Shown here piece by piece: positions 1 to 64,000 of a stretch of DNA of 64,000 nucleotides (the first letter of the stretch is position 1; every line of letters begins with the position of its first letter). The stretch is taken from NCBI RefSeq assembly GCF_024753565.1, contig NZ_JANTPT010000001.1, positions 1,383,969 through 1,447,968 of the forward strand, read 5' to 3'. A program made the translations under genes and the position numbers. The DNA is from Mechercharimyces sp. CAU 1602 (GTDB lineage Bacteria; Bacillota; Bacilli; Thermoactinomycetales; JANTPT01). The notes beneath the pieces were generated by a model, which was not told the DNA's origin, did not search any database, and saw nothing but the letters and a program-made list of their open reading frames with translations.

Positions 1-312
1 AATCAAGTGGACTTCTGTCTCCGCATCTTTTTCAATACGATGCGCTTGATCGGTGATTAACTGTGACCACCTCATCGTTAGCGTCGTCGTATAACGCTCT
101 ACACAGCGTGAACAGTCAAACACCGCTTCCGCCGTTTGTTTCCCAGTAAGACGATACAATCCCTCTTCCCGCTCAGCTTTCACTTCCACCTGTAACGGAC
201 TCAAACTTTGCAATTGAGATATCTGTGCCCAATCTTCTCTCTTCAATTCTACCGTCGCTTTCCATACCCGTGTTTCGTCCATCTGATGAAGTTCAATTAA
301 GGAAATTTGCAA
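1..312 (-). CDS. ylbN: DUF177/YceD-family protein, 3' end cut by the window
   Basis: This is the first 104 residues of a YceD-type protein (DUF177), a small acidic protein usually encoded just upstream of rpmF (ribosomal protein L32). The family signature Cys-x-x-Cys is visible (DCSRCVERY, about residue 70). No ATG fits the start. A TTG at 312-310 lies six bases after a strong GAAGGAGTG ribosome-binding site (319-327), so I chose it. It follows ylbL on the same strand, as in Bacillus (ylbK-ylbL-...-ylbN-rpmF). The reading frame runs off the left edge of the window. The exact role of the family in Bacillota is not known. Confidence 0.85.
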   Translation of the reverse strand, partial: MQISLIELHQMDETRVWKATVELKREDWAQISQLQSLSPLQVEVKAEREEGLYRLTGKQTAEAVFDCSRCVERYTTTLTMRWSQLITDQAHRIEKDAETEVHLI

Positions 313-340
313 CCTGTTCACTCCTTCAAAACAAAAAACA

Positions 341-1420
341 TTATAAGATAAGTACTTGGCTTGTGTCAAGGTTTTTAGCTTGTCGCTTTTCTGGCAAGGT
401 CTCTAAATACATTACCGCTTCCTCCAAAGAAGAAACAGGAACGACTCTAATATCTAATCCATCTCTTTTGACTCTCTCCCTCGCATCATGTGTATTACGC
501 TCCGTTTCTGTACGGTCTCGCGGCACGAAAAAGAGCTCCGCTCCAGCTTGCTCAGCCGCTAATACCTTATATGAAGCACCTCCGATCTGACCTACTTCTC
601 CCGTTGTCGATAGCGTGCCAGTCCCAGCAACTTTATATCCCTTAGACAAATCCCCTTCGCTTAAAAGGTCCACCATCTGCAAAGCAAACAACAACCCTGC
701 CGAAGGACCACCAATCTCCTCTACCGCTATCTCAACTTCTGGCTTTGTTTCAACTTCACGGTCGACGACAGGAACGATCCCCATCCCCACGTTAGCACTT
801 GGATCCTCAGATAGCGGACGTAGGGTAATCGTCCCTTTCCTTCTTTCTCTTTGCCGTTCATACACGATATCTACCTTATCCCCTGTTTTTTTTTCATCCA
901 ATAACTCCCCTAATTGCTCAACACTATTCACCCTCTCTCCATCGACAGCAACCAGGACATCACCGGGCATTAACTCCCTGGTTGCTCCCATCCCCTCCAC
1001 TACACGCAAAATTTTTAACCCGCGGTTATCCACTGTGACATCTTTCTCCGCAAATGTATAGGCAGCAATAATGGCCGCTTCTTGCGAGGACTCCATCATC
1101 TCCTCTTGTCGCACCCGATACTCCTGCGGGTCTTCCCCTTTTATCACTACTTCTTCCTCCGCGATCAATTCAGAATCTCGGTCTACATTGGCATACACGT
1201 ACCAAAAGATATTTCCTTTCACCAGTGAAATCGTCGTTAAATAAAAGCGATGATAGATGTCTTCTTCTCCTGCAATCGACATCATTGAACCCACATCCTG
1301 TGCTGAACCTGGTTTCATCACATAGTACGGTACCGGAACCAGCAAGATGGACAACATAAAAAACACCATGAGGATGCTTTTATAAGGTATTTTTCTAGTC
1401 CAGTTCCTTTGACTCCTCAT
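341..1420 (-). CDS. ylbL: Membrane-anchored PDZ / Lon-type serine protease (YlbL, SepM-like)
   Basis: The 359-residue protein has one N-terminal membrane segment (residues 15-33), a PDZ domain (about 135-205) and a C-terminal S16 Lon-like domain. The Ser-Lys dyad is visible: Ser240 in GGPSAG and Lys285 in GGASYKV. The active site therefore faces outside the cell. Relatives include Bacillus YlbL, linked to DNA-damage checkpoint recovery, and streptococcal SepM, which trims a competence pheromone. The start overlaps the end of ylbK by 26 bases, which suggests translational coupling. The substrate here is unknown. Confidence 0.9.
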   Translation of the reverse strand: MRSQRNWTRKIPYKSILMVFFMLSILLVPVPYYVMKPGSAQDVGSMMSIAGEEDIYHRFYLTTISLVKGNIFWYVYANVDRDSELIAEEEVVIKGEDPQEYRVRQEEMMESSQEAAIIAAYTFAEKDVTVDNRGLKILRVVEGMGATRELMPGDVLVAVDGERVNSVEQLGELLDEKKTGDKVDIVYERQRERRKGTITLRPLSEDPSANVGMGIVPVVDREVETKPEVEIAVEEIGGPSAGLLFALQMVDLLSEGDLSKGYKVAGTGTLSTTGEVGQIGGASYKVLAAEQAGAELFFVPRDRTETERNTHDARERVKRDGLDIRVVPVSSLEEAVMYLETLPEKRQAKNLDTSQVLIL

Positions 1421-2207
1421 CTGAACCTTCTTCCCCCCAGTGATCTATCAAATGCTGAATGCGTTCCACTTGGATCGTAGCTGCCTCCACTCCACGAGCA
1501 ATACATGTTTTTGCTTCTGTAAAAGCTGTAGCACTAATTCTATCCATATCAGGGTGAATGATTACATCTGCATCCAAAATCCGCTCGCTTAAGATTTCAC
1601 GTTCCATCAAAATAATGGACTCCAAAATCACATCAAATATTGTGTTAATTTGCGTAGACGGAGAACGAGGATGTACATCGACTGCGATCACCAGATCCGC
1701 CCCCATTTCCCGCACAACTGAAATGGGGACACGGTCAATCACACCCCCATCAACAAGAACTTGCTCCCCTTGTCGAACCGGCTCAAATATACCTGGGATA
1801 GAAATACTGGCTCGAACAGCCTCGTCGGTAGGACCATGAGTGAAGACAACACGTTTTCCCTGAGTTAAATCAGTTGCCACTACTGCAGTCGGAATATCTA
1901 ACTCTTCTAACCGCTTTTTCTTTGTTAAAAGACGAACCAATTCCCGTGCTTTTTCTCCGCTTAACAAACCCTTTTTTGGAATGGTAAAGTCAAGCCAAAC
2001 TTTACGCTTCAAGTTTACTGCCAATTGTTCTGCCATATGAATAGGAAACCCACTAGCATAAATGCTTCCCACCAAACTTCCCATACTACTTCCTGCAATA
2101 TAGTCGATGGGGATACCTGCATCTACTAACACCTTAATAACCCCAATATGAGCCAACCCTCTAGCTCCGCCCGCACCTAATGCTAATCCCACTTTCGGTC
2201 GTGACAC
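1395..2207 (-). CDS. ylbK: Patatin-like phospholipase / esterase (YlbK, RssA-type)
   Basis: A 270-residue patatin-family lipid hydrolase. It shows the oxyanion loop GAGGARG (11-17), the nucleophile elbow GSSMG with Ser41, and the catalytic Asp153 in the DGG motif, so the Ser-Asp dyad is intact. Length and lack of a signal peptide match the short cytoplasmic RssA/YlbK group. Its physiological substrate is not established. It is the first gene of the minus-strand ylbK-ylbL-ylbN set, and it is divergent from ylbJ across about 165 bases. Confidence 0.9.
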   Translation of the reverse strand: MSRPKVGLALGAGGARGLAHIGVIKVLVDAGIPIDYIAGSSMGSLVGSIYASGFPIHMAEQLAVNLKRKVWLDFTIPKKGLLSGEKARELVRLLTKKKRLEELDIPTAVVATDLTQGKRVVFTHGPTDEAVRASISIPGIFEPVRQGEQVLVDGGVIDRVPISVVREMGADLVIAVDVHPRSPSTQINTIFDVILESIILMEREILSERILDADVIIHPDMDRISATAFTEAKTCIARGVEAATIQVERIQHLIDHWGEEGSDEESKELD

Positions 2208-2313
2208 TTCCCTCTCTCCCCTCTCATGCTGAGGGCGAATACAAAATTTAGGATCCCCTCACCTTATCCGTTCCCACGATTCAAGAAATTTAAGCACCTG
2301 TCGCTAATAGCGG

Positions 2314-2341
2314 TCTAATTTGGACAACGTGTGCGTACACT
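2314..2341 (+). promoter_or_regulatory. Candidate sigma-E promoter of ylbJ
   Basis: TCTAATT (2314-2320) and CGTACACT (2334-2341) are 13 bases apart. They match the sigma-E consensus (KMATATT / CATACAMT) at 5 of 7 and 7 of 8 positions. The start codon of ylbJ is 31 bases downstream. Bacillus ylbJ is a known mother-cell gene of the sigma-E regulon, which supports the reading. The match was made by eye. Confidence 0.5.
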
Positions 2342-2372
2342 TGGGACAAAGATTAGTGTTAGGAGGCCTTCC

Positions 2373-3641
2373 ATGCAAACATCTAACTCCATCTTCTCAC
2401 ATCGCTTACAGACCGCTGTGCTTGGACTGGCATCCCTTCTGCTCGCGCTCTCCCTCATCTCTTTTCCCGAAGCTTCGTTTCAATCATCGCTGAAAGGACT
2501 TAAAATCTGGTGGGAGGTCGTATTCCCTGCCCTTCTCCCCTTCTTCGTCGCTGCTGAAATATTGATGGGCTTTGGCGTGGTTCACTTGCTCGGCGTATTA
2601 CTGGAGCCATTGATGCGTCCCTTCTTTCGTATCCCAGGTACCGGTGGTTTTGTCCTCGCCATGGGCTTAGCCTCTGGCTATCCAATCGGTGCTCAGTTAA
2701 CGGCTCGCTTACGTGAACAAGAACTGATCTCACGCTCAGAAGGGGAACGTCTGGTCTCTTTTGCCAACACGGCTGATCCTCTCTTTATTATCGGCGCTGT
2801 AGCCGTTGGTTTCTTTCATGATGTTACTCTAGGAATCATTATGACCATCATTCATTATCTCTCTAGCTTTATTCTAGGTTTTCTGATGCGTTTTCACGAC
2901 CCACACGGCCCAGTCACACCACCTACCACCCATCACGATTCCCACGGTCTTCTTTTGCGATCTCTGCAAGCGATGCACCGTGCTCGACTTGCTGATGGTC
3001 GTACTTTAGGGAAACTTCTTGGTGAATCAATCAGCACATCCATTCAATCCCTGCTTACTATTGGCGGCTTTATTATTCTTTTCTCCGTCTTGATCGAATT
3101 GCTCCAACAAGTAGGTATCACTCATTTATTCGCTTCTTTGATCGGTACACTCTTAGCGGTCGTACACCTTCCAGAAGCGTTAGCCCCTCCGCTCATCTCA
3201 GGTGCTTTTGAAATCACGTTGGGCTCACAGATGACTTCTGAAGCAGCTCGTCAAATCCCCTTAGTATACAAAGCGATGATCGTAAGTGGAATTATCGCAT
3301 GGAGCGGACTTTCTGTTCATGCGCAAGTCGCTAGTATCCTAAGTCGTACGGATATTCGCTACTCCCCTTACCTCGTCGCTCGCTCCATTCACTCCTTGCT
3401 CGCCGGTGTGCTTACTTTTTTACTATGGAGCCCGTTACACCAATGGATTAGCTCAACTCCTGCCCTCTTGCCCGTTTTTTTCCCTACTGCCTCCGCTGGA
3501 GTACAGTTTCAGCCCTGGAACTGGTGGCAATTGATCGCGAGCAGTATAAGTTTACTAATCCTGACTATGATTTTGTTTTCGCTCTTTCTTCATAGTATGC
3601 GAAAGCTGCAACTGATGATTAGGAATAGCAGTATTCGCTAG
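2373..3641 (+). CDS. ylbJ: Sporulation integral membrane protein YlbJ
   Basis: The 422-residue polytopic membrane protein has about eight to ten hydrophobic segments, including the conserved stretch around VFPALLPFFVAAEILMGFG near the N terminus and GLASGYPIGA after it. It belongs to the YlbJ family of nucleoside-recognition-domain membrane proteins, needed in the mother cell for heat-resistant spores in Bacillus. I start it at the ATG at 2373, eight bases after AGGAGG (2361-2366), rather than at an in-frame codon 42 bases upstream that has no ribosome-binding site. It converges with coaD, whose stop is about 25 bases away. Confidence 0.9.
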   Translation: MQTSNSIFSHRLQTAVLGLASLLLALSLISFPEASFQSSLKGLKIWWEVVFPALLPFFVAAEILMGFGVVHLLGVLLEPLMRPFFRIPGTGGFVLAMGLASGYPIGAQLTARLREQELISRSEGERLVSFANTADPLFIIGAVAVGFFHDVTLGIIMTIIHYLSSFILGFLMRFHDPHGPVTPPTTHHDSHGLLLRSLQAMHRARLADGRTLGKLLGESISTSIQSLLTIGGFIILFSVLIELLQQVGITHLFASLIGTLLAVVHLPEALAPPLISGAFEITLGSQMTSEAARQIPLVYKAMIVSGIIAWSGLSVHAQVASILSRTDIRYSPYLVARSIHSLLAGVLTFLLWSPLHQWISSTPALLPVFFPTASAGVQFQPWNWWQLIASSISLLILTMILFSLFLHSMRKLQLMIRNSSIR

Positions 3642-3667
3642 CCTGTCCATCACTTGCAGCCCGATCC

Positions 3668-4153
3668 TTACAAAGAGCCGAAATATTTTTCTTTCAATGC
3701 TTCTTCCGCCACTGGGGGAACTAACTCAGATACATCTGCTCCATGACGAGCCACTTCTTTCACCATCCGGGAACTGATAAAGGAGTGGTTATTATTTGTC
3801 ATCAGAAACATCGTTTCAATATCAGGTGCCATTTTTCGATTGATAGAAGCAATTTGTAATTCATATTCAAAATCCGAGATCGCCCGCAATCCACGCAAGA
3901 TTACTTTCGCTTGTTTCGCGCGCATATAATCAACGACCAATCCATCAAACGAATCCACTTCTACATGGGGAAGATGCTGTGTCGCTTGCCTAATCAAAGC
4001 TGTCCGTTCTTCCACCGTAAATAAGGGTTTTTTTTCTGCATTATGAAAAACAGCAATAATAAGCTTGTCAAAAACTTGTGCTCCTCGTTCGATCAAATCG
4101 AGGTGTCCATATGTAATAGGATCAAAACTGCCTGAGTAGACGGCGATTTTCAT
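3668..4153 (-). CDS. coaD: Phosphopantetheine adenylyltransferase
   Basis: CoaD converts 4'-phosphopantetheine and ATP to dephospho-CoA, the fourth step of coenzyme A synthesis. The 161-residue length is typical. The nucleotidyl-transferase signature [10 protein letters not shown] (8-17, with catalytic His17) and the C-terminal ISSR motif are both present. Its start codon lies three bases after the stop of rsmD, and the rsmD-coaD pair is widely conserved in Bacillota. The other CoA genes seen here, coaBC, are about 27 kb away. Confidence 0.96.
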
Positions 4154-4156
4154 GCA

Positions 4157-4720
4157 TCATTCTCCTTTATCTCTTTTACGTTCGTATAAATGTATCGTCG
4201 TATCACCATAGGAAAGGATCCGTACTCGCTCCAGCTCACCTAGCTCTGCTGGCATCTGACGAACTGTAGGTTGTTCTAAGACGATCATGCCCTCAGTCGT
4301 GAGCAACTGTGCAACAGAGACTAGTTCTAATAGCTCTAGCGCAACGTCATCCCCATAGGGGGGATCCATAAAAATAAGGTCAAACCCCTTCTGCTCTTTG
4401 CCCAGCTTACGCAATACCATTCGTGCGTCTCCTCGTATCACTTTCTGCTCGGGAGCTCGTACCACTTCTAAGTTCTTTCTCACTACATCAAGACTAGTTC
4501 TAGCTACATCCACAAAGATCGCTTCAGTACAACCTCGGCTCAGTGCCTCGATACCCAATGCACCCGTGCCTGCAAATAAATCTAGCACACGTCCCCCTGT
4601 AAAAAATGGACCGATCACTTGAAAGAGTGACTCTTTTACACGATCCGTCGTTGGACGTACGCGATTTCCGGCCACTGCTTTCAAACGCGCCCCTCTGTAA
4701 TCCCCTGCAATCACTCGCAT
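4157..4720 (-). CDS. rsmD: 16S rRNA (guanine(966)-N(2))-methyltransferase
   Basis: A 187-residue Rossmann methyltransferase that modifies G966 of 16S rRNA (E. coli numbering). The SAM-binding motif DLFAGTGALGIEALSRG follows an N-terminal RNA-recognition part that begins MRVIAGDYRGARL. The catalytic N6/N2-methylase motif DPPY lies near residue 120. In Bacillus this gene (ylbH) is preceded by the csfG RNA, and the same neighbour is seen here at 4861-5008 on the other strand. Confidence 0.95.
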   Translation of the reverse strand: MRVIAGDYRGARLKAVAGNRVRPTTDRVKESLFQVIGPFFTGGRVLDLFAGTGALGIEALSRGCTEAIFVDVARTSLDVVRKNLEVVRAPEQKVIRGDARMVLRKLGKEQKGFDLIFMDPPYGDDVALELLELVSVAQLLTTEGMIVLEQPTVRQMPAELGELERVRILSYGDTTIHLYERKRDKGE

Positions 4721-4826
4721 AGCGGTCCTCCCCCCTCTTTTCTTATCTATATCATCCTACCACAAACCAAAAAAGATCCAAACATCCCTCCCACATCCCG
4801 TATCAGGAAATAATTTAACCAGGGTT

Positions 4827-4855
4827 GAATAAAAGGTGAGGATAAGGAGAAAATA
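4827..4855 (+). promoter_or_regulatory. Candidate forespore (sigma-F/sigma-G) promoter of csfG
   Basis: GAATA at 4827-4831 resembles the -35 element of sigma-F/G promoters. GGAGAAAATA at 4846-4855 fits the sigma-F -10 pattern GGnnAnAHTR at every defined position. The gap between them is 14 bases, slightly short. The predicted start lies at the base of the first csfG hairpin. Bacillus csfG is forespore-specific, in agreement. Confidence 0.45.
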
Positions 4856-4860
4856 ACAAA

Positions 4861-5008
4861 TGACAGCATTCAGTAAGACTGAGTGCTGTCAACCGCGGAG
4901 AAGACTTACGTTTCCCCATAAGCTCTTCCTCCGGTTTCTCCTCTCCCATTCAGTATCTGCTTCCTTTCGCAGGTACATAGACCCGCTATCTAGGCGGGTC
5001 CTTTTTTT
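4861..5008 (+). ncRNA. csfG: CsfG sporulation small RNA
   Basis: The roughly 150-base segment has no credible reading frame. It contains a 12-pair 5' hairpin (4862-4873 with 4879-4890, loop TAAGA), two adjacent pyrimidine-rich tracts (4923-4932 and 4935-4947) and a final intrinsic terminator. Paired pyrimidine-rich loops and a position between ylbG and ylbH (rsmD) are the published hallmarks of CsfG, a forespore RNA widely conserved in endospore formers. Here it is divergent from rsmD, as expected. Its target is unknown. I infer identity from position and architecture, without an alignment. Confidence 0.72.
4979..5008 (+). terminator. Intrinsic terminator of csfG
   Basis: GACCCGC (4980-4986) pairs with GCGGGTC (4994-5000) around a seven-base loop and is followed by CTTTTTTT. 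Confidence 0.85.
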
Positions 5009-5024
5009 CTCTACCTTTTACACT

Positions 5025-5336
5025 TTACAAGGATTGCTTCATCCACATTCCCTGAATAGGGGTAACAATCCGTTCTGCAACCATCAAATCAATAATCCGG
5101 GATCCATATTCCTTTCGATAGGGGGAGTTTTCTAATTTTTCTCTCTCTGCGGGTGTAAAAAGACGTTCGCTCACACTTTTAGAAAATTGAAGCAATCCCA
5201 TTGTGCCTCTAGTATTTTTCACCTCACGAGCTTCCTCCATCAATTGTCTCAACGTCTGTTCTGTCACCGCTTGTCGACCGACTGTTTGATTAATGATCTG
5301 TACCAGCTCTTTATATAACTGATCTGCATTCCCCAT
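5025..5336 (-). CDS. Small protein of unknown function
   Basis: A 103-residue soluble protein rich in charged residues, predicted mostly helical, with no signal peptide or membrane segment. I chose the ATG at 5336 because AGGAGGAG sits five bases before it; an in-frame codon 30 bases upstream has no such site. I do not recognise a family. It does not resemble YlbE, YlbF or YlbG, which occupy this place beside csfG in Bacillus. It ends 17 bases from the csfG terminator, so the two are convergent. Confidence 0.7.
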   Translation of the reverse strand: MGNADQLYKELVQIINQTVGRQAVTEQTLRQLMEEAREVKNTRGTMGLLQFSKSVSERLFTPAEREKLENSPYRKEYGSRIIDLMVAERIVTPIQGMWMKQSL

Positions 5337-5505
5337 TCGTACTCCTCCTTTTTCTAAGGTGTTCACCTTATCTCTATGCCCTCATGCTGAAAAAGGGAAC
5401 TGTCTTGTTTAACCTTCTTTCTTTTCCATAAAATCAATGATAAAGAAAAAATTAAAAATAATTATTGAATGAAAGAAGTTTACCTTACTTTTTTCCCTTC
5501 TTCTA

Positions 5506-5534
5506 TTTACAAGGCTGTTTATATTTGGTATATT
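5506..5534 (+). promoter_or_regulatory. Strong sigma-A-type promoter of an unassigned transcript
   Basis: TTTACA (5506-5511) and TATATT (5529-5534) are exactly 17 bases apart, each one or two changes from consensus. Transcription would start near 5541. The only plus-strand elements downstream before the terminator at 5888-5916 are a folded region and a 39-codon frame. Confidence 0.6.
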
Positions 5535-5640
5535 AAGGGTAGGCCATTCCCTTCTTTTTACTCCAACCACAGATACAAATCTCTCTCATTTTTATAAAAT
5601 TATCATTATTCACTCTACGGCTCCGCGTCTTGCACACTTA

Positions 5641-5800
5641 TGACACTTTCGACCAGCCCAGCACGCTCTTCCGATTGACATCCAAGTATGACGGAGTTGG
5701 CCACAAACTAGACCGTCGTCAGCATCTAGTGGAAAGGGGGGGACGAGCGTGGAGAAATGGATACTCCTCTTCTCAACCGTTGTCAGGCTGGTCGAAACAT
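5641..5800 (+). promoter_or_regulatory. Long-range folded leader that pairs with a start codon
   Basis: Two nested, perfect long-distance pairings exist. Bases 5647-5658 (TTTCGACCAGCC) pair with 5786-5797. Bases 5662-5668 (CACGCTC) pair with 5745-5751 (GAGCGTG). The second stem contains the GTG start codon (5749-5751) of the small frame that follows. GACGG (5690-5694) and CCGTC (5713-5717) add an inner stem. Such a fold would hide the start codon, as in mRNAs of type I toxins or translationally gated genes. An equally possible reading is a free-standing structured RNA. No known RNA class was recognised. Confidence 0.5.
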
Positions 5801-5868
5801 TGTCGCACCTTTTTCATCGATATGGTAGGCGCGCCAAACGAAAATGTAGAAAAAAAGCCCCCTTCTAA
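5749..5868 (+). CDS. Possible 39-residue hydrophobic/basic peptide
   Basis: The frame starts with GTG, six bases after a purine-rich AAAGGGGGG ribosome-binding site. The predicted peptide has a hydrophobic segment (residues 4-22, beginning WILLFSTVV, with Arg and Glu inside) and then a tail with about ten Arg/Lys among the last 16 residues. That is the shape of small membrane-active or membrane-bound peptides. The frame is closed by TAA inside a hairpin and followed by a plus-strand terminator. It has its own promoter. No homologue is known to me, and coding is unproven. Confidence 0.4.
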   Translation: MEKWILLFSTVVRLVETLSHLFHRYGRRAKRKCRKKAPF

Positions 5869-5874
5869 GGGAGC
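5850..5874 (-). terminator. Terminator downstream of recG
   Basis: On the minus strand GCTCCCTT pairs with AAGGGGGC (one mismatch) and is followed by a run of seven T. It lies about 110 bases after the recG stop. Confidence 0.75.
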
Positions 5875-5887
5875 ATCATTCGCCACA

Positions 5888-5916
5888 AACCTAGAGGAAA
5901 TCTCTCTAGGTTTTTT
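5888..5916 (+). terminator. Plus-strand intrinsic terminator facing recG
   Basis: AACCTAGAG (5888-5896) and CTCTAGG (5904-5910) form a stem followed by TTTTTT. It closes the transcript that starts near 5541 and shows that a plus-strand gene exists here. Confidence 0.75.
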
Positions 5917-5983
5917 CCGTCACATCACCTATCCTATGCACCTTCGGAACATTTAAAACTTGTCTACACAAATTTCGACTTGT

Positions 5984-8032
5984 CTAGTCAACATTCTCAC
6001 GTTTTGCCTCTTCCGCTTGCAACCACTGATGCAGGTCGGCCAGATCCGTTCGCTGCCAAAAATCGTCTGCACGCAGCAATGTAGCAGCGTCATTGCGAGC
6101 GGTCTCCAAGATCTGTACATCCTCCATCAAATCAGCCACTTTAAACTCCGGCAGCCCACTTTGTTTAAAGCCGAAAAAATCACCTGGGCCACGCAATTCT
6201 AGATCGCGACGAGCAATTTCAAATCCGTCTGTCGTCTCCGTCATCACTCGCATCCGTTCGACACCGTTTTCTGAGTTAGGATCTGCCACCAAGATACATG
6301 TAGCGGCTGCGCTCCCACGCCCTACACGTCCACGCAATTGATGCAGCTGGGCTAAACCAAATCTGTTGGCATCATAGATCACCATCACTGTGGCATTCGG
6401 AACATTTACCCCTACCTCCACGACCGTGGTAGAGACGAGCACCTGCACATCGTTTGCAGCATATGCACGCATCACTTCATCTTTTTCCCGGGCTGCCATC
6501 TTACCGTGGAGAAGACCAATCTGATATTGGGAAAGTACTACTTTGAGCTGTTCATAAATTTCGTGTGCATTGGCAAGATCCACTTTTTCCGATTCCTCGA
6601 TCAAAGGACAGATCACATAAGCTTGATGTCCAGTACTGCACGCTTGATCAATAAACGAGATGACCTTCTCCCACGTACTCGGTTTGACCCAGTGAGTCTG
6701 AACCGGCTGGCGCCCGCGCGGCATCTCATCGATAACAGAAACATCCATATCACCAAATGCAGTGATAGATAGAGTACGCGGAATAGGGGTAGCCGTCATA
6801 TACAATACATCAGGCGTCTCACCTTTGGCACGTAAGTGCGCACGCTGTTTCACACCGAAGCGATGTTGTTCATCGGTAATTACCAGGCCCAACTTGGCGT
6901 AATCGACTCCTTCCTGAATCAACGCATGCGTTCCAACGACAATATCAGCTAAGCCATCTGCTATGCTGGCAAGTGCCTCCCTCTTCTCACCCACTGTCAT
7001 CCTTCCCGTGAGCGGCACCAGAGTTACACCTAGAGGGGCCAACAGCTCCGTGAGGGATTGTAGGTGTTGTTCCGCTAAAATCTCGGTAGGTACCATCATT
7101 GCTCCCTGGTAACCACTCAGATAAGATGCATACAAAGCAATCGCCGCCACAACGGTTTTACCCGAACCTACATCTCCTTGGACTAGGCGATTCATCGCCC
7201 CCACTGCTCTCATATCGCGTAAGATCTCTTTAACAACACGGTTTTGCGCCCCTGTCAATGGAAACGGTAACCCGTCTATTAGTGGTTTGAGTAACTCATC
7301 GGTAAATTGATGCTCAATTCCAGTTGAAACTGTTCGGTTCTGCTCACGCCAGGCTACCAGTTTCAATTGATACAGAAAAAGTTCCTCATACACCATCCGT
7401 CGTCTACCCAGTTCACCTATATATTGATCCTTAGGAAAGTGTAGACGATACATCGCTTCTGCTCGACCCATTAACTTATAGCGATCCACCAACTCTGTCG
7501 GTAGCACTTCCTTTACACTTCGCCCGTATTGCACAAAAGCTTGCTTAATCCATTTGCGCAGAGAATAGCTTTTGATCGCTCCTGAAACAGAATACACCGG
7601 TTCCAGTTGACCCTGTGCTCGCTTCTGTTCTTCAGCCGTCAGAAACGTTCGTTCCACAGTCAACTGCAACCGGTGCCGATCCCACTTTCCAGAAAGGACG
7701 ATAGACATTCCAGCATGTAGTTTATTTTTTAAATACGGTTGATTAAACCAGACTAACGTTAGCTGAATCCCTTCTACTTCCAGTTTCGCACTGATTCGTG
7801 ATTTCTTCTTACCAAACCAAGCCAAACTGACAGGACCATAGATCGTACCTCTAACGGTAGCGCGCTGATCGTGTTCCAACGTATGGATGGGTTGTATCCG
7901 ATAATCTTCATAGCGATATGGAAAGTACATCATTAGATCCAGCATGGACTTGATCCCCATCTTCGCTAGGTCTTGGGCTCTTGCTTCCCCCACACCCTCT
8001 AACCTTGTAATGGGAACTTGTTCAGGATTCAT
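5984..8032 (-). CDS. recG: ATP-dependent DNA helicase RecG
   Basis: A 682-residue superfamily 2 helicase that remodels stalled forks and Holliday junctions. It has an N-terminal wedge/OB region (about residues 1-160), then Walker A GDVGSGKT, a DEQH Walker B, and motif III TATPIPRTL. Motifs V and VI are also present (VGVNVPNATVMVI, QLRGRVGRG). The ATG start overlaps the stop of sdaAA by 11 bases. In Bacillus recG is followed by fapR-plsX. Here a terminator and a convergent small transcript follow instead. Confidence 0.97.
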   Translation of the reverse strand: MNPEQVPITRLEGVGEARAQDLAKMGIKSMLDLMMYFPYRYEDYRIQPIHTLEHDQRATVRGTIYGPVSLAWFGKKKSRISAKLEVEGIQLTLVWFNQPYLKNKLHAGMSIVLSGKWDRHRLQLTVERTFLTAEEQKRAQGQLEPVYSVSGAIKSYSLRKWIKQAFVQYGRSVKEVLPTELVDRYKLMGRAEAMYRLHFPKDQYIGELGRRRMVYEELFLYQLKLVAWREQNRTVSTGIEHQFTDELLKPLIDGLPFPLTGAQNRVVKEILRDMRAVGAMNRLVQGDVGSGKTVVAAIALYASYLSGYQGAMMVPTEILAEQHLQSLTELLAPLGVTLVPLTGRMTVGEKREALASIADGLADIVVGTHALIQEGVDYAKLGLVITDEQHRFGVKQRAHLRAKGETPDVLYMTATPIPRTLSITAFGDMDVSVIDEMPRGRQPVQTHWVKPSTWEKVISFIDQACSTGHQAYVICPLIEESEKVDLANAHEIYEQLKVVLSQYQIGLLHGKMAAREKDEVMRAYAANDVQVLVSTTVVEVGVNVPNATVMVIYDANRFGLAQLHQLRGRVGRGSAAATCILVADPNSENGVERMRVMTETTDGFEIARRDLELRGPGDFFGFKQSGLPEFKVADLMEDVQILETARNDAATLLRADDFWQRTDLADLHQWLQAEEAKRENVD

Positions 8033-8924
8033 CCGATCGTCTACAAGGAGTTTTAAAAATCTCGCGTTCGAGCGCTCGTGCTGTTGGGGTAGCAGCCAAT
8101 CCGCCCAAAGCCGTTTCTCTCAAGGAGACAGGCATATCACGTCCGATCTTGTACATCGCTTCAATCACTTCATCCGGTGGAATGACACTTTCTACCCCTG
8201 CCAGTGCCATATCTGCGGCTACCATCGCAATCGCTGCTCCCATGGCATTTCGTTTTACACAAGGAGCTTCTACAAGCCCAGCAACAGGATCACATACCAA
8301 GCCCAACATATTTTTTAATGCAATGGCTAATGCTTGCGCTGATTGCGAAGCGCTACCCCCAGCCATTTCTACTACTGCTGCTGCTGCCATAGCTGTCGCC
8401 GAACCAACTTCTGCTTGGCAACCACCTGCCGCACCTGAGATACATGCATTATTAGCGATACAGTAGCCGATCGCTCCTGCCACAAATAAAGCTCGTACTT
8501 TTTGTTCTTCATCAGACTGTAGTCGCTCTCCTGCAGAAGCAACTGTTCCTGGTAAAATCCCACATGCCCCCGCGGTAGGTGTTGCCACGATCGTACCCAT
8601 TGCGGCATTTACTTCTGAGACTGCGGTCGCTTTTGAAACCGCTTCCAAAACGTGAGAACCTGATAATAATACCGGGGCCGTTTTACGGTAATTTTCCAGT
8701 TTTCGTGCATCTCCACCTGTCAAGCCACTGTGCGACCGAATATCTTCTGATATTCCCCGTTCCACAGCTTCTTCCATCACAGACCAATTACGTGCCATTT
8801 CGGCAAACACTTCATCTTTTGTTTTATCCGTCGCCTCCATCTCTTGACGAATCATTACTTCTGAGATAGGGATCCCTTCTGATTCACTTAATTCAACTAA
8901 TTCTGCGATTGTGCGAAACTGCAT
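8022..8924 (-). CDS. sdaAA: L-serine dehydratase, alpha subunit (iron-sulfur)
   Basis: The 300-residue alpha chain, together with SdaAB, deaminates L-serine to pyruvate and ammonia. The iron-sulfur cysteines are visible in ACGILPG, CISGAAGG and the CDPVAGLVEAPC segment near the C terminus. It is a split-type enzyme: the beta subunit is a separate gene 18 bases upstream, giving the order sdaAB-sdaAA-recG, as in Bacillus. Coupling to recG through an 11-base overlap suggests one transcript. Confidence 0.96.
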   Translation of the reverse strand: MQFRTIAELVELSESEGIPISEVMIRQEMEATDKTKDEVFAEMARNWSVMEEAVERGISEDIRSHSGLTGGDARKLENYRKTAPVLLSGSHVLEAVSKATAVSEVNAAMGTIVATPTAGACGILPGTVASAGERLQSDEEQKVRALFVAGAIGYCIANNACISGAAGGCQAEVGSATAMAAAAVVEMAGGSASQSAQALAIALKNMLGLVCDPVAGLVEAPCVKRNAMGAAIAMVAADMALAGVESVIPPDEVIEAMYKIGRDMPVSLRETALGGLAATPTARALEREIFKTPCRRSDES

Positions 8925-8942
8925 CTTAGACGCTCCTTTCTG

Positions 8943-9599
8943 TTAGAGAATCGTCACTCCTGTAATTCCTGGTAATTTTGTAATCTCTTCTGTAACCCGT
9001 TCCTTCACGGTTTGATCTGTCTCAATGGTCATTAATGCTTGTGAGCCTTTATTCTTGCGAGAAACCTGCATATAGCTTACATTAATACGGTGATGAGCCA
9101 AAACCGTCGCTACACGCGCAATCGCTCCATACTGATCTTGGTGCATGACCAACAACGCAGGGGCGTTTCCCGATAATTTCAAATCAAATCCATCCAACTC
9201 TGTAATCTCCATCTTGCCACCTCCAATGGAGATCCCCACAATTTCCATATTCCCTCGCCCATCAGACAACTGTAACCGGGCAGTGTTAGGGTGGTCTGTA
9301 AGTTCGTCTGATTCGTGGATCTCAATGGTTATGCCTGCTTCTTCCGCTAATTCTAATGCCTTCACAATGCGCTTATCATACGTATCATAATTTAAGATGC
9401 CACCCACAATGGCCACATCGGTTCCATGCCCGCGATACGTCTTAGCAAACGATCCATAAAATGTGATCGTCGCTTTGGTCGGCTTCCTCCCAAAAAGGGA
9501 GCGGGCAGCACGTCCAATCCGTGCAGCACCCGCTGTATGCGAGCTAGAGGGACCAATCATGACAGGACCGATAATATCAAATACGGACCTATACTTCAT
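8943..9599 (-). CDS. sdaAB: L-serine dehydratase, beta subunit
   Basis: The 218-residue beta chain has the conserved SSSHTAG motif near the N terminus (about 18-24) and a C-terminal ACT domain (about 148-218), which in related enzymes binds serine. It starts with ATG at 9599, four bases after the stop of the DegV-family gene. The beta-alpha order and close spacing show that both subunits are made together. Confidence 0.95.
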   Translation of the reverse strand: MKYRSVFDIIGPVMIGPSSSHTAGAARIGRAARSLFGRKPTKATITFYGSFAKTYRGHGTDVAIVGGILNYDTYDKRIVKALELAEEAGITIEIHESDELTDHPNTARLQLSDGRGNMEIVGISIGGGKMEITELDGFDLKLSGNAPALLVMHQDQYGAIARVATVLAHHRINVSYMQVSRKNKGSQALMTIETDQTVKERVTEEITKLPGITGVTIL

Positions 9600-9603
9600 C
9601 TTT

Positions 9604-10470
9604 TTACTCCCCCCAAATTACCTTTTCTTCAATCGCAGCAATCGCAATCGCCTTTGGTCCAGCGTGTGCACCGATGACAGGGCCCACATACGTACGTACC
9701 AACTCATGTACTTCAAAAGCTTCTTTCAACTTCCCTTCCACTTTGTTCGCCTGTTCATCATCGCAAGCGTGAATGACAGCCGCTTGAATGGGTGAGGTTA
9801 GTTCTGTTTGCAAAAGCTCAAAAATGCGGCCAACGGCACGATTCTTTCCACGTACTTTTTCCACAGGACATACTTCCCCATCCTCGTTAACCGAGAGGAT
9901 GGGCTTAATGTTAAGAAGCGTACCTACCAGTGCGGAGGCTTTCGCAATCCGCCCATTTTTCTGCAAGTATTCCAACGTATCTACGAGAAAATATACCTTA
10001 ACGTGATCGCGCATCCGATATACAAGCTGCGTACATTGAGCCAAGGATTGACCTGCCTGCGCTGCCCGTGCCGCTGCGATCACGATCATTCCATAAACAT
10101 AGGAAGGTTTCTTCGAGTCAATCACCTCAACCTCGATCTCCCCTTCCACCATGGACTTTGCCAACATCGCCGACTGATACGTGCCGCTCATCGCTGATGA
10201 TAAATGGATAGATAAGATCTGTGTTACACCTTCAGCTGCAGCCTGACGATAAATTTCCACAAAATCCATTGGTGAAGGTTGCGAGGTTGTAGGAAGCCGC
10301 TCATCTTCCATTAATTTTTGGTAAAATGCGTCAGGGGAAATCGTCACCCCGTCCAAATAGGTCTCTTCGCCAAAATGCACTTTAAGAGGAACGACACCAA
10401 TACCGAGCTTTTCTATCATCTCTGCTGGTATATCTGCAGTACTATCCGTAACGATACGTACCTGAGCCAT
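9604..10470 (-). CDS. DegV-family fatty-acid-binding protein (FakB-type)
   Basis: A 288-residue DegV-fold protein that begins MAQVRIVTDSTADIP, the family signature in which Ser/Thr residues bind the carboxyl end of a fatty acid. FakB proteins present the bound fatty acid to the kinase FakA for phosphorylation. The fakA gene lies directly upstream (14 bases), which supports this role. I use the ATG at 10470, eight bases after AGGAGG. A TTG six bases further upstream is too close to the ribosome-binding site. Which fatty acid it prefers cannot be read from sequence. Confidence 0.85.
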   Translation of the reverse strand: MAQVRIVTDSTADIPAEMIEKLGIGVVPLKVHFGEETYLDGVTISPDAFYQKLMEDERLPTTSQPSPMDFVEIYRQAAAEGVTQILSIHLSSAMSGTYQSAMLAKSMVEGEIEVEVIDSKKPSYVYGMIVIAAARAAQAGQSLAQCTQLVYRMRDHVKVYFLVDTLEYLQKNGRIAKASALVGTLLNIKPILSVNEDGEVCPVEKVRGKNRAVGRIFELLQTELTSPIQAAVIHACDDEQANKVEGKLKEAFEVHELVRTYVGPVIGAHAGPKAIAIAAIEEKVIWGE

Positions 10471-10483
10471 CCCCAATCCCTCC

Positions 10484-12184
10484 TCACTCTACTGCAAAAA
10501 TGAAGAAATACAATGGCTGATTTCCCTGATGAACTTCTAATTCCATTTCTGGATAATTTTCTTCGATGTACGATGACAATTCCTTCACTTGCTCTGCACT
10601 TGTTTCTTCTCCATAGATGACTGTAATAATTTCAGCATCCTCATCCATCATGTTAGCGAGCAAAGTTGTGGAAGTGGATAAGAGATCACGATATACGGTT
10701 TCGATTTTCCCCTCGTTAATCCCAAGGAAGTCACCTTCCTTGATCTCCTCCCCATTATACGAAGAATCGCGTACAGCATACGTTACTTCACCTGAACGCA
10801 CATGCATCAAACTATCGGTCATTTGCTCTTTGTTCTTATCCGCTTCCACATCGGGGCGGAAAGAGAGCATAGCTGCTAATCCTTGTGGGATTGTTTTCGT
10901 CGGCAATACCGTAATCGGCTTATCAATTACATGTGCCACCTGTTCAGCAGCGAGAATGATGTTTTTATTGTTTGGCAAGATGATCACATGTTCAGCGTGA
11001 AGCTCTTCCACCGCGTTGACGATATCCTCAGTGCTCGGGTTCATCGTTTGACCACCCTCGATCACCTTATCCACACCTACACTGCGGAAGATATCTGCAA
11101 CACCGCTACCCGAAACGACCGCAACGATGCCATACTTCTTCTCTTCTTGACTTTGTGGAGCAGCCGGAGTGGCTACCGCCTGCGGAGCTTGTCCTTCACG
11201 GCGAACAATCTCACTGTGCTGTTCCCGCATATTATCAATCTTAATACGAGTAAGATCGCCATACTCACTCGCCATATTAAGGGCGTCCCCAGGATTTTCT
11301 GCATGGATGTGGACTTTAACCAAATCTTCGTCTGAAACGACAAGAAGAGAGTCACCTAAACGACTTAAATCTTGGCGGAAGACATCTTCGTTAAAGTACT
11401 TGGTCTGCCGGCGCTCAGGGTTAAGCATAATCATAAACTCCGTACAGTACCCAAACTCAATATCAGCCGGATCCATCGAAGCTTGTACATGTTCATGTGC
11501 AACTTCTGAAAGCGATTCCATAGAAAGGGACTCCGTCTTTTGTGACGAGTCTGAGAGTGTCACAGCCTCGCCTTTGAGTGCTGCTAACATCCCTTCATAG
11601 ATGACCAATAATCCCTTCCCTCCAGCATCCACCACGCCCGCCTGTGCCAACACAGGCAGCAATTTAGGAGTGCGTTGAAGTGAAGCGTTTCCTTCTTCTA
11701 AGACAGCTTCCATCACCGCGATCACGTCGCCACCGTCTTTAGCAACCGAATTCGCATGTTCAGCCGCTTCACGAGCCACAGTCAGTACCGTGCCTTCCAC
11801 CGGCTTCATGACTGCTTTATAAGCGGTGTCGACACCCTTTTTGAATGCATCGGCCAATTTGATGCCTGTAATACTCTCCTCATCTTGCATCGCTTTGGAG
11901 AAACCACGAAACAACTGCGACAAAATAACACCTGAGTTGCCACGTGCGCCCATCAAAAGACCTTTCGCCAGGGCTGCCGCACTCTGTCCAATGTGTGAAG
12001 AGCTATTTCTTCTCATCTCTTCTACACCTGAGGTTAATGTCAAATTCATGTTGGTACCTGTATCCCCATCAGGGACAGGGAATACATTGAGAGCATTTAC
12101 CATCTCTACGTTGCTGCTTAAACTTTGTGAACCTGCCTGCATCATTTCAACTAGTTTTATCCCGTCAATCTGCTGGTGTGCCAA
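10484..12184 (-). CDS. fakA: Fatty acid kinase catalytic subunit (FakA/YloV, Dak2 domain)
   Basis: A 566-residue protein with an N-terminal DAK2/DhaL kinase domain, whose metal-nucleotide motif PDGDTGTNM sits at about 38-46. A middle domain and a DegV-like C-terminal region follow. FakA phosphorylates fatty acids carried by FakB, feeding acyl-phosphate into PlsX/PlsY phospholipid synthesis. It follows yloU by 12 bases and precedes the FakB-type gene by 14, so three genes form a tight set. In Bacillus yloU-yloV are also paired, but without an adjacent degV gene. Confidence 0.93.
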   Translation of the reverse strand: MAHQQIDGIKLVEMMQAGSQSLSSNVEMVNALNVFPVPDGDTGTNMNLTLTSGVEEMRRNSSSHIGQSAAALAKGLLMGARGNSGVILSQLFRGFSKAMQDEESITGIKLADAFKKGVDTAYKAVMKPVEGTVLTVAREAAEHANSVAKDGGDVIAVMEAVLEEGNASLQRTPKLLPVLAQAGVVDAGGKGLLVIYEGMLAALKGEAVTLSDSSQKTESLSMESLSEVAHEHVQASMDPADIEFGYCTEFMIMLNPERRQTKYFNEDVFRQDLSRLGDSLLVVSDEDLVKVHIHAENPGDALNMASEYGDLTRIKIDNMREQHSEIVRREGQAPQAVATPAAPQSQEEKKYGIVAVVSGSGVADIFRSVGVDKVIEGGQTMNPSTEDIVNAVEELHAEHVIILPNNKNIILAAEQVAHVIDKPITVLPTKTIPQGLAAMLSFRPDVEADKNKEQMTDSLMHVRSGEVTYAVRDSSYNGEEIKEGDFLGINEGKIETVYRDLLSTSTTLLANMMDEDAEIITVIYGEETSAEQVKELSSYIEENYPEMELEVHQGNQPLYFFIFAVE

Positions 12185-12196
12185 CAGTGCTCCTCC

Positions 12197-12562
12197 TTAC
12201 TCTTCGTTCACCATTCGAACACCTTGAACTATGATATTAACTTCCTTTACCTTCAAACCAATCATCTGATCCAATGTATACTTCACTTTTGCTTGCACAT
12301 TGGAGGCCACTTCTGAAATTTTCGTGCCATAGCCGACGATGATGTACATATCGAGTAGGATGTCATCGTCGATGGAGCGTACTTCAATGCCTTTACTCCA
12401 ATTCTCCCTCTTAAGCAGTTCGCTGATTCCATCTTTCAGCTGACTCCTTGAGGCCATTCCAACGAGACCATAGCAATCCATTGCCGCTACACCAGCAATG
12501 TTGGCGATCACTTCATTGGAAACATCAATCTGACCAAGTGTACTTGTTATTTCTAGGCTCAT
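12197..12562 (-). CDS. yloU: Asp23/YloU-family envelope stress protein
   Basis: A 121-residue Asp23 (DUF322) protein. It contains the family core GYGTKISEVASNVQ and the C-terminal VNIIVQGVR. The family is membrane-associated through partner proteins and linked to cell-envelope homeostasis. I choose the ATG at 12562, placed after GGGGAGG. Its position before fakA is conserved in Bacillota. It is divergent from rpmB. Confidence 0.92.
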   Translation of the reverse strand: MSLEITSTLGQIDVSNEVIANIAGVAAMDCYGLVGMASRSQLKDGISELLKRENWSKGIEVRSIDDDILLDMYIIVGYGTKISEVASNVQAKVKYTLDQMIGLKVKEVNIIVQGVRMVNEE

Positions 12563-12684
12563 ATTTTTGCCTCCCCAATATTCTAGGGTATCAATATCTA
12601 TCACTTTCAATTACGGCTATTGTACAACATCCCCATCAAGAAAAAAAGGTGGCCCCACTAATCTTACTAAACCGCGTCTCTTTC

Positions 12685-12713
12685 TTGCAAGCCCTAGCCG
12701 GATGTGCTAGAAT
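12685..12713 (+). promoter_or_regulatory. Sigma-A promoter of rpmB
   Basis: TTGCAA (12685-12690) and TAGAAT (12708-12713) are separated by 17 bases, with a TG extension before the -10 box. A 10-pair hairpin (12723-12750, TTTCTTGAAA with TTTCAAGAAA) sits in the leader before the rpmB ribosome-binding site AAGGAGG. Confidence 0.75.
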
Positions 12714-12779
12714 GATGAAGTCCTTTTCTTGAAATCGTTTTTTCAAGAAAGTAGCAGGTTTTTGCAAGGAGGTAAACTC

Positions 12780-12968
12780 ATGGCCCGCCAATGTTACGTA
12801 ACTGGTAAAAAGGGGCACGCTGGCAATAAAGTCAGCCACTCCAATCGTAAAACACGCCGTAAGTGGGGCGCCAATGTGCAAAAAGTGCGCATTCTTGTCG
12901 ATGGCAAACCAAAGCGCGTTTATGTAAGCACCAAGGCGTTAAAGTCCGGAAAAGTAACCCGCGTCTAA
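12780..12968 (+). CDS. rpmB: 50S ribosomal protein L28
   Basis: A 62-residue L28. It has [11 protein letters not shown] at the N terminus and [25 protein letters not shown] towards the end, all typical. It lacks the zinc-binding cysteine pairs of the C+ form, so it is the C- type. I start at the ATG after AAGGAGGTAAACTC rather than at an in-frame codon 51 bases upstream that lies in the leader. As in Bacillus it is on the strand opposite to yloU and spoVM. Confidence 0.97.
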
Positions 12969-12983
12969 TGATCGCGGGTTTTT
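12956..12983 (+). terminator. Terminator of rpmB, overlapping its stop codon
   Basis: AACCCGCG (12956-12963) pairs with CGCGGGTT (12973-12980) and is followed by TTT. A second small hairpin (12984-12995) and seven T follow within the end of spoVM. Confidence 0.75.
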
Positions 12984-12995
12984 CCCGTTTACGGG

Positions 12996-13106
12996 TTATT
13001 TTTTTGGTTTTTCACGCTTAACTTTGCTCTCTTTTTTACTTGTATTAAGGATCACTTTTACCACTCCGCCGAGGATTTTCGGGAGCTTTATCGTGTAAAA
13101 TTTCAC
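12996..13106 (-). CDS. spoVM: Stage V sporulation protein SpoVM, with an extended tail
   Basis: A 36-codon gene. Its first 20 residues read as SpoVM: KFYTIKLPKILGGVVKV, with the diagnostic Pro9. SpoVM is a tiny amphipathic helix that senses the curvature of the forespore membrane and anchors SpoIVA, so the coat assembles in the right place. Bacillus SpoVM has 26 residues. This one carries about ten extra, strongly basic residues at the C terminus. It begins with GTG after AGGAGGAGGGG. Its place between rpmB and thiN matches Bacillus, and its size makes it easy to miss. Confidence 0.93.
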   Translation of the reverse strand: MKFYTIKLPKILGGVVKVILNTSKKESKVKREKPKK

Positions 13107-13256
13107 CCCTAACCCCTCCTCCTTGCCACATAGTCTAGTGAATAAGCCCAATGTCTTTTTCTATATCCTCATCCATATCAGGCCCTATCGTTATATATAT
13201 TCTATAGAGGAGTAAGGGTGCCTAGAACACCTTACACAAAAGGCAACGTAATCCCT

Positions 13257-13949
13257 TTAATTATCCGAACTTTCGATCACTAAAAGTTTTCCGCTGGAGA
13301 TACGAATAATCCCCATCTGGTCTACTACTTCATTACTTATCGCAAGCGATTGCCCCCGCTGCAGGGTAGCCTGTGTCAAGGGATAGCGAACCCCCGTTAA
13401 AGTTACTCCTGTCACCTTCGCTGTTAAAGGCAGAAGAGAGAGGTAGCTGTGCTCTTTTCTCACCGTCAACTCTTCTGCTCCCGTCAACAGACGCACCTGA
13501 TTGGTACGATGAATAAGTCGCCCCTTCACTCCTGTGTGTGCGAGCCACTCCAACAAGTAGACGTTGGCAAGTGCGTGATCCAGCCGTCCTCCACCTAACG
13601 CCCCCAGGAGCAAAACCTCCCGAGGACGAAGATTGACACTTACTTCAAGCGCATAGTGTGTATCAGTCAAATCTTTTTCCGTAGGCAGTTTAAGGTAGGC
13701 AATCTCTTCTGCTGTCACATAGTTTAGCAACCGCTCACCAGCACTATCGAAATCACCTACCACCAGATCCGGCCGCCAGCCATAGTCCAGCGCACTCCAA
13801 GTACCACCATCAACCGTGATAATCACATCGTTTTCTTGCTTTACCCCGTTCCAATCACACGCTGCTATGTCACCTGCCGCGACGATGACGATCCGATGCC
13901 GATCAATCAATCGCTCCCAAACCTCACCACTTAGCGTCTTTTTTTTCAT
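13257..13949 (-). CDS. thiN: Thiamine pyrophosphokinase
   Basis: A 230-residue ThiN that transfers pyrophosphate from ATP to thiamine. Visible motifs are VDGGTW (about 47), the substrate-binding GDFDSAG and LGALGGGRLDHALAN. The C-terminal beta-sandwich is the thiamine-binding half. Its ATG shares one base with the stop codon of rpe, so the two are translated together. The 150 bases downstream to spoVM hold no further gene; an imperfect hairpin (GTAAGG with CCTTAC, near 13213-13236) lacks a T run. Confidence 0.95.
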   Translation of the reverse strand: MKKKTLSGEVWERLIDRHRIVIVAAGDIAACDWNGVKQENDVIITVDGGTWSALDYGWRPDLVVGDFDSAGERLLNYVTAEEIAYLKLPTEKDLTDTHYALEVSVNLRPREVLLLGALGGGRLDHALANVYLLEWLAHTGVKGRLIHRTNQVRLLTGAEELTVRKEHSYLSLLPLTAKVTGVTLTGVRYPLTQATLQRGQSLAISNEVVDQMGIIRISSGKLLVIESSDN

Positions 13950-14614
13950 TAAGCCAATGTCCCTACAGCATCGCGAATGGCTTTCATGGCCGCAGCGCGA
14001 TCCTCTTGGGCGAAGATAGCCGATCCCGCTACCAATACATCCGCACCGTTTAGCACGACGTCAGCAGCCGTTATCGGTGAAATACCACCATCTACTTGGA
14101 TCAGAATATCAGGGTGACCTTGTTGGATGCACATCTGTCTCACTTGCTTAATTTTTGGCAGAACGGAAGGCAAAAACGCTTGTCCACCAAACCCGGGATT
14201 CACGGTCATTAGCAAGATCAAATCCAGTTCCTGTATAATCGGTTCCAACACCATCGCTGGTGTAGCCGGGTTTAACACAACCCCCGCGCGCACACCGTGC
14301 TCTTTGATGAGGGAAAGAGTACGTGCCAAGTGAGGGCATGCCTCTTGATGCACGGTAATATAATCCGCTCCGCTTTTTGCGAAGGCTGGGATGAGTGCAT
14401 CTGGATTTTCCATCATCAGGTGCACATCTAGCGGGAGGCGAGTATGTGGACGAATCGCTTCTACTATAACTGGTCCAAGAGTCAGATTGGGTACAAAGTG
14501 TCCGTCCATTACATCCACATGAATCCAATCGGCTCCTGCTCGCTCTACGTCTGCAATCTCCTCTTTTAGACAAGCAAAATCCGCCGACAAAATCGACGGG
14601 GCTAATTTCACCAT
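13949..14614 (-). CDS. rpe: Ribulose-phosphate 3-epimerase
   Basis: A 221-residue TIM-barrel enzyme that interconverts ribulose-5-phosphate and xylulose-5-phosphate in the pentose phosphate pathway. Metal-binding and catalytic motifs are present: HVDVMDGHFVPN, the MTVNPGFGGQ loop, and VDGGI. Its start overlaps the end of rsgA by seven bases. It sits in the rsgA-rpe-thiN run shared with Bacillus. Confidence 0.97.
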   Translation of the reverse strand: MVKLAPSILSADFACLKEEIADVERAGADWIHVDVMDGHFVPNLTLGPVIVEAIRPHTRLPLDVHLMMENPDALIPAFAKSGADYITVHQEACPHLARTLSLIKEHGVRAGVVLNPATPAMVLEPIIQELDLILLMTVNPGFGGQAFLPSVLPKIKQVRQMCIQQGHPDILIQVDGGISPITAADVVLNGADVLVAGSAIFAQEDRAAAMKAIRDAVGTLA

Positions 14615-15498
14615 TTCTTATACCTCCATTGCTCTTGGATCTCTTCTAAGAATTGTACATAATGAGCGTAGCGCTCTCCACTTAATTCACTTGCTTCTTC
14701 TGCCGCTCGCACTGCACATCCAGGCTCTTGATGGTGTAAACACCCACGGAAGCGACATGACACCGATAAAGCTTCAATCTCAGGAAAATAAGCTCCTAAC
14801 TGCTCCGCTTCCATACCCGTAAAGTCAAGTTGACTAAAACCAGGTGTATCTGCAACTTGTCCGCCCATAGGTAAATCCAAAATATTCACCTGGCGTGTGG
14901 TATGCTTCCCACGCCCTAATTTATGACTAACTTCACCTGTCTCCAATTTCCACTGTGGAACGAGCATATTAAGAAGGGATGATTTCCCTACCCCTGATTG
15001 ACCAGCAAACACAGAGAGCACCCCTTGTAAATATGGGATGAGGTCCTGTGCACCATCTTCGTCTCGTATACTGGATACCACTAACGGATACCCGGCTTGT
15101 TCATATGTTTTAAGGATTTGTTGCAAACCCTCTTCCTCAGTCAGAAGGTCCGACTTGGTTAAACAGATGACTACCTTCAACCCTTCGCGTTCACAATGTA
15201 CAAGAAAACGATCGAGCAAAGTAGACTGAAAATCAGGTTCCCGCAAAGAACACACCACGATCGCCTGCTCAACATTGGCAATCGGGGGACGAATCAACTG
15301 TGTCTGACGGGGGTACACTTCTGTAATTATCCCTTCACCATCATTCGTCTCCTCGTACATCACGCGATCCCCTACGAGCGGGGAGAGCTTCTTCTTCTTA
15401 AAGAGACCGCGAGCACGACACTGAATATCCTTTCCAGACTCCGGCGTTCGTACATAGTAAAAGCCACTTATGGCGCACACGATCTGTCCTGCTGGCAT
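14608..15498 (-). CDS. rsgA: Ribosome small-subunit GTPase RsgA (CpgA/YloQ)
   Basis: A 296-residue circularly permuted GTPase. An N-terminal OB fold comes first, then G4 (TKSDLL), then the P-loop GQSGVGKSS and G3 DTPGF in the permuted order. A C-terminal zinc knuckle follows (CRFRGCLHHQEPGC). It checks 30S maturation and, in Bacillus, is phosphorylated by PrkC, whose gene lies 49 bases upstream. The prpC-prkC-rsgA order is highly conserved in Bacillota. Confidence 0.96.
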   Translation of the reverse strand: MPAGQIVCAISGFYYVRTPESGKDIQCRARGLFKKKKLSPLVGDRVMYEETNDGEGIITEVYPRQTQLIRPPIANVEQAIVVCSLREPDFQSTLLDRFLVHCEREGLKVVICLTKSDLLTEEEGLQQILKTYEQAGYPLVVSSIRDEDGAQDLIPYLQGVLSVFAGQSGVGKSSLLNMLVPQWKLETGEVSHKLGRGKHTTRQVNILDLPMGGQVADTPGFSQLDFTGMEAEQLGAYFPEIEALSVSCRFRGCLHHQEPGCAVRAAEEASELSGERYAHYVQFLEEIQEQWRYKKW

Positions 15499-15546
15499 AT
15501 CACCCCTCCTTTTATATAAATGTACTGTTTTCGCTTATGCAAAACG

Positions 15547-17238
15547 TTATTTGGACTTGATGTAGACAGTAACTTCCGTTCCCCGCTCCACCATTGTCCC
15601 TGGTTTTGGGTCTTGATCCACAACCGTCCACATTTTACCAGACCCACTTTTCACCCGCTCTATCTTAATTTGTAACTCATCGTTTGCGGCAATCCACTGT
15701 TTAACCCCACCATCAGGACCTTTTTGAGGTGAGGACTCATAGTCACCAATAAACTCAGGAACTTCTACTAGGTCACCTTCTGCCGCATTGGCATATAAAG
15801 TGACCGTCTCTCCTGTTTTTAATTCCGTCCCCGCCGCCGGCTCTTGTCCGTGCACTTCACCTGCTCCAAAGTCATGATTCATTTGCTCTTCTACCTGAAC
15901 ATTAAATCCCTTATCTTCCAGCCACGAGCGCGCTTCCTCTCGTGACTTTCCTTCTAGATCAATAAGCTCGACAGCAGCAGACTGTTCTTGTGCACTCGTA
16001 CCGCTTCCATCATCAGAACTGAAAAACGAATTTGAGTTCAAACTCAAGATCACATTAAAAATTGTAAATGCAAGTACTAAAATGACACTTATCGTAAAGA
16101 GAAAAAAAACGGTCTTTTGCCAAAATGGCATATTTGCTTGTGCATTTTCCAACCAGACGACAGTCTTTTGAAACACCGTTTTATCTTTATCAGCCGATAC
16201 CCCGCGCAACCGTTCCAACTTCGTCATCGTCTCTTGCCCGACCGCCGTATGCTGCCTTCCCGTGGAGGTTGGACCAGCATCGTTCATAGATGGCTCGTTC
16301 TCCTGCTCATCTGCCGCAGCTGCTACGAATTCGCGTGTTGTATTTCCTCGTGGAGGGAGAGGCTCTTCTTCTATCTCTCGTTGCTTTAACATCGGTGTCC
16401 ACTGCGGTTCTTCACCCCACTTAGGAGGGAAGGCGATGCGCAGTTCCTTCATCAGCTCGCGTGCAGATTCAAACCGCATATCCGGCTCTTTTTCCATCGC
16501 CTTACGAATAATGTGCTGCAAGCTATCTGGAATATCGGGAGCCAACTGTTTGATGTTGACTGGATCTTCTTGTAGATGTTTTAAAGCGATACTGATTGCC
16601 GATTCTCCATCAAAAGGGAGTTGACCTGTCACCATCTCATACATAACAACACCTAAAGAGTAGATGTCCGACTTTTGACCGATAAATCCGCCCCGTGCTT
16701 GCTCCGGTGAAAAGTAGTGAACAGAACCCATCACAGACCCTGTCTGCGTAATGGTAGACGAGGTCGTTGCACGCGCAATCCCAAAATCTGTTACCTTTAC
16801 TCGTCCTGCCGCACCGATCAAAATATTGTGTGGCTTAATATCGCGGTGGACAATGCCGTTATCGTGTGCATGCGCTAACCCATCACAAATTTGTGCGGCT
16901 AAATGAGCTGCCTCCGTCGGTGGTACAGGGCCATGTTCTTCAATCATTTCTTTTAGAGTAGGCCCTTCTATATATTCCATCACGATATAGTGTGTATAAC
17001 CATCCCGTCCTACATCGTAAACACTAACGACATTGGGGTGTGACAAACTAGCAGCTGCTTGTGCTTCCCGACTAAATCGGCGTAAAAATTCACGATCATT
17101 ACTAAGCGATTCATTTAACACTTTTAATGCAACATAGCGATTAAGCATAATATCTTTTGCCTTATATACAACCGCCATTCCGCCCCCGCCCACACGGCTC
17201 ACAACTTCATAACGATCTCCTAATTTTCTCCCAATCAT
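15547..17238 (-). CDS. prkC: Membrane Ser/Thr protein kinase with PASTA domains (PrkC)
   Basis: A 563-residue Hanks-type kinase. The cytoplasmic kinase domain (about 10-270) has the glycine loop GGGGMAVVY (17-25), Lys39, HRD (131-133) and DFG (151-153). A juxtamembrane linker leads to one membrane segment (about 376-398), and the outside part holds two PASTA-like units (about 420-485 and 490-563). Bacillus PrkC has three PASTA units, so this form is shorter. PrkC senses muropeptides and triggers spore germination in Bacillus. It starts six bases after prpC. Confidence 0.95.
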   Translation of the reverse strand: MIGRKLGDRYEVVSRVGGGGMAVVYKAKDIMLNRYVALKVLNESLSNDREFLRRFSREAQAAASLSHPNVVSVYDVGRDGYTHYIVMEYIEGPTLKEMIEEHGPVPPTEAAHLAAQICDGLAHAHDNGIVHRDIKPHNILIGAAGRVKVTDFGIARATTSSTITQTGSVMGSVHYFSPEQARGGFIGQKSDIYSLGVVMYEMVTGQLPFDGESAISIALKHLQEDPVNIKQLAPDIPDSLQHIIRKAMEKEPDMRFESARELMKELRIAFPPKWGEEPQWTPMLKQREIEEEPLPPRGNTTREFVAAAADEQENEPSMNDAGPTSTGRQHTAVGQETMTKLERLRGVSADKDKTVFQKTVVWLENAQANMPFWQKTVFFLFTISVILVLAFTIFNVILSLNSNSFFSSDDGSGTSAQEQSAAVELIDLEGKSREEARSWLEDKGFNVQVEEQMNHDFGAGEVHGQEPAAGTELKTGETVTLYANAAEGDLVEVPEFIGDYESSPQKGPDGGVKQWIAANDELQIKIERVKSGSGKMWTVVDQDPKPGTMVERGTEVTVYIKSK

Positions 17239-17243
17239 CGGTC

Positions 17244-17999
17244 TTATTCCCCCCTCCGATCAATGTTCTCTTTGTAATTTACTAAGATCAGAGAGATATT
17301 ATCAACACCGCCCGCCGCCAATGCATGCTCTAACAAGTGATCCGCTTGTGCCGCGATGGAGCGCTCCGATGTCATCGTCTTCCCGATTTGATTAACTTTA
17401 ACCATATCCACTAAGCCATCTGAACAGAGAAGTAATGTATCCCCGTGTGACCACGGTGTTGTAACCAGATCTGGTTCTACACTGCTATCCGTACCAATCG
17501 CTTTCACTATAATATTTTTTTGCGGATGATGAAGTGCTTCTTCCTCGGTGATCTCTCCATGTTTCTTTAATTCATTTACTAAAGTATGGTCTTCGGTCAG
17601 TTGGTATAACCCTCCTCGGTGCAGTAGATAAGCACGGCTATCCCCAACATGGGCGAGCACAATTTCCTTTTCACGGACAACTGCTACGATAGCTGTTGTT
17701 CCCATGCCCTTTAACGAATCATCCGCCTCTGCCATCTGGTACACTTCACGGTTAGCCAACTTTACTGCCTCTTCGAGCCGACGTTTGATTTGCACGGTTG
17801 GAGCATCGAGCGTCAGTTCGGCAAGTTCTCGTTTTACCACATCCACCACTTGCTGGCTAGCAATTTCACCCGCTTGATGTCCACCCATCCCGTCGGCGAC
17901 AACTGCAACCAGTAAGCCCTTCTGCGTTTCAAACAACCCCACACGGTCCTCGTTATGATCCCTTACTTTTCCCGTGTGTGTACGCCAAGCCATCTCCAT
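17244..17999 (-). CDS. prpC: PP2C-family protein phosphatase
   Basis: A 251-residue metal-dependent Ser/Thr phosphatase that counters PrkC. The metal-binding aspartates lie in VADGMGGH (about 35-42), CSDGLVDMV and GGVDNIS. No membrane segment is present, so it is cytoplasmic. It forms an operon with prkC. About 250 bases separate it from rlmN; that gap holds a GC-rich hairpin (18104-18110 with 18121-18127) without a T run and no gene. Confidence 0.95.
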   Translation of the reverse strand: MEMAWRTHTGKVRDHNEDRVGLFETQKGLLVAVVADGMGGHQAGEIASQQVVDVVKRELAELTLDAPTVQIKRRLEEAVKLANREVYQMAEADDSLKGMGTTAIVAVVREKEIVLAHVGDSRAYLLHRGGLYQLTEDHTLVNELKKHGEITEEEALHHPQKNIIVKAIGTDSSVEPDLVTTPWSHGDTLLLCSDGLVDMVKVNQIGKTMTSERSIAAQADHLLEHALAAGGVDNISLILVNYKENIDRRGE

Positions 18000-18247
18000 A
18001 TCGCGTTCCCCTTTCCCGCTAACAGACTCTCTTCTCTCTATTATACGTCATCCTCATCGCTTCCACCCACTTACGTGCAAAAATAGTACGACTCGCACAG
18101 ACACCCGCACCTTATAGAGTGTGCGGGAACAATGGATCTTTATGATGAGGGGTAGCTAGCGGAACCGCTCTTAATCAAGCAGTTCTATTCCCTTGCACAA
18201 TCAGAGGAGAAGAGTACTCACTTCACTTCATCATCGCCTAATCCCCT

Positions 18248-19303
18248 CTACGAAGGTTGCTCACTCTTCTTATCTAAATGTTTGGCACGCAATTGACCGC
18301 AAGCCGCATCAATATCTGTTCCATGCTCACGCCTAATAGTCGCCTTAATACCATAGGATTCAACAATCCGCTGAAATTGGAAGATTTGATTGCGCGGTGT
18401 TCGCTCCATATCCCGTTCCACCACCGTATTGATAGGGATTAGGTTTACATAGCAATTTAGATTGGATAAAAGTTGCCCCAGCTGATGTGCGTGCTGATCT
18501 TGATCATTTCTGTCTTTAATCAGGAGGTATTCAAAAGTGAGACGCCTTCCAGTGGTTTCAATATAATAGTGGCACGCTTCCATCAACTCACTTAAAGGAT
18601 GACGATAACTTACTGGCATCAAGCTCTTGCGCAATTCCTGGTTAGGGGCATGCAACGAAATCGCCAGTCCCACCTGCAACTTCTCATCAGCAAACCGATA
18701 GATTGCTGGTACAATCCCACTTGTAGAAACCGTAATATGCCGTTGACCGATATGGAGACCATGCTCTTCGTTCATGATGCGCAAAAACTGCAGGGTAGCT
18801 TCATAGTTTTCAAACGGCTCTCCAATTCCCATAATAACAATTGATTTTACCCTTTCTTCCCCGATTTCATCTAGAGCTATCTGCGCTTTCATCACCTGTG
18901 CCACGATTTCACCCGCAGTCAGATTTCGCTTTAGCCCTCCCAAAGTCGATGCACAAAACGTACAACCGACACGGCATCCCACCTGGGTGGTAACACACAC
19001 ACTTATTCCATAATTATGGCGCATCAACACGGTTTCAATCGCATGCCCATCATGAAGAGCAAATAAAAATTTAATCGTGCCATCGGACGATGTTTGTTGC
19101 GTCAATGTTTTTAATGGCTCAAGGCGAAATTGCTCACTTAAGGTTTCTCTCATCTTCTTAGGCAGGTTACTCATGTCTGCAAATGAAGAAACCCGTTTTT
19201 GATAAAGCCAATCCATCATTTGATCCGCCCGAAAAGCAGGCTGGTTATTCTCTTTCATCCAGGCATACCAATCTTTATGCCGTAGGTCGTATGCCATACG
19301 CAT
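18248..19303 (-). CDS. rlmN: 23S rRNA (adenine(2503)-C(2))-methyltransferase RlmN
   Basis: A radical SAM enzyme of about 351 residues that methylates A2503 of 23S rRNA and A37 of some tRNAs. The radical SAM cluster motif CRVGCTFCAS is present, as are the second conserved cysteine region (DAACGQL near the C terminus) and GIGEPFENY. Three candidate starts (GTG 19312, ATG 19303, ATG 19297) follow a weak GGAAAG site. I use 19303 for spacing. Its place at the head of prpC-prkC matches Bacillus. Confidence 0.93.
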   Translation of the reverse strand: MRMAYDLRHKDWYAWMKENNQPAFRADQMMDWLYQKRVSSFADMSNLPKKMRETLSEQFRLEPLKTLTQQTSSDGTIKFLFALHDGHAIETVLMRHNYGISVCVTTQVGCRVGCTFCASTLGGLKRNLTAGEIVAQVMKAQIALDEIGEERVKSIVIMGIGEPFENYEATLQFLRIMNEEHGLHIGQRHITVSTSGIVPAIYRFADEKLQVGLAISLHAPNQELRKSLMPVSYRHPLSELMEACHYYIETTGRRLTFEYLLIKDRNDQDQHAHQLGQLLSNLNCYVNLIPINTVVERDMERTPRNQIFQFQRIVESYGIKATIRREHGTDIDAACGQLRAKHLDKKSEQPS

Positions 19304-19360
19304 TGCTACCACAACTTTCCACAGTGTATAAGTTCATTAATTCATCTTCAAAACTTTTCT

Positions 19361-19389
19361 TATTATATCAAGCTTACTAAGAGATGAAA
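19361..19389 (-). promoter_or_regulatory. Sigma-A promoter of rlmN
   Basis: On the minus strand TTTTCA (19389-19384) and TATAAT (19366-19361) are 17 bases apart, about 60 bases before the rlmN start. Confidence 0.6.
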
Positions 19390-19418
19390 AGCCACCATCT
19401 GCTTGTACCTTTGCCACA

Positions 19419-20528
19419 CTAACGATTCTCCAATCCGATTCGTTTCACTTTAACATCGAAGTGAATATCGATATCAGCTTCTGTAAATGCTTTTTCCCAC
19501 ACAATCTGCCTCCATATCCGCGGATAGCGAGCGCGAATCGTATCCCCATAAATATAACCATCACTACGAAATTCCCGCTGAAGTTTTGTCATGAGGCCAG
19601 TGCTAACTTCATGATATTTTTCGGAAATTTTCTTTTCTACATCACTTAATACAGCTGTTTTCTCTAGATCGGTCGTACATGTTTTTTCCAGTATAACGCC
19701 TTCCACGATTACATGATCTTTAATTGTCACTTGTTTCTTCTTTAGACCCATCTTCGACTTACTATCAATACGATCCGCCCGGAAAATCACTTTACCATCT
19801 TGATAAGGAACCTCGATTACCTCACCTGTTCGATGACTGCGAATCTGAATCAAAATGGCACTCTCTATACTATCTAGCGTACCCACCACTTTGCTTTGCG
19901 GGTTAAATAAGGCAAGACCTGTCCACTTTATCTTGCCTTCCTTTATCTCAAACTGATTGATGAGCGGATTGGTTGCCGGATTGGAAATACGATTATACAC
20001 ATCACCTAACGTAACATCACCCATCCACCCTTCTCTTACCCCCGCCTCGATCAAATCACGAATATACATGGAAGGCACCAGATCTAACTTTGGTTTTAAT
20101 TCCAATACCTCTTTCGCCTTACCTCGCACTACCATTGGCCACATGCGCCTGCGAATATCAGGATGACGACGTAAGCCGTCCATCAACTCCTGTATCCCGT
20201 CTTTCGCTACTTCTTCTCCAAACACGAGCAACTGTGCATGCCCCAAAAACAAATTCTGATTGGTTTGCTTCTGAATATCACTAAAAGCTGTGTTTAACGT
20301 ATCTCCCTGCCCATAAAAAAGTTCAACCGCGCCCCCATCTCCTCCCCCTTCTCCACCAATCATAGAGGGAATAGGAACTTGTACCGATACCTGATACCCC
20401 TTCTCCAGCTTATCAATCCCTATGGCCATAGCAGAGGTTCGTTCTTCCAATTCACGCGCATCCCAACAGCCCGTACATGCCAAAACGATACACAGCACCA
20501 CGCTCATCCATCTAAGCCTTCGCCTCAT
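19419..20528 (-). CDS. gerXC: Germinant receptor C subunit, Ger(x)C-family lipoprotein
   Basis: A 369-residue lipoprotein with an N-terminal signal and a lipobox ending at Cys (LACTGC, about residues 16-21), followed by WDARELEE, the standard opening of Ger(x)C proteins. C subunits sit on the outer face of the spore inner membrane and complete the GerA-type receptor. I use the ATG at 20528, after GGAAAGGAGGAGA. The gene overlaps gerXB by 17 bases. The C-terminal part includes the conserved helix-turn region around YPRIWRQI. Confidence 0.92.
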   Translation of the reverse strand: MRRRLRWMSVVLCIVLACTGCWDARELEERTSAMAIGIDKLEKGYQVSVQVPIPSMIGGEGGGDGGAVELFYGQGDTLNTAFSDIQKQTNQNLFLGHAQLLVFGEEVAKDGIQELMDGLRRHPDIRRRMWPMVVRGKAKEVLELKPKLDLVPSMYIRDLIEAGVREGWMGDVTLGDVYNRISNPATNPLINQFEIKEGKIKWTGLALFNPQSKVVGTLDSIESAILIQIRSHRTGEVIEVPYQDGKVIFRADRIDSKSKMGLKKKQVTIKDHVIVEGVILEKTCTTDLEKTAVLSDVEKKISEKYHEVSTGLMTKLQREFRSDGYIYGDTIRARYPRIWRQIVWEKAFTEADIDIHFDVKVKRIGLENR

Positions 20529-21687
20529 GTTGTCTCCTCCTTTCCTTACTCCCGTTTTGTTTGCGCACAAACGAGAGACAAAGAAGAAGAATAGGAAACA
20601 CAACCGTAATCCCCAGACCAAACACGCCGATCCAGCGTGCGGCAGCAAAAACATCTTGGATATTTTGCGGTCTCATCGCCAATCCAAATAAAACTGGGGC
20701 TATTCCCCATGCCAGCCCTTTCCGATACTCTGCTTTCAAGTGTAAAAATTGTATCACAAGCGAGAAGAGCGCCGACAAATAGTTGATCATCGTTGAAAAG
20801 ACAGCTGTTACCCAGATTGCGATGACAAGAGATTCAAGACGTTCAAAGATAAGCACTTTAAACTCTGCCGACTTAATCAGTTCCAACACTGGCCACATCA
20901 ACTTCACTACTTCAGGCGCTCCAAAGACAGCCAGTGTAGATAATAAACCTTGCAGGTAAAAAAAAGTGATTACAATAATGACGGCAATATGTACCCGCCA
21001 TGCACGCCGAGGTTCCTGATAGTAGGAACTAAACATCAGCACGACTGAATATCCTCCGTACATCGAGGCTCCCGCAATCACCCCCATAAAAAGATCCCAC
21101 CCTGTAGTTTGCAAAAGAGGGAGCATATTATTGAGCGACCCACTAGAAAACCCCGTTGCAATGCTTAATGGCACGGTTACAAATAGCAGCCACAAAATTA
21201 ATTCGTTAAAACGGGCGACCACGTGGGGTGGATTGGAAGCTACCATGGTTGCCACGATGATTAATATCCCGAGGATAAAGGGGACAGGCGTACGAATATA
21301 AACAGCACTAACCACTAACTCCGTAAATAAGCGTGCTGAAATCGCTGTTGCAAACAACCAGTATAAAGCAAAGGGAAGCACAACGACCATGCCTAACACA
21401 GAGCCCAACCAAGGCATTGATTTTGTGCCCAACGCCTCTCTTGTTAACTGCACCAGATTTTTTCGCGGATAGCGCACACACAGCAGTGTAATGATCATCA
21501 CGATCATCATTACCACCAACGCTGAGAGAATTAAAGCCGTAACCCCATCTTCTTTTGCATATTGCACCATCTCATATGGCAAAAGAAAGATCGTGATACC
21601 CAGAATAGAATTAAACAGAAGAGCGAAGGCTTGATACCCTGTAATAGAGGCGCCACCACCCTCGCGCAAGTTTGGGTTTCCCTTCAT
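20512..21687 (-). CDS. gerXB: Germinant receptor B subunit (spore germination permease)
   Basis: A 391-residue polytopic protein of the amino-acid permease-related GerAB family. It has about ten membrane segments, starting with YQAFALLFNSILGITIFLLP. B subunits bind the germinant in GerA-type receptors. Its ATG overlaps the stop of gerXA (ATGA), a sign of translational coupling. Which germinant it senses cannot be inferred. Confidence 0.93.
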   Translation of the reverse strand: MKGNPNLREGGGASITGYQAFALLFNSILGITIFLLPYEMVQYAKEDGVTALILSALVVMMIVMIITLLCVRYPRKNLVQLTREALGTKSMPWLGSVLGMVVVLPFALYWLFATAISARLFTELVVSAVYIRTPVPFILGILIIVATMVASNPPHVVARFNELILWLLFVTVPLSIATGFSSGSLNNMLPLLQTTGWDLFMGVIAGASMYGGYSVVLMFSSYYQEPRRAWRVHIAVIIVITFFYLQGLLSTLAVFGAPEVVKLMWPVLELIKSAEFKVLIFERLESLVIAIWVTAVFSTMINYLSALFSLVIQFLHLKAEYRKGLAWGIAPVLFGLAMRPQNIQDVFAAARWIGVFGLGITVVFPILLLCLSFVRKQNGSKERRRQHEAKA

Positions 21688-23261
21688 TTCGGATGCTCTC
21701 CTTCTCTGTTTTGATCTTGTGGCTTATACATCGTTGGTCGCTTCTTCATCCATGGCCACGGCACCCGCACTAAACTATCTTTAACATCTTCCCACCTAAA
21801 AGGGGCAAATGGCGCCATATATGGAACACCAAAAGAGCGTAGCTTCACTAAGTGTAAAAGTGTCACCATTAAAGCGAGAATAATCCCGTACAATCCTAGA
21901 ACCGCTGCTGCTAGCATAAATGGAAAACGGAGCAGCCGAACAGAGATAGCTGCATTATAACTTGGATTAGCATAGGAGCTAATCGTCGTTAAACCGACTA
22001 CGATAACCATGATCGGGCTTACCACACCTGCAGAAACTGCTGCATCTCCAATTACTAGTGCACCGACAATCCCAATCGTAGGTCCGATCGGACCTGGCAG
22101 ACGAATACTAGCTTCTCGTAATATCTCCACACTAATCTCCATCGCTAGTGCCTCTACAATGGAGGGGAATGGTACTGTTGCTCTTCCCGCGGCCATCGCA
22201 ATTCCCAAGCGAGTCGGAATCATCTCCGGATGAAAAGAGACAAAAGCAATGTACAGTGAAGGCAGCAACATAGCAATAAAGAGACTGATCAAGCGTAACC
22301 CACGTAAAAACGAGGAGATGAGATACCGTTCATAGTAATCCTCTGGACTATAGTAAAACTGCGAAAACACTGCGGGAGCAATCAACACATGGGGGGTACC
22401 ATCCACCACAATAGCAACTTTCCCCTCCAACAAATGGCTTACAACGCCATCCGGACGTTGTGTATTTTGCAATTGAGGAAACGGAGTCCAAATATCATCT
22501 TGTATCAGCTCCTCAATGTACCCACTTTCTAATATGCCATCGATCTCAATATTTTCAATTCGAGTAAGCACTTCATCTAGCAAACCTTTATCCGTCACCC
22601 CATCCAGATATAGAATCTCTACGTTGGTTCGTGTACGCTTACCCACCTTTACATCTTTGATGCGTAAGTCTGGGTCTTTAAGACGTCGACGTATGAGTGC
22701 CGTATTTACTCGAATGGATTCCGTAAACGCTTCCCGCGGCCCTCGAACTACTGCTTCCGTCGAAGGTTCGGAAACCGAACGTACTGGAAATCCCTTTGCT
22801 CCTACAACAATGCCCTCTTCATACTCATCTATAAAAAGAGCCGCATCTCCTGATAAAATCGCTTCCATCATATCTTTCATTTTAGGAGACGATTGTGTCT
22901 CCCCAGTTTGCACCAAACTTTCGGCAATCAATGTTTCCAGATCTTCGTCCGACTTTACTTCAGCCGCTTTTGTCATCAATGTACTCAATACAAACTTGTC
23001 CACTAGCGGTACATCTGCCATCCCATCCAGGTAGACGAGTGCCGCTTTTCGATCCGGTTGATACTGGATCGTAAAAGAACGTACAATGACATCTGCCCCG
23101 TCTCCAAGCAAATGAGTGATAAAATCAGTGTTCTCTTTTACCTGTTTGGACACAGCACGGTCCTTCACTCTTCGCTCGATCTTCTGTTCCGACCGTCGCT
23201 GTAATTCTTCTTTTTTTCTTTTATCCTTTAATTTTATTGGCCGTATAAATCGATTTGCCAT
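21684..23261 (-). CDS. gerXA: Germinant receptor A subunit
   Basis: A 525-residue GerA-family protein. It has a long soluble N-terminal region (about 1-300, including VRGPREAFTESIRVNT) and then four to five membrane segments (about 310-480) around the conserved RLPGPIGPTIGIVGALVIG. A subunits form the oligomeric core, and recent work indicates they act as a ligand-gated ion channel. First gene of the A-B-C operon. A terminator separates it from the SBBP gene upstream. Confidence 0.94.
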   Translation of the reverse strand: MANRFIRPIKLKDKRKKEELQRRSEQKIERRVKDRAVSKQVKENTDFITHLLGDGADVIVRSFTIQYQPDRKAALVYLDGMADVPLVDKFVLSTLMTKAAEVKSDEDLETLIAESLVQTGETQSSPKMKDMMEAILSGDAALFIDEYEEGIVVGAKGFPVRSVSEPSTEAVVRGPREAFTESIRVNTALIRRRLKDPDLRIKDVKVGKRTRTNVEILYLDGVTDKGLLDEVLTRIENIEIDGILESGYIEELIQDDIWTPFPQLQNTQRPDGVVSHLLEGKVAIVVDGTPHVLIAPAVFSQFYYSPEDYYERYLISSFLRGLRLISLFIAMLLPSLYIAFVSFHPEMIPTRLGIAMAAGRATVPFPSIVEALAMEISVEILREASIRLPGPIGPTIGIVGALVIGDAAVSAGVVSPIMVIVVGLTTISSYANPSYNAAISVRLLRFPFMLAAAVLGLYGIILALMVTLLHLVKLRSFGVPYMAPFAPFRWEDVKDSLVRVPWPWMKKRPTMYKPQDQNREGEHPK

Positions 23262-23279
23262 CTCACATCACCCTGCCAT

Positions 23280-23309
23280 TACCGTGCCCCGCAATCCGTT
23301 CTCTCATAC
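23280..23309 (-). promoter_or_regulatory. Candidate sigma-G promoter of the gerXA-XB-XC operon
   Basis: On the minus strand GTATG (23309-23305) fits the sigma-G -35 pattern GHATR. CACGGTA (23286-23280), 18 bases later, partly fits CATWHTA. gerA-type operons are sigma-G dependent in Bacillus. The leader would be very short (about 12 bases), which weakens the call. Confidence 0.35.
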
Positions 23310-23312
23310 CAC

Positions 23313-23356
23313 AAAAAAAGGGAATACGAAGACCTGAAACGATCGTCTTCGCACCC
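23313..23356 (-). terminator. Terminator after the SBBP-repeat gene
   Basis: On the minus strand CGAAGAC and GTCTTCG (23351-23345 with 23333-23327), extended by GGG/CCC, form a hairpin followed by seven T. Confidence 0.8.
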
Positions 23357-23367
23357 CCTGACTTAAT

Positions 23368-25392
23368 TTAACGGTTAGCAATATGGCACACAAACGCAGA
23401 TGAACATCCCATTAGTTGTTCTTGATAAGCCTCTTCTGTTACAGGATAATCCTCCGATTCTGTCGTACCCACCACATATATGTTATGCTTTTCACCGATG
23501 GCAATTGCATTGGCATACTCTGCTTTTCTTCCCCCCAGATAAGTAGAATAAAGTATACCCGTACCCGACACGTTTAACTGCGTAATGAAAGATTTTTTAT
23601 ATCCGCTTCGCTTCCGCTCCAACGCCCCTTCTGTCGTCGGAAAATCATGGGAATAGGTTTCACCCACCACCCATGCTTGCCCTTGGGCATCTACTTCTAC
23701 CCCAAAAGCGAGGTCGGAACCACTTCCACCCAATAATGTAGAGTAGAGCAAGCGAGCGCCCGAACGGTGAATTTTAGTTACAAACGCATGGTATCCCCCT
23801 TTCCCTTTACGTAACCATGCCCCTTTTGTCACCGGAAAGTTGGCTGATGTCGTCTCCCCGACGACATAAACGTGACCACACTTCCCTACCGTAAGCGCAT
23901 GCCCCATATCGGATCCCTCTCCACCTAGATAAGTGGAAAATAACAGTGTGGAGAGAACCCCATCCAACTTAACGACAAACGTATTGCACTCTCCCAACAA
24001 CTGAGTTTGAAAAGCGCGTCTATTTACAGGAAAGTCAGCAGAATCTGTAGAACCGGTAACAAAAATATTCCCTTCTCCATCTACTACCACTTGATTCCCA
24101 TCATCAACCCCACTACCACCTAGAAAAGTGGAACACAGCAAATGATTCCCATCTGAACTTAACTTACAGATAAATGCATTCTGCTCACCATTCAACCTCT
24201 TCTGCACTGCATGAGGTGTGACTGGAAAGTTATCACTATTTGTTCCACCTGTCACAACTACTTCCCCTTTTGGAGTAAGAGCTAAATCGTTACAAAACGT
24301 CCCCCCACTTCCGCCTAAATAAGTAGAAAAAAGTAGCTCCGAGCCATCGTGATTCAACTTCGTAAGAAACCCACTATACTCTGCTGTAAAATCCGATTGC
24401 AGTGCCCCCGCAGTAACGGGGAAATCGGCAGAAAAAGTTTGTCCGGTTACATACACATGCTGCTCACTATCAACCGCTATTCCATTGCCAAAGTTGGCTT
24501 TATCTCCCCCTAAGTAAGCGGTATATTCCATTTGACGCTTACTGTTCAGCTTACTTATAAAAGCGTACTTCTCCTCTTCAGCCGTAATAAGATATGGGCC
24601 TACGCGATCGGGGATCTCTACTTGGGACATATACCCCGTTACATACAAGTTCCCATTTTCATCAACATCAATCGCTGTCCCCTCCGATTCCTTCCCTTCC
24701 CCTACGTACGTAGAGTTTAGGAGGATCGGATCAATGATGAGCGCTTTATCTTCGTCCACTCCCTCTACATGAAAGCCGACTTCCATTCCCTCATAAAGCA
24801 CAAACTGTGTCGCTAGCGCCGCTCTTCCTGCCTCTGTCTCTTGAAAACTTATCGGTTTCTCTTCTACCAGCGTTCCTAGAGGTGTATGCACGTGCAGATT
24901 GCCACAGTCGTCTAAAGCTAGTTTGTCTACCCCCTCATAGCGTAAGCGAATAGTAGACAACAAAGAGGCTTTCTCCACCAAGAACTCATATTTTAGTCGT
25001 TCTTGGTGGCTTTTAAACACTGCTGATACCCCAGGCCATACCTCGTGATACCACACTTGGGAAAACGTCGGCACATCTTGAATCCACTCACTCGCCTCCC
25101 GTCCCCTATAATAATGTACTCTTCCTTCACCCAGCTCTCGTCCCTCTACTTGTAGGTCTGTGCGCGCATCAACAAAAGAGAGCCGAACTGAATGCCCTCT
25201 CAGTGCCGTCTCTCCATTCTCTTCCTCTTTAATCGTGGGCTCATACACAGAAAAGCTCATGTGATCCTGAAAAAACGAAAAAAACGAGGTGTACTCCCCC
25301 TGGGCGTAATAGAGACAATCCGACCTTCTTTGCCCTCGATTTTGCATAAACAAAAAAGGCATACCCACCTGTTCCATCAAACAAACTTCCAC
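23368..25392 (-). CDS. SBBP beta-propeller repeat protein
   Basis: A 674-residue protein. Residues 1-220 form the N-terminal domain usually found in front of SBBP repeats, with ALIIDP at its end. About seven repeats of 55-60 residues follow, each with a STYLGG core and an FPVT-like turn (for example ADFPVTAGALQ). Seven such units would close into a propeller. No signal peptide is visible. The function is unknown; relatives are often surface or extracellular. It starts with GTG behind GAGGGGG; ATG 25377 is an alternative. It lies just upstream of a germination operon but has its own terminator. Confidence 0.85.
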   Translation of the reverse strand: MEVCLMEQVGMPFLFMQNRGQRRSDCLYYAQGEYTSFFSFFQDHMSFSVYEPTIKEEENGETALRGHSVRLSFVDARTDLQVEGRELGEGRVHYYRGREASEWIQDVPTFSQVWYHEVWPGVSAVFKSHQERLKYEFLVEKASLLSTIRLRYEGVDKLALDDCGNLHVHTPLGTLVEEKPISFQETEAGRAALATQFVLYEGMEVGFHVEGVDEDKALIIDPILLNSTYVGEGKESEGTAIDVDENGNLYVTGYMSQVEIPDRVGPYLITAEEEKYAFISKLNSKRQMEYTAYLGGDKANFGNGIAVDSEQHVYVTGQTFSADFPVTAGALQSDFTAEYSGFLTKLNHDGSELLFSTYLGGSGGTFCNDLALTPKGEVVVTGGTNSDNFPVTPHAVQKRLNGEQNAFICKLSSDGNHLLCSTFLGGSGVDDGNQVVVDGEGNIFVTGSTDSADFPVNRRAFQTQLLGECNTFVVKLDGVLSTLLFSTYLGGEGSDMGHALTVGKCGHVYVVGETTSANFPVTKGAWLRKGKGGYHAFVTKIHRSGARLLYSTLLGGSGSDLAFGVEVDAQGQAWVVGETYSHDFPTTEGALERKRSGYKKSFITQLNVSGTGILYSTYLGGRKAEYANAIAIGEKHNIYVVGTTESEDYPVTEEAYQEQLMGCSSAFVCHIANR

Positions 25393-25479
25393 CCACCATT
25401 CCCCCTCTAATACCTTTATAGGGTAAAATATGTATGTTGCAGCAGGTGTATGATTTTTTATATATATTTATCACCAAAC

Positions 25480-25505
25480 AAAAGGACAGCCTGTGACAGC
25501 TGCCC
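25480..25505 (-). terminator. Terminator of the priA-to-rsmB operon
   Basis: On the minus strand GGGCAGC (25505-25499) pairs with GCTGTCC (25490-25484) and is followed by TTTTGTTT, ten bases after the rsmB stop. Confidence 0.75.
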
Positions 25506-25514
25506 TCTTGAAGA

Positions 25515-26879
25515 TTATTTATGTTTCACCATCCGAGCGATAAAAAAGCCATCACTTGCAAATTGATGTGGCAGAATCCGTACCATTCCTGGTTCAATAC
25601 TTCCCTTCTCCCTCACTTCTCGCGGAAGTAATTCATTCATCCCCGTATCCAGTGTAAATTCCGGATGATTCTCTAAGAAATGGCGTACTTGTTCTTCATT
25701 TTCACTTGCTTCCAGCGTACACGTGCTGTAAAGCAACACTCCTCCAGGGCGCACACGAGTAGCTGTTTCTTCAAGCAATTGAGCTTGAAGACGGCACAAC
25801 TTCTTCAGTTCAGCACCGCTTTTCTGCCATTTCAAATCCGGTTTTCTCCGTATGACCCCTAAACCAGAACAAGGAGCATCCAACAAAATGAAGTCAAAGA
25901 GAGTAGGTAGTGCTTGCGGGAGCTCCCGAGCATCTGCTTGCACCGCTTCGATATTGCTCAAGCCTAACCGCATTGCATTTTTACGAATAAGTTCAACTTT
26001 ATGTCGGTGCAAATCCGTAGCATATACCTTCCCTTCCCCTCCCATCTTCTCGGCTATATGAGTCGTCTTACCCCCAGGAGCAGCACACGCATCTAATCCC
26101 AATTGACCCGGCTGAGGTTGCAGAAGCTCCGTCACCAACATCGAACTAGGGTTTTGGATGGTACACTCACCCGCTTTAAACCAATCAGTATGTGCAGGAT
26201 TGCCTCCCCCAGTAAACACAATCCCTTCTGGAGAAAGGGGCGTAGTCAAGATTGTGGCTTCTGGATACGCCTCCTTCATCTCATCCAACAACACGTCCCG
26301 TTCTTTTTTTAAAGCGTTCGCACGAATACCGACAGCAGGTGGAAGATTGTTTACCTTTAACATCGTGGCTGTCTCTTCAATCCCATATAAGGATTGGAAA
26401 CGACGCACCATCCACTCTGGATGAGACGTGGCTAAAGCCCAATCCTGGATGGATTGAGGCTGGGTTAGCCGTGTCGTATCTGGAGGCTGTCGCAAGTAAG
26501 AGCGCAACACTCCATTTACCAACCCTGCAACCCCTTTATGTCCACGTTTTTTTGCTATATGAACCGCTTCGTTTACTGCAGCACGTTCCGGAATCCGTTC
26601 GAGATAATGAAGTTGATACATTCCCATCCGCAGAAGTTGGCGTACCCATCCCTCCAATGAGTCTACACCTTTTTTTACATAGTGGTTTAACAGCCAGTCC
26701 AACGTGTTGAGACGTTGGATACTGCCATAAACCAACTCAGTAACAAGCCCGCGATCACGCCCTGAGAGTGGGTGTGTCTGTAACGCTTCATTTAACAACA
26801 GATTACTGTATGCGTTCTTCTCTTCTACACCGATTAGAACATCAAGAGCTACTTCACGGGCAGTACTTACTTTCTTCAT
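25515..26879 (-). CDS. rsmB: 16S rRNA (cytosine(967)-C(5))-methyltransferase
   Basis: A 454-residue Sun/RsmB protein. It has an N-terminal NusB-like RNA-binding domain (about 1-140) and a C-terminal RsmB/NOP2 methyltransferase domain. The SAM motif is LDACAAPGGKTT. Both catalytic cysteines are visible, in LDAPCSG and STCTLEASENEEQ. The start codon directly abuts the fmt stop. The priA-def-fmt-rsmB order is conserved in Bacillota; the usual next genes, rlmN-prpC-prkC, lie elsewhere in the window. Confidence 0.96.
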   Translation of the reverse strand: MKKVSTAREVALDVLIGVEEKNAYSNLLLNEALQTHPLSGRDRGLVTELVYGSIQRLNTLDWLLNHYVKKGVDSLEGWVRQLLRMGMYQLHYLERIPERAAVNEAVHIAKKRGHKGVAGLVNGVLRSYLRQPPDTTRLTQPQSIQDWALATSHPEWMVRRFQSLYGIEETATMLKVNNLPPAVGIRANALKKERDVLLDEMKEAYPEATILTTPLSPEGIVFTGGGNPAHTDWFKAGECTIQNPSSMLVTELLQPQPGQLGLDACAAPGGKTTHIAEKMGGEGKVYATDLHRHKVELIRKNAMRLGLSNIEAVQADARELPQALPTLFDFILLDAPCSGLGVIRRKPDLKWQKSGAELKKLCRLQAQLLEETATRVRPGGVLLYSTCTLEASENEEQVRHFLENHPEFTLDTGMNELLPREVREKGSIEPGMVRILPHQFASDGFFIARMVKHK

Positions 26880-27830
26880 TTATTCATCCCCTAGCTTTTC
26901 TCCAACCTGGACCTCATGACCCCGCACAAACGAAGCAACATCCATCCGTTTTTTGCCCGCAGGTTGAACCTCTGTTAAACGTAAGTGCCCCTTCCCACAA
27001 GCAATCCAGATTCCCTCATGTGCTACTTTTGTAATCGTACCTGGTGCAACATCGTCGCTAGATTCATCTGCCACTTCTGCCCACCATAACTTTAAGGGTT
27101 TGCCTCGCCAGTGAGTAAAGGCGACCGGCCACGGATGTAGTCCTCTTACTTGATTATAGATTGCACGCACGGGTTGCTTCCAATCCACTTGTTCATCTTC
27201 ACGCCGAATGTTAGGTGCATAGGTGACCAGCTCTTCTGCTTGTGGACGAGGAGTTAGTTTGTCCGTCAATAAAGGAGGCAGTGTCTCTACTAACAGCTCC
27301 GCGCCTACTTTGCTCAAACGATCGTGGAGGGTGCCAACGTGATCATCGGCAGCGATAGGAAGTGTTGCTTGCGCTAGCATATCTCCAGCATCCAGTGCTT
27401 TTACCATGTACATGATGGTAATCCCCGTCATTTCCTCACCTTGTATCAGCGCATGATGAATGGGTGCACCTCCGCGATACTTCGGTAAGAGCGACGCATG
27501 AACATTAATACATCCATACGTAGGTGCTTTTAAAAGCGCTTGCGGTAACAACTGACCATAAGCAGCTGTCACCACCAAGTCGGGTGCATACTCCAAAACA
27601 GTTGTCACTGCCTCTTCTTCACGAAGTTTTTCCGGCTGTAATACTGGAATCCCCGCGGCAAGGGCCGCCTCTTTTACCGGAGGGGGGGTTAAGATTCGTT
27701 TGCGCCCTTTCGGACGATCAGGTTGAGTGACGACCGCAACCACATGATAACCATGATCGATTAGCGCACGGAAAGAGGGCACGGCAAAGTCAGGTGTACC
27801 CATAAAAATAATACGTGGCTGTGTACCCAT
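26880..27830 (-). CDS. fmt: Methionyl-tRNA formyltransferase
   Basis: A 316-residue Fmt that formylates initiator Met-tRNA with 10-formyl-tetrahydrofolate. It opens with [11 protein letters not shown]. The catalytic region [18 protein letters not shown], with its Asn and His, is followed by LDAGDML with the catalytic Asp. The C-terminal OB-like domain (from about 205) binds tRNA. It is two bases downstream of def, pairing the enzymes that add and remove the formyl group. Confidence 0.97.
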
Positions 27831-27832
27831 CC

Positions 27833-28297
27833 CTATCCCTCCTCTGGTTCGAAAACGTTTTCTGCAATATCGATAAAGAGGATTCCGTTTAAGTGGTCTA
27901 CTTCATGTTGAAGCGCACGCGCCAGGTAACCGTCCGCTTCCAACTCGAACGGCTCACCATAGCGGTCTTGTGCTTTTAAGGTTAGTCGCTCAGCTCGGCG
28001 AACATTGCCTAGTAACCTCGGGATACTTAAACACCCTTCTGGTGGGAGGATTTGCTCACCCTCCATATCGTATAGTTCTGGATTTACTGCTTCGATCAGA
28101 CCATCACCAATATCTACGACGATGACCCGCTTTAAAATCGCCACTTGCGGTCCAGCTAAGCCTACGCCTGGAGCATCATACATCGTATCGGCCATATCAT
28201 CTAATAGTTTATGAAGACGATCGTGGAACTTGGTAACATGCTTTGCTTTTTTCTTTAAAATCGGATCAGGGTATTGCACAATACGGCGAATTGCCAT
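27833..28297 (-). CDS. def: Peptide deformylase
   Basis: A 154-residue type I deformylase that removes the formyl group from nascent proteins. All three motifs are intact: [15 protein letters not shown] (metal-ligand Cys) and HEVDHLNG (HExxH). Three ATG codons lie in tandem. I choose the last, 28297, which is eight bases from GGAGG and gives the natural start [12 protein letters not shown]. It sits between priA and fmt. Confidence 0.96.
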
Positions 28298-28321
28298 CAT
28301 CATCTCCTCCATTTCCACTCT

Positions 28322-30766
28322 TTACTGTTGGTATTCTATACTTACCCGTAACTGTGGGTCCTCCCACTGTGGCCGTAGCGAACGCAATAGCTGGCGCACT
28401 TGTGCTTGTGCCTGCTCCTCCCGCGCGCATTTAATCATGACATTCATGCGATAACGATCTTTGATACGGGGGATTGGAGCAGGAACAGGTCCTAGTACTT
28501 GCGTCTGTTCCGGTAATTTATTGCCAAATGTCTGCACCGTCTGCTGTGCGTGTTTTAATACAACCAGTTGATCTGGATGGCTAAATAAGAGAGTAAATAA
28601 GCCACAAAAAGGCGGGTATCGATGTGTCTTACGTGTTAGGCATTCCTCTCGATAAAATGATTCTACTTCGTACTGAGAAGCTAATTCAATACTATAGTGA
28701 TCCGGCGTATACGTTTGTACAACGACCTCTCCAGGAGCTTCATGTCGTCCCGCGCGTCCACTCACTTGCGTGAGCAATTGATACGTACGCTCTGCCGCCT
28801 GATAATGAGGTAAACGTAACATCGTATCGGCAGCAATCACCCCCACCAGTGTCACCCGTGGGAAGTCAAGTCCTTTCGCAATCATCTGAGTTCCCAATAG
28901 CACATCCGCTTCTCCATTGCCAAAGCGAGTCAACAACCGTTCGTGCGCTCCTTTGCGACTGGTAGTATCCACGTCCATGCGAATCACACGCAAACCGGGA
29001 AAGCGTTTCGCTAGCTCCGCTTCCACACGTTGGGTTCCAGTGCCGAAGTAACGAATGTGTTCACTTGCACAATCAGGACATGAAGAAGGGACGGGTGCTT
29101 CATGCCCACAGTAATGGCAGCGTAAGCTCTGATTTGTATGATGATAGGTAAGTGATATATCACAGTTAGGACACTCCACAACCTTGCCACAGTCACGGCA
29201 CATGACAAACGTAGAGTAACCACGGCGATTGAGGAAAAAAACAGCTTGTTCCCCCCGCTCCACACAACGAGTTAATTTTTCACTCAACGTACGACTAAAC
29301 ATGGAGCGATTCCCCTGCCGTAATTCTTCTCTCATATCTGCAATATGAACGGGGGGAAAGGGTCGACCGTGGACGCGCTCGTGTAGTTGCACCCACTCAT
29401 ATTTCCCTACACGTGCATCAAAATAAGTAGCCACAGCTGGTGTAGCCGTACCTAGCACCACGACCGCCTGATGTTCTGCCGCCCGTGTTAATGCCGCTTC
29501 ACGCGCATGATAGCGCGGATTTTCTTCCTGCTGATATGAACTCTCATGCTCCTCGTCGATTATGACCAAGCCAATCTTCTCAAAAGGAGCAAAAATAGCA
29601 GACCGCGCTCCAATCGCCACTTCTACTTCACCTGCACGAATTTTACGCCACTCATCATACCGCTCCCCATTGGACAATCCACTGTGAAGTACAGCCACTC
29701 GCGCACCAAACCGACTTTTAAAGCGACTCACCATCTGTGGTGTCAGCGAAATCTCGGGTACGAGCACAATCGCTTCCCGCCCTTGTTGCAGACACTGCTC
29801 GATTGCTTGTAAATAAATTTCTGTTTTCCCGCTTCCAGTTACGCCCTGTAACAAAATTGAGTGCGTCCGATACTCTTTAAGTGGCGTAATAATCGCCTCA
29901 AAAGCTGATTGCTGCTCTGCTGTGAGCGCTAGTGGAGTACTAGGCGCAAACGAACGTCCCTCATAGGGATCACGTTTTTCCTCCCGCTCTTCTGTCACTA
30001 ACCACCCTTTATCCACCAAACTTTTAATCGACGACCGATTCAACTCAAGCGTCGTAAGTAATGAGGTTAATGGTATTTCTGCTGGATGTTCATAAAAAAA
30101 CTGCAGTATTTCTCGTTGCCGTGCCGCTTGTACAGGCAATTCTTCTATTGCGGTAGCAAGATTTGTGCGATCCAGCGCTGGCTTTAGCCAGGTTACTTTC
30201 TTCTTTGTAATCCGATCACTCACTTCATCACTTAAGATAAACCAACCTGCTCGCACCCACTGCCGCAACTGCTTTTCTGTAACCCCTCCCTGTTTTAATG
30301 CCTCATCCTGTTTGATCACTTCTTTTTTTAGAAGCAACTGCAATAACGGACGAGCCGCTGCTGGATACGCTTGAGGCTCCTTTAAAGAGACTCCACTAGA
30401 GAGGGGAAGACGAACCACACGTTCATATTTTCCTTTTAAGACAGCTGGCACCATTGCATGGAGTGCCATTATCGTCGGACACAGATACTTTTCTGCCATC
30501 CAATGCGCCAATCGTACCAATTCTGGAGTAAGTGGGGGAGTAACATCCATAACATGTGCGATCGCTTTTAGTTTTTTTACTTCAGAGTGGTGCGAAATTG
30601 AGACAACATACCCCAGTAATTGTCGCCTCCCAAAAGGCACGTGGACTCGAGAGCCTACCTGAACATCCATCTTCAATTCTTCGGGAATGATGTAATCAAA
30701 AGGACGATCTGTCTGATTGGTTGGGACATCAACAATTACAGAAGCGATCCGTTCTTCTTCCCTCAT
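28322..30766 (-). CDS. priA: Primosomal protein N' (replication restart helicase PriA)
   Basis: An 814-residue helicase that reloads the replisome at stalled forks. The N-terminal DNA-binding region is followed by Walker A GVTGSGKTE, a DEEHESS Walker B and the zinc-binding insert with eight cysteines (CRDCGKVVECPNC and CHYCGHEAP...CPDC). Motifs V/VI are present (GTQMIAKGLDFP, QVSGRAGR). Its start overlaps coaBC by four bases (ATGA). Confidence 0.97.
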   Translation of the reverse strand: MREEERIASVIVDVPTNQTDRPFDYIIPEELKMDVQVGSRVHVPFGRRQLLGYVVSISHHSEVKKLKAIAHVMDVTPPLTPELVRLAHWMAEKYLCPTIMALHAMVPAVLKGKYERVVRLPLSSGVSLKEPQAYPAAARPLLQLLLKKEVIKQDEALKQGGVTEKQLRQWVRAGWFILSDEVSDRITKKKVTWLKPALDRTNLATAIEELPVQAARQREILQFFYEHPAEIPLTSLLTTLELNRSSIKSLVDKGWLVTEEREEKRDPYEGRSFAPSTPLALTAEQQSAFEAIITPLKEYRTHSILLQGVTGSGKTEIYLQAIEQCLQQGREAIVLVPEISLTPQMVSRFKSRFGARVAVLHSGLSNGERYDEWRKIRAGEVEVAIGARSAIFAPFEKIGLVIIDEEHESSYQQEENPRYHAREAALTRAAEHQAVVVLGTATPAVATYFDARVGKYEWVQLHERVHGRPFPPVHIADMREELRQGNRSMFSRTLSEKLTRCVERGEQAVFFLNRRGYSTFVMCRDCGKVVECPNCDISLTYHHTNQSLRCHYCGHEAPVPSSCPDCASEHIRYFGTGTQRVEAELAKRFPGLRVIRMDVDTTSRKGAHERLLTRFGNGEADVLLGTQMIAKGLDFPRVTLVGVIAADTMLRLPHYQAAERTYQLLTQVSGRAGRHEAPGEVVVQTYTPDHYSIELASQYEVESFYREECLTRKTHRYPPFCGLFTLLFSHPDQLVVLKHAQQTVQTFGNKLPEQTQVLGPVPAPIPRIKDRYRMNVMIKCAREEQAQAQVRQLLRSLRPQWEDPQLRVSIEYQQ

Positions 30767-31956
30767 AAAAGTCGTTCACCAATCAACTCGATGAGAGAAT
30801 GCGCCAGCCTTTCCTTTTCCATCTTAGGAAAGGCAGCAACCTCACCACCACGATCATATATCGTTACCGTGTTATAATCGGACTCAAAACCCGAATCAGG
30901 TACATTTACAGGATTGGCTACAATTAAGTCCATGTTTTTACGCTCCAGTTTCCCTAGTGCATAGTGGGCGACATCGTCAGTCTCAGCTGCAAACCCAACA
31001 AAAAATGGTTTTTTCTTCTGTTCTCCGATCAGTTGTGCGATATCTTCCGTTCGCTCCATCCGTATGATCAGTTCATCGCTCTTTTTCTTCAATTTATGAT
31101 CATGCACTTCTATGGGTCGATAATCTGCGACTGCCGCCGCTTTAATAACAATATCCACTTGCGGGATTTCGCGTAGAACCGCTTCTTTCATCTCTGCTGC
31201 CGAACCAACATCAATGCGCAAAACCCCGTCAGGCGTGGTCAAAGACGTTGGGCCGCTTACCAACAGCACCTCTGCCCCAGCTTGACGAGCCGCCTGTGCC
31301 AGCGCATACCCCATTTTACCGGAAGAGTAGTTCGTAAAGTAACGAACAGGATCGACCGGTTCACGAGTGGGCCCTGCGGTGATCAACACGCGTTTCCCTT
31401 GAAGAAGTGGACGCTGGAAGAACGATTCTACCCGAGCGAAGATCTCCTCCGGTTCTGCCATGCGCCCTTTTCCCACATAGCCACACGCAAGCTGCCCCTC
31501 CTCTGGTTCCACTAGATGTACACCCATGCTGAGCACTTTCTTTCGATTTTCTTCCACGGCCGGGTGTGTATACATCTTCCCATTCATCGCAGGAGCGAGT
31601 AGTATCGGGGCACGTGTAGCTAATAGGGTAGCAGATAACATATCGTCTGCCATCCCGTTTGCAATTTTGGCCAACAGATGTGCGGTAGCAGGGGCAACGA
31701 CAATTAAATCGGCTTCATCCGCCAGATCAATATGTGCCACCCCATCAGGATTGCGCTCTTCAAATATATCGGTAAATACCTCGTGATGAGATAATGCCTG
31801 AAAAGTGAGTGGAGTCACAAATTGGGTTGCCCCGCGCGACATAATCACACGCACCTCTGCCCCGGCCTGTGCCAGTTTACTTACCAATGAAGCAGACTTA
31901 AAGGCGGCAATTCCTCCTGTAACTCCGACGACAATCTTTTTCCCCTGCATCTTCAT
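30763..31956 (-). CDS. coaBC: Bifunctional phosphopantothenoylcysteine decarboxylase / phosphopantothenate-cysteine ligase
   Basis: A 397-residue fusion enzyme of CoA synthesis. The N-terminal flavoprotein (CoaC, about 1-190) contains the AHIDLA active-site His and APAMNGKMY. The C-terminal CoaB half begins near VLITAGPTREPVDPVR and has the KKKSDEL region. I use the ATG at 31956, five bases after GGAGG. A codon 33 bases upstream lacks a ribosome-binding site. It lies between rpoZ and priA, the normal position. Confidence 0.95.
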   Translation of the reverse strand: MKMQGKKIVVGVTGGIAAFKSASLVSKLAQAGAEVRVIMSRGATQFVTPLTFQALSHHEVFTDIFEERNPDGVAHIDLADEADLIVVAPATAHLLAKIANGMADDMLSATLLATRAPILLAPAMNGKMYTHPAVEENRKKVLSMGVHLVEPEEGQLACGYVGKGRMAEPEEIFARVESFFQRPLLQGKRVLITAGPTREPVDPVRYFTNYSSGKMGYALAQAARQAGAEVLLVSGPTSLTTPDGVLRIDVGSAAEMKEAVLREIPQVDIVIKAAAVADYRPIEVHDHKLKKKSDELIIRMERTEDIAQLIGEQKKKPFFVGFAAETDDVAHYALGKLERKNMDLIVANPVNVPDSGFESDYNTVTIYDRGGEVAAFPKMEKERLAHSLIELIGERLL

Positions 31957-31977
31957 CCCTTCCTCCCTCAATAAGAT

Positions 31978-32009
31978 AAAAAATAACAACCTGGAGGTTG
32001 TTATTTTTT
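31978..32009. terminator. Bidirectional terminator between rpoZ and coaBC
   Basis: A 15-base perfect inverted repeat (31978-31992 with 31995-32009) with A/T runs at both ends works in either direction. It overlaps the rpoZ stop codon and may lower expression of the downstream coaBC-priA-def genes relative to gmk-rpoZ. Confidence 0.8.
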
Positions 32010-32210
32010 ATCAGGATCTGTGTTTCGTACGGGATCAATTGCGCCACTTACTAGCTCTTCTAGCGCTACGCCTACATATTTGTTGGAATATGGCTTCACT
32101 TTCGGGGTGGAGCCTTCCAACAATTTGCGTGCCCGCTTGGAGGCAAGTGAGACAAGGGTATACTTACTATCTGCTTTCGTCATTAGCTCATCAATCGATG
32201 GATATAGCAT
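32001..32210 (-). CDS. rpoZ: DNA-directed RNA polymerase omega subunit
   Basis: A 69-residue omega subunit. The motif [22 protein letters not shown] is cut short here; it continues with the ASKRAR segment that is conserved in all omega proteins. It helps assemble RNA polymerase. It follows gmk on the same strand, 54 bases downstream, as in most Bacillota. Confidence 0.95.
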
Positions 32211-32264
32211 CTTTTCATTCTCCCAACCTGCTGATATTCTTCCTGATTTACGTAGTGGTACCCG

Positions 32265-32858
32265 TTAAATGACCAGTCGATCCACACGACAACTCTCGGC
32301 AGTCATAATCGCTTCAATCGCGTGACAAGCATTTTCCACCCGATCATTTACTACCGCATAATCGTACTGCTGCACTTGATTCATCTCTCCCCGTGCAGCT
32401 TCCAGCCGATGAGTCAATCCTTCCTCATCTTCTGTTCCTCTACCTTGAATGCGTTCCCGCAACGTATCGAGCGAGGGAGGCATTAAAAAGATAAAAACTG
32501 CATCTGGAAATTTTTCTTTCACTTGGAGTGCACCCTGCACCTCTATTTCAAGCAAAACATTTTCCCCTTGTGCCAACCTTTCTTCGACAAAGCGTCGTGG
32601 AGTCCCATAATAGTTCCCCACATATTCAGCCCATTCCAATACGTCGTCATGACGAATCATTTCTTCGAATTGTGCACGGCTTTTAAAAAAGTAGTTTACC
32701 CCTTCCTTCTCCCCAGCACGCGGAACACGTGTTGTTGCGGAAATGGAAAGCGTCAGCTCCGGCATATGTTCACGCAAAGCCGCACACACCGTGCCTTTGC
32801 CTGCTCCAGACGGACCTGACAAAACAAATAGTATCCCTCTTTTTTCCTGATGCAACAA
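32265..32858 (-). CDS. gmk: Guanylate kinase
   Basis: A 197-residue enzyme that phosphorylates GMP to GDP. The P-loop GPSGAGKGT is near the N terminus and the lid region NYYGTP is in the middle. I choose a TTG at 32858, eight bases after GAAAGGG. It gives a normal N terminus just ahead of the P-loop. An ATG 45 bases upstream lacks a ribosome-binding site. Normally remA lies between yicC and gmk, but only about 110 bases remain here and they hold no RemA frame. Confidence 0.94.
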   Translation of the reverse strand: MLHQEKRGILFVLSGPSGAGKGTVCAALREHMPELTLSISATTRVPRAGEKEGVNYFFKSRAQFEEMIRHDDVLEWAEYVGNYYGTPRRFVEERLAQGENVLLEIEVQGALQVKEKFPDAVFIFLMPPSLDTLRERIQGRGTEDEEGLTHRLEAARGEMNQVQQYDYAVVNDRVENACHAIEAIMTAESCRVDRLVI

Positions 32859-32969
32859 AAAACCAACCCTTTCTACCCAACCAGCCTGTATCCTATAACC
32901 CATTCATGTCTCAACTAGAAATAATCGTTTTGTTTGAGTTCTTTCACACACCTTACCATTATAACCTCA

Positions 32970-33854
32970 TTACTCAATGTTTTGCACTTGTTCTCGCATT
33001 TTTTCCAAGATACTCTTCGCTTCTACCACCAATTCCCCCAACTCGGCATCATTTGCTTTAGAGCCGATGGTGTTTACTTCCCGATTCATTTCCTGTACAA
33101 GAAAATCTAAGCGTCGTCCGACTGGGCTCCCGGCATTCATTTGCTTGGCAAACTGATCGACATGACTCCGCAGCCTTGTCAATTCCTCACTTATATCTGC
33201 TCGTTCGACCAATAGGGCAACTTCTGTCACGAGACGACTCCTATCCAGTTCATAGTCGCCAAGTTCCTCAGCTAAACGTTTCTCGATGCGATTACGATAT
33301 TCCTTTTCTACCTTGGGAGTACGCGTTACCATCTTCCCCATGCATTCGCGTAACTGAGCTTGGTATGCCTCTAGTTCCTCCTGCAATACCCTCCCCTCTT
33401 GTATTCGTGACTGCTGCAGTGAAGTTAATGCCGCTCGCACTGCCGCAACCATCGGAGTACGATGCTCCTCAGGATGCGCCAGATTCTCTTTAATTGACCA
33501 TACTCCGGGCAATGCAAGCCATTGCGCTGGAGTTAACCTTTTCTCCCCCTCGGATGGGAGGCGCGAAAGTTGTGTTTGAATCGATCGCACCAAATCCCAG
33601 TCAAATACCGCTTCTTGTGGCGCAGCCGTCCCGCCCTGAAGAGCGATCGTCACATCTAGGTGCCCCCGATTAATGATCTGTTTAATCTCTTTCTTTACAC
33701 CTTCTTCTAATGCGAGCCACCCCTGAGGAAGACGAATCTTCACGTCGAGATAGCGGTGGTTTACTGCGCGAATCTCCACCCTATACTGGTGATCCTCTGT
33801 CGTCGATTCTCCATGTCCATAACCGGTCATACTGCATATGATTCCTGTATCCAT
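32970..33854 (-). CDS. yicC: YicC/YloC-family endoribonuclease
   Basis: A 294-residue YicC-family protein. It opens with the family hallmark SMTGYGHGES and ends with the DUF1732 region (EMNREVNTIGSKANDAELGE cut to its core), which carries acidic catalytic residues. YicC was recently shown to be an RNase acting on small RNAs and mRNA. It heads the yicC-gmk-rpoZ-coaBC run. The start ATG has a weak ribosome-binding site. It is divergent from the flippase gene. Confidence 0.92.
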   Translation of the reverse strand: MDTGIICSMTGYGHGESTTEDHQYRVEIRAVNHRYLDVKIRLPQGWLALEEGVKKEIKQIINRGHLDVTIALQGGTAAPQEAVFDWDLVRSIQTQLSRLPSEGEKRLTPAQWLALPGVWSIKENLAHPEEHRTPMVAAVRAALTSLQQSRIQEGRVLQEELEAYQAQLRECMGKMVTRTPKVEKEYRNRIEKRLAEELGDYELDRSRLVTEVALLVERADISEELTRLRSHVDQFAKQMNAGSPVGRRLDFLVQEMNREVNTIGSKANDAELGELVVEAKSILEKMREQVQNIE

Positions 33855-34012
33855 GGACTTATTTTAAAAGATGAATCCCTATCTTGTCCAATTCTCACTG
33901 TGTAAATAAAATTAGAGCATGCGCCAGCCGAGACAACCTGCTAGAATAGAAGAAGCGCATTTGTAACTATGAGAACAATCGTACCTATTACAATTATAGA
34001 AGGATGTTAAAG

Positions 34013-35671
34013 ATGAATAAAAAAAATACACTGATTAGAGGCACATTAATCCTTAGTGCGGCTACTTTCATCTCCAAAATACTAGGCACACTATTTACCA
34101 TTCCACTGCAGAACATCGCTGGCGACGAAGTAATGGGCATCTATATGGAAGCATTCCCTTACTATTCGATCCTGCTCATGATAGCGATTGCTGGAATTCC
34201 AATTACAGTCTCCAAATTTGTCGCCGAAAGGCTATCTCTCGGAGATAAACAAGGCGCCCAACTCGTGTTGCGCACCGGACTTATTATCCTGTCCTTCACA
34301 GGCTTTATTGGTTTTTGTCTTCTCTACTTGAGTAGTGGCTGGATCTCCAATGTCATGATTGGTAACGCTAACGCAGAACCTTCTATTAAGGCACTCGCAT
34401 TCGCACTTTTAATAGTCCCAATAATGGCTGTTATCCGTGGCTACTTCCAGGGTCACCAACAAATGATCCCTACCGCTCTCTCCCAAGTGATCGAGCAACT
34501 ATTACGCGTCACAACCGCTCTCATCCTTATCTACTGGCTAGTTATCGCTAACTATCCTGACTCATGGGTGGCTGCTGGTGCCACCATGGGAGCATCTGTC
34601 GGTGCACTAGCTGGACTGGTGGTCATGCTCTTCTTCCGCTCCCGTGATCGCGAAGAAAGCTCTAAGCATCCAGCCACAGCGACATCCACCAACGGCAGAG
34701 AATCTTTTTTCTCGTTATCGAAAAAGATCTTACTCTATGCTATTCCCATCTCGCTTGGCACGATGGTAATGCCGCTGATCAATCTTTTAGATACAACAAC
34801 AATCCCACGCCTACTTGAAGAAAGCCTTCATTATACTCAGAGTGAAGCAACAGCATTATTTGGAATCTACAGCCGTGGCACACCTTATGCAAGCCTAATC
34901 GCCACCTTTTCCACTGCGCTAGGGCTTGCCCTCATTCCTGCTATATCAGCGCACACAGCCAAAGCCGAGTGGGCCGCTATTCAACATAAAATTAAACAAG
35001 CCTGGTTTATGACGTTCCTCGTCAGCCTACCCGCATGTGTAGGCTTGATCGTACTAGCTCGTCCAGTCAACATAATGATGTACGCTCACAGTGATCACGA
35101 AGGCGTTTCTGCCCTGGCTGCCTTATCTGCCGGTACATGGGTTATTGCCTTGTTTGGTATTGCCGCTCTCTTTAATTCCCTTACTGTATCTAGTTCGGGT
35201 ATCTTACAAGGAATGGGCTTTAACCGCTTACCTGTACGCCATCTGATGATCGGGGCAGTAGTAAAGGTAATAGGAAATATTATCCTGGTTCCGCTATATG
35301 GTTTAAAAGGGGGCGCCATTTCCCTCGTCATCGCGTATATCGTCGTCTGTGTCCTTAATGTATGGATGGTGACACGCAAAGCCAATATCTCGTTCCCGTT
35401 TGCCATGGCCTTAAAACCTCTTCTCTCTGCACTCTTGATGGGGGTTACCTTGTATCTGATCCTCGGTGGGATAGAATGGCTATTCGCAGTCGAAACCTTC
35501 GCTCGTATTAGTTATATGTGGATTAGTATCAGCTTGACGATTATCGGAATAGGAATCTATCTTATCGCGCTACTCCTATCCGGAGCGATGGGTGAACGCG
35601 AACTATTGATGCTACCTAAAGGCGCAAAGCTAGTAAAGTTGTTTACACGCTTACATTTACTACGTACCTAA
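34013..35671 (+). CDS. SpoVB/MATE-type lipid-linked sugar flippase
   Basis: A 552-residue membrane protein with about 14 predicted segments, beginning LIRGTLILSAATFISKILG, the standard start of the polysaccharide-biosynthesis / SpoVB group of the MOP superfamily. Relatives (SpoVB, YtgP, MurJ-like proteins) flip lipid-linked precursors for peptidoglycan or polysaccharide, and SpoVB acts in spore cortex synthesis. I choose the ATG at 34013, nine bases from AGAAGG; an ATG at 34004 is too close. SpoVB versus vegetative YtgP cannot be settled here. Confidence 0.85.
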   Translation: MNKKNTLIRGTLILSAATFISKILGTLFTIPLQNIAGDEVMGIYMEAFPYYSILLMIAIAGIPITVSKFVAERLSLGDKQGAQLVLRTGLIILSFTGFIGFCLLYLSSGWISNVMIGNANAEPSIKALAFALLIVPIMAVIRGYFQGHQQMIPTALSQVIEQLLRVTTALILIYWLVIANYPDSWVAAGATMGASVGALAGLVVMLFFRSRDREESSKHPATATSTNGRESFFSLSKKILLYAIPISLGTMVMPLINLLDTTTIPRLLEESLHYTQSEATALFGIYSRGTPYASLIATFSTALGLALIPAISAHTAKAEWAAIQHKIKQAWFMTFLVSLPACVGLIVLARPVNIMMYAHSDHEGVSALAALSAGTWVIALFGIAALFNSLTVSSSGILQGMGFNRLPVRHLMIGAVVKVIGNIILVPLYGLKGGAISLVIAYIVVCVLNVWMVTRKANISFPFAMALKPLLSALLMGVTLYLILGGIEWLFAVETFARISYMWISISLTIIGIGIYLIALLLSGAMGERELLMLPKGAKLVKLFTRLHLLRT

Positions 35672-35729
35672 AAGTGATAAAGCTCCTTTTTATGCTAAGA
35701 TAGCTCTTAATGGATAGACTGCAGCAAAA

Positions 35730-35772
35730 CAGCCTGACACTGTATGGACAGTGTCAGGCTGTTGCATTTATT
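35730..35772. terminator. Bidirectional terminator between convergent genes
   Basis: CAGCCTGACACTG (35730-35742) pairs perfectly with CAGTGTCAGGCTG (35749-35761), followed by a T-rich tract on the plus strand and TTTTG on the minus strand. It separates the flippase gene from the SBBP/collagen gene. Confidence 0.8.
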
Positions 35773-35896
35773 TATAATCCCTTAGCACGTTACTTTCATT
35801 TATAGCGATTCTGGAGTTCATGCTACTATGTTTTGAAGACCTCATCATAATAGATACGCCTACCTATTTGCTCAATATTCCTTCCCACTTCACACC

Positions 35897-37990
35897 TTAC
35901 AATCCCGTCTCCCCTCCTCCCATACCACGTGGCCCTCTCGGCCCTCTTGGACCGCGTCTCCCTCTCGGGCCTCTAGGTCCTTGCGCCCCCGTTGGTCCTG
36001 TTACTCCCGTTGCACCCGTGGGTCCCGTCGCCCCAACCCCTGTTAACGGAGAAAGTTTTACAACGTAAGTACTGCTTAAATTATCTGCTGCAGAAGGATT
36101 CATGGTTTGAAAAGCTCCAGGAAGAGTAGGAAATCCATTTGTTGCAAACCCGTTTACATAAACATCATTCTGGCTGCTTTGATCCACCGAAACCCCACTT
36201 CCGCCAGACTCCCCTCCACCTAGATAGGTGGAATATTGAATCCCCCGTCCCGAGGAGCTAAGTTGCGTCACAAAGGCATTACCCGATAGGGAGCCAAGAT
36301 TGGCTTGATAGGCATCCGAAGTTAGTGGAAAGTTCGTCGATCTTGTATTTCCTGTAACCCAGACATTGAAGAAGGAGTCCAAAGAAATAGAGGAGCCTAT
36401 ATCAAGCCCAGCTCCTCCAAGGTAAGTAGAAAAGAGGAGCGCAGAGCCCGTTGCATTAAACTTAGTCACAAAGGCATCCCTTGATCCCCCTCCGTATAAC
36501 GTTTGAAAGGCCGTACTGGTAACGGGAAAATTGGTCATTGAATTTGTTTGCCCTATAACGTAAGCAAGTCCAAAGGAATCGACCGCAATATCTAAGCCAC
36601 TCTCAATACTCCCGTTTCCACCTAGATAGGTGGAATAGACAAGAGAAGATCCCATCGCGTTTAACTTGCTAACAAACGCACTATCTGTTCCCCGTAGCAC
36701 CGTTTGAAACGCTCCCGTTGTCGTCGGAAAATCAGTAGATTCTGTAGTCCCGGTAATATAGGCATTATTACCATCATCTAGCGCAATTCCAAATCCAGCA
36801 TCAGGAGCACTGCCACCTACAAATGTAGAATAGACGAGTGCTGAGCCGGGTGGATTCAGTTTAGTCACAAAGGCGTCACGATCCCCACCAAACATGGTTT
36901 GAAACGATCCAGTCGTTACAGGGAAGTCACTTGAACTTGTTGCGCCCACAATGTAAGCATTGTTATCAGTATTCACAGTAATGGCAAACCCTGAATCTGA
37001 AGAGGAGCCTCCCAAAAAGGTAGAATAAACCAAACTCGAACCTGTAGGATTTAATTTCGTAACAAATGCATCTGCGGTGCCAGCATTCAAGGTTTGGAAG
37101 GCTCCTGAAGTAACAGGGAAATTGGATGAGGTTGTAAACCCCGTTACATACGCATTATTAAACGCATCAACAGCTATCCCATCCCCCTGATTATTTTCAG
37201 TACCACCGAGATAAGTGGAATAAATAAGTGAGCTTCCCGTTGCATTTAATTTGGTCACAAATACATTGAATAAGTCTCCTGCAAGCATGGTTTGAAAAGC
37301 TCCACTGGTTACGGGAAAGTCAGATGATCTAGTAGATCCCACAGTATACGCATTCCCAGAAGTATCGATAGCTAGGTCTAGAGCAAAATCTGTATTTGTG
37401 CCCCCGATGTAGGTGGAATAAATAACATTGGGATCAATGATCAAAGGCGCTTGCTTATTGTAATCATCTTCAAGATGAAAGCCAAAGCTGCTATCCGATC
37501 GCAAAGAGAAGACAGTTTCAATTAAGGCGCATCCTTTCTCTTGAAAGCTGACCGGCTTTTCTTCTCGGAGTATTCCTTTATCAGTGTAAACGAACAAATC
37601 ACCACACTCGCTTACTATTGTCTCATCTGCCCCCTCATATTTCAGTCGAACATCCTTAAGATTCCCATTTGGATGAACCACCACATCATATTTTAGACGC
37701 CGTTCATCTCCAGAGAAAATCACATCAATCCCTTGCCAAACCTCCTTGTAGACAACCCGCACAGATTCCAGTCCCTCTTCCTTCACATCTCTTACGATAA
37801 CACCCTGACGTGCACGTAAAAAACGCAACATTAACTCATCAGATTCACCCAGCGTCAACCGTACTCCCTCTGGTAAAAACGTAAACTGTATCCCTTGACT
37901 TTCCATAACGTAGACCTCTTGTGTACTTCCACTCCCGTTACACTGTTTAAACAACAGCGATTTTGATCCCACCCTTTTCACACCCTTCAT
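35897..37990 (-). CDS. SBBP beta-propeller protein with a collagen-like C-terminal tail
   Basis: A 697-residue protein. The N-terminal SBBP-associated domain (about 1-195) ends PLIIDP. Seven repeats follow with STYLGG cores and FPVTSGAFQ-type turns, and then 13 uninterrupted Gly-X-Y triplets (GAT GPT ... GPR GPR). The last triplets are rich in arginine. Collagen-like tails are typical of exosporium and spore-surface filaments such as BclA, so a spore-surface role is inferred. It is a paralogue of the SBBP protein at 23368-25392, which lacks the tail. Start ATG follows GGAGGG. Gene is convergent with the flippase. Confidence 0.88.
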   Translation of the reverse strand: MKGVKRVGSKSLLFKQCNGSGSTQEVYVMESQGIQFTFLPEGVRLTLGESDELMLRFLRARQGVIVRDVKEEGLESVRVVYKEVWQGIDVIFSGDERRLKYDVVVHPNGNLKDVRLKYEGADETIVSECGDLFVYTDKGILREEKPVSFQEKGCALIETVFSLRSDSSFGFHLEDDYNKQAPLIIDPNVIYSTYIGGTNTDFALDLAIDTSGNAYTVGSTRSSDFPVTSGAFQTMLAGDLFNVFVTKLNATGSSLIYSTYLGGTENNQGDGIAVDAFNNAYVTGFTTSSNFPVTSGAFQTLNAGTADAFVTKLNPTGSSLVYSTFLGGSSSDSGFAITVNTDNNAYIVGATSSSDFPVTTGSFQTMFGGDRDAFVTKLNPPGSALVYSTFVGGSAPDAGFGIALDDGNNAYITGTTESTDFPTTTGAFQTVLRGTDSAFVSKLNAMGSSLVYSTYLGGNGSIESGLDIAVDSFGLAYVIGQTNSMTNFPVTSTAFQTLYGGGSRDAFVTKFNATGSALLFSTYLGGAGLDIGSSISLDSFFNVWVTGNTRSTNFPLTSDAYQANLGSLSGNAFVTQLSSSGRGIQYSTYLGGGESGGSGVSVDQSSQNDVYVNGFATNGFPTLPGAFQTMNPSAADNLSSTYVVKLSPLTGVGATGPTGATGVTGPTGAQGPRGPRGRRGPRGPRGPRGMGGGETGL

Positions 37991-38019
37991 GTAGCACCCT
38001 CCATCGAACCAAGTTAATC

Positions 38020-38028
38020 TAACTTATG
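38020..38028 (-). promoter_or_regulatory. Candidate mother-cell (-10) element of the SBBP/collagen gene
   Basis: On the minus strand CATAAGTTA fits the sigma-K/sigma-E -10 pattern CATAnnnTA, 30 bases before the start codon. No convincing -35 element was found at the right distance. Confidence 0.3.
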
Positions 38029-38160
38029 ATTCGATCCTCTTGTCTCATGTAAAATCATCCTATTACTAACCCCTCATTTGCTTCGTGTCTCCAGACGCGC
38101 AAAACGAAAAGAAAGTATCAAATTATTGCAGCCCACTTGTTTCCTAAGTTTAAATATAAT

Positions 38161-38785
38161 TCAGTTTTTTCTTTTAAAAAGGGGCTCCCATCTAATCAAG
38201 TCTCCATCATCTAAATAAATAGATAACCTTTCATCAATATTAGTATTCTCGACTCTCTTTATCCCTTTATACTGGATCTTCGAATTCCCTAGTAATAAGG
38301 ACTCAAATGTTTTTGTCAAAACATCACCGGTTGCGTGTGAATTCAAAACACATCTCATAAATAGCTTTCTTAACTGATGAAGAAGTGAAATCAATTAATG
38401 CCCCACTATTTAACAACCACATCCGCTCTAAATCTATATATTCAAATGAACCTATCTCATCTAATTCCATAGAGAAGTCATAGCCTAGTAAAGACCAAAT
38501 TTTGTCCATTTCCTCATATTCTAAGATAATAGTCATATCTGACTCCCATCGTACGTTCCCCTTTGTAGCAGGAACCCATATAAAACGATCATTTAACTGT
38601 TTTACAATAACGCTCATATGTCTCTTATAGGGTAAATACGAATTTATCTTAATTTCCAATCGATCATTTTCGGATGTCAACAAATCATCTATATAGCCGT
38701 CATATAATAATACTTTTCCGAAATATAATCTACACATATTATTTCCAGGATCAGATATGAAATTTACAGTCTCTAACTTCAACAT
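38161..38785 (-). pseudogene. Frameshifted gene of unknown function
   Basis: Two overlapping frames look like one broken protein of about 205 residues. The first (38785-38324, ATG after AGGTGAT) ends soon after KKAIYEMCFEF. The second continues in another frame with GDVLTKTFESLLLGNSK to a stop at 38161. A single-base change near 38330-38350 would join them. The protein is acidic and without membrane segments. I do not recognise the family. Location beside immunity-type genes suggests, without proof, a related role. Confidence 0.55.
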
Positions 38786-39076
38786 CTACATCACCTCGGT
38801 ATCTTAGGGTGGGATCAACAATTTAATCATTCCTACCAGTAAAAACGCTACATCTCTACCTTGTCAAAGCCTGGCGTCCTACATACTTGTCGTTGTGGGA
38901 ATTAGATTATCTACTTCAGTGAAGACTCTTAGTTAGTCTTCATCATCGTCATATAAGCTATGCGATCCCCTTCTCTTCATCCTGAGCTCTATCCCGCCTT
39001 TAGCGTTGGTGCTTAGTAAGAAGTCCTCATTGTTCATAACAAGTCATGAAAGACGTTACCCCCATACTGCGTAGGT

Positions 39077-39249
39077 TTAGGTGTGATCTTGCTGTCCAAA
39101 CCACACATAGCTCTCCGGCGGATGAACTCCTAATTGTTTCTCTATTTGTATGACTCTATCTCCCTCGACCCCTCCAGCAAAATCCTCCTCTCCCTCGCTT
39201 GATCAATGAAGTTTAAAATCATCCGTTTTTTATCATCATAAGTTTTCAT
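39077..39249 (-). pseudogene. Remnant of a SUKH (SMI1/KNR4) immunity-type protein
   Basis: An ATG at 39249 behind AAGGGA opens MKTYDDKKRMILNFIDQA. After a frameshift the sequence continues as EEDFAGGVEGDRVIQIEKQL and HPPESYVWFG, then stops at 39079-39077. This lines up with residues 19-55 of the intact protein at 40330-40800 (DFGGEVGGKW, FIEKQLDVSLSEGYKWYV). The rest of the gene is lost. 38786-39076 holds only stop-rich sequence with no frame I can assign. Confidence 0.6.
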
Positions 39250-39365
39250 GGATTTGTCCCTTCATTCTTCACTGTGGATTCTCTCTCGAGGATCAATCTT
39301 TTTACTATTCGTAGATTCAGATAATTTTTCACTATTCATCCAAACTCCCTCTGTTTATATTCCAC

Positions 39366-39623
39366 TCATGCAAAATGAACCATTTCATCAGGAAAGTTAC
39401 TACCATCTTTCATTTCTCTAAGTTCTCTCGCTAAACGCTGTCCCGCCCTTCTATAATAAAAATGATCTTCTTCATTTTTTTCAGATACAGGATTTAGTTG
39501 ATATAGCAAGCGGCTTTTTTTATTATATTCTAATCGGCCCTGCACTCGATCAAACGGTCCATACCTATAGATTACCACTTCTTCATCTTCTTTCTCTTTT
39601 ACAAGAGCTACTGAAATAGCCAT
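39366..39623 (-). CDS. Small protein of unknown function in the immunity-type island
   Basis: An 85-residue protein starting at the ATG at 39623, behind GGGGGAG. It opens MAISVALVKEKED and ends with a helix and the motif FPDEMVHFA. The end resembles small orphan proteins often found beside polymorphic-toxin immunity genes in Bacillales, but I cannot name the family. It lies between a SUKH remnant and an IS3 remnant. Confidence 0.55.
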   Translation of the reverse strand: MAISVALVKEKEDEEVVIYRYGPFDRVQGRLEYNKKSRLLYQLNPVSEKNEEDHFYYRRAGQRLARELREMKDGSNFPDEMVHFA

Positions 39624-39773
39624 GTCTCTCCCCCAATTTTTAATCGAATGAATTCTAGTCACACCCAGATCTCACTACTGCATCGTGTGCATCTTCATAA
39701 GATGTTTTAAACAGACTTTCAAATCTCGATTCAAAATACTATACTCATGGTTTAATAGGTTATTACCTCTCGG

Positions 39774-40004
39774 TCATGAGAGGATGGCTTTTGATCCAAC
39801 AATAGGTAGTACGGTACTTCTTGGCACGTCGAGAGTCTCACACACTGTTTGTACAGCATGTTGCTTCTTAATTTCTTGAATAACCGTTAAAATATCGTTC
39901 TGGTCTACTTTTTTGCGATTATGGCCATAGCCTTTTTTAGGATTTCGTTATCTTCCGTTAGCCTCAACATTTCCTTCCATCTGCTGGTAGTCTACGGGTG
40001 TCAT
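39774..40004 (-). mobile_element. IS3-family transposase remnant (OrfA end and OrfB start)
   Basis: The OrfA part reads LRLTEDNEILKKAMAIIAKK before a stop at 39907-39905, the classic end of IS3-family OrfA. The slippery heptamer AAAAAAG (39914-39908) overlaps it. A -1 shift there enters the OrfB frame, which reads VDQNDILTVIQEIKKQHAV and then VCETLDVPRSTV before breaking off at 39776-39774. The helix-turn-helix start of OrfA and nearly all of OrfB, including the DDE domain, are gone. Confidence 0.7.
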
Positions 40005-40329
40005 TTTCTCCTTCCTGCTCATTCCATAGGAGTAAATGCTTTGATTCAATGGTAAATGGTCACTTCCGATAGTCCATATTCGCTACTTCATTTTCGAACC
40101 GATTGGCCCGTGACCCAAGAGCATCTATATCCAATCTATAGGCTCAGATCCAATGCTCATCTCTTCAATACCAGGCGTACTTCCTACTTATTTTCACCCT
40201 TCTAAATAGGGTTTCGTAAAATCAAACGAGTTTCTTTATAGAAATCAATATCACCCGATCTCGTGAATTTTGCACCAATTGGCTACACTTTGTCCACTCT
40301 CTTTAAAAGAAGCAACGCGGGTTTATCCG
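40005..40329 (-). other. Decayed sequence with short transposase- and protein-like fragments
   Basis: No intact gene. One frame (40319-40251) reads VASFKESGQSVANWCKIHEI, which resembles the N terminus of IS66-type accessory transposase proteins (SGQS...WC pattern). Another (40143-40060) ends ALGSRANRFENEVANMDYRK, of unknown origin. Both are too short to prove anything. Confidence 0.35.
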
Positions 40330-40800
40330 TCAATTGATCTCATTTTCATATTCTATATCTTCGAGAATACTTTCAAATGATACAATCAAGAAATCTAAGA
40401 AATCATCAAATCCATCATGACTTCCTTCTATCCCGTCCCAAAAAACAACTGGACATTCCCCATTCTTCATTTTGCTTGTGTCTAAACATACCCTAGATTC
40501 ATCTAGACTTTGTATCACTACATAGTGTTTAGGAAGTCCACTTTTCCTTACACGTTCAGTCTCACGCACACACGTAGAAACTTCGTAGTATGGATCTATT
40601 CCTAAAATGTCTATACCACCTATTCCTCCTGACCCAAACTTACGAACATACCACTTGTAACCCTCAGATAAACTTACATCCAATTGTTTTTCTATAAATA
40701 AAATCCATTTCCCCCCAACTTCTCCTCCAAAATCACAATCCCCTTTTGCACGACTAATTAACCTCAAAACTTTACCTTTTTTTCCTTCGAGTAGTTCCAT
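40330..40800 (-). CDS. SUKH (SMI1/KNR4) family protein, probable immunity protein
   Basis: A 156-residue SUKH-fold protein. It has FIEKQLDVSLSEGYKWYV (about 34-51), the GSGGIGGIDILG turn and the later YVVIQSLDES, CLDTSK and CPVVFWD strands. SUKH proteins mostly act as immunity partners of contact-dependent or WapA/LXG-type toxins. No intact toxin gene lies nearby, so it is an orphan. The ATG at 40800 follows GGAGG. A short upstream frame overlaps its start by 37 bases, the layout of a toxin tail followed by its immunity gene. Confidence 0.85.
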   Translation of the reverse strand: MELLEGKKGKVLRLISRAKGDCDFGGEVGGKWILFIEKQLDVSLSEGYKWYVRKFGSGGIGGIDILGIDPYYEVSTCVRETERVRKSGLPKHYVVIQSLDESRVCLDTSKMKNGECPVVFWDGIEGSHDGFDDFLDFLIVSFESILEDIEYENEIN

Positions 40801-40904
40801 GAAAATGCCTCCATTTCTACTTCCCTTGCCCTTGCTTCATCGGGTTGAAACCATCGCAATGGTGGTACTTCGTTGGACACATGTTTCACTCCATATCCCT
40901 CCAT
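40764..40904 (-). other. Possible toxin-tail remnant overlapping the SUKH gene
   Basis: A 46-codon frame (MEGYGVKHVSNEVPPLRW...) runs into the SUKH gene and stops at 40766-40764. It has no ribosome-binding site of its own and is blocked by a stop just upstream, so it is more likely the end of a lost larger gene than a small gene. Which toxin class it belonged to cannot be told. Confidence 0.35.
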
Positions 40905-41464
40905 TGAACGTGCCTATGTTATTTTATCCTATGGCGCCAGACAATTTTTGTGCGGATAAACGAAAGTGGACTGTCTTCGATAACTAAGATCGTTCCCATA
41001 TAATAAACCCTACAGAGAGGATAGGAAGACAAGTAAACTTAATGAGGTGGGGGAGAAGCATTTTCATCCCAAAGAGAACGGGTTTTCTACAAATTCATAG
41101 AGCAACCCCCTCCGACTACATACCAAGGGACAGTTGCTCTTTTCAGGTAAAAAAGAAAGAGGAGATTCGAGGTAGATCATATCTCAAACCACCTATTCCT
41201 TTCCCCAGCTGTAGAAATGCAATGCCTCTCCTGTGCTATAGCTCCCTTATAAGGTTCGATTTGATTTGGAATGAAAATATTAATATTATTCGATTATATT
41301 ATTTACATTCACAGAAATAGCATTTACTTTATTTCTGTCAAAGTTCGCTCTTCTAAGAAACACAAAAACAAAAGTGTAGAAGCTAATTTGGAATAATGTT
41401 GTATCCCCCAGGGCTTATGATTACATTATATGGGTGCGTTGCCCTCAGTCGTCAGTTGCTGGTT
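40905..41464. other. Non-coding, AT-rich stretch of the decayed island
   Basis: No credible coding frame. On the plus strand AGAGCAAC and GTTGCTCT (about 41098-41105 and 41132-41139) form a terminator-like hairpin followed by TTT. A second AT-rich hairpin (ACAGAAATA with TATTTCTGT) lies near 41310-41340. The rest is low-complexity sequence. Confidence 0.4.
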
Positions 41465-41684
41465 CTACCCCTATGAGGTTTCTGTTCGTCAGGCCGGAGG
41501 TTTGCCGCCGGCTTCCTTCAGATTCCATCTCGCGGTGGACACCCTTGCCTTAGGATAACGACTACTGCTACCTTCCTCGTTCAGGACTTTCACCCTATAG
41601 AACGCGCCCAATCGAGTAGCACAGGGGAGTTTCACCCCTATGCTCTCACGGATCCCTACATGACAATCTCTCGTCATACGACTC
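41465..41684 (-). mobile_element. Group II intron remnant: domains V-VI joined to domain I
   Basis: On the minus strand, bases 41684-41651 are a 34-base domain V look-alike (GAGTCGTAT, a GAGA loop, ATGTAGGGATC). It is followed by a domain VI-like hairpin whose last bases read CTACTCGAT (to 41611). Next comes sequence typical of domain I near the 5' end of bacterial introns: AGGGTGAAAGTCCTGAAC, GGCAAGGGTGTCC, GAATCTGAAGGAAGCCGG, CTGACGAACAGAAACC. No reverse transcriptase is left. The order V-VI-I is reversed from a normal intron. 41685-41919 holds nothing I can name. Confidence 0.6.
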
Positions 41685-41919
41685 TTATCGTTCAGTCATC
41701 TTAGTACTCCCAGTGAGCAAACAGTGGAAAAGGTGGAGTAGTTGACGGTGTGGATGGAGTTGAATCGTGTAGTATTTGTCATAGGATCGCTCTCTCCTTT
41801 AGAAGTTTGCTAGTCACAAATCATTCTATAGGGAGATCGGTTTTTTCAATCCGTAAATAAATTGTATAGTGCCGTCTTCATATTTACATATTATGGTTAA
41901 TCAACAAGCCTGCCTCCAC

Positions 41920-42951
41920 TTACAATATCAACATCGCATCGCCAAAGCTAAAAAAGCGATACTGTTCTTCTACAGCCGCTTGGTAGGCAGATAACACGTG
42001 TTCCCGTGAGGCGAAAGCACTGATCAGCATCAAGAGACTCGAACGAGGGAGATGGAAGTTGGTTACCATTGCGTCGACAGCTTGAAAGTTATATCCAGGG
42101 TAGATAAAGATATCTGTCCAGCCTGAAGATGGCTCGATCTTTCCCCGTTGCTGTACTACACTTTCAAGGGTGCGGACAGATGTGGTACCCACTGCAATAA
42201 TTCGTCCTCCTGTCGCTTGTGCCTCTTGGATCATAGCAGCTGACTCTTCACCTAGTTCATAATACTCGGCATGCATGGTATGCTCCTCCACTTTACCAGC
42301 TGTTACCGGACGAAAGGTGCCTAAACCCACATGTAAGGTGAGCGGAGCGATTTTAACTCCTTTTTGCTCAATCTGTTGTAAGATGTCCGGAGTAAAGTGA
42401 AGGCCTGCTGTGGGGGCCGCAGCTGATCCTATCTGGCGGGCATACACTGTCTGGTAACGATCAGCATCGTCGAGCCGCTCTCGAATATAGGGCGGAAGCG
42501 GCATTTCACCCAACTCTTCCAAAAGGTGATCCAAATTCTCAGCTTCATACTGCAATTGAAAGTGCCACCCTCCTGGCATATCTGCCGTTGCTTCCGCTAC
42601 TGCGCGTAACAACCCTTCCCCAAAGTGAATGACAGTGCCCGGCTTCACACGTTTGGCAGGCTTCACCAAAGCTTCCCAGCGATCATCGCCTAATGGTTTA
42701 AGAAGAAGCACCTCCATCTGTGCGCCTGTTTCCGCCTTTATCCCAAGCAGCCGTGCTGGACGCACCCGGGAATCGTTTAGGACGAGCACATCACCTGCCT
42801 GTAAGTATGAGAGAAGGTCGGTAAAATGCTTATGTTCAATAGCTCCACTTTCTCGGTTTAATACCATCATGCGCGCACGCGATCGATCTGCAATCGGGGT
42901 TTGAGCAATCAGTTCTTCTGGTAGTTGAAAATCAAATAGTGATACATCCAT
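41920..42951 (-). CDS. queA: tRNA preQ1(34) S-adenosylmethionine ribosyltransferase-isomerase
   Basis: A 343-residue QueA that transfers the ribosyl part of SAM to preQ1 in tRNA to make epoxyqueuosine. It begins with [14 protein letters not shown] (near the start) and contains [33 protein letters not shown] and [13 protein letters not shown], all conserved. It closes the ruv cluster as in Bacillus (ruvA-ruvB-queA). The usual next gene tgt is absent, and the decayed island starts right after it. Confidence 0.97.
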
Positions 42952-42971
42952 GTTCTTCTCTCCATTTCTCG

Positions 42972-43002
42972 GTAAAAAGAACCCGTTCCCTAGCGGAACA
43001 GG
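42972..43002 (-). terminator. Terminator between the DUF2905 gene and queA
   Basis: On the minus strand CCTGTTCC (43002-42995) pairs with GGAACGGG (42989-42982) and is followed by TTCTTTTT. It could reduce read-through from the ruv genes into queA. Confidence 0.7.
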
Positions 43003-43202
43003 TTGATCACATAAAACAATAACGATATGACTACACTGATCAATAATGAGGTAACTAGCGGAAAATAAATCTTCATATTTTCACGTTCGATCAAAATATC
43101 CCCAGGCAAACGGCCAAGCCAGCGGCCACCTACTTGCCACATCACTCCCACCACAATCAAAATCACTCCTGCGATAACAAGTAGCTTTGCCATCGGATTC
43201 AT
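42990..43202 (-). CDS. DUF2905 small membrane protein
   Basis: A 70-residue protein with two membrane segments (about 5-22 and 48-68). Between them lies [23 protein letters not shown], shown here only by its conserved LGRLPGDI core, which marks the DUF2905 family. The function is unknown. Its ATG at 43202 overlaps the ruvB stop by four bases. DUF2905 genes are commonly found between ruvB and queA in Bacillales and Clostridia. Confidence 0.9.
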
Positions 43203-44197
43203 GTCCGTCGCTCCCAACCAAAGTGATCGTAACATCGCTGTGTCAACTGTCGCCCTCGCGGAGTCCGCTGTAAAAAGCCCATCTGCAATAGGTAAGGTTC
43301 ATATACATCTTCTACTGTATGAGCTTCTTCCCCGATGGTAGCTGCAATCGTCTCTAAGCCGACCGGTCCACCTTGGTAGTTTTCCTTTATCGCATACAGC
43401 AACTGTTGGTCTACCTGATCCAAGCCCAGTTTATCCACTTGGATGCGATCCAATGCATCCCGTGCCGCCTCTGCTGTAATCACACCATCACCTTGTACTT
43501 GTACAAAGTCCCTTACCCGTTTTAATAAGCGGTTAGCCACTCGGGGGGTGCCACGTGCCCGTGAAGCGATTTCCACCGCTCCCTCTTCAAAGATGGTCAC
43601 TTGCAACAAGTCTGCCGCTCGTTGCACAATCAAGATTAGCTCTTCCGTCGTGTAATACTCTAATCGACTAACCACGCCAAATCGATCGCGCAAAGGTGAG
43701 GAGAGTGACCCGGCTCGCGTAGTAGCACCCACTAACGTAAAGGGAGGAAGATCAAGTCGCACCGAGCGTGCACTAGGTCCCTTCCCTATCATAATATCGA
43801 GCGCAAAATCCTCCATTGCAGAGTATAAGACTTCTTCCACCGAACGACTAAGGCGATGAATCTCATCAATAAATAAGAGATCCCCCTCCTGCAAATTGGT
43901 TAAAATCGCTGCGAGATCACCCGCTCGTTCAATCGCAGGACCTGATGTGGTACGTATGCTTACCCCTAGTTCGTTGGCAATAATACAGGAAAGAGTGGTT
44001 TTCCCCAGTCCTGGAGGACCATATAGCAATACATGATCCAACGCTTCCCCTCGTCCTTTTGCCGCCTCTATATAAATATGTAGGTTCTCTTTTACTTGCG
44101 ATTGTCCAATATATTCTCGTAGATAGCGAGGGCGCAAGCTAAATTCGACCGCCTCATCTTCTGTTGCCATCTGGGCGGATATAATTCTATCCTCCAC
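43199..44197 (-). CDS. ruvB: Holliday junction branch migration helicase RuvB
   Basis: A 332-residue AAA+ motor. Walker A is [10 protein letters not shown], Walker B DEIHRL, sensor 1 [17 protein letters not shown], and the winged-helix DNA-binding domain occupies the last 80 residues. Six subunits pump DNA through the RuvA-bound junction. It follows ruvA by 12 bases. Confidence 0.98.
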
Positions 44198-44209
44198 TTG
44201 CAGACCTCC

Positions 44210-44827
44210 TTATCCTTTCATCAGCAGGGTGAGTGCCTGCTTAATCCATTCATCGACTGCCTGATCTGTCCGTTCGCGGCTTACTTGAGTAACCGCCTGC
44301 TTCGCTTCCCCCTCATTATATCCCAGTGCCACCAACGCTTCAATGGCATCGCTCTTGGTCCGCTCATGGGGTGGTTGCGACACATTCTCCGCCTGTTCAT
44401 AAGTGTCTGGCGGGAACAACGTATTCCATCCCTCTTTCTCCAACTTATCCTTTAAGTCGAGAATCATGCGTTGCGCTGTCTTCTTCCCAATCCCAGGTAA
44501 GCGTGTTAGAAAAGCGATGTCTTCATTTTCAATGGCCGCCACTACCTCTTGGGGAGAGCCTCCCGACAAAATCCCGAGTGCTGCCTTCGGCCCTACGCGT
44601 GAGACAGCTAAGAGCAGACGAAAGAGGTCACGTTCTTCTTGTTCGCTAAAACCATAAAGAAGGTGAGCATCTTCCCGTACGACAAAATGAGTATAGAAGA
44701 GAACGTCTTCACGCTCTTCATAGCGATAAGGATTTTTGCAGTATACCTGATATCCAAGTGAACCAGTTGCCACCGCTACGTATTCCTCTTTTATGTAAGC
44801 AATCGTCCCACGTACAAATTCAATCAT
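44210..44827 (-). CDS. ruvA: Holliday junction DNA-binding protein RuvA
   Basis: A 205-residue RuvA with an N-terminal OB domain (MIEFVRGTIAYI), paired helix-hairpin-helix motifs (VGPKAALGIL and LPGIGKKTAQRMI) and a flexible link to the C-terminal RuvB-binding domain (from about 150). It tetramerises around the four-way junction. Its start overlaps the ruvC stop by four bases. Confidence 0.97.
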   Translation of the reverse strand: MIEFVRGTIAYIKEEYVAVATGSLGYQVYCKNPYRYEEREDVLFYTHFVVREDAHLLYGFSEQEERDLFRLLLAVSRVGPKAALGILSGGSPQEVVAAIENEDIAFLTRLPGIGKKTAQRMILDLKDKLEKEGWNTLFPPDTYEQAENVSQPPHERTKSDAIEALVALGYNEGEAKQAVTQVSRERTDQAVDEWIKQALTLLMKG

Positions 44828-45336
44828 CGTCCTCTTCTCCCTCCTTCTTCTCCTTTAATCTGTATGGGTGTAGCAGAATGGGCTTCACAAATAGCAATCG
44901 CCAGCGCATCCGCTACATCATCAGGCTTTGGAACCTTCGGTAAGGATAGCAACATCTTCACCATTTCCTGCACTTGCCGTTTCTCCGCCTGTCCATACCC
45001 TACAACCGCCATCTTTACTTGTAAAGGTGTATACTCACGAATCTCTACTCCTGCCTCTTCAGCTGCGAGCATCATCACCCCCCTCGCTTCGGCTACGGTA
45101 AACGCCGTCGTCACATTACGGTTAAAAAATAATTTTTCAATTGCCACCACATCCGGTTGATAGTTAGAAAATAATGTTTGACAAGCATCGTAAATCTGCT
45201 TTAGCCTCGTTGGCACTGGAAGCCCTGCCTCTGTCTCAATACTTCCATATTGAATCGGCTTTAGTTGACTTCCCTCTTGGTCAACAATGCCAAAACCTAC
45301 GATTGCAAATCCAGGGTCAATCCCACATACCCGCAT
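44824..45336 (-). CDS. ruvC: Crossover junction endodeoxyribonuclease RuvC
   Basis: A 170-residue resolvase that nicks Holliday junctions symmetrically. The four catalytic acids are visible: Asp7 in GIDPG, Glu in AIEKLFF, and two Asp in KPDDVADALA. The ATG at 45336 follows GGGAGAG. Bacillus subtilis has no ruvC in its ruvAB locus and uses RecU, so a ruvC-ruvA-ruvB order here is a difference from that species, as in many Thermoactinomycetes and Clostridia (recalled, not checked). Confidence 0.95.
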   Translation of the reverse strand: MRVCGIDPGFAIVGFGIVDQEGSQLKPIQYGSIETEAGLPVPTRLKQIYDACQTLFSNYQPDVVAIEKLFFNRNVTTAFTVAEARGVMMLAAEEAGVEIREYTPLQVKMAVVGYGQAEKRQVQEMVKMLLSLPKVPKPDDVADALAIAICEAHSATPIQIKGEEGGRRGR

Positions 45337-45372
45337 ATCTTTCTCTCCCCATTCGAACATTTATTCTACTCG

Positions 45373-45381
45373 ATTATATCA
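45373..45381 (-). promoter_or_regulatory. Extended -10 promoter of ruvC
   Basis: On the minus strand TGATATAAT is an extended -10 element about 37 bases before the ruvC start; the -35 region is poor. Confidence 0.5.
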
Positions 45382-45554
45382 CATGCGTATTGACTAAGAA
45401 CTACATCTTCTCTCAAGGACGACGCGATCTCGACATGCGTAAGAACCTTTCTTCCTATCTATTTTGGAAATGATACATAAGTACCCTTGTTTTTTCCAAT
45501 AATATAATTGCAATCTCATATGCCAGGGATGTGCCCATCCTTAGGAGGAAACCG

Positions 45555-47072
45555 ATGCCATCGTTGCACTCCCCACACGCCCAACCCAATAAAAATCAAG
45601 CTGGATTTACGTCGTTTAAGCAGATTGCTGTCTCCTCGTCACTTACCGTTAACAGTGAGCACGTCTACACGATCTTAGGAAAAAGCAGTGACTTGGTGGA
45701 ACGCACCTTTACAGAGCTCTCTTTTCCGTTCACACTCTTTTATCTCGATACTCTAACAGATGAAAAACAGTTAAATCGAGCAGTCATCTCCCCTCTGCTC
45801 GACTGGCAAACGAAAATAGACGTTTCAACAGAATCCTTACCCTTACCTGATGTAATAAATCACCTTGAGCTCTCTCAAATCAAAACAGCCACCAGTTTCG
45901 ATCACATTGCCAGCGGCTTAACAGGTGGGAGCGCAGTACTCTTTCTCGAAGGTTCTACGAAGGCATACCTGCTCCCCCTCTTTAACGGCGCTTCACGCTC
46001 TGTAAATGAACCACAGACACAAACCATGATTCGCGGACCCCGCGATGGATTTGTAGAGAATTTGAATACCAATTTATCTCTGGTGCGCGAACGAATCAAA
46101 AATCCTTCTTTACGTATCCAAGCATACCGCATGGGAAGGTTATCCGAAGTCGAGTTGCGCCTCCTTTATATTGAGGGTCAAGTTCATCCCCATATCCTAA
46201 GCGAAGTGAAGGATCGCCTGAAACAGATTCAGTCACATAACGTGCTGGAAAGCAACATGGTAGAAGAATTATTACATACAGGTGGCTATAGCCCCTTCCC
46301 GCGCTCACGAGCAACCGAACGCCCTGATGTAAGTGCCGCTGCGCTCATGGAAGGAAGGATTGTCATCATGTTAGAAGGCAGTCCTTTTTGCATCATCTTA
46401 CCTGTTACTTTCTTTTCTTTTTTTCAAGCAGCTGAGGATTACTATCAGCACTTTGACATGTCTACCTTTGTTCGATTCCTACGGATTGCTGCTTTCTTTG
46501 TCACGCTCTCGTTGCCATCCTTTTATGTCGCAATTACCACCTATCATCAGGAAGTCATTGAAACGGGATTGCTAATCAATTTAGCTGCGCAACGTGAAGG
46601 AGTGCCTTTCCCTGCCCTGATGGAAGCAGTATTGATGGAGATCATCTTCGAAATGCTGCGCGAGGCTGGTGTACGCATGCCACGCCCCATCGGACCTGCA
46701 ATCTCTATCGTCGGGGCAATTGTAATCGGTGAGTCTGCGGTAAACGCTGGTCTAGTTTCGCCTGCGATGGTCATGGTGGTCGCTCTCACCGCAATCGCTA
46801 GTTTTGTCTCTCCCTATTACGAGATCTCCAATGCGGCTCGTCTCCTCCGTTTTGCCATGCTTGGATTTGCCGCCACAATCGGCCTCTTTGGGATGATGTT
46901 TTTTATGCTCGGCTTATTGATTCATCTTTGCTCTCTTCAATCCTTTGGTCAACCATATTTTTCACCCATGGCCCCTTTCCATATCAAGCAGCAGAAGGAT
47001 ACCTTACTTCGCTTTCCCCTGTGGTGGCAGAACATCCATCCCCTCAAATCGTTGAGAAAGCTGGTGCCCTGA
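45555..47072 (+). CDS. gerXA: Germinant receptor A subunit, second operon
   Basis: A 505-residue GerA-family protein. It has a soluble N-terminal half (with MIRGPRDGFVENLNTN) and membrane segments in the last 220 residues around RMPRPIGPAISIVGAIVIG. It is clearly paralogous to the protein at 21684-23261. I choose the ATG at 45555 after AGGAGGAAACCG. It is the first gene of a plus-strand operon; its stop overlaps the next start (TGATG). Confidence 0.93.
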   Translation: MPSLHSPHAQPNKNQAGFTSFKQIAVSSSLTVNSEHVYTILGKSSDLVERTFTELSFPFTLFYLDTLTDEKQLNRAVISPLLDWQTKIDVSTESLPLPDVINHLELSQIKTATSFDHIASGLTGGSAVLFLEGSTKAYLLPLFNGASRSVNEPQTQTMIRGPRDGFVENLNTNLSLVRERIKNPSLRIQAYRMGRLSEVELRLLYIEGQVHPHILSEVKDRLKQIQSHNVLESNMVEELLHTGGYSPFPRSRATERPDVSAAALMEGRIVIMLEGSPFCIILPVTFFSFFQAAEDYYQHFDMSTFVRFLRIAAFFVTLSLPSFYVAITTYHQEVIETGLLINLAAQREGVPFPALMEAVLMEIIFEMLREAGVRMPRPIGPAISIVGAIVIGESAVNAGLVSPAMVMVVALTAIASFVSPYYEISNAARLLRFAMLGFAATIGLFGMMFFMLGLLIHLCSLQSFGQPYFSPMAPFHIKQQKDTLLRFPLWWQNIHPLKSLRKLVP

Positions 47073-48322
47073 TGAAAATAGGTATGCATATCGCAATAGC
47101 TCTACTTCTGCTCCTCCTCTGTGGCTGTGCCGGCAAAAATGAAATTAATGAGTTAGCAATTGTAACTGCGATTGGTGTAGATAAGAAAGACGAGGATAAG
47201 ATTACGGTTCATTTTCAAATCGTCAATCCTGGAGGCAGCTCCTCGCAGCAAGGAGGAGGATCAGGAACAGAAAAAAGTGCTACTTATACATACTCCACCT
47301 CGGGACACACCTTGTTGGAGGCATATGAACATGCCCGCAACATCATCCCGCGCAAGCTTTTTTTCTCACATCTTTTTTATATTGCTGTCAGCGAAGAATT
47401 TGCCCGTGAACGTGGACTAAGCCTTTTGTACGATGTGATGGAACGCGATCCTGAGATGAGAAGCGGCACCTTGGTCTACGTCACCAAAGAGAGCAAAGCT
47501 AAAAAACTGCTCCTTTCCTATGATCCATTAGAAAAAAATCCGGGGTATGCTGTTCGCAACCGTTCCCGTATCACTTCTGGTTCAATGGGTAACATTGAAG
47601 GTATCACCTTAACCGATCTGATCAAGTGGCAGTTTGCCAAAGGAAGAGAAGCAGTCGCACTAGGTATGACGCCACTAGAACCACAAGCCGACAACTCGTT
47701 TATCGATCAAGTATCAGGAAAAATGAACGCCAATCCCTCCAGTTATCAATTAACTGGATTTCCTCTTTTCTGTCAGGATCGACTCGTCGCCTGGTTTGAT
47801 CTCCCTCAATCACAGGGATGGTCCATTCTAACCAATCAAATGGACAAAGAATTTGTTTACAATATTAACCAATGCCCTGGGCAGCCCAACCAATCCGATG
47901 ATCAAGGCAGTATCGGTGTGCTGATCAAAAGTATTTCTGCAAAAATTACGCCACTTGAAAGCATGGGAACTCCTCGGTTTCAGGTTGATGCTAAAGGCCG
48001 CATCAATCTAAAAGAATCTACTTGCCCTGCTAAAATTGAAGACCCACAAGTGATTCACCAGATAGAACAGCTTGTTTCTGCGCAATTAAAAGAACAGGTT
48101 GAAAGTGCGATCTCGAAAGCACAGGAAGTGAAAAGCGATGTCTTTGGCTTTGGAGAAATTTTACATAAAGAAAAACCCTCCTTATGGCGCCGCTATGAAG
48201 AGAACTGGGGTGAAGCTTTTGTAGAGGCCAAAATCAGCATCAATTTGAACATGGAACTTGAATCTACAGAGGAGCGCATGCAGAGTGTCACAGAGGAAGA
48301 GCGCGAAAAAGAAGAGAAATAA
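47072..48322 (+). CDS. gerXC: Germinant receptor C subunit, lipoprotein, second operon
   Basis: A 416-residue Ger(x)C lipoprotein with a hydrophobic signal ending in the lipobox LLCGC (about residues 14-18), then NEINELAIVTAIGVDK, the typical start of mature C subunits. The start overlaps the A-subunit stop by one base. In this operon C comes second, not last as in the operon at 19.4-23.3 kb. The C-terminal region contains WRRYEENWGEAF, the family's conserved helix. Confidence 0.92.
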   Translation: MKIGMHIAIALLLLLLCGCAGKNEINELAIVTAIGVDKKDEDKITVHFQIVNPGGSSSQQGGGSGTEKSATYTYSTSGHTLLEAYEHARNIIPRKLFFSHLFYIAVSEEFARERGLSLLYDVMERDPEMRSGTLVYVTKESKAKKLLLSYDPLEKNPGYAVRNRSRITSGSMGNIEGITLTDLIKWQFAKGREAVALGMTPLEPQADNSFIDQVSGKMNANPSSYQLTGFPLFCQDRLVAWFDLPQSQGWSILTNQMDKEFVYNINQCPGQPNQSDDQGSIGVLIKSISAKITPLESMGTPRFQVDAKGRINLKESTCPAKIEDPQVIHQIEQLVSAQLKEQVESAISKAQEVKSDVFGFGEILHKEKPSLWRRYEENWGEAFVEAKISINLNMELESTEERMQSVTEEEREKEEK

Positions 48323-48482
48323 CTTCTACTCCACTTGTTTTCTATATATTTTCTGGGCCTTTTCTTTCTTTTACGCCTATGCCTATCTTAATAATATTAC
48401 GATCTTCAACTTTTCCAAAGCTCTAGAACAGCTTTATCTTCCTCTCTATCAATGGCTGATGGGTGGAGGAAGTACATCGTAA
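48285..48482 (+). CDS. Small membrane protein, candidate germinant receptor D subunit
   Basis: A frame of about 65 residues lies between the C and B subunit genes. After a basic stretch (SQRKSAKKKR) comes a membrane segment (about YSTCFLYIFWAFSFFYAYAY) and a second, weaker one near LYLPLYQWLM. Small D proteins of 55-80 residues with two membrane segments are known to modulate GerA-type receptors in Bacillus. I place the start at GTG 48285, which overlaps the end of gerXC; the true start is uncertain. AGAGGAGGAT just after it serves gerXB. Confidence 0.55.
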   Translation: MSQRKSAKKKRNNFYSTCFLYIFWAFSFFYAYAYLNNITIFNFSKALEQLYLPLYQWLMGGGSTS

Positions 48483-48497
48483 AGAGAGGAGGATCTC

Positions 48498-49604
48498 ATG
48501 GAGCAGTCATTAACCATTAAGCAGTTTACTTTACTCATTTTCACCTTTACCATCGGCAGCTCCCTGTTAATCGCACCCGCAATGGTTTCGGTTGAAGCCA
48601 ACCAAGATGCTTGGATCTCGATGGCGATAGCAACCGGATGTGGTCTGCTCCTCAATGGGGTCTGGTTATTTCTTTTAAGTAAGTACCATTACCTTTCCAT
48701 TTACTCGGTGGTGGAGAAGGTTTGCGGAAAATGGATCGGCACCATCTTAAACCTCTTGCTCGTCTTCTACAGCTCTTATATTTGTGCCCTGGTAGTACGC
48801 GATATCAGTGACTTTCTCATCACGTATATGATCGAGGAAACCCATCCTTGGCTATCGCAGAGCATGATTCTATTACTGGTCGTCTATTCTGCTAGCAAAG
48901 GATTAACCAATATTGGTCGGGTGAACGAGTTCATGACTCCTCTCCTCGTCTTTGCCTTCCTCGGTGGTACCGCCTTACTACTCGACAAAATAGATTTGTC
49001 CAATCTTCAACCTGTTCTTGAGCAAGGTTGGTCACCTGTATGGAAAGGAACATATGCTCCGATCGGCTTTCCCTTTTTAGAAGTCCTTGTCTTAAGTGCA
49101 CTGATTACCTATGTCAAACCGACGAAAAAAGTAGTCCGCTCCTTTTTTGTTGGACTCTTCTTTGCCGGTGTCATTCTTATCATCGCTGTCATTGCGGCGA
49201 TTGGAGAAGAGGGTGCGTTTATGATCCAGCGCTATACATTTCCCACTTACACAGTTATGCGGGACATTTCGATCGGACGCGTTTTTGAACGGACGGAAGT
49301 ATTTTTTGGTCTCCTGTTTATGGTGGGTATTTTCGTCAAAATTACGATCTGCTTTCTAGTTGGATGTCACGGGCTCCAGCATATTAGCAAGCGCTCCAAC
49401 TACCATGCTATCCTTATCCCTTTAGCTGTCTGGATCTGGGCGATGAGCAACTTCCTCAATGAGAACATTGTTGAAGTGATCTATTTTGCTAGTACGGTCT
49501 GGACTCTTGTCGCCTTTACCATGTATGTCATCATCGTATGTATCCTACTCTGGGGAATAGGGAGAAAGAAACATCAACAAAAGGTATCAATCCGTTCAAA
49601 ATAG
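48498..49604 (+). CDS. gerXB: Germinant receptor B subunit (permease-like), second operon
   Basis: A 368-residue GerAB-family protein with about ten membrane segments. It opens with LTIKQFTLLIFTFTIGSSLL, the family start. It follows AGAGAGGAGGATCTC by a good spacing. With the A, C and D-like genes it completes a second GerA-type receptor. The order A-C-D-B is uncommon. Confidence 0.93.
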   Translation: MEQSLTIKQFTLLIFTFTIGSSLLIAPAMVSVEANQDAWISMAIATGCGLLLNGVWLFLLSKYHYLSIYSVVEKVCGKWIGTILNLLLVFYSSYICALVVRDISDFLITYMIEETHPWLSQSMILLLVVYSASKGLTNIGRVNEFMTPLLVFAFLGGTALLLDKIDLSNLQPVLEQGWSPVWKGTYAPIGFPFLEVLVLSALITYVKPTKKVVRSFFVGLFFAGVILIIAVIAAIGEEGAFMIQRYTFPTYTVMRDISIGRVFERTEVFFGLLFMVGIFVKITICFLVGCHGLQHISKRSNYHAILIPLAVWIWAMSNFLNENIVEVIYFASTVWTLVAFTMYVIIVCILLWGIGRKKHQQKVSIRSK

Positions 49605-49650
49605 CTAACCCTAGACGTAACATTACTTTTTTGAGAGGATGATAACTTGT

Positions 49651-50136
49651 ATGTACGCATATGTGTATCGACGCGTAACCCCTATCCTCATCTTTACCCT
49701 CTTCCTCGGCCTGAGCGCAGGTTGCGGCGGGGATGAATCGAACGCGGAAGAAGCAGCCATTCAGTTTTATAAATCTACTTGGGTAGAAGGCGATTTTGAG
49801 AGAGCAAGCTCGATGTTACTCGATGCCAATCAAAGCGAAAAATTATCGTGGCGAGTAGAGGAAACCAAGAAAGATCCCCCTACCAATACCTCTATTCAAA
49901 TTGCTATCTCTCCTCTCGATGTACAAACAGGTTATAGTAAAACCTTTCTCATTCATCGCCCTGATAAGCGTGATTACAAAGTGAGCATGCAGTACAACGA
50001 TAGGAAGTGGAAGGTAAAAGATTATAAGCAAACATATAGTCTCAAAAAAGGCGGCTATATTAGCAAGGAAAATTACGAACGTCTCAGTCAAGAGAATTCC
50101 GGAAAAATGAAATGGAAAACAATAGAAAATCCATAA
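49651..50136 (+). CDS. Lipoprotein with an NTF2-like domain
   Basis: A protein of about 161 residues with a signal peptide and a lipobox ending at LSAGC. The rest (AAIQFYKSTWVEGDFERA...) resembles the DUF4878/NTF2-like fold of small extracytoplasmic lipoproteins. An ATG at 49639 touches the GAGAGG site and is less likely. No function can be given. It follows gerXB by about 45 bases without a terminator, so it may be read with the receptor operon. Confidence 0.7.
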   Translation: MYAYVYRRVTPILIFTLFLGLSAGCGGDESNAEEAAIQFYKSTWVEGDFERASSMLLDANQSEKLSWRVEETKKDPPTNTSIQIAISPLDVQTGYSKTFLIHRPDKRDYKVSMQYNDRKWKVKDYKQTYSLKKGGYISKENYERLSQENSGKMKWKTIENP

Positions 50137-50162
50137 AAAAACGGCACTACACCAGCGCCGTT
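50135..50162 (-). terminator. Terminator of the deacetylase gene
   Basis: On the minus strand AACGGC (50162-50157) pairs with GCCGTT (50145-50140), followed by a run of T. Confidence 0.75.
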
Positions 50163-50178
50163 CACCATGTAATAAGGA

Positions 50179-51171
50179 TCACCTCAGTACTTCTTCTACT
50201 GTGGTTAAGTTGTATCCCTTTTCCTGCAAGTAACTTATGATTTCTGGTAGTGCTCTTACTGTAGCTGAGCGGTCACCACCTGCAAAGTGTTGAAGTACGA
50301 TCCCACCCGGTGCTGTCTGTTCTCTCACTTTTTGCACGATCTGATTACTCGATATTCCGGACCAATCACGTGTATCCACGCTCCAATTGGTAACAATGTA
50401 TCCGTGTTGACGAATCACTTCCGCCTGCTCGGGACGAAGTGCACCGTAGGGTGGGCGGAAATAAGGGGATACTTCTCCTCCTACAATCTCCTGGAGCAAT
50501 TTGTCTGTCTTTTTGATCTGTTTCAATAACTGTTCATTAGAGAGTTTACGAAAATCAGTGTGATTCCATGAATGGTTTGCAATTACATGTCCTTCAGCCT
50601 TGATAAGCTTTACCATCTCAGGGTGCCGACGCGCCTCACTGCCAACGATATAAAAGGTAGCCCGCACCCCATTATCCCGTAAGATCTTTAAAATTTGCGG
50701 TGTATATATTTCATCTGGTCCATCATCAAAGGTAAGCGCAACCTCCATCTGCTCAGAATGTCCGTTATAATGTATCAACGTTTTTTTCGGTTTTTGTCCT
50801 TCTTCTTGCTGATTTTGATTAGTGGCCTCCTCTTTTACGTCTGTAGCAGGAGGTTTTTGTTCTTCAGCGGGTGTCGTCTTCTCTTTACTAGCTAGTTTAT
50901 TCCGTTTTTCCTTGGCCTCTATCGCTTCTTGTTGTGTCTTTTCAGCTACTTTGGCTGCTTCTACCTGCTCATTGCGCTCTTCTGTTATTCTAGCCTCTTC
51001 TTTTAATAGTGGGCTACTCACCTTCTCTTCTTGGCCTACCACTGTACTAGCTTCTTTTTTCTTTACTTCATCTGCCTGTATCTCAACTTGACGTTGAATT
51101 TGTTCTGTCTGACAACCATATAGTAGAGCAGGTGTTAATAGCATCGCTCCTGTTATTTTTAACCATTTCAC
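50179..51171 (-). CDS. Polysaccharide deacetylase lipoprotein (NodB domain)
   Basis: A 330-residue secreted enzyme. Its signal ends in a lipobox (LLYGC), followed by a Glu/Lys-rich linker (about 25-125) that could span the cell wall. The NodB domain (about 135-330) has catalytic and metal motifs TFDDGPDE, HSWNHTDF and RPPYG. It likely removes acetyl groups from peptidoglycan or a related sugar polymer. I use GTG 51171, seven bases after GGAGGG. Substrate cannot be told, and neither can PdaA-like cortex modification. Confidence 0.88.
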   Translation of the reverse strand: MKWLKITGAMLLTPALLYGCQTEQIQRQVEIQADEVKKKEASTVVGQEEKVSSPLLKEEARITEERNEQVEAAKVAEKTQQEAIEAKEKRNKLASKEKTTPAEEQKPPATDVKEEATNQNQQEEGQKPKKTLIHYNGHSEQMEVALTFDDGPDEIYTPQILKILRDNGVRATFYIVGSEARRHPEMVKLIKAEGHVIANHSWNHTDFRKLSNEQLLKQIKKTDKLLQEIVGGEVSPYFRPPYGALRPEQAEVIRQHGYIVTNWSVDTRDWSGISSNQIVQKVREQTAPGGIVLQHFAGGDRSATVRALPEIISYLQEKGYNLTTVEEVLR

Positions 51172-51261
51172 TCTGTTTCCCTCCGCCCTTCCCAACTTCA
51201 ATCATCAAACACTGCTCTTCTTTTTAAACCGTCCATAAGGAATATGTAACTTATACGCACC

Positions 51262-51270
51262 ATTCTACCA
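51262..51270 (-). promoter_or_regulatory. Extended -10 promoter of the deacetylase gene
   Basis: On the minus strand TGGTAGAAT (51270-51262) is an extended -10 element about 90 bases before the start; the -35 region is weak. Confidence 0.45.
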
Positions 51271-51367
51271 TATTTCCCGCGAAAATTGACAGTAAAAATA
51301 GAATCATTGTCGAATAAACCCATTATTTAGCGCTCCTCAGCCTTTATCCCTTCTTTCATTGACAATA

Positions 51368-51376
51368 TGCTATAAT
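51368..51376 (+). promoter_or_regulatory. Extended -10 promoter of the OppA-like gene
   Basis: TGCTATAAT (51368-51376) is a consensus extended -10 element, about 65 bases before the start codon. Confidence 0.6.
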
Positions 51377-51441
51377 AAAGCTAGTTGAAAAGAAAAAATA
51401 GCACTGGAATTATCTCATATGTTACTTAGGGAGGATATAGT

Positions 51442-53085
51442 ATGTTGTTTTCACGTAAATTTCTCACACTTATGCTCGTGTTCGCACTTGCGTTTACTAC
51501 GACAGCGTGTGGATTATTTGGAGAAGAAGAAGGAAAAAAAGGTGAAGGAGACGATTCACCCGATCATGTCGTTATCAACGTGCCTGCCGCTATTTCCGAT
51601 CTGGATCTCTCTACAGCACGCGACACCTTATCCATAAGCATTTTAAACAATGCATTTGAGGGTTTACTTCGCTTAGATGAAGATAATAAACCAACACTCG
51701 GCATGGCTGAATCCTACAATGTCGACAAGCTTACTTATACTTTTAAATTGCGCGATAGCAAATGGAGTGATGGCAAAGAAGTTACCGCACATGACTTTGA
51801 ATACGCTTGGAAGCGGGCATTAAATCCTAAAATCGGATCACATACCGCCTTTGTCTTCTTCCCTATCAAAAATGCTCGTGATTACCACACAGATAAAGCT
51901 ACTGCAGATGATGTCGGCATTAAAGCACTGGACGATAAAACATTTCAAGTAGAATTAGAGCGGCCCGTTTCCGATTTCTTAAGCCGAATTACTCTACCTA
52001 CTTTTTCACCCTTGCGTCAGGACATAATAGAAGAGCACGGAAAAGAATATGGACAAAGTGCAGAAACGATGATCTACAACGGACCTTTTACGCTTACCGA
52101 TGTCTCCGAAAACCAAGTGGTTAAACTGAGAAAGAATGAGCAATATTGGGATAAAGATAATGTCCAGCTAGATAGTGTCGACATTCAAGTAGTAAAGGAT
52201 ACAGCATTAGGAATTAATCAGTTTAACTCCGGCGAAGTCGACGTTACACGATTAAACAGTGATTTCGTTGAAGCATATGAGGATTCCGATGAATTTGACT
52301 CAACACAAATTGCTGCTACTGAGTTTTTACAAGTAAACCATAGCAGTAAGCCATTTTTCCAAAACGCAAACATCCGTAAAGCAATTAGCTATGCCATTGA
52401 CCGTCAACAGCTGGTCGCTGCCATGTCCAACGGCTCGCAAGCTGCTTATGGACTTGTACCTCCCACCGTAACCATGTATAACGGTAAAAGCTACCGCTCC
52501 TTTGCAAATGAGAAACTAATCCCCGAAGATTCAAGCCAAAAAGCTCGTGAATATCTAGAAAAAGGGATGAATGAGCTTAATATGCGTGCAGACGATATCC
52601 CTACACGTATTGAGATGCTTTGTTATGATGATGAACGCAAAGAGATGTGCGTCGGCATCAAAGGAATGCTAAAGAAAAATCTAGGTTTAGAAGTCCAACT
52701 AAATGCCTTACCGCGTGAACAAAAGATTGAAAAAGAAGCACGGGGAGAATTTGACCTTACCCTATCCGGGTGGTTTGCCTTCTATAACAACCCGATGACC
52801 TTCTTGGATATTTGGACGAGCAACAGCACAATGAACTTTGGCCATTACAAAAGTGATGAGTTTAATAGCTTGATTGGCCAAGCTTATCAAAGTACAGATG
52901 AGAAACAAGTAGAGTTAATCAAAAAGGCAGAAACCAAGTTGATCAAAGAGGATTCTGCTGTCATTCCCTTATATTATGTAGGTGAATCTTATGTTGTTCG
53001 CCGCAATGTAATGAAGATCATTCGGCATCCCTTTGGCTCCGCCTACTCACTCAAGTGGGGGTATATCGCCAAAGAGATCAAATGA
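51442..53085 (+). CDS. Oligopeptide ABC transporter substrate-binding lipoprotein
   Basis: A 547-residue family 5 extracellular solute-binding protein (OppA/DppE type). The signal ends in a lipobox TTACG (residues about 18-22). The conserved core is visible in LRDSKWSDGKEVTAHDFEYAW (shown by its SDGKEVTAHDF part) and in FRDNANIRKAISYAIDR-like NANIRKAISYAIDRQ. It binds peptides for import, but no permease or ATPase gene is nearby, so it may serve a transporter encoded elsewhere. ATG follows GGGAGG. Confidence 0.93.
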   Translation: MLFSRKFLTLMLVFALAFTTTACGLFGEEEGKKGEGDDSPDHVVINVPAAISDLDLSTARDTLSISILNNAFEGLLRLDEDNKPTLGMAESYNVDKLTYTFKLRDSKWSDGKEVTAHDFEYAWKRALNPKIGSHTAFVFFPIKNARDYHTDKATADDVGIKALDDKTFQVELERPVSDFLSRITLPTFSPLRQDIIEEHGKEYGQSAETMIYNGPFTLTDVSENQVVKLRKNEQYWDKDNVQLDSVDIQVVKDTALGINQFNSGEVDVTRLNSDFVEAYEDSDEFDSTQIAATEFLQVNHSSKPFFQNANIRKAISYAIDRQQLVAAMSNGSQAAYGLVPPTVTMYNGKSYRSFANEKLIPEDSSQKAREYLEKGMNELNMRADDIPTRIEMLCYDDERKEMCVGIKGMLKKNLGLEVQLNALPREQKIEKEARGEFDLTLSGWFAFYNNPMTFLDIWTSNSTMNFGHYKSDEFNSLIGQAYQSTDEKQVELIKKAETKLIKEDSAVIPLYYVGESYVVRRNVMKIIRHPFGSAYSLKWGYIAKEIK

Positions 53086-53102
53086 TGAGAGGAGGAAACA
53101 AA

Positions 53103-53558
53103 GTGCTTACTGTTATCGTCACTCTCCTCGTACTGCTCGCGATCGGTTGGCTAATCCTGTATCAGACAGGCTTAGGAAAACGCCCTCCGAACTTGGGTGT
53201 TAAAAATGGGCAACTTGCACCATGTCCCAACAAGCCAAACTGCGTTTCTACCCAAGCAGAGGAGGATTCCCATGCTATCAAACCAATCCCATATTCCTCC
53301 TCACAGCAAGAGGCGGAAGAACGACTGCTCAAAGTCTTGCATGCCATGAAACGAATGGAGATTATTACTCACCAGCAGGGATATGTCCATGTCGAATCAA
53401 CCAGCCTCCTGATGCGATACGTAGATGATCTGGAATTTTACTTTGATGATGATACCAAAGTGATTCACTTTCGCTCTGCCTCCCGTGTCGGCTATTCCGA
53501 CATGGGCGTCAATCGCAAACGAATGGAATCGATTCGAGCTGAGTTTGTAAAGAACTAA
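53103..53558 (+). CDS. DUF1499 membrane-anchored protein
   Basis: A 151-residue protein with one N-terminal membrane segment (about 2-20), then PCPNKPNCVSTQ, the hallmark of the DUF1499 family, and a soluble domain ending in SASRVGYSDMGVNRKRME. Function of the family is unknown. I start at GTG 53103, which has AGGAGG seven bases before it; an in-frame ATG pair at 53082 has no such site. It ends in a strong terminator. Confidence 0.85.
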   Translation: MLTVIVTLLVLLAIGWLILYQTGLGKRPPNLGVKNGQLAPCPNKPNCVSTQAEEDSHAIKPIPYSSSQQEAEERLLKVLHAMKRMEIITHQQGYVHVESTSLLMRYVDDLEFYFDDDTKVIHFRSASRVGYSDMGVNRKRMESIRAEFVKN

Positions 53559-53563
53559 ACGTA

Positions 53564-53605
53564 AAAGAGCTGAGAGAAGAAGGATCCTTCTTCTCTCAGC
53601 TCTTT
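53564..53605. terminator. Perfect 21-bp palindromic bidirectional terminator
   Basis: Bases 53564-53584 and 53585-53605 are exact inverted repeats centred on GGATCC, with A-rich and T-rich ends. It separates the convergent DUF1499 and acetyltransferase genes. Confidence 0.8.
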
Positions 53606-53609
53606 ATTC

Positions 53610-54152
53610 TTATTCGCGGTCATCACGTAACAAACCGTATAAATAAGCATCATAGCGTTGTCCATCTCGTTCAATAAAACCGCGGTATGTTCCTTCACGC
53701 TGAAAGCCCAATCTTTCATATAATGCTATAGCACGTTTATTATATGAAAATACATTAAGTTGCAACCGATACAAATTACACTCCTGAAAAGCAAAATCTA
53801 TCAGAAGTTGTAGCGCTTCTGTTCCTAAGCCACGATGATGTTCCGCTTGCTCACCGATTCCAATCGCGATCCACGAACTTCGATGGGGCCACAAGATCCC
53901 ACTTAATTCCACCATCCCGATCAGTTGATCCTCAGCTTGTGTGCGGATAGCAAATAAAAAAGCGTTATTCTGTTCCTGTTGCGATAACAGCCACCTCCGA
54001 CACTGTTCTTCCGTGCGGGGGTAAGCAATCGCATCGTAGTACCTCCAAAAACGAGGATCATCGTACCAGCTAGCAATAACCTTAGCATCCTTTTCCTCCA
54101 TCGCTGCCAGGCGAACTCTCTCCCCACGTAATAACTGCCTTACATCACTCAA
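53610..54152 (-). CDS. GNAT-family N-acetyltransferase (RimJ/RimL-like)
   Basis: A protein of about 180 residues with the acetyl-CoA-binding region around HHRGLGTEALQLLIDFAF and the C-terminal NKRAIALYERLGFQREGTYR, both typical of the RimJ/RimL subgroup. The substrate is unknown. The likely start is TTG 54152, one base after the yebC stop. An ATG at 54170 directly abuts GGAGG and is too close. It is read with yebC. Confidence 0.8.
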   Translation of the reverse strand: MSDVRQLLRGERVRLAAMEEKDAKVIASWYDDPRFWRYYDAIAYPRTEEQCRRWLLSQQEQNNAFLFAIRTQAEDQLIGMVELSGILWPHRSSWIAIGIGEQAEHHRGLGTEALQLLIDFAFQECNLYRLQLNVFSYNKRAIALYERLGFQREGTYRGFIERDGQRYDAYLYGLLRDDRE

Positions 54153-54153
54153 C

Positions 54154-54897
54154 CTATTCCAGCTCCCCATCCTCCAAATCAAAGTTGGCATATACCTGTT
54201 GTACGTCATCATGCTCTTCTAATGCTTCCATTAATTCTATACTTTTTACCGCTTCATCCCCCGACAGCAAAATCATGCTTTCTGGAACCATCGTAACTTC
54301 CTGCTCATATAAATTTAGATCCGCTTGTTCGAGCCCACTTTTCACTTCCAAAAAAAGCTCAGGCGAAGTTGTGATCTCAAACATCTCCTCTGTCGTAACC
54401 ACATCTTCAGCTCCCAGTTCAATCGCCAATAGCATTACTTCTTCTTCATCCATCCCCGTCTCATCTCGTTTAATTGTGAAGCGCCCTTTGCGTTCAAACA
54501 TCCATGCTACACATCCTGCTTCCCCCAGATTGCCACCCCTCTTTGAGAAGAGATGGCGCATATCAGCAGCCGTTCGATTACGATTGTCTGTCAGGGTTTC
54601 AACTAATACTGCTGCTCCACCTGGAGAATATCCCTCGTATACGATACGCTCGTACTCTTGTCCACCCTGCGTTCCCGCTGCCTTTTTAAGGGCACGATCA
54701 ATATTATCATTCGGCATATTATTTGCTTTCGCCCGACTGATCGCCAGCCGCAATGAATGATTGGTCTCTGGATCTATTCCTCCCATACGTGCAGCAACAT
54801 AGATTTCTCGAGCTAACTTAGCAAATATTTTTCCCCGAATCGCATCTTGACGACCTTTCCTATGTTGAATATTTTTCCACTTGGAGTGACCAGCCAT
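54154..54897 (-). CDS. yebC: YebC/TACO1-family transcriptional/translational regulator
   Basis: A 247-residue YebC protein that opens MAGHSKWKNIQHRK and carries KIFAKLAREI, LRLAISRAKANNMPNDNIDRA (cut here to its NNMPNDNIDRA core) and the EGYSPGGAA turn. Members either bind DNA or, as recently shown for some, relieve ribosome stalling at proline-rich stretches. In Bacillus, yrbC lies near safA, as here. Confidence 0.95.
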   Translation of the reverse strand: MAGHSKWKNIQHRKGRQDAIRGKIFAKLAREIYVAARMGGIDPETNHSLRLAISRAKANNMPNDNIDRALKKAAGTQGGQEYERIVYEGYSPGGAAVLVETLTDNRNRTAADMRHLFSKRGGNLGEAGCVAWMFERKGRFTIKRDETGMDEEEVMLLAIELGAEDVVTTEEMFEITTSPELFLEVKSGLEQADLNLYEQEVTMVPESMILLSGDEAVKSIELMEALEEHDDVQQVYANFDLEDGELE

Positions 54898-54934
54898 GAT
54901 CGTTTCACCTCGTCCTCTTCATTATCCCTTGCCT

Positions 54935-54999
54935 AAACAACAAACCGGCATGAAGGCTATCCATCATCTCAATACTACAAATGATGGAGCCCATGCCGG
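54935..54999 (-). terminator. Terminator of nadE
   Basis: A long imperfect hairpin on the minus strand: CCGGCATG (54999-54992) pairs with CATGCCGG (54952-54945), with an inner CCATCAT/ATGATGG stem, followed by TTTGTTGTTT. Confidence 0.75.
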
Positions 55000-55032
55000 A
55001 AACAACATCCACTACTACTCTCTTTCCTGCCG

Positions 55033-55884
55033 TTACAATCCTAACCCGCGTAGGTACTCATAATCAATCGTCATACTACGTTCGCTGATCGGGAATGTCA
55101 CCGGTAAGTGTCTCTTAAAGTGATTTTGCTGAATCCGACGAATAACAGAATCGATAAATTCAGGAGCAAATCCCTGTTGTATCAGCTCTGCACGCGTAAA
55201 TCGACGATCTACCATATAGTGCAAAAGCACATCAGCTTCAAGGTACGTGTATCCTAACTCACCTTCATCTGTTTGATCTTGCCACAAGTCAGCACTGGGT
55301 GCTTTAGTGATGATAGACTCTGGAATCCCCAGGTGTGCTGACAACTGGCGTACTTGGGTCTTATAGAGATCAGCTACCGGATTAATTGCACAGGCGAGAT
55401 CTCCAAACTGCGTGCCATATCCTAGGAACATCTCTGATTTGTTACCTGTTCCAATCACGAGCGCATCGTGCTGTGCCGATAGATCATATAAAATACTCAT
55501 ACGTTCACGTGCCATTTTGTTCCCTTTACGCAATGCTGTCGCGTCGGGAAAACGTTTAAAATACGCATCGATTTGAGGAGTAATGTCTACTGTTAATGAC
55601 TCAACCCCCAGAGCATCGATGGCTTTCTGCGCATCTTCTAAACTTGAGGGGCTGCTGTGTTTATATGGCATCTTGACAGCAACTACATTATCTTTTCCCA
55701 AGGCGTGTACCGACAAATATAACGTAAGTGCTGAATCAATACCACCAGATAACCCGACAATCGCTTTATCGAACCCTGCTGCTTTTATCGCCTGTTTCAA
55801 TTTATTCGAGAGATGGCTTACTGTCTGGTTTGCATCAAGACGCAAAAAAGGAGCCTGTTCCAACATTTCTTCAATTATTCGCAT
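55033..55884 (-). CDS. nadE: NH3-dependent NAD synthetase
   Basis: A 283-residue NadE that amidates deamido-NAD with ammonia. The ATP-pyrophosphatase loop LSGGIDSALTL is at about 43-53. GTGNKSEMFLGYGTQFGD, with its deamido-NAD contacts, lies in the middle. There is no N-terminal glutaminase domain, so it uses free ammonia. It is a single-gene unit between the cotS-like gene and yebC. Confidence 0.96.
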   Translation of the reverse strand: MRIIEEMLEQAPFLRLDANQTVSHLSNKLKQAIKAAGFDKAIVGLSGGIDSALTLYLSVHALGKDNVVAVKMPYKHSSPSSLEDAQKAIDALGVESLTVDITPQIDAYFKRFPDATALRKGNKMARERMSILYDLSAQHDALVIGTGNKSEMFLGYGTQFGDLACAINPVADLYKTQVRQLSAHLGIPESIITKAPSADLWQDQTDEGELGYTYLEADVLLHYMVDRRFTRAELIQQGFAPEFIDSVIRRIQQNHFKRHLPVTFPISERSMTIDYEYLRGLGL

Positions 55885-56022
55885 ATATACCCCTCATCTT
55901 CCATCGCTAAATGATATGTACTATGATGATTGACGTAGATTAGGATGGATCATGTTTAGTTGCATTACCTGCTACAAAAGTAACTCTAGTATATCTTTAT
56001 CATACCACAAGCCTTAAGTTCG

Positions 56023-56970
56023 TTACCACTTAGCAACCGTACGGAGAAAGTGGCGCCATTGGGGGAAAGTACCTACCAACTGCTTTATATAAGGGAGCGT
56101 ATACTCTGGTTTGTATCCAGACTTCATTGTGACTACACCGATCATCTCACGATAAAACTCATTTGGGAAAGCAAATAATAGACGGAGCACTTCCTTTTCA
56201 TATTTCGTCAAAGGATGAATGGCATCGTACATCTTCAGCAAGCGATACCAAAAATGTACATCCCACTTATTCTCGGACATAACACGTGCCAGGAACTGCC
56301 ACAAATCGCCTAATTGACAATCATAACTAGCCGTTTCAAAGTCAATCAACCAGGGAACACTTCGTTTATCCACCACCCAATTGTGATTAGCCAAATCACG
56401 GTGTGCTACTTTCCTTTCCGCTCGTGCAGCAGCCGTATATTTTGCCAACCCCACATCTTCTAATTGGTGTAAGACATGTAGCCCCTGCACATAAAGAGAA
56501 GGACCATACTTTTTTAAAATTTCACCTGCTTTCCCCGATACATCTTCACGTTCCATCACCACGGTGTGAAATTTTTTCAAGCGGCGAGTTAAGCGCTGAT
56601 GAAATAAGTCTGCCTCTCTCCCCTGCCAATGAACCGGCAACTTTTGACCCAATCGATGAAAAAGCGCTAACATCCGAATACAGTCTTCTGCATCTCTTTT
56701 ATTTCGATAATCGGCTTTTCGTCCCTCTATCCAATGGGTAAGTATCCAGCGATCATGATCAGATACGATCCGAGGCATCCATCGATATCCACGTTTCCGC
56801 ATCTCCTGATCTACGTTAATCCACCACTTACTTCGATCTAAGCTATGAATCTCCTTAACCATCCATTTTCCATTTTCCGTAATTATGGTCCGATAAGACC
56901 CCAACCGCTGCACACGTATAACGGGCGACCCCACCATCTTACCCCAGTGTTTTCTATCCTCTTTGGCCAT
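56023..56970 (-). CDS. CotS-family spore coat protein (kinase-like fold)
   Basis: A 315-residue member of the CotS/YutH group related to aminoglycoside phosphotransferases. The catalytic-loop motif HRDLANHNWVV and IDFETASYD are visible, so the fold and possibly the activity are kept. CotS is an inner/outer coat protein in Bacillus. It starts four bases after the stop of safA, which supports a coat role. The ribosome-binding site (TAGGA) is weak. Whether it phosphorylates anything is open. Confidence 0.82.
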   Translation of the reverse strand: MAKEDRKHWGKMVGSPVIRVQRLGSYRTIITENGKWMVKEIHSLDRSKWWINVDQEMRKRGYRWMPRIVSDHDRWILTHWIEGRKADYRNKRDAEDCIRMLALFHRLGQKLPVHWQGREADLFHQRLTRRLKKFHTVVMEREDVSGKAGEILKKYGPSLYVQGLHVLHQLEDVGLAKYTAAARAERKVAHRDLANHNWVVDKRSVPWLIDFETASYDCQLGDLWQFLARVMSENKWDVHFWYRLLKMYDAIHPLTKYEKEVLRLLFAFPNEFYREMIGVVTMKSGYKPEYTLPYIKQLVGTFPQWRHFLRTVAKW

Positions 56971-56973
56971 TTC

Positions 56974-58191
56974 CTACCACTCATCTACCGTTGAGCTGCT
57001 CTCCCAATCACTCTGAATATCTAAGGTGAATGAACCATCATCTTGCTCATGCTCTTCGGCTGATGGGGCCTGGTGCCATTGAGGATACATGGATAAATGC
57101 TGGTTTCCTTCCGATACTTCACTCACTTCCTCTCTTTCATCCCCTGCCGTCTCTTGCCTTGCATAGGCTTCATCAGCGTAAGTATCATATTGACTCTGCC
57201 CATTATATCCATGTCCATTGTATTCCTGTCCATTGTATTCCTGCCCATTGTAATCCTGCCTGCTGTATTGATTTGAATTCTCCCACGGCCTCATCTCATG
57301 TCCCTCATAGTTTCCCGCTATACTCGCTGTGTTCGTGCTATTTGGATAATATGAGGGTGCTGGCATTGTCGGCGCTCCGTATCCCATGCCATATCCCCCA
57401 AAGCCCATCCCGGGCATTCCATAACCGCCAAATCCTCCAGGAACTTGCGGATAATTACCATAAAAATTCCCTCCAGGCATTTCGCCATAGAAAGGGGCTC
57501 CTCCCCTGCCCGGCACTGGGCCATAATCGGAGTACCCGTTCCAAGGCGGCCTTCCTTGAGCACCAAAACCATCATATCCCCACGAATACCCTCCTGGTGC
57601 TCCTGGCATTCCTGGTGCTACCGGCATTCCTGGCATTCCTGGCATTCCTGGCATCCCCGGCATCCCTGGAATCGGAAACTGCTGTGTGGCAACAGGAGAA
57701 TACGGCTGTTCCATCCATCTGGATGTGGAAGCTGAATAATAAGAATCCCCACAGCAATCAGAGGGCGGTACGGGATATCCATACTCAGGAGAAGGCGAGT
57801 AAGGAGAACCTGCCAATGCGGAAGATTGGACTTCTTCGTAAGCTGGTTGAATCGGTGGTTGTGCTGGGGGCTCACTATAATAATGAGTAGGTGGTTGTGG
57901 AATTGGCATATCTGGAATCGGGGGTAATTGGCTATAAGGTTGAGTAGGAAATGTTGGTCCTTGTGGTTGGAATGAATGATATTGAGGGTAACCGTCCCCG
58001 GCATTCTCATCTTTCTCCCGTGCTACATTAATTCTTACCTTACCGCTAGGAACACGAATTTTTACTCCTTCTCCAAGTTCATCTGGATCCTCTATATTGG
58101 GGTTAGCTTCCATCAACTTTTGTACGGAAATATCGTACTTATCAGCAATTTTCCACATCGTTTCCTTCTCTTTTGCAATGTGAATTTTCAC
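56974..58191 (-). CDS. safA: SafA-like spore coat assembly protein with LysM domain
   Basis: A 405-residue protein. A LysM domain (residues 1-50, MKIHIAKEKETMWKIADKYD) binds peptidoglycan; the rest is low-complexity, rich in Pro, Gly, Tyr and Gln. It includes a tandem Gly-Met-Pro run (about 173-187), Gly/Tyr-rich repeats (FGGYGMPG, YGMGYG) and repeated YNGQE units. SafA directs inner-coat assembly at the cortex in Bacillus. GTG starts after GGAGGG, and a mother-cell type -10 box lies upstream. Confidence 0.88.
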   Translation of the reverse strand: MKIHIAKEKETMWKIADKYDISVQKLMEANPNIEDPDELGEGVKIRVPSGKVRINVAREKDENAGDGYPQYHSFQPQGPTFPTQPYSQLPPIPDMPIPQPPTHYYSEPPAQPPIQPAYEEVQSSALAGSPYSPSPEYGYPVPPSDCCGDSYYSASTSRWMEQPYSPVATQQFPIPGMPGMPGMPGMPGMPVAPGMPGAPGGYSWGYDGFGAQGRPPWNGYSDYGPVPGRGGAPFYGEMPGGNFYGNYPQVPGGFGGYGMPGMGFGGYGMGYGAPTMPAPSYYPNSTNTASIAGNYEGHEMRPWENSNQYSRQDYNGQEYNGQEYNGHGYNGQSQYDTYADEAYARQETAGDEREEVSEVSEGNQHLSMYPQWHQAPSAEEHEQDDGSFTLDIQSDWESSSTVDEW

Positions 58192-58222
58192 TTTTTTCCC
58201 TCCTCAATAGAAGCACTTACCT

Positions 58223-58231
58223 TATCGTATG
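58223..58231 (-). promoter_or_regulatory. Candidate mother-cell promoter (-10) of safA
   Basis: On the minus strand CATACGATA fits both the sigma-E pattern (CATACAMT, 7 of 8) and the sigma-K pattern (CATAnnnTA), 32 bases before the safA start. An AATATT sits upstream but at a short spacing. Bacillus safA has a sigma-E promoter. Confidence 0.45.
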
Positions 58232-58285
58232 CATATGATAAATATTTGCTTCCTTTCTTCGCAAAAAAGACCCATAAAATCCATT

Positions 58286-58738
58286 TTACCGATCACTTCG
58301 TCCTAGTAACTCTACACGTACCACGCCGTCAATCTGTTGTAGCATATGGAGGAATTCCATGGTTTCTTTATGAAGCGAAGACGTATCCATGGATAAAACA
58401 ATGCTTGCCATTCCCTGCAAGGGAATCGTCTGATGAATAGTAAGTACATTTGCCCCTACCTGTGCGATTGACGCTAACACTTGCGATAACAAACCAGACC
58501 GATGCTCCAGCCGTAAGGAAAGTGTTAAGATTTTTTCCTTCATCATGGCATTAAAGGGGAAGATTGCATCGCGATACTTATAAAACGAACTACGGCTCAT
58601 TCCTGCCTTATTCACGGCCTCTTGCACAGAGAGAGTCTCATCAGTAAGTAGTTGCTGTTTCACCTCGGCTGTTTTTTTTAAAGCTTCAGGCAAACAGTCC
58701 GCCCGTACTAAATAATACGTCTCATCATGCCCACTCAT
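58286..58738 (-). CDS. pheB: ACT domain-containing protein PheB
   Basis: A 150-residue protein with an N-terminal helix-turn-helix (SVQEAVNKAGMSRSSFYKYR) and a C-terminal ACT domain (about 75-150) ending with VRVELLGRSD. Once called chorismate mutase, it is now thought to be an amino-acid-sensing regulator (YszB/ThrR-like). I use the ATG at 58738 after AAGGGGTG. It lies near obg as in Bacillus (spo0B-obg-pheB), although here a terminator-like hairpin intervenes. Confidence 0.9.
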   Translation of the reverse strand: MSGHDETYYLVRADCLPEALKKTAEVKQQLLTDETLSVQEAVNKAGMSRSSFYKYRDAIFPFNAMMKEKILTLSLRLEHRSGLLSQVLASIAQVGANVLTIHQTIPLQGMASIVLSMDTSSLHKETMEFLHMLQQIDGVVRVELLGRSDR

Positions 58739-58805
58739 TCGCTTCACCCCTTCTCTTTTGCAAATTTGATAACCTAAGCCGCTCCATCTTTCACAACCCG
58801 CCGTC

Positions 58806-58814
58806 ATTATATCA
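58806..58814 (-). promoter_or_regulatory. Extended -10 promoter of pheB
   Basis: On the minus strand TGATATAAT is a consensus extended -10 element about 70 bases before the pheB start. Confidence 0.55.
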
Positions 58815-58938
58815 TAATTTATCTGTTATCCCTCAGGGAAGCCACACCGTTAATTTTGCCAATGTTATACATGAGAGGGTAGAGTGATCTGATAGATTAC
58901 GCGACGTTTCGAAAAAAGAAAGAAATGAGGTGCCTAGC

Positions 58939-59025
58939 GTGATAATGTACGTTTTGGAAAATCTGCTTCGTCTGGCACAACCGTTCCTCCACGAGATAAT
59001 TTTGGTCACAAATGGAGTAAATTGA
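58939..59025 (+). CDS. Possible 28-residue peptide between pheB and obg
   Basis: A GTG (58939) behind GAGGTG starts a frame with ENLLRLAQPFLHEIILVT, a hydrophobic/amphipathic peptide, ending just before a hairpin. No clear promoter. Coding is doubtful. Confidence 0.2.
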   Translation: MIMYVLENLLRLAQPFLHEIILVTNGVN

Positions 59026-59034
59026 ACTTTGAAT

Positions 59035-59066
59035 AAGGGAGATTACCGCAGTCGGCAATCTCCCTT
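59035..59066. terminator. Terminator-like hairpin after obg
   Basis: AAGGGAGATT (59035-59044) pairs with AATCTCCCTT (59057-59066). The T run is weak on both strands, so its strength as a terminator is uncertain. Confidence 0.5.
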
Positions 59067-59071
59067 ACTCC

Positions 59072-60349
59072 TTAACTGTAGAACTCAAACTCCATCTCAC
59101 CGATACGAACCGTATCACCTTCCTGCGCTCCTTTTTCCCGGAGCGCATCATCAACACCCATGCTCTTTAAAATTCGTGCAAACCGCAGTTGTGCATCGTA
59201 ATAATGAAAGTTGGTACGCAGAAGCAATCGCTCTACCTTCTCACCCTCAACCACGTATACTTCATTGTCACGATGAATGGTGAAGGAATCATCTTCATCT
59301 GGACGAGTCTGATACAGCTTATGATCCACACCCTCTTCTTCCAGTTCGATCTGTGGTGCCTGATCTAATAAATCAGCTGCGCGATATAATAGTTCACGCA
59401 AACCTTGTCGTGTCGCCGACGAGATCGGGATAATGGATACATCTTCTCCTATCTGCTCACGAAACAATTCCAATTGATCTTCTGCATCCGGCAAATCCAT
59501 TTTATTTGCGGCGATAATTTGCGGTCGCTGTGCTAGCTTTTCGTTATATAGTCGTAATTCCTTATTAATCTGCTCATAATCCTCAAAGGGATCGCGTCCC
59601 TCCATGCCTGACATATCGATCACATGGATGATTACCCTCGTTCGCTCCACATGGCGCAAAAATTGATGGCCCAATCCTATCCCCTCATGAGCTCCTTCGA
59701 TCAAACCTGGTAGGTCTGCCATCACAAAGCTACGGCCATCTTCTACTTCCACTACACCCAAATTGGGAGCCAACGTCGTAAAATGATATGCTCCAATCTT
59801 CGGTTTTGCTGCCGAAACCGCTGCTAGCAAGGTCGATTTACCCACACTCGGGTAGCCGACTAATCCAATATCTGCTAGTAATTTCAGTTCCAACTCCAGC
59901 CATCGTTCTTGTCCCGGCTCCCCATTTTCTGATATTTCGGGGGCTGGATTACTTGGAGTCGCAAAGTGGATATTTCCTCGTCCACCTTTCCCTCCGCGAG
60001 CAACAACGCGTTGCTCTCCTTGTTTCGTCAAGTCAGCCACTTTTTCCCCTGTCTCTGCATCTCGCACCACAGTACCTGGTGGAACGAGCACAACCAATGG
60101 TTCCGCCCCTTTTCCATGCTGGGATTTCCCACGTCCATGTTCACCGTGTGCAGCTTTAAAGTGTTTTTGATAGCGAAAATCCATCAATGTACGTAAGCCT
60201 TCTTCTACACGAAATATCACATCAGCCCCACGACCCCCGTCACCACCTGCAGGACCGCCGTTTGGGACATATTTTTCTCGCCGAAAGCCTACCATCCCGT
60301 TTCCCCCGGAACCGGCACGCACAAATACCTTTACCTTATCGACAAACAT
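59072..60349 (-). CDS. obg: GTPase Obg/CgtA
   Basis: A 425-residue Obg. It has the glycine-rich Obg fold (about 1-158), the GTPase domain with GYPSVGKST and DLPGLIEGA, and the C-terminal OCT domain found in Bacillota (from about 350). It acts in 50S assembly and, in Bacillus, in the stress response and the sporulation phosphorelay. It follows spo0B on the same strand, as in Bacillus. Confidence 0.97.
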
Positions 60350-60373
60350 TTACTTCACCTGCCTCTATCTATT

Positions 60374-61123
60374 TTATCCATAACTTCTCGCCTTAATAGA
60401 GCATATACGAATATCTGTTGCCCCGTTTATAATTTCCATCTTTGCTTTCTTTCTGCGTAATATCTGCCTCAATCTCCTCCACTCCGCATCCGACAAGCCC
60501 AATTCTGCAAAATTGGTCTCATGTAGTGAGAAGAGAATCACAAGCTGACCACTCCCTTTAGCCACCTCTTTTATATGCAAGAAAATTCTTGGTGTCTCGC
60601 TCTCGATTGACGATGAATGTGATAAAAAAGAGATCGTTTCTTCGATTACTTCAAGTAACCACGTTCCTTGCTTCTCTTCTGTTAGACGGAAATGAGGGTC
60701 AATCTCCACACTCCAACGAAATTGTGAGTATTGCTCACACATCCCCATCAGAAAAAGAACCAAGGGGGGATAGGTAGCACGGCGCACTTCACGTTCTTCC
60801 ATCGCAAGTCCAGCCAGTCGCTGCAGATAGGGAAGAATGCGTTCCATCTTCTTTAAAGATGCATATCCCATCAACACCTGTACATGATTCATCCAATCAT
60901 GCCGCATTCTCCGAATAAGATTTACCGCCTGTTCTGCTTGCTTTACCGCTTGGTCATTTCTTATGTATCGACTCAATAGCCACGCACCATTGAGAAAACT
61001 GAATAATAATGCGACCGCAATCAACGCTTGTCCTGTCAAGTTCCAGTCTCTGATACAAAAAAGAACGAGGAAGAACCAAGCTGGACCACTCACATACGTC
61101 CATTTTTTCCACCCTATCCCCAT
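60374..61123 (-). CDS. spo0B: Sporulation phosphotransferase Spo0B
   Basis: A 249-residue protein. The N terminus has two membrane segments (about 12-25 and 33-50), not present in the classic 192-residue Bacillus subtilis form. The helical hairpin domain follows with RMRHDWMNHVQVLMG, where His75 is the phospho-acceptor. It passes phosphate from Spo0F to Spo0A. It is followed by obg at 25 bases. The ATG follows AAGGGAG. Confidence 0.9.
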   Translation of the reverse strand: MGIGWKKWTYVSGPAWFFLVLFCIRDWNLTGQALIAVALLFSFLNGAWLLSRYIRNDQAVKQAEQAVNLIRRMRHDWMNHVQVLMGYASLKKMERILPYLQRLAGLAMEEREVRRATYPPLVLFLMGMCEQYSQFRWSVEIDPHFRLTEEKQGTWLLEVIEETISFLSHSSSIESETPRIFLHIKEVAKGSGQLVILFSLHETNFAELGLSDAEWRRLRQILRRKKAKMEIINGATDIRICSIKARSYG

Positions 61124-61156
61124 CGAAACGCTCCCTTCCTCCCAATTTCTCTATTA

Positions 61157-61188
61157 ATAAAAAATCCCCGGAAACGAACCGGGGATTT
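61157..61188 (-). terminator. Terminator of the rplU-prp-rpmA operon
   Basis: On the minus strand AAATCCCCGG (61188-61179) pairs with CCGGGGATTT (61171-61162) and is followed by TTTATT. It separates rpmA from spo0B. Confidence 0.85.
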
Positions 61189-61204
61189 CCATTCATCCTA
61201 CCAT

Positions 61205-61495
61205 TTAAGCTTCTACGCTAACTGGGTAGATGCTCACTTGTTTTTTCTTGCTGCCGAGACGTTCAAAGCGTACAACACCGTCCGCTTTCGCATATAACGT
61301 ATCGTCACCACCGCGACCTACACCCACACCTGGGTGAATCTTGGTTCCGCGCTGACGAACCAAAATGCTACCTGCAGTTACAGTTTGTCCATCTGCACGC
61401 TTCACACCTAGACGTTTGGAGATACTATCCCGACCGTTCTTTGTCGAGCCAACTCCTTTTTTCTGTGCGAACAATTGAAGATTCATTTTTAGCAT
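61205..61495 (-). CDS. rpmA: 50S ribosomal protein L27 with cleavable N-terminal extension
   Basis: A 96-residue L27. The start [11 protein letters not shown] is the Bacillota extension that the protease Prp removes so the mature end ([12 protein letters not shown]) can reach the peptidyl-transferase centre. I use the ATG at 61495, seven bases after AGGAGGT. The cleavage protein is encoded just upstream. Confidence 0.96.
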
Positions 61496-61507
61496 GGTAT
61501 CCACCTC

Positions 61508-61843
61508 CTACCATCGTTCATTAGAAAGTTGAATGTATGTTGGATACGATTCTGCAATGGAAACAAGGGATGAAACCATCGCCTCCATCAGTAATCGAAC
61601 AGAATCCACCACTTCTTCATCCACCGTTTGCGGTATTCGACAATCGACATGACCATCACCATCATCGTCTTGGTGAACAGGAACCCCCAGCAACTCCTCG
61701 CACGCATTAGCCAATCCAATGGTGACAGCTGACACAGCTGCACACACAATATCACTTCCGTACTCGGCATACTCAGCATGTCCTGTAACCAACACGCGCT
61801 GTAAACGCTCCTGACGATCGCGATACACCGTAATGTGTATCAT
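61508..61843 (-). CDS. prp: Ribosomal-processing cysteine protease Prp
   Basis: A 111-residue Prp (YsxB). The catalytic pair His22 (VTGHAEY) and Cys34 (DIVCAAVS) is at exactly the positions known in Staphylococcus. It cuts the N-terminal extension of L27, encoded 12 bases downstream, and is essential in species that have the extension. The rplU-prp-rpmA order is conserved. Confidence 0.95.
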   Translation of the reverse strand: MIHITVYRDRQERLQRVLVTGHAEYAEYGSDIVCAAVSAVTIGLANACEELLGVPVHQDDDGDGHVDCRIPQTVDEEVVDSVRLLMEAMVSSLVSIAESYPTYIQLSNERW

Positions 61844-61849
61844 CGCAAA

Positions 61850-62161
61850 TTAAGCCTCAATCGATTCAATCCGTACTTTGGTGAACGGTTGGCGATGGCC
61901 TTTTTTACGTTTGTAATTTTTTTTCGGCTTATACTTAAATACCGTAATTTTCTTACCTTTGCCATGCTCGATCACTTTCGCTGAAACTTTAGCGCCTTCT
62001 ACGAGCGGGCTACCTACTGTCGTTTCACCATCTTTATTTACAAGCAATACATGGTCAAAAACTACGGATTCTTCTGCGTCTGCGGTTAATTTTTCAATAT
62101 ACAGTGTGTCACCTTCTTGAACACGGTACTGTTTTCCGCCAGTTTGAATCAGTGCATACAT
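61850..62161 (-). CDS. rplU: 50S ribosomal protein L21
   Basis: A 103-residue L21 that starts [18 protein letters not shown] and ends with the RNA-binding [17 protein letters not shown]. It binds 23S rRNA. First gene of the rplU-prp-rpmA operon, preceded by an autoregulatory-type leader and a strong promoter. Confidence 0.97.
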
Positions 62162-62304
62162 CGTCCGGGTCCCTCCTTCATCTTCAGTCTCGCCAGCCTC
62201 CAGGTGGGAGTTTGTCTCCTCTTACAACCTTGACTGAGCGGTTATTGCCGGGTAACCCCTGGTTGACTGCTTATGATACCTTGAGAGCATCAAGCAGCAA
62301 TAAC
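62162..62304 (-). promoter_or_regulatory. L21 leader (ribosomal protein autoregulatory leader)
   Basis: The 143-base leader starts at the predicted transcription start. On the minus strand GTTATTGC (62304-62297) pairs with GCAATAAC (62248-62241), closing a domain that contains GGTATCATAAGC and CCAGGGGTTACCCGG. This closed-stem arrangement and its place before rplU-prp-rpmA fit the L21 leader of Bacillota, thought to bind L21 (or its partner) and reduce expression. Confidence 0.7.
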
Positions 62305-62310
62305 AAATGA

Positions 62311-62339
62311 ATTTTAGCATATAGCACGGAAAATGTCAA
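62311..62339 (-). promoter_or_regulatory. Sigma-A promoter of the rplU operon
   Basis: On the minus strand TTGACA (62339-62334) and TAAAAT (62316-62311) are 17 bases apart, with TGC before the -10 box. It is close to consensus, as expected for a ribosomal protein operon. Confidence 0.85.
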
Positions 62340-62366
62340 AAAAACAGAGGTAAAACTATCTCTTCA

Positions 62367-63239
62367 CTAACGGAGAAAAATCAAATCTTTCATCGTCGCC
62401 CGCGGATTTTTCTCTTGAAAATAATGTGTTAAAAGTACTTCCTCTGGTATCGTCACTTTGCCGGGATCGTCTCCATCTGTAATTCGCATACAATGATACC
62501 CTTCTTTTTTCCATCTTTTCACCACCGAAAGCAACTTCTCATCTTGTTTCACATCTACCCACACCAAAGGCGTTCGTTTGCTGCGACGACAATTGTAGCG
62601 GTGCATCAAGTGACGGATAAATTGAAAATCCTTTTGTCTGTATGCCATCCAGTTGGAGAGACCGAGGAATAATGCAATTACTAGCAAATTGAGATGAATC
62701 CCTCCTATCATCACACTAACACCGAGCAAAGCAACAGAGAGAGCAAAGCCAATCAGAATCGAATAGACGATTGATTTGCGATAAGGTAGATAATAACTGA
62801 GCACTCCCTGGAAAACACGCCCCCCATCCAACGGATAAATCGGCAAAAGATTAAACCCTGCTATGAGAGCATTACAGTAGATAAAGTAAGAAGTCCACTC
62901 TGCCGACCACCAACTGGCATAATAAAAGATAAACCCGACCAAGATCATCATTACATTGTGAAATGGACCCGCTAAAGCCACAATTAGCTCTTCTTGAGTC
63001 GAAACCGTCCCCCACTCATCTGTCTTCGCTACTCCGCCAAATGGAAGTAATTCCAATGACTCCACGCGCCAGCCAAATGACCACGCCGCCGTAATATGAC
63101 CCATCTCATGGATAATTACAAGCACAAATAAGGTGATAATCTCGAGAAATCGACCCGTCACCACTGCAGACAGGATGACCACCCAAAATAAAAAGTGAAT
63201 ACGTATCCGCACATTGGACCAGGGCCATTTATTGTTCAA
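62367..63239 (-). CDS. spoIVFB: Sporulation intramembrane metalloprotease SpoIVFB
   Basis: A 290-residue site-2-type protease. The zinc motif HEMGH (His44, Glu45, His48) and NLLPIYPLDGGRVF with Asp138 lie in membrane segments. A C-terminal cytoplasmic domain (about 205-290) resembles the CBS-like sensing domain of Bacillus SpoIVFB. It processes pro-sigma-K in the mother cell. It overlaps spoIVFA by 11 bases. Confidence 0.96.
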   Translation of the reverse strand: MNNKWPWSNVRIRIHFLFWVVILSAVVTGRFLEIITLFVLVIIHEMGHITAAWSFGWRVESLELLPFGGVAKTDEWGTVSTQEELIVALAGPFHNVMMILVGFIFYYASWWSAEWTSYFIYCNALIAGFNLLPIYPLDGGRVFQGVLSYYLPYRKSIVYSILIGFALSVALLGVSVMIGGIHLNLLVIALFLGLSNWMAYRQKDFQFIRHLMHRYNCRRSKRTPLVWVDVKQDEKLLSVVKRWKKEGYHCMRITDGDDPGKVTIPEEVLLTHYFQEKNPRATMKDLIFLR

Positions 63240-64000
63240 AAGGGATCACACCCGATGGGTTTTGAAACTGGTCTTCTTTTCGATATCCAAAATACAGAAG
63301 GGAGTCACCCTCCTTTTCCCCTATCACACCCACCTTCTCTTCCTTTTGTATCCAATCCCGTTCTTCAACAACAATCTCTTCTAAATGTGCATACCATGTC
63401 TCTTGTCCATCTAAATGACGTAAAATGACGGTTTTACCCAAACCCTCCTTCTCACCAGCAAAAATGACCCACCCTCTTTCAACTGCAATCACTGACTCTA
63501 TTGATTGTGCACGCAAAACGAGCATCGGCTCATCAGATGCAAAGGGGCGAACCACTTCGATCTCTCCATTTAATGGCTTCCCCCAAGCTAATCCCTGTGG
63601 TTGCTCTTTCTGATCTCCCCCTGAAAAAGCGGGGATTAGCGCAGAATTTCCTTCCAAATTCTCATGATACCATCTAGCCACGCCAGTAAAGTCAAAAGGG
63701 CGCTCCATCGTCTTCTCAATCGCCATCTGCGCCTGCATACTCGCAGTCGTAGAAGTAGTGAAAATCATATACGTTAATAGAAACAACATCGACGAAAGCA
63801 CGACTTGTATAAAGAACCGTTTGTATACTTTTGATCTTCCATGATTTGGCGGACGCACCCCTTGATTCCAGGGTGCAATCTCATTTCTTTTCCCTGTAGA
63901 CTCCCAGCCACGGTCTGGTTTATCTTCTATAAAACGATGATGACGCCCTTGTTGTATCTGTTGAATTCGCTGTTCTCTCCGTTTTCGAATACTTTCTTTA
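63229..64000 (-). CDS. spoIVFA: SpoIVFB inhibitor/anchor SpoIVFA, 5' end outside the window
   Basis: The frame is open to the window edge (about 256 residues seen). A GTG at 63858 is not the start, because the same frame continues upstream with KESIRKRREQRIQQ and a stretch rich in Arg and Gln, as expected for the cytoplasmic N terminus of SpoIVFA. A membrane segment (FIQVVLSSMLFLLTYMIF) is followed by an extracytoplasmic LytM/M23-like domain (about 150-256) without the zinc ligands. In Bacillus it holds SpoIVFB inactive and is cut by SpoIVB. Length and order fit. Confidence 0.9.
   Translation of the reverse strand, partial: KESIRKRREQRIQQIQQGRHHRFIEDKPDRGWESTGKRNEIAPWNQGVRPPNHGRSKVYKRFFIQVVLSSMLFLLTYMIFTTSTTASMQAQMAIEKTMERPFDFTGVARWYHENLEGNSALIPAFSGGDQKEQPQGLAWGKPLNGEIEVVRPFASDEPMLVLRAQSIESVIAVERGWVIFAGEKEGLGKTVILRHLDGQETWYAHLEEIVVEERDWIQKEEKVGVIGEKEGDSLLYFGYRKEDQFQNPSGVIPFEQ

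Follow-up and report, generated by a model that had tools for sequence, protein, structure and literature searches.

A 39-codon gene beside recG in Mechercharimyces sp. CAU 1602 is real and conserved, and we propose, at a probability of about 0.58, that the unit around it is a type I toxin-antitoxin-like cassette of a new family, with toxicity and transcripts predicted. In the window (the whole stretch of 64,000 nucleotides that we analysed), the unit comprises a conserved open reading frame (ORF), a sense promoter, one terminator on each strand and a promoter-like element on the minus strand. The sense strand would give a long-leader mRNA for a 39-aa amphipathic peptide with a hydrophobic N-terminal half and a basic tail, whose site of action is expected to be the membrane, and the minus strand would give a short antisense RNA running from just beyond the recG stop to a terminator inside the 3′ end of the ORF. 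Pairing of this RNA with about 67 nt of the mRNA 3′ end could expose the mRNA to RNase III-type decay, as with RatA and SR4, and a hairpin at the start codon may also restrain translation in some members. If true, this is a chromosomal type I toxin-antitoxin-like family that is absent from the protein-family libraries searched and occupies a single conserved site across three of the order's families. The sense unit and its flanks are:

5025..5366, minus strand: unnamed 113-aa gene on the other flank of the cassette; unmatched in Pfam and NCBIfam at E 1
5506..5534, plus strand: sense promoter TTTACA-17-TATATT with TGG ahead of the -10, from the promoter scan and homologues
5541..5916, plus strand: predicted sense mRNA, with a leader of ~208 nt, the 39-codon ORF and the terminator
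5732..5742, plus strand: ribosome-binding site GAAAGGGGGGG; in relatives mostly GAAAGGAGGG or close to it
5749..5868, plus strand: 39-aa peptide gene with GTG start at 5749 and stop TAA at 5866-5868, encoding an amphipathic N-terminal stretch and an Arg/Lys tail
5887..5916, plus strand: sense terminator hairpin and T-run, which would also form the opening hairpin of the predicted antisense RNA
5984..8032, minus strand: recG, convergent neighbour of the peptide gene

A preliminary description of this DNA had reported the near-consensus promoter, the GTG-initiated 39-codon frame with its ribosome-binding site and the plus-strand terminator, and all three held up. The promoter scored 10/12 matches with a TG before the second hexamer, a score common by chance (1 hit found vs 1.1 expected), and was retained within 2 substitutions in 14/14 homologues, our own included. 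The sense transcription start (5541) was inferred by placing it 7 nt past the -10. Likewise, 14/14 homologues start with GTG behind a purine-rich ribosome-binding site, and pairwise dN/dS of the recG-linked ORFs had a median of 0.10 and a maximum of 0.33 (68 usable of 91 pairs), values from which we conclude that the peptide ORF is under purifying selection. The sense terminator hairpin folds with an MFE of -12.5 (z = -4.49; 2/1000 shuffles as low), was not among the calls of our consensus terminator scan, and shows changes on both sides with pairing retained at 6/10 pairs. Plus-terminator scores for two relatives (L012 and L020) are invalid, having been taken at the wrong T-run, and their folded mRNAs are too short; the hairpin is visible for both in the alignments.

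Searching 42 genomes of the order with a peptide profile returned strong matches (E of 1.3e-24 or better; n = 14) in every searched genome of families f1 (1), f3 (10) and f4 (3), and five more genomes of the order matched more weakly (E up to 0.1). At the DNA level, 8 of 61 genomes matched, including our own. A class-wide search of 398 genomes, in which up to 18 candidates per genome were scored, gave at least 22 genomes at E 0.01, namely the 14 carriers, two genomes of family f2 and six weak ones. A degenerate pattern of the start region matched six stretches, in Melghirimyces (two species), Paludifilum, Marininema, Kroppenstedtia and Marinithermofilum; of these, Marininema halotolerans and Kroppenstedtia guangzhouensis belong to the Thermoactinomycetaceae, a family that also includes the other three genera.

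The window peptide had no match at E 1 in Pfam, NCBIfam or PHROGs, the curated toxin families of Pfam and NCBIfam (TxpA/BsrG, Fst and others) included. A set of 18 members gave only weak matches against Pfam and PHROGs, the best being 0.007 to DUF6312 (1 member), with DUF2973 weakly matched by 8/18 (best 0.049). The PDB yielded chance-level matches only (best E 0.39), and the plasmid and phage collections no match to the peptide. In a named genome collection the peptide alignment picked out 42 stretches, and none of these was confirmed. Among the titles and abstract openings listed for literature on type I toxin-antitoxin systems, antisense control, the Thermoactinomycetaceae, SOS and recG, none dealt with this gene, which is weak evidence of novelty given that few subscription journals were covered.

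Across 18 peptides (14 recG-linked, three second copies and one of f2), the best 19-residue hydropathy in the N-terminal half ranged from 1.23 to 1.88 and net charge from +2 to +9. This half is moderately hydropathic, and its 18-residue helical moment was strong, at 0.36-0.53 in every row of both groups; about half of the tail of recG-linked members is Arg and Lys. The 39-aa frame is thus a short hydrophobic/amphipathic peptide ORF with a charged tail, a trait of type I toxins, and its product probably acts at the membrane. Since the helix holds a conserved Arg and Glu and its hydropathy is close to the usual cut-off for transmembrane segments, the peptide may be peripheral.

We then examined the opposite strand, where the preliminary description had suggested looking for an antisense RNA; one is indeed predicted by conserved signals:

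5955..5963, minus strand: ACAAGTTTT block just past the recG stop, extending into the -35 position
5931..5936, minus strand: -10-like hexamer TAGGAT of the predicted antisense RNA, from sequence conservation
5850..5924, minus strand: predicted antisense RNA of ~75 nt, start inferred
5850..5874, minus strand: intrinsic terminator of the predicted antisense RNA inside the ORF 3′ end, with stem 5874-5857 and T-run 5856-5850

At 5857-5874, the consensus scan called two minus-strand terminators that overlap each other (2 found vs 0.5 expected). A minus-strand hairpin followed by a T7-T9 run lies inside or across the ORF 3′ end in 13/14 relatives including the window, and the exception (L018) combines a strong minus hairpin with a T-rich tail, its z being the second lowest of all. 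Values of z for this terminator were negative in 14/14 (mean -1.97), individual folds being only mildly better than shuffles (0 to 218 per 1000 as low) and only some of them standing out alone. Lys codons inside the antisense T-run were AAA in 26/27 cases vs 18/34 elsewhere in the ORFs (Fisher p 1.3e-4, a value that is too good because the sequences are related). Farther upstream on this strand, the -10-like hexamer reads TATAAT in five homologues, TATATT in five, TAGGAT in the window (weak, 4/6 matches) and TAAGAA in three (3/6 matches). The ACAAGTTTT block or a near form of it starts exactly 27 nt ahead of this hexamer in 13/14 (L015 is without the block), and the sequence between the two diverges at fixed spacing. 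No good minus-strand -35 hexamer was found. From the conserved -10-like element, its upstream block and the terminator, we predict an antisense RNA of ~75 nt running from near 5924 to 5850 and covering the mRNA 3′ end.

The closest known systems are txpA/RatA and bsrG/SR4 of Bacillus subtilis, which share with the cassette a short membrane-directed peptide with a charged tail and an opposite-strand antisense RNA over the toxin mRNA 3′ end, the latter predicted here from sequence. According to PMC8464778, RatA overlaps txpA by ca. 120 nt, and SR4 pairs with the 3′ end of bsrG over 123 bp in a complex that is degraded by RNase III; a table in the same source gives 222 nt for RatA and 180 nt for SR4, much longer than the roughly 75 nt predicted here. 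The two systems sit on the skin element and a prophage, whereas the cassette adjoins recG, and searches of the family libraries gave no sequence relation to either. The Fst/Ldr family (par of pAD1) comprises plasmid- and chromosome-encoded type I peptide toxins, as an excerpt of PMC7472228 describes; the window peptide differs in that searches of Pfam and NCBIfam at E 1 left it unmatched.

The main alternative is a regulated small membrane protein that is not a toxin, with the minus-strand terminator serving only to end the recG transcript and any antisense effect a by-product. A minus-strand terminator would be needed anyway, because recG (found in 41/42 genomes of the order) is convergent to the peptide gene in 14/14 carriers and both f2 copies are convergent to another gene, and the weak minus -10 of the window fits such a gene as well. 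Yet past the recG stop the -10-like element and the block ahead of it are conserved at a constant distance while the sequence between them has diverged, and a read-through terminator requires neither of the two; we regard this account as a serious, if rather unlikely, contender. Much less probable is a secreted or cell-lysing antimicrobial. The helical moment seen in all rows and the strongly basic tail would suit an amphipathic cationic helix of that kind, but no transporter or peptide-modifying enzyme appeared by name among the seven neighbourhood proteins scanned (recG, rsmD, YlbJ, a SepM-like protease, a patatin-like protein, the peptide and the unnamed 113-aa gene).

The preliminary description had also entertained an unknown structured RNA. 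The long leader does carry short conserved elements, but a dN/dS of about 0.1 makes a regulatory RNA with an incidental ORF highly improbable, and the start codon and ribosome-binding site are conserved, the leader pairings fold weakly, and Rfam gave no gathering-score match in 5506-5916 (three elsewhere in the window). Its other proposal, a small membrane peptide of the type I toxin kind, is the reading we favour, without the mechanism it attached to it. In that mechanism, the GTG was locked by a 7-bp stem (5662-5668/5745-5751) behind a 12-bp pairing (5647-5658/5786-5797). Both pairings are perfect in the window and nowhere else: 13 relatives keep 3-8/12 pairs of the longer stem and 0-5/7 of the shorter, in a part of the leader that aligns poorly. 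With neither stem conserved, the stem-locked start is unsupported. Within the predicted mRNA (5541-5916), a perfect 12-bp pairing is rare by chance (2/1000 shuffles) and 7-bp pairings are common (at least one in 956/1000 shuffles; 12 in the window vs a mean of 3.9).

Structured, translation-limiting 5′ regions are common, though not universal, in type I toxin mRNAs, and three elements of the cassette leader could contribute to one:

5542..5548, plus strand: GGCCATT at the mRNA 5′ end, mostly GGCCAAC in relatives; as a left arm, it could pair over a long range with 5696-5702
5696..5702, plus strand: GTTGGCC ahead of the ribosome-binding site, mostly GTTGGCT in relatives; right arm of the possible pairing with 5542-5548
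5742..5784, plus strand: possible hairpin over the GTG start, with arms 5742-5756 and 5770-5784

What survives of the idea of a start codon in a hairpin is this last, local structure, conserved at the sequence level and backed by folding in half of the family. It is pairable in 94.6% of alignment cells (10/12 pairs in the window; 8-9/12 in L023 and L024), and its mean pair probability exceeds 0.7 in 7/14, is 0.35 in the window and 0.25 in L015, and is ≤0.04 in five. The 5′-end pairing is pairable in 96.9% of cells (14 sequences; L020, probably misaligned there, keeps 5/7 pairs), with a folding probability of 0.74 in L015 and ≤0.12 in the other 13. Slid-partner controls for the two together gave 33-53% of cells pairable, letter shuffles scored as high as the real pairings, and changes in the 14 sequences were one-sided only, with no double compensatory changes. 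The start codon is mostly paired somehow (unpaired probability ≤0.12 in 10/14), and deleting the first 25 nt barely altered access to the ribosome-binding site (14/14 within 0.11). Given this lukewarm folding support and the small effect of the deletion, we take the 5′-end pairing as a conserved element without an assigned use; as putative regulators, the leader pairings are weakly supported.

Three further candidates were set aside: a pairing of a 5′-end pyrimidine run with the ribosome-binding site (4-9/9 pairs in the alignment, with no support from partition-function folding), a leader CGACC/ORF GGTCG pairing seen by eye in some relatives only, and an operator-like palindrome around the sense -10 whose left half varies, also by eye.

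To place the cassette among its neighbours, we read 19 of 30 recG loci, three from carriers and 16 from families f5 and f6, judging likeness to the 113-aa gene by eye from a shared motif. A gene of this kind opens within ~160 bp of the recG stop in 9/16 f5/f6 loci, with no cassette, and at 561 bp in 1/16, with other neighbours in the remaining 6/16; in the three carriers it opens 587-636 bp from the recG stop. Because the 113-aa-like gene lies close to recG in 9/16 f5/f6 loci, the cassette looks to have been gained here in the ancestor of f1, f3 and f4, and loss at the other recG loci could instead have produced the same arrangement. The weaker related peptides of the two f2 genomes are encoded elsewhere, about 30 kb from their own recG and beside a different convergent gene, presumably ytpB-like. 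One of these copies (L025) retains a long leader behind a promoter similar to that of the recG-linked genes, together with terminators on the minus strand (-11.0) and on the plus strand (CCTAGAG), and in the other (L042) the minus hairpin is weak and away from the T-run. At the end of recG, the minus-strand block TAGACAAG is present twice, 20 nt apart (5959-5986, minus strand), and f4 relatives carry ACAAG twice at about the same distance near the recG end. Elsewhere the window contains a ylbH leader (RF00516; 4893-5010, minus strand) ahead of rsmD, a match to Group II intron D1-D4-3 (RF02001; 41429-41539, minus strand) and an L21 leader (RF00559; 62176-62253, minus strand).

A paralogous second copy accompanies the cassette. 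At E 0.001, a profile of this second group matched 14 of the 42 genomes searched from the order, and these are exactly the recG-linked carriers; it matched no further genome among 398 of the class (up to 18 candidates scored per genome). The second copies are loci L049-L059 and L102-L111, our own being L057/L107 (G000:C4:124493-124615). In 14/14 of them, an NGAAC-N4-GTTCT box overlaps the TATAAT (10 exact to CGAAC-N4-GTTCT, 4 with one mismatch), and in 13/14 a tRNA-Arg(cct) lies within 700 nt downstream. A related box, NGAAC-N4-GTTTG, stands upstream of lexA in 4/4 carrier genomes examined, and boxes of this kind were rare in the other loci examined (4 in 346,361 bases); we therefore read the second-copy box as a LexA-type site, and the second-copy gene looks SOS-controlled from these motifs. 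Farther upstream, TGTCGAA, a motif resembling a Spo0A box, was seen by eye in 13/14 second copies. In the recG-linked genes, the stretch that opens 60 nt ahead of the last base of the -10 and runs to the start codon is without a LexA-type box (≤1 mismatch) in 13/14, the one match lying inside the L022 leader, and has TGTCGAA in 0/14. A rough scan of the second copies for minus-strand terminators found none convincing, with hairpins of at best -7.2 kcal/mol in 10/14 and none in 4.

SOS-controlled type I toxins are known from Escherichia coli, where tisB encodes a small membrane peptide under antisense control. A second example there is dinQ, according to an excerpt of PMC3567139. The cassette family resembles both, as far as that excerpt describes dinQ, in its small membrane peptide, its predicted antisense control and, in the paralogous copies, its LexA-type box; unlike tisB and dinQ, the antisense signals and the box here are on two paralogous genes, not one. 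Tentatively, and with less confidence than in the cassette itself, one peptide family might serve two stress inputs, an antisense-silenced copy at recG and a copy with a LexA-type box (perhaps also responding to Spo0A) at tRNA-Arg, always together, as a two-gene membrane checkpoint linking DNA damage and sporulation. If the type I reading is true, the SOS-like paralog in exactly the same genomes offers a direct test of why cells keep such peptides, as a stress checkpoint or as selfish addiction.

Two loci from other families, L043 (from 1501) and L046 (minus strand), encode peptides of 25-26 aa (MEKWILLLTAV..., MEWILLITAV...) and share the promoter stretch ATGGTATATTA..CCTAGAGGGTGTG. In L043, a hairpin (-13.4) on the minus strand also lies close to a T-run at the stop, and a further tiny membrane-like ORF was seen by eye downstream.
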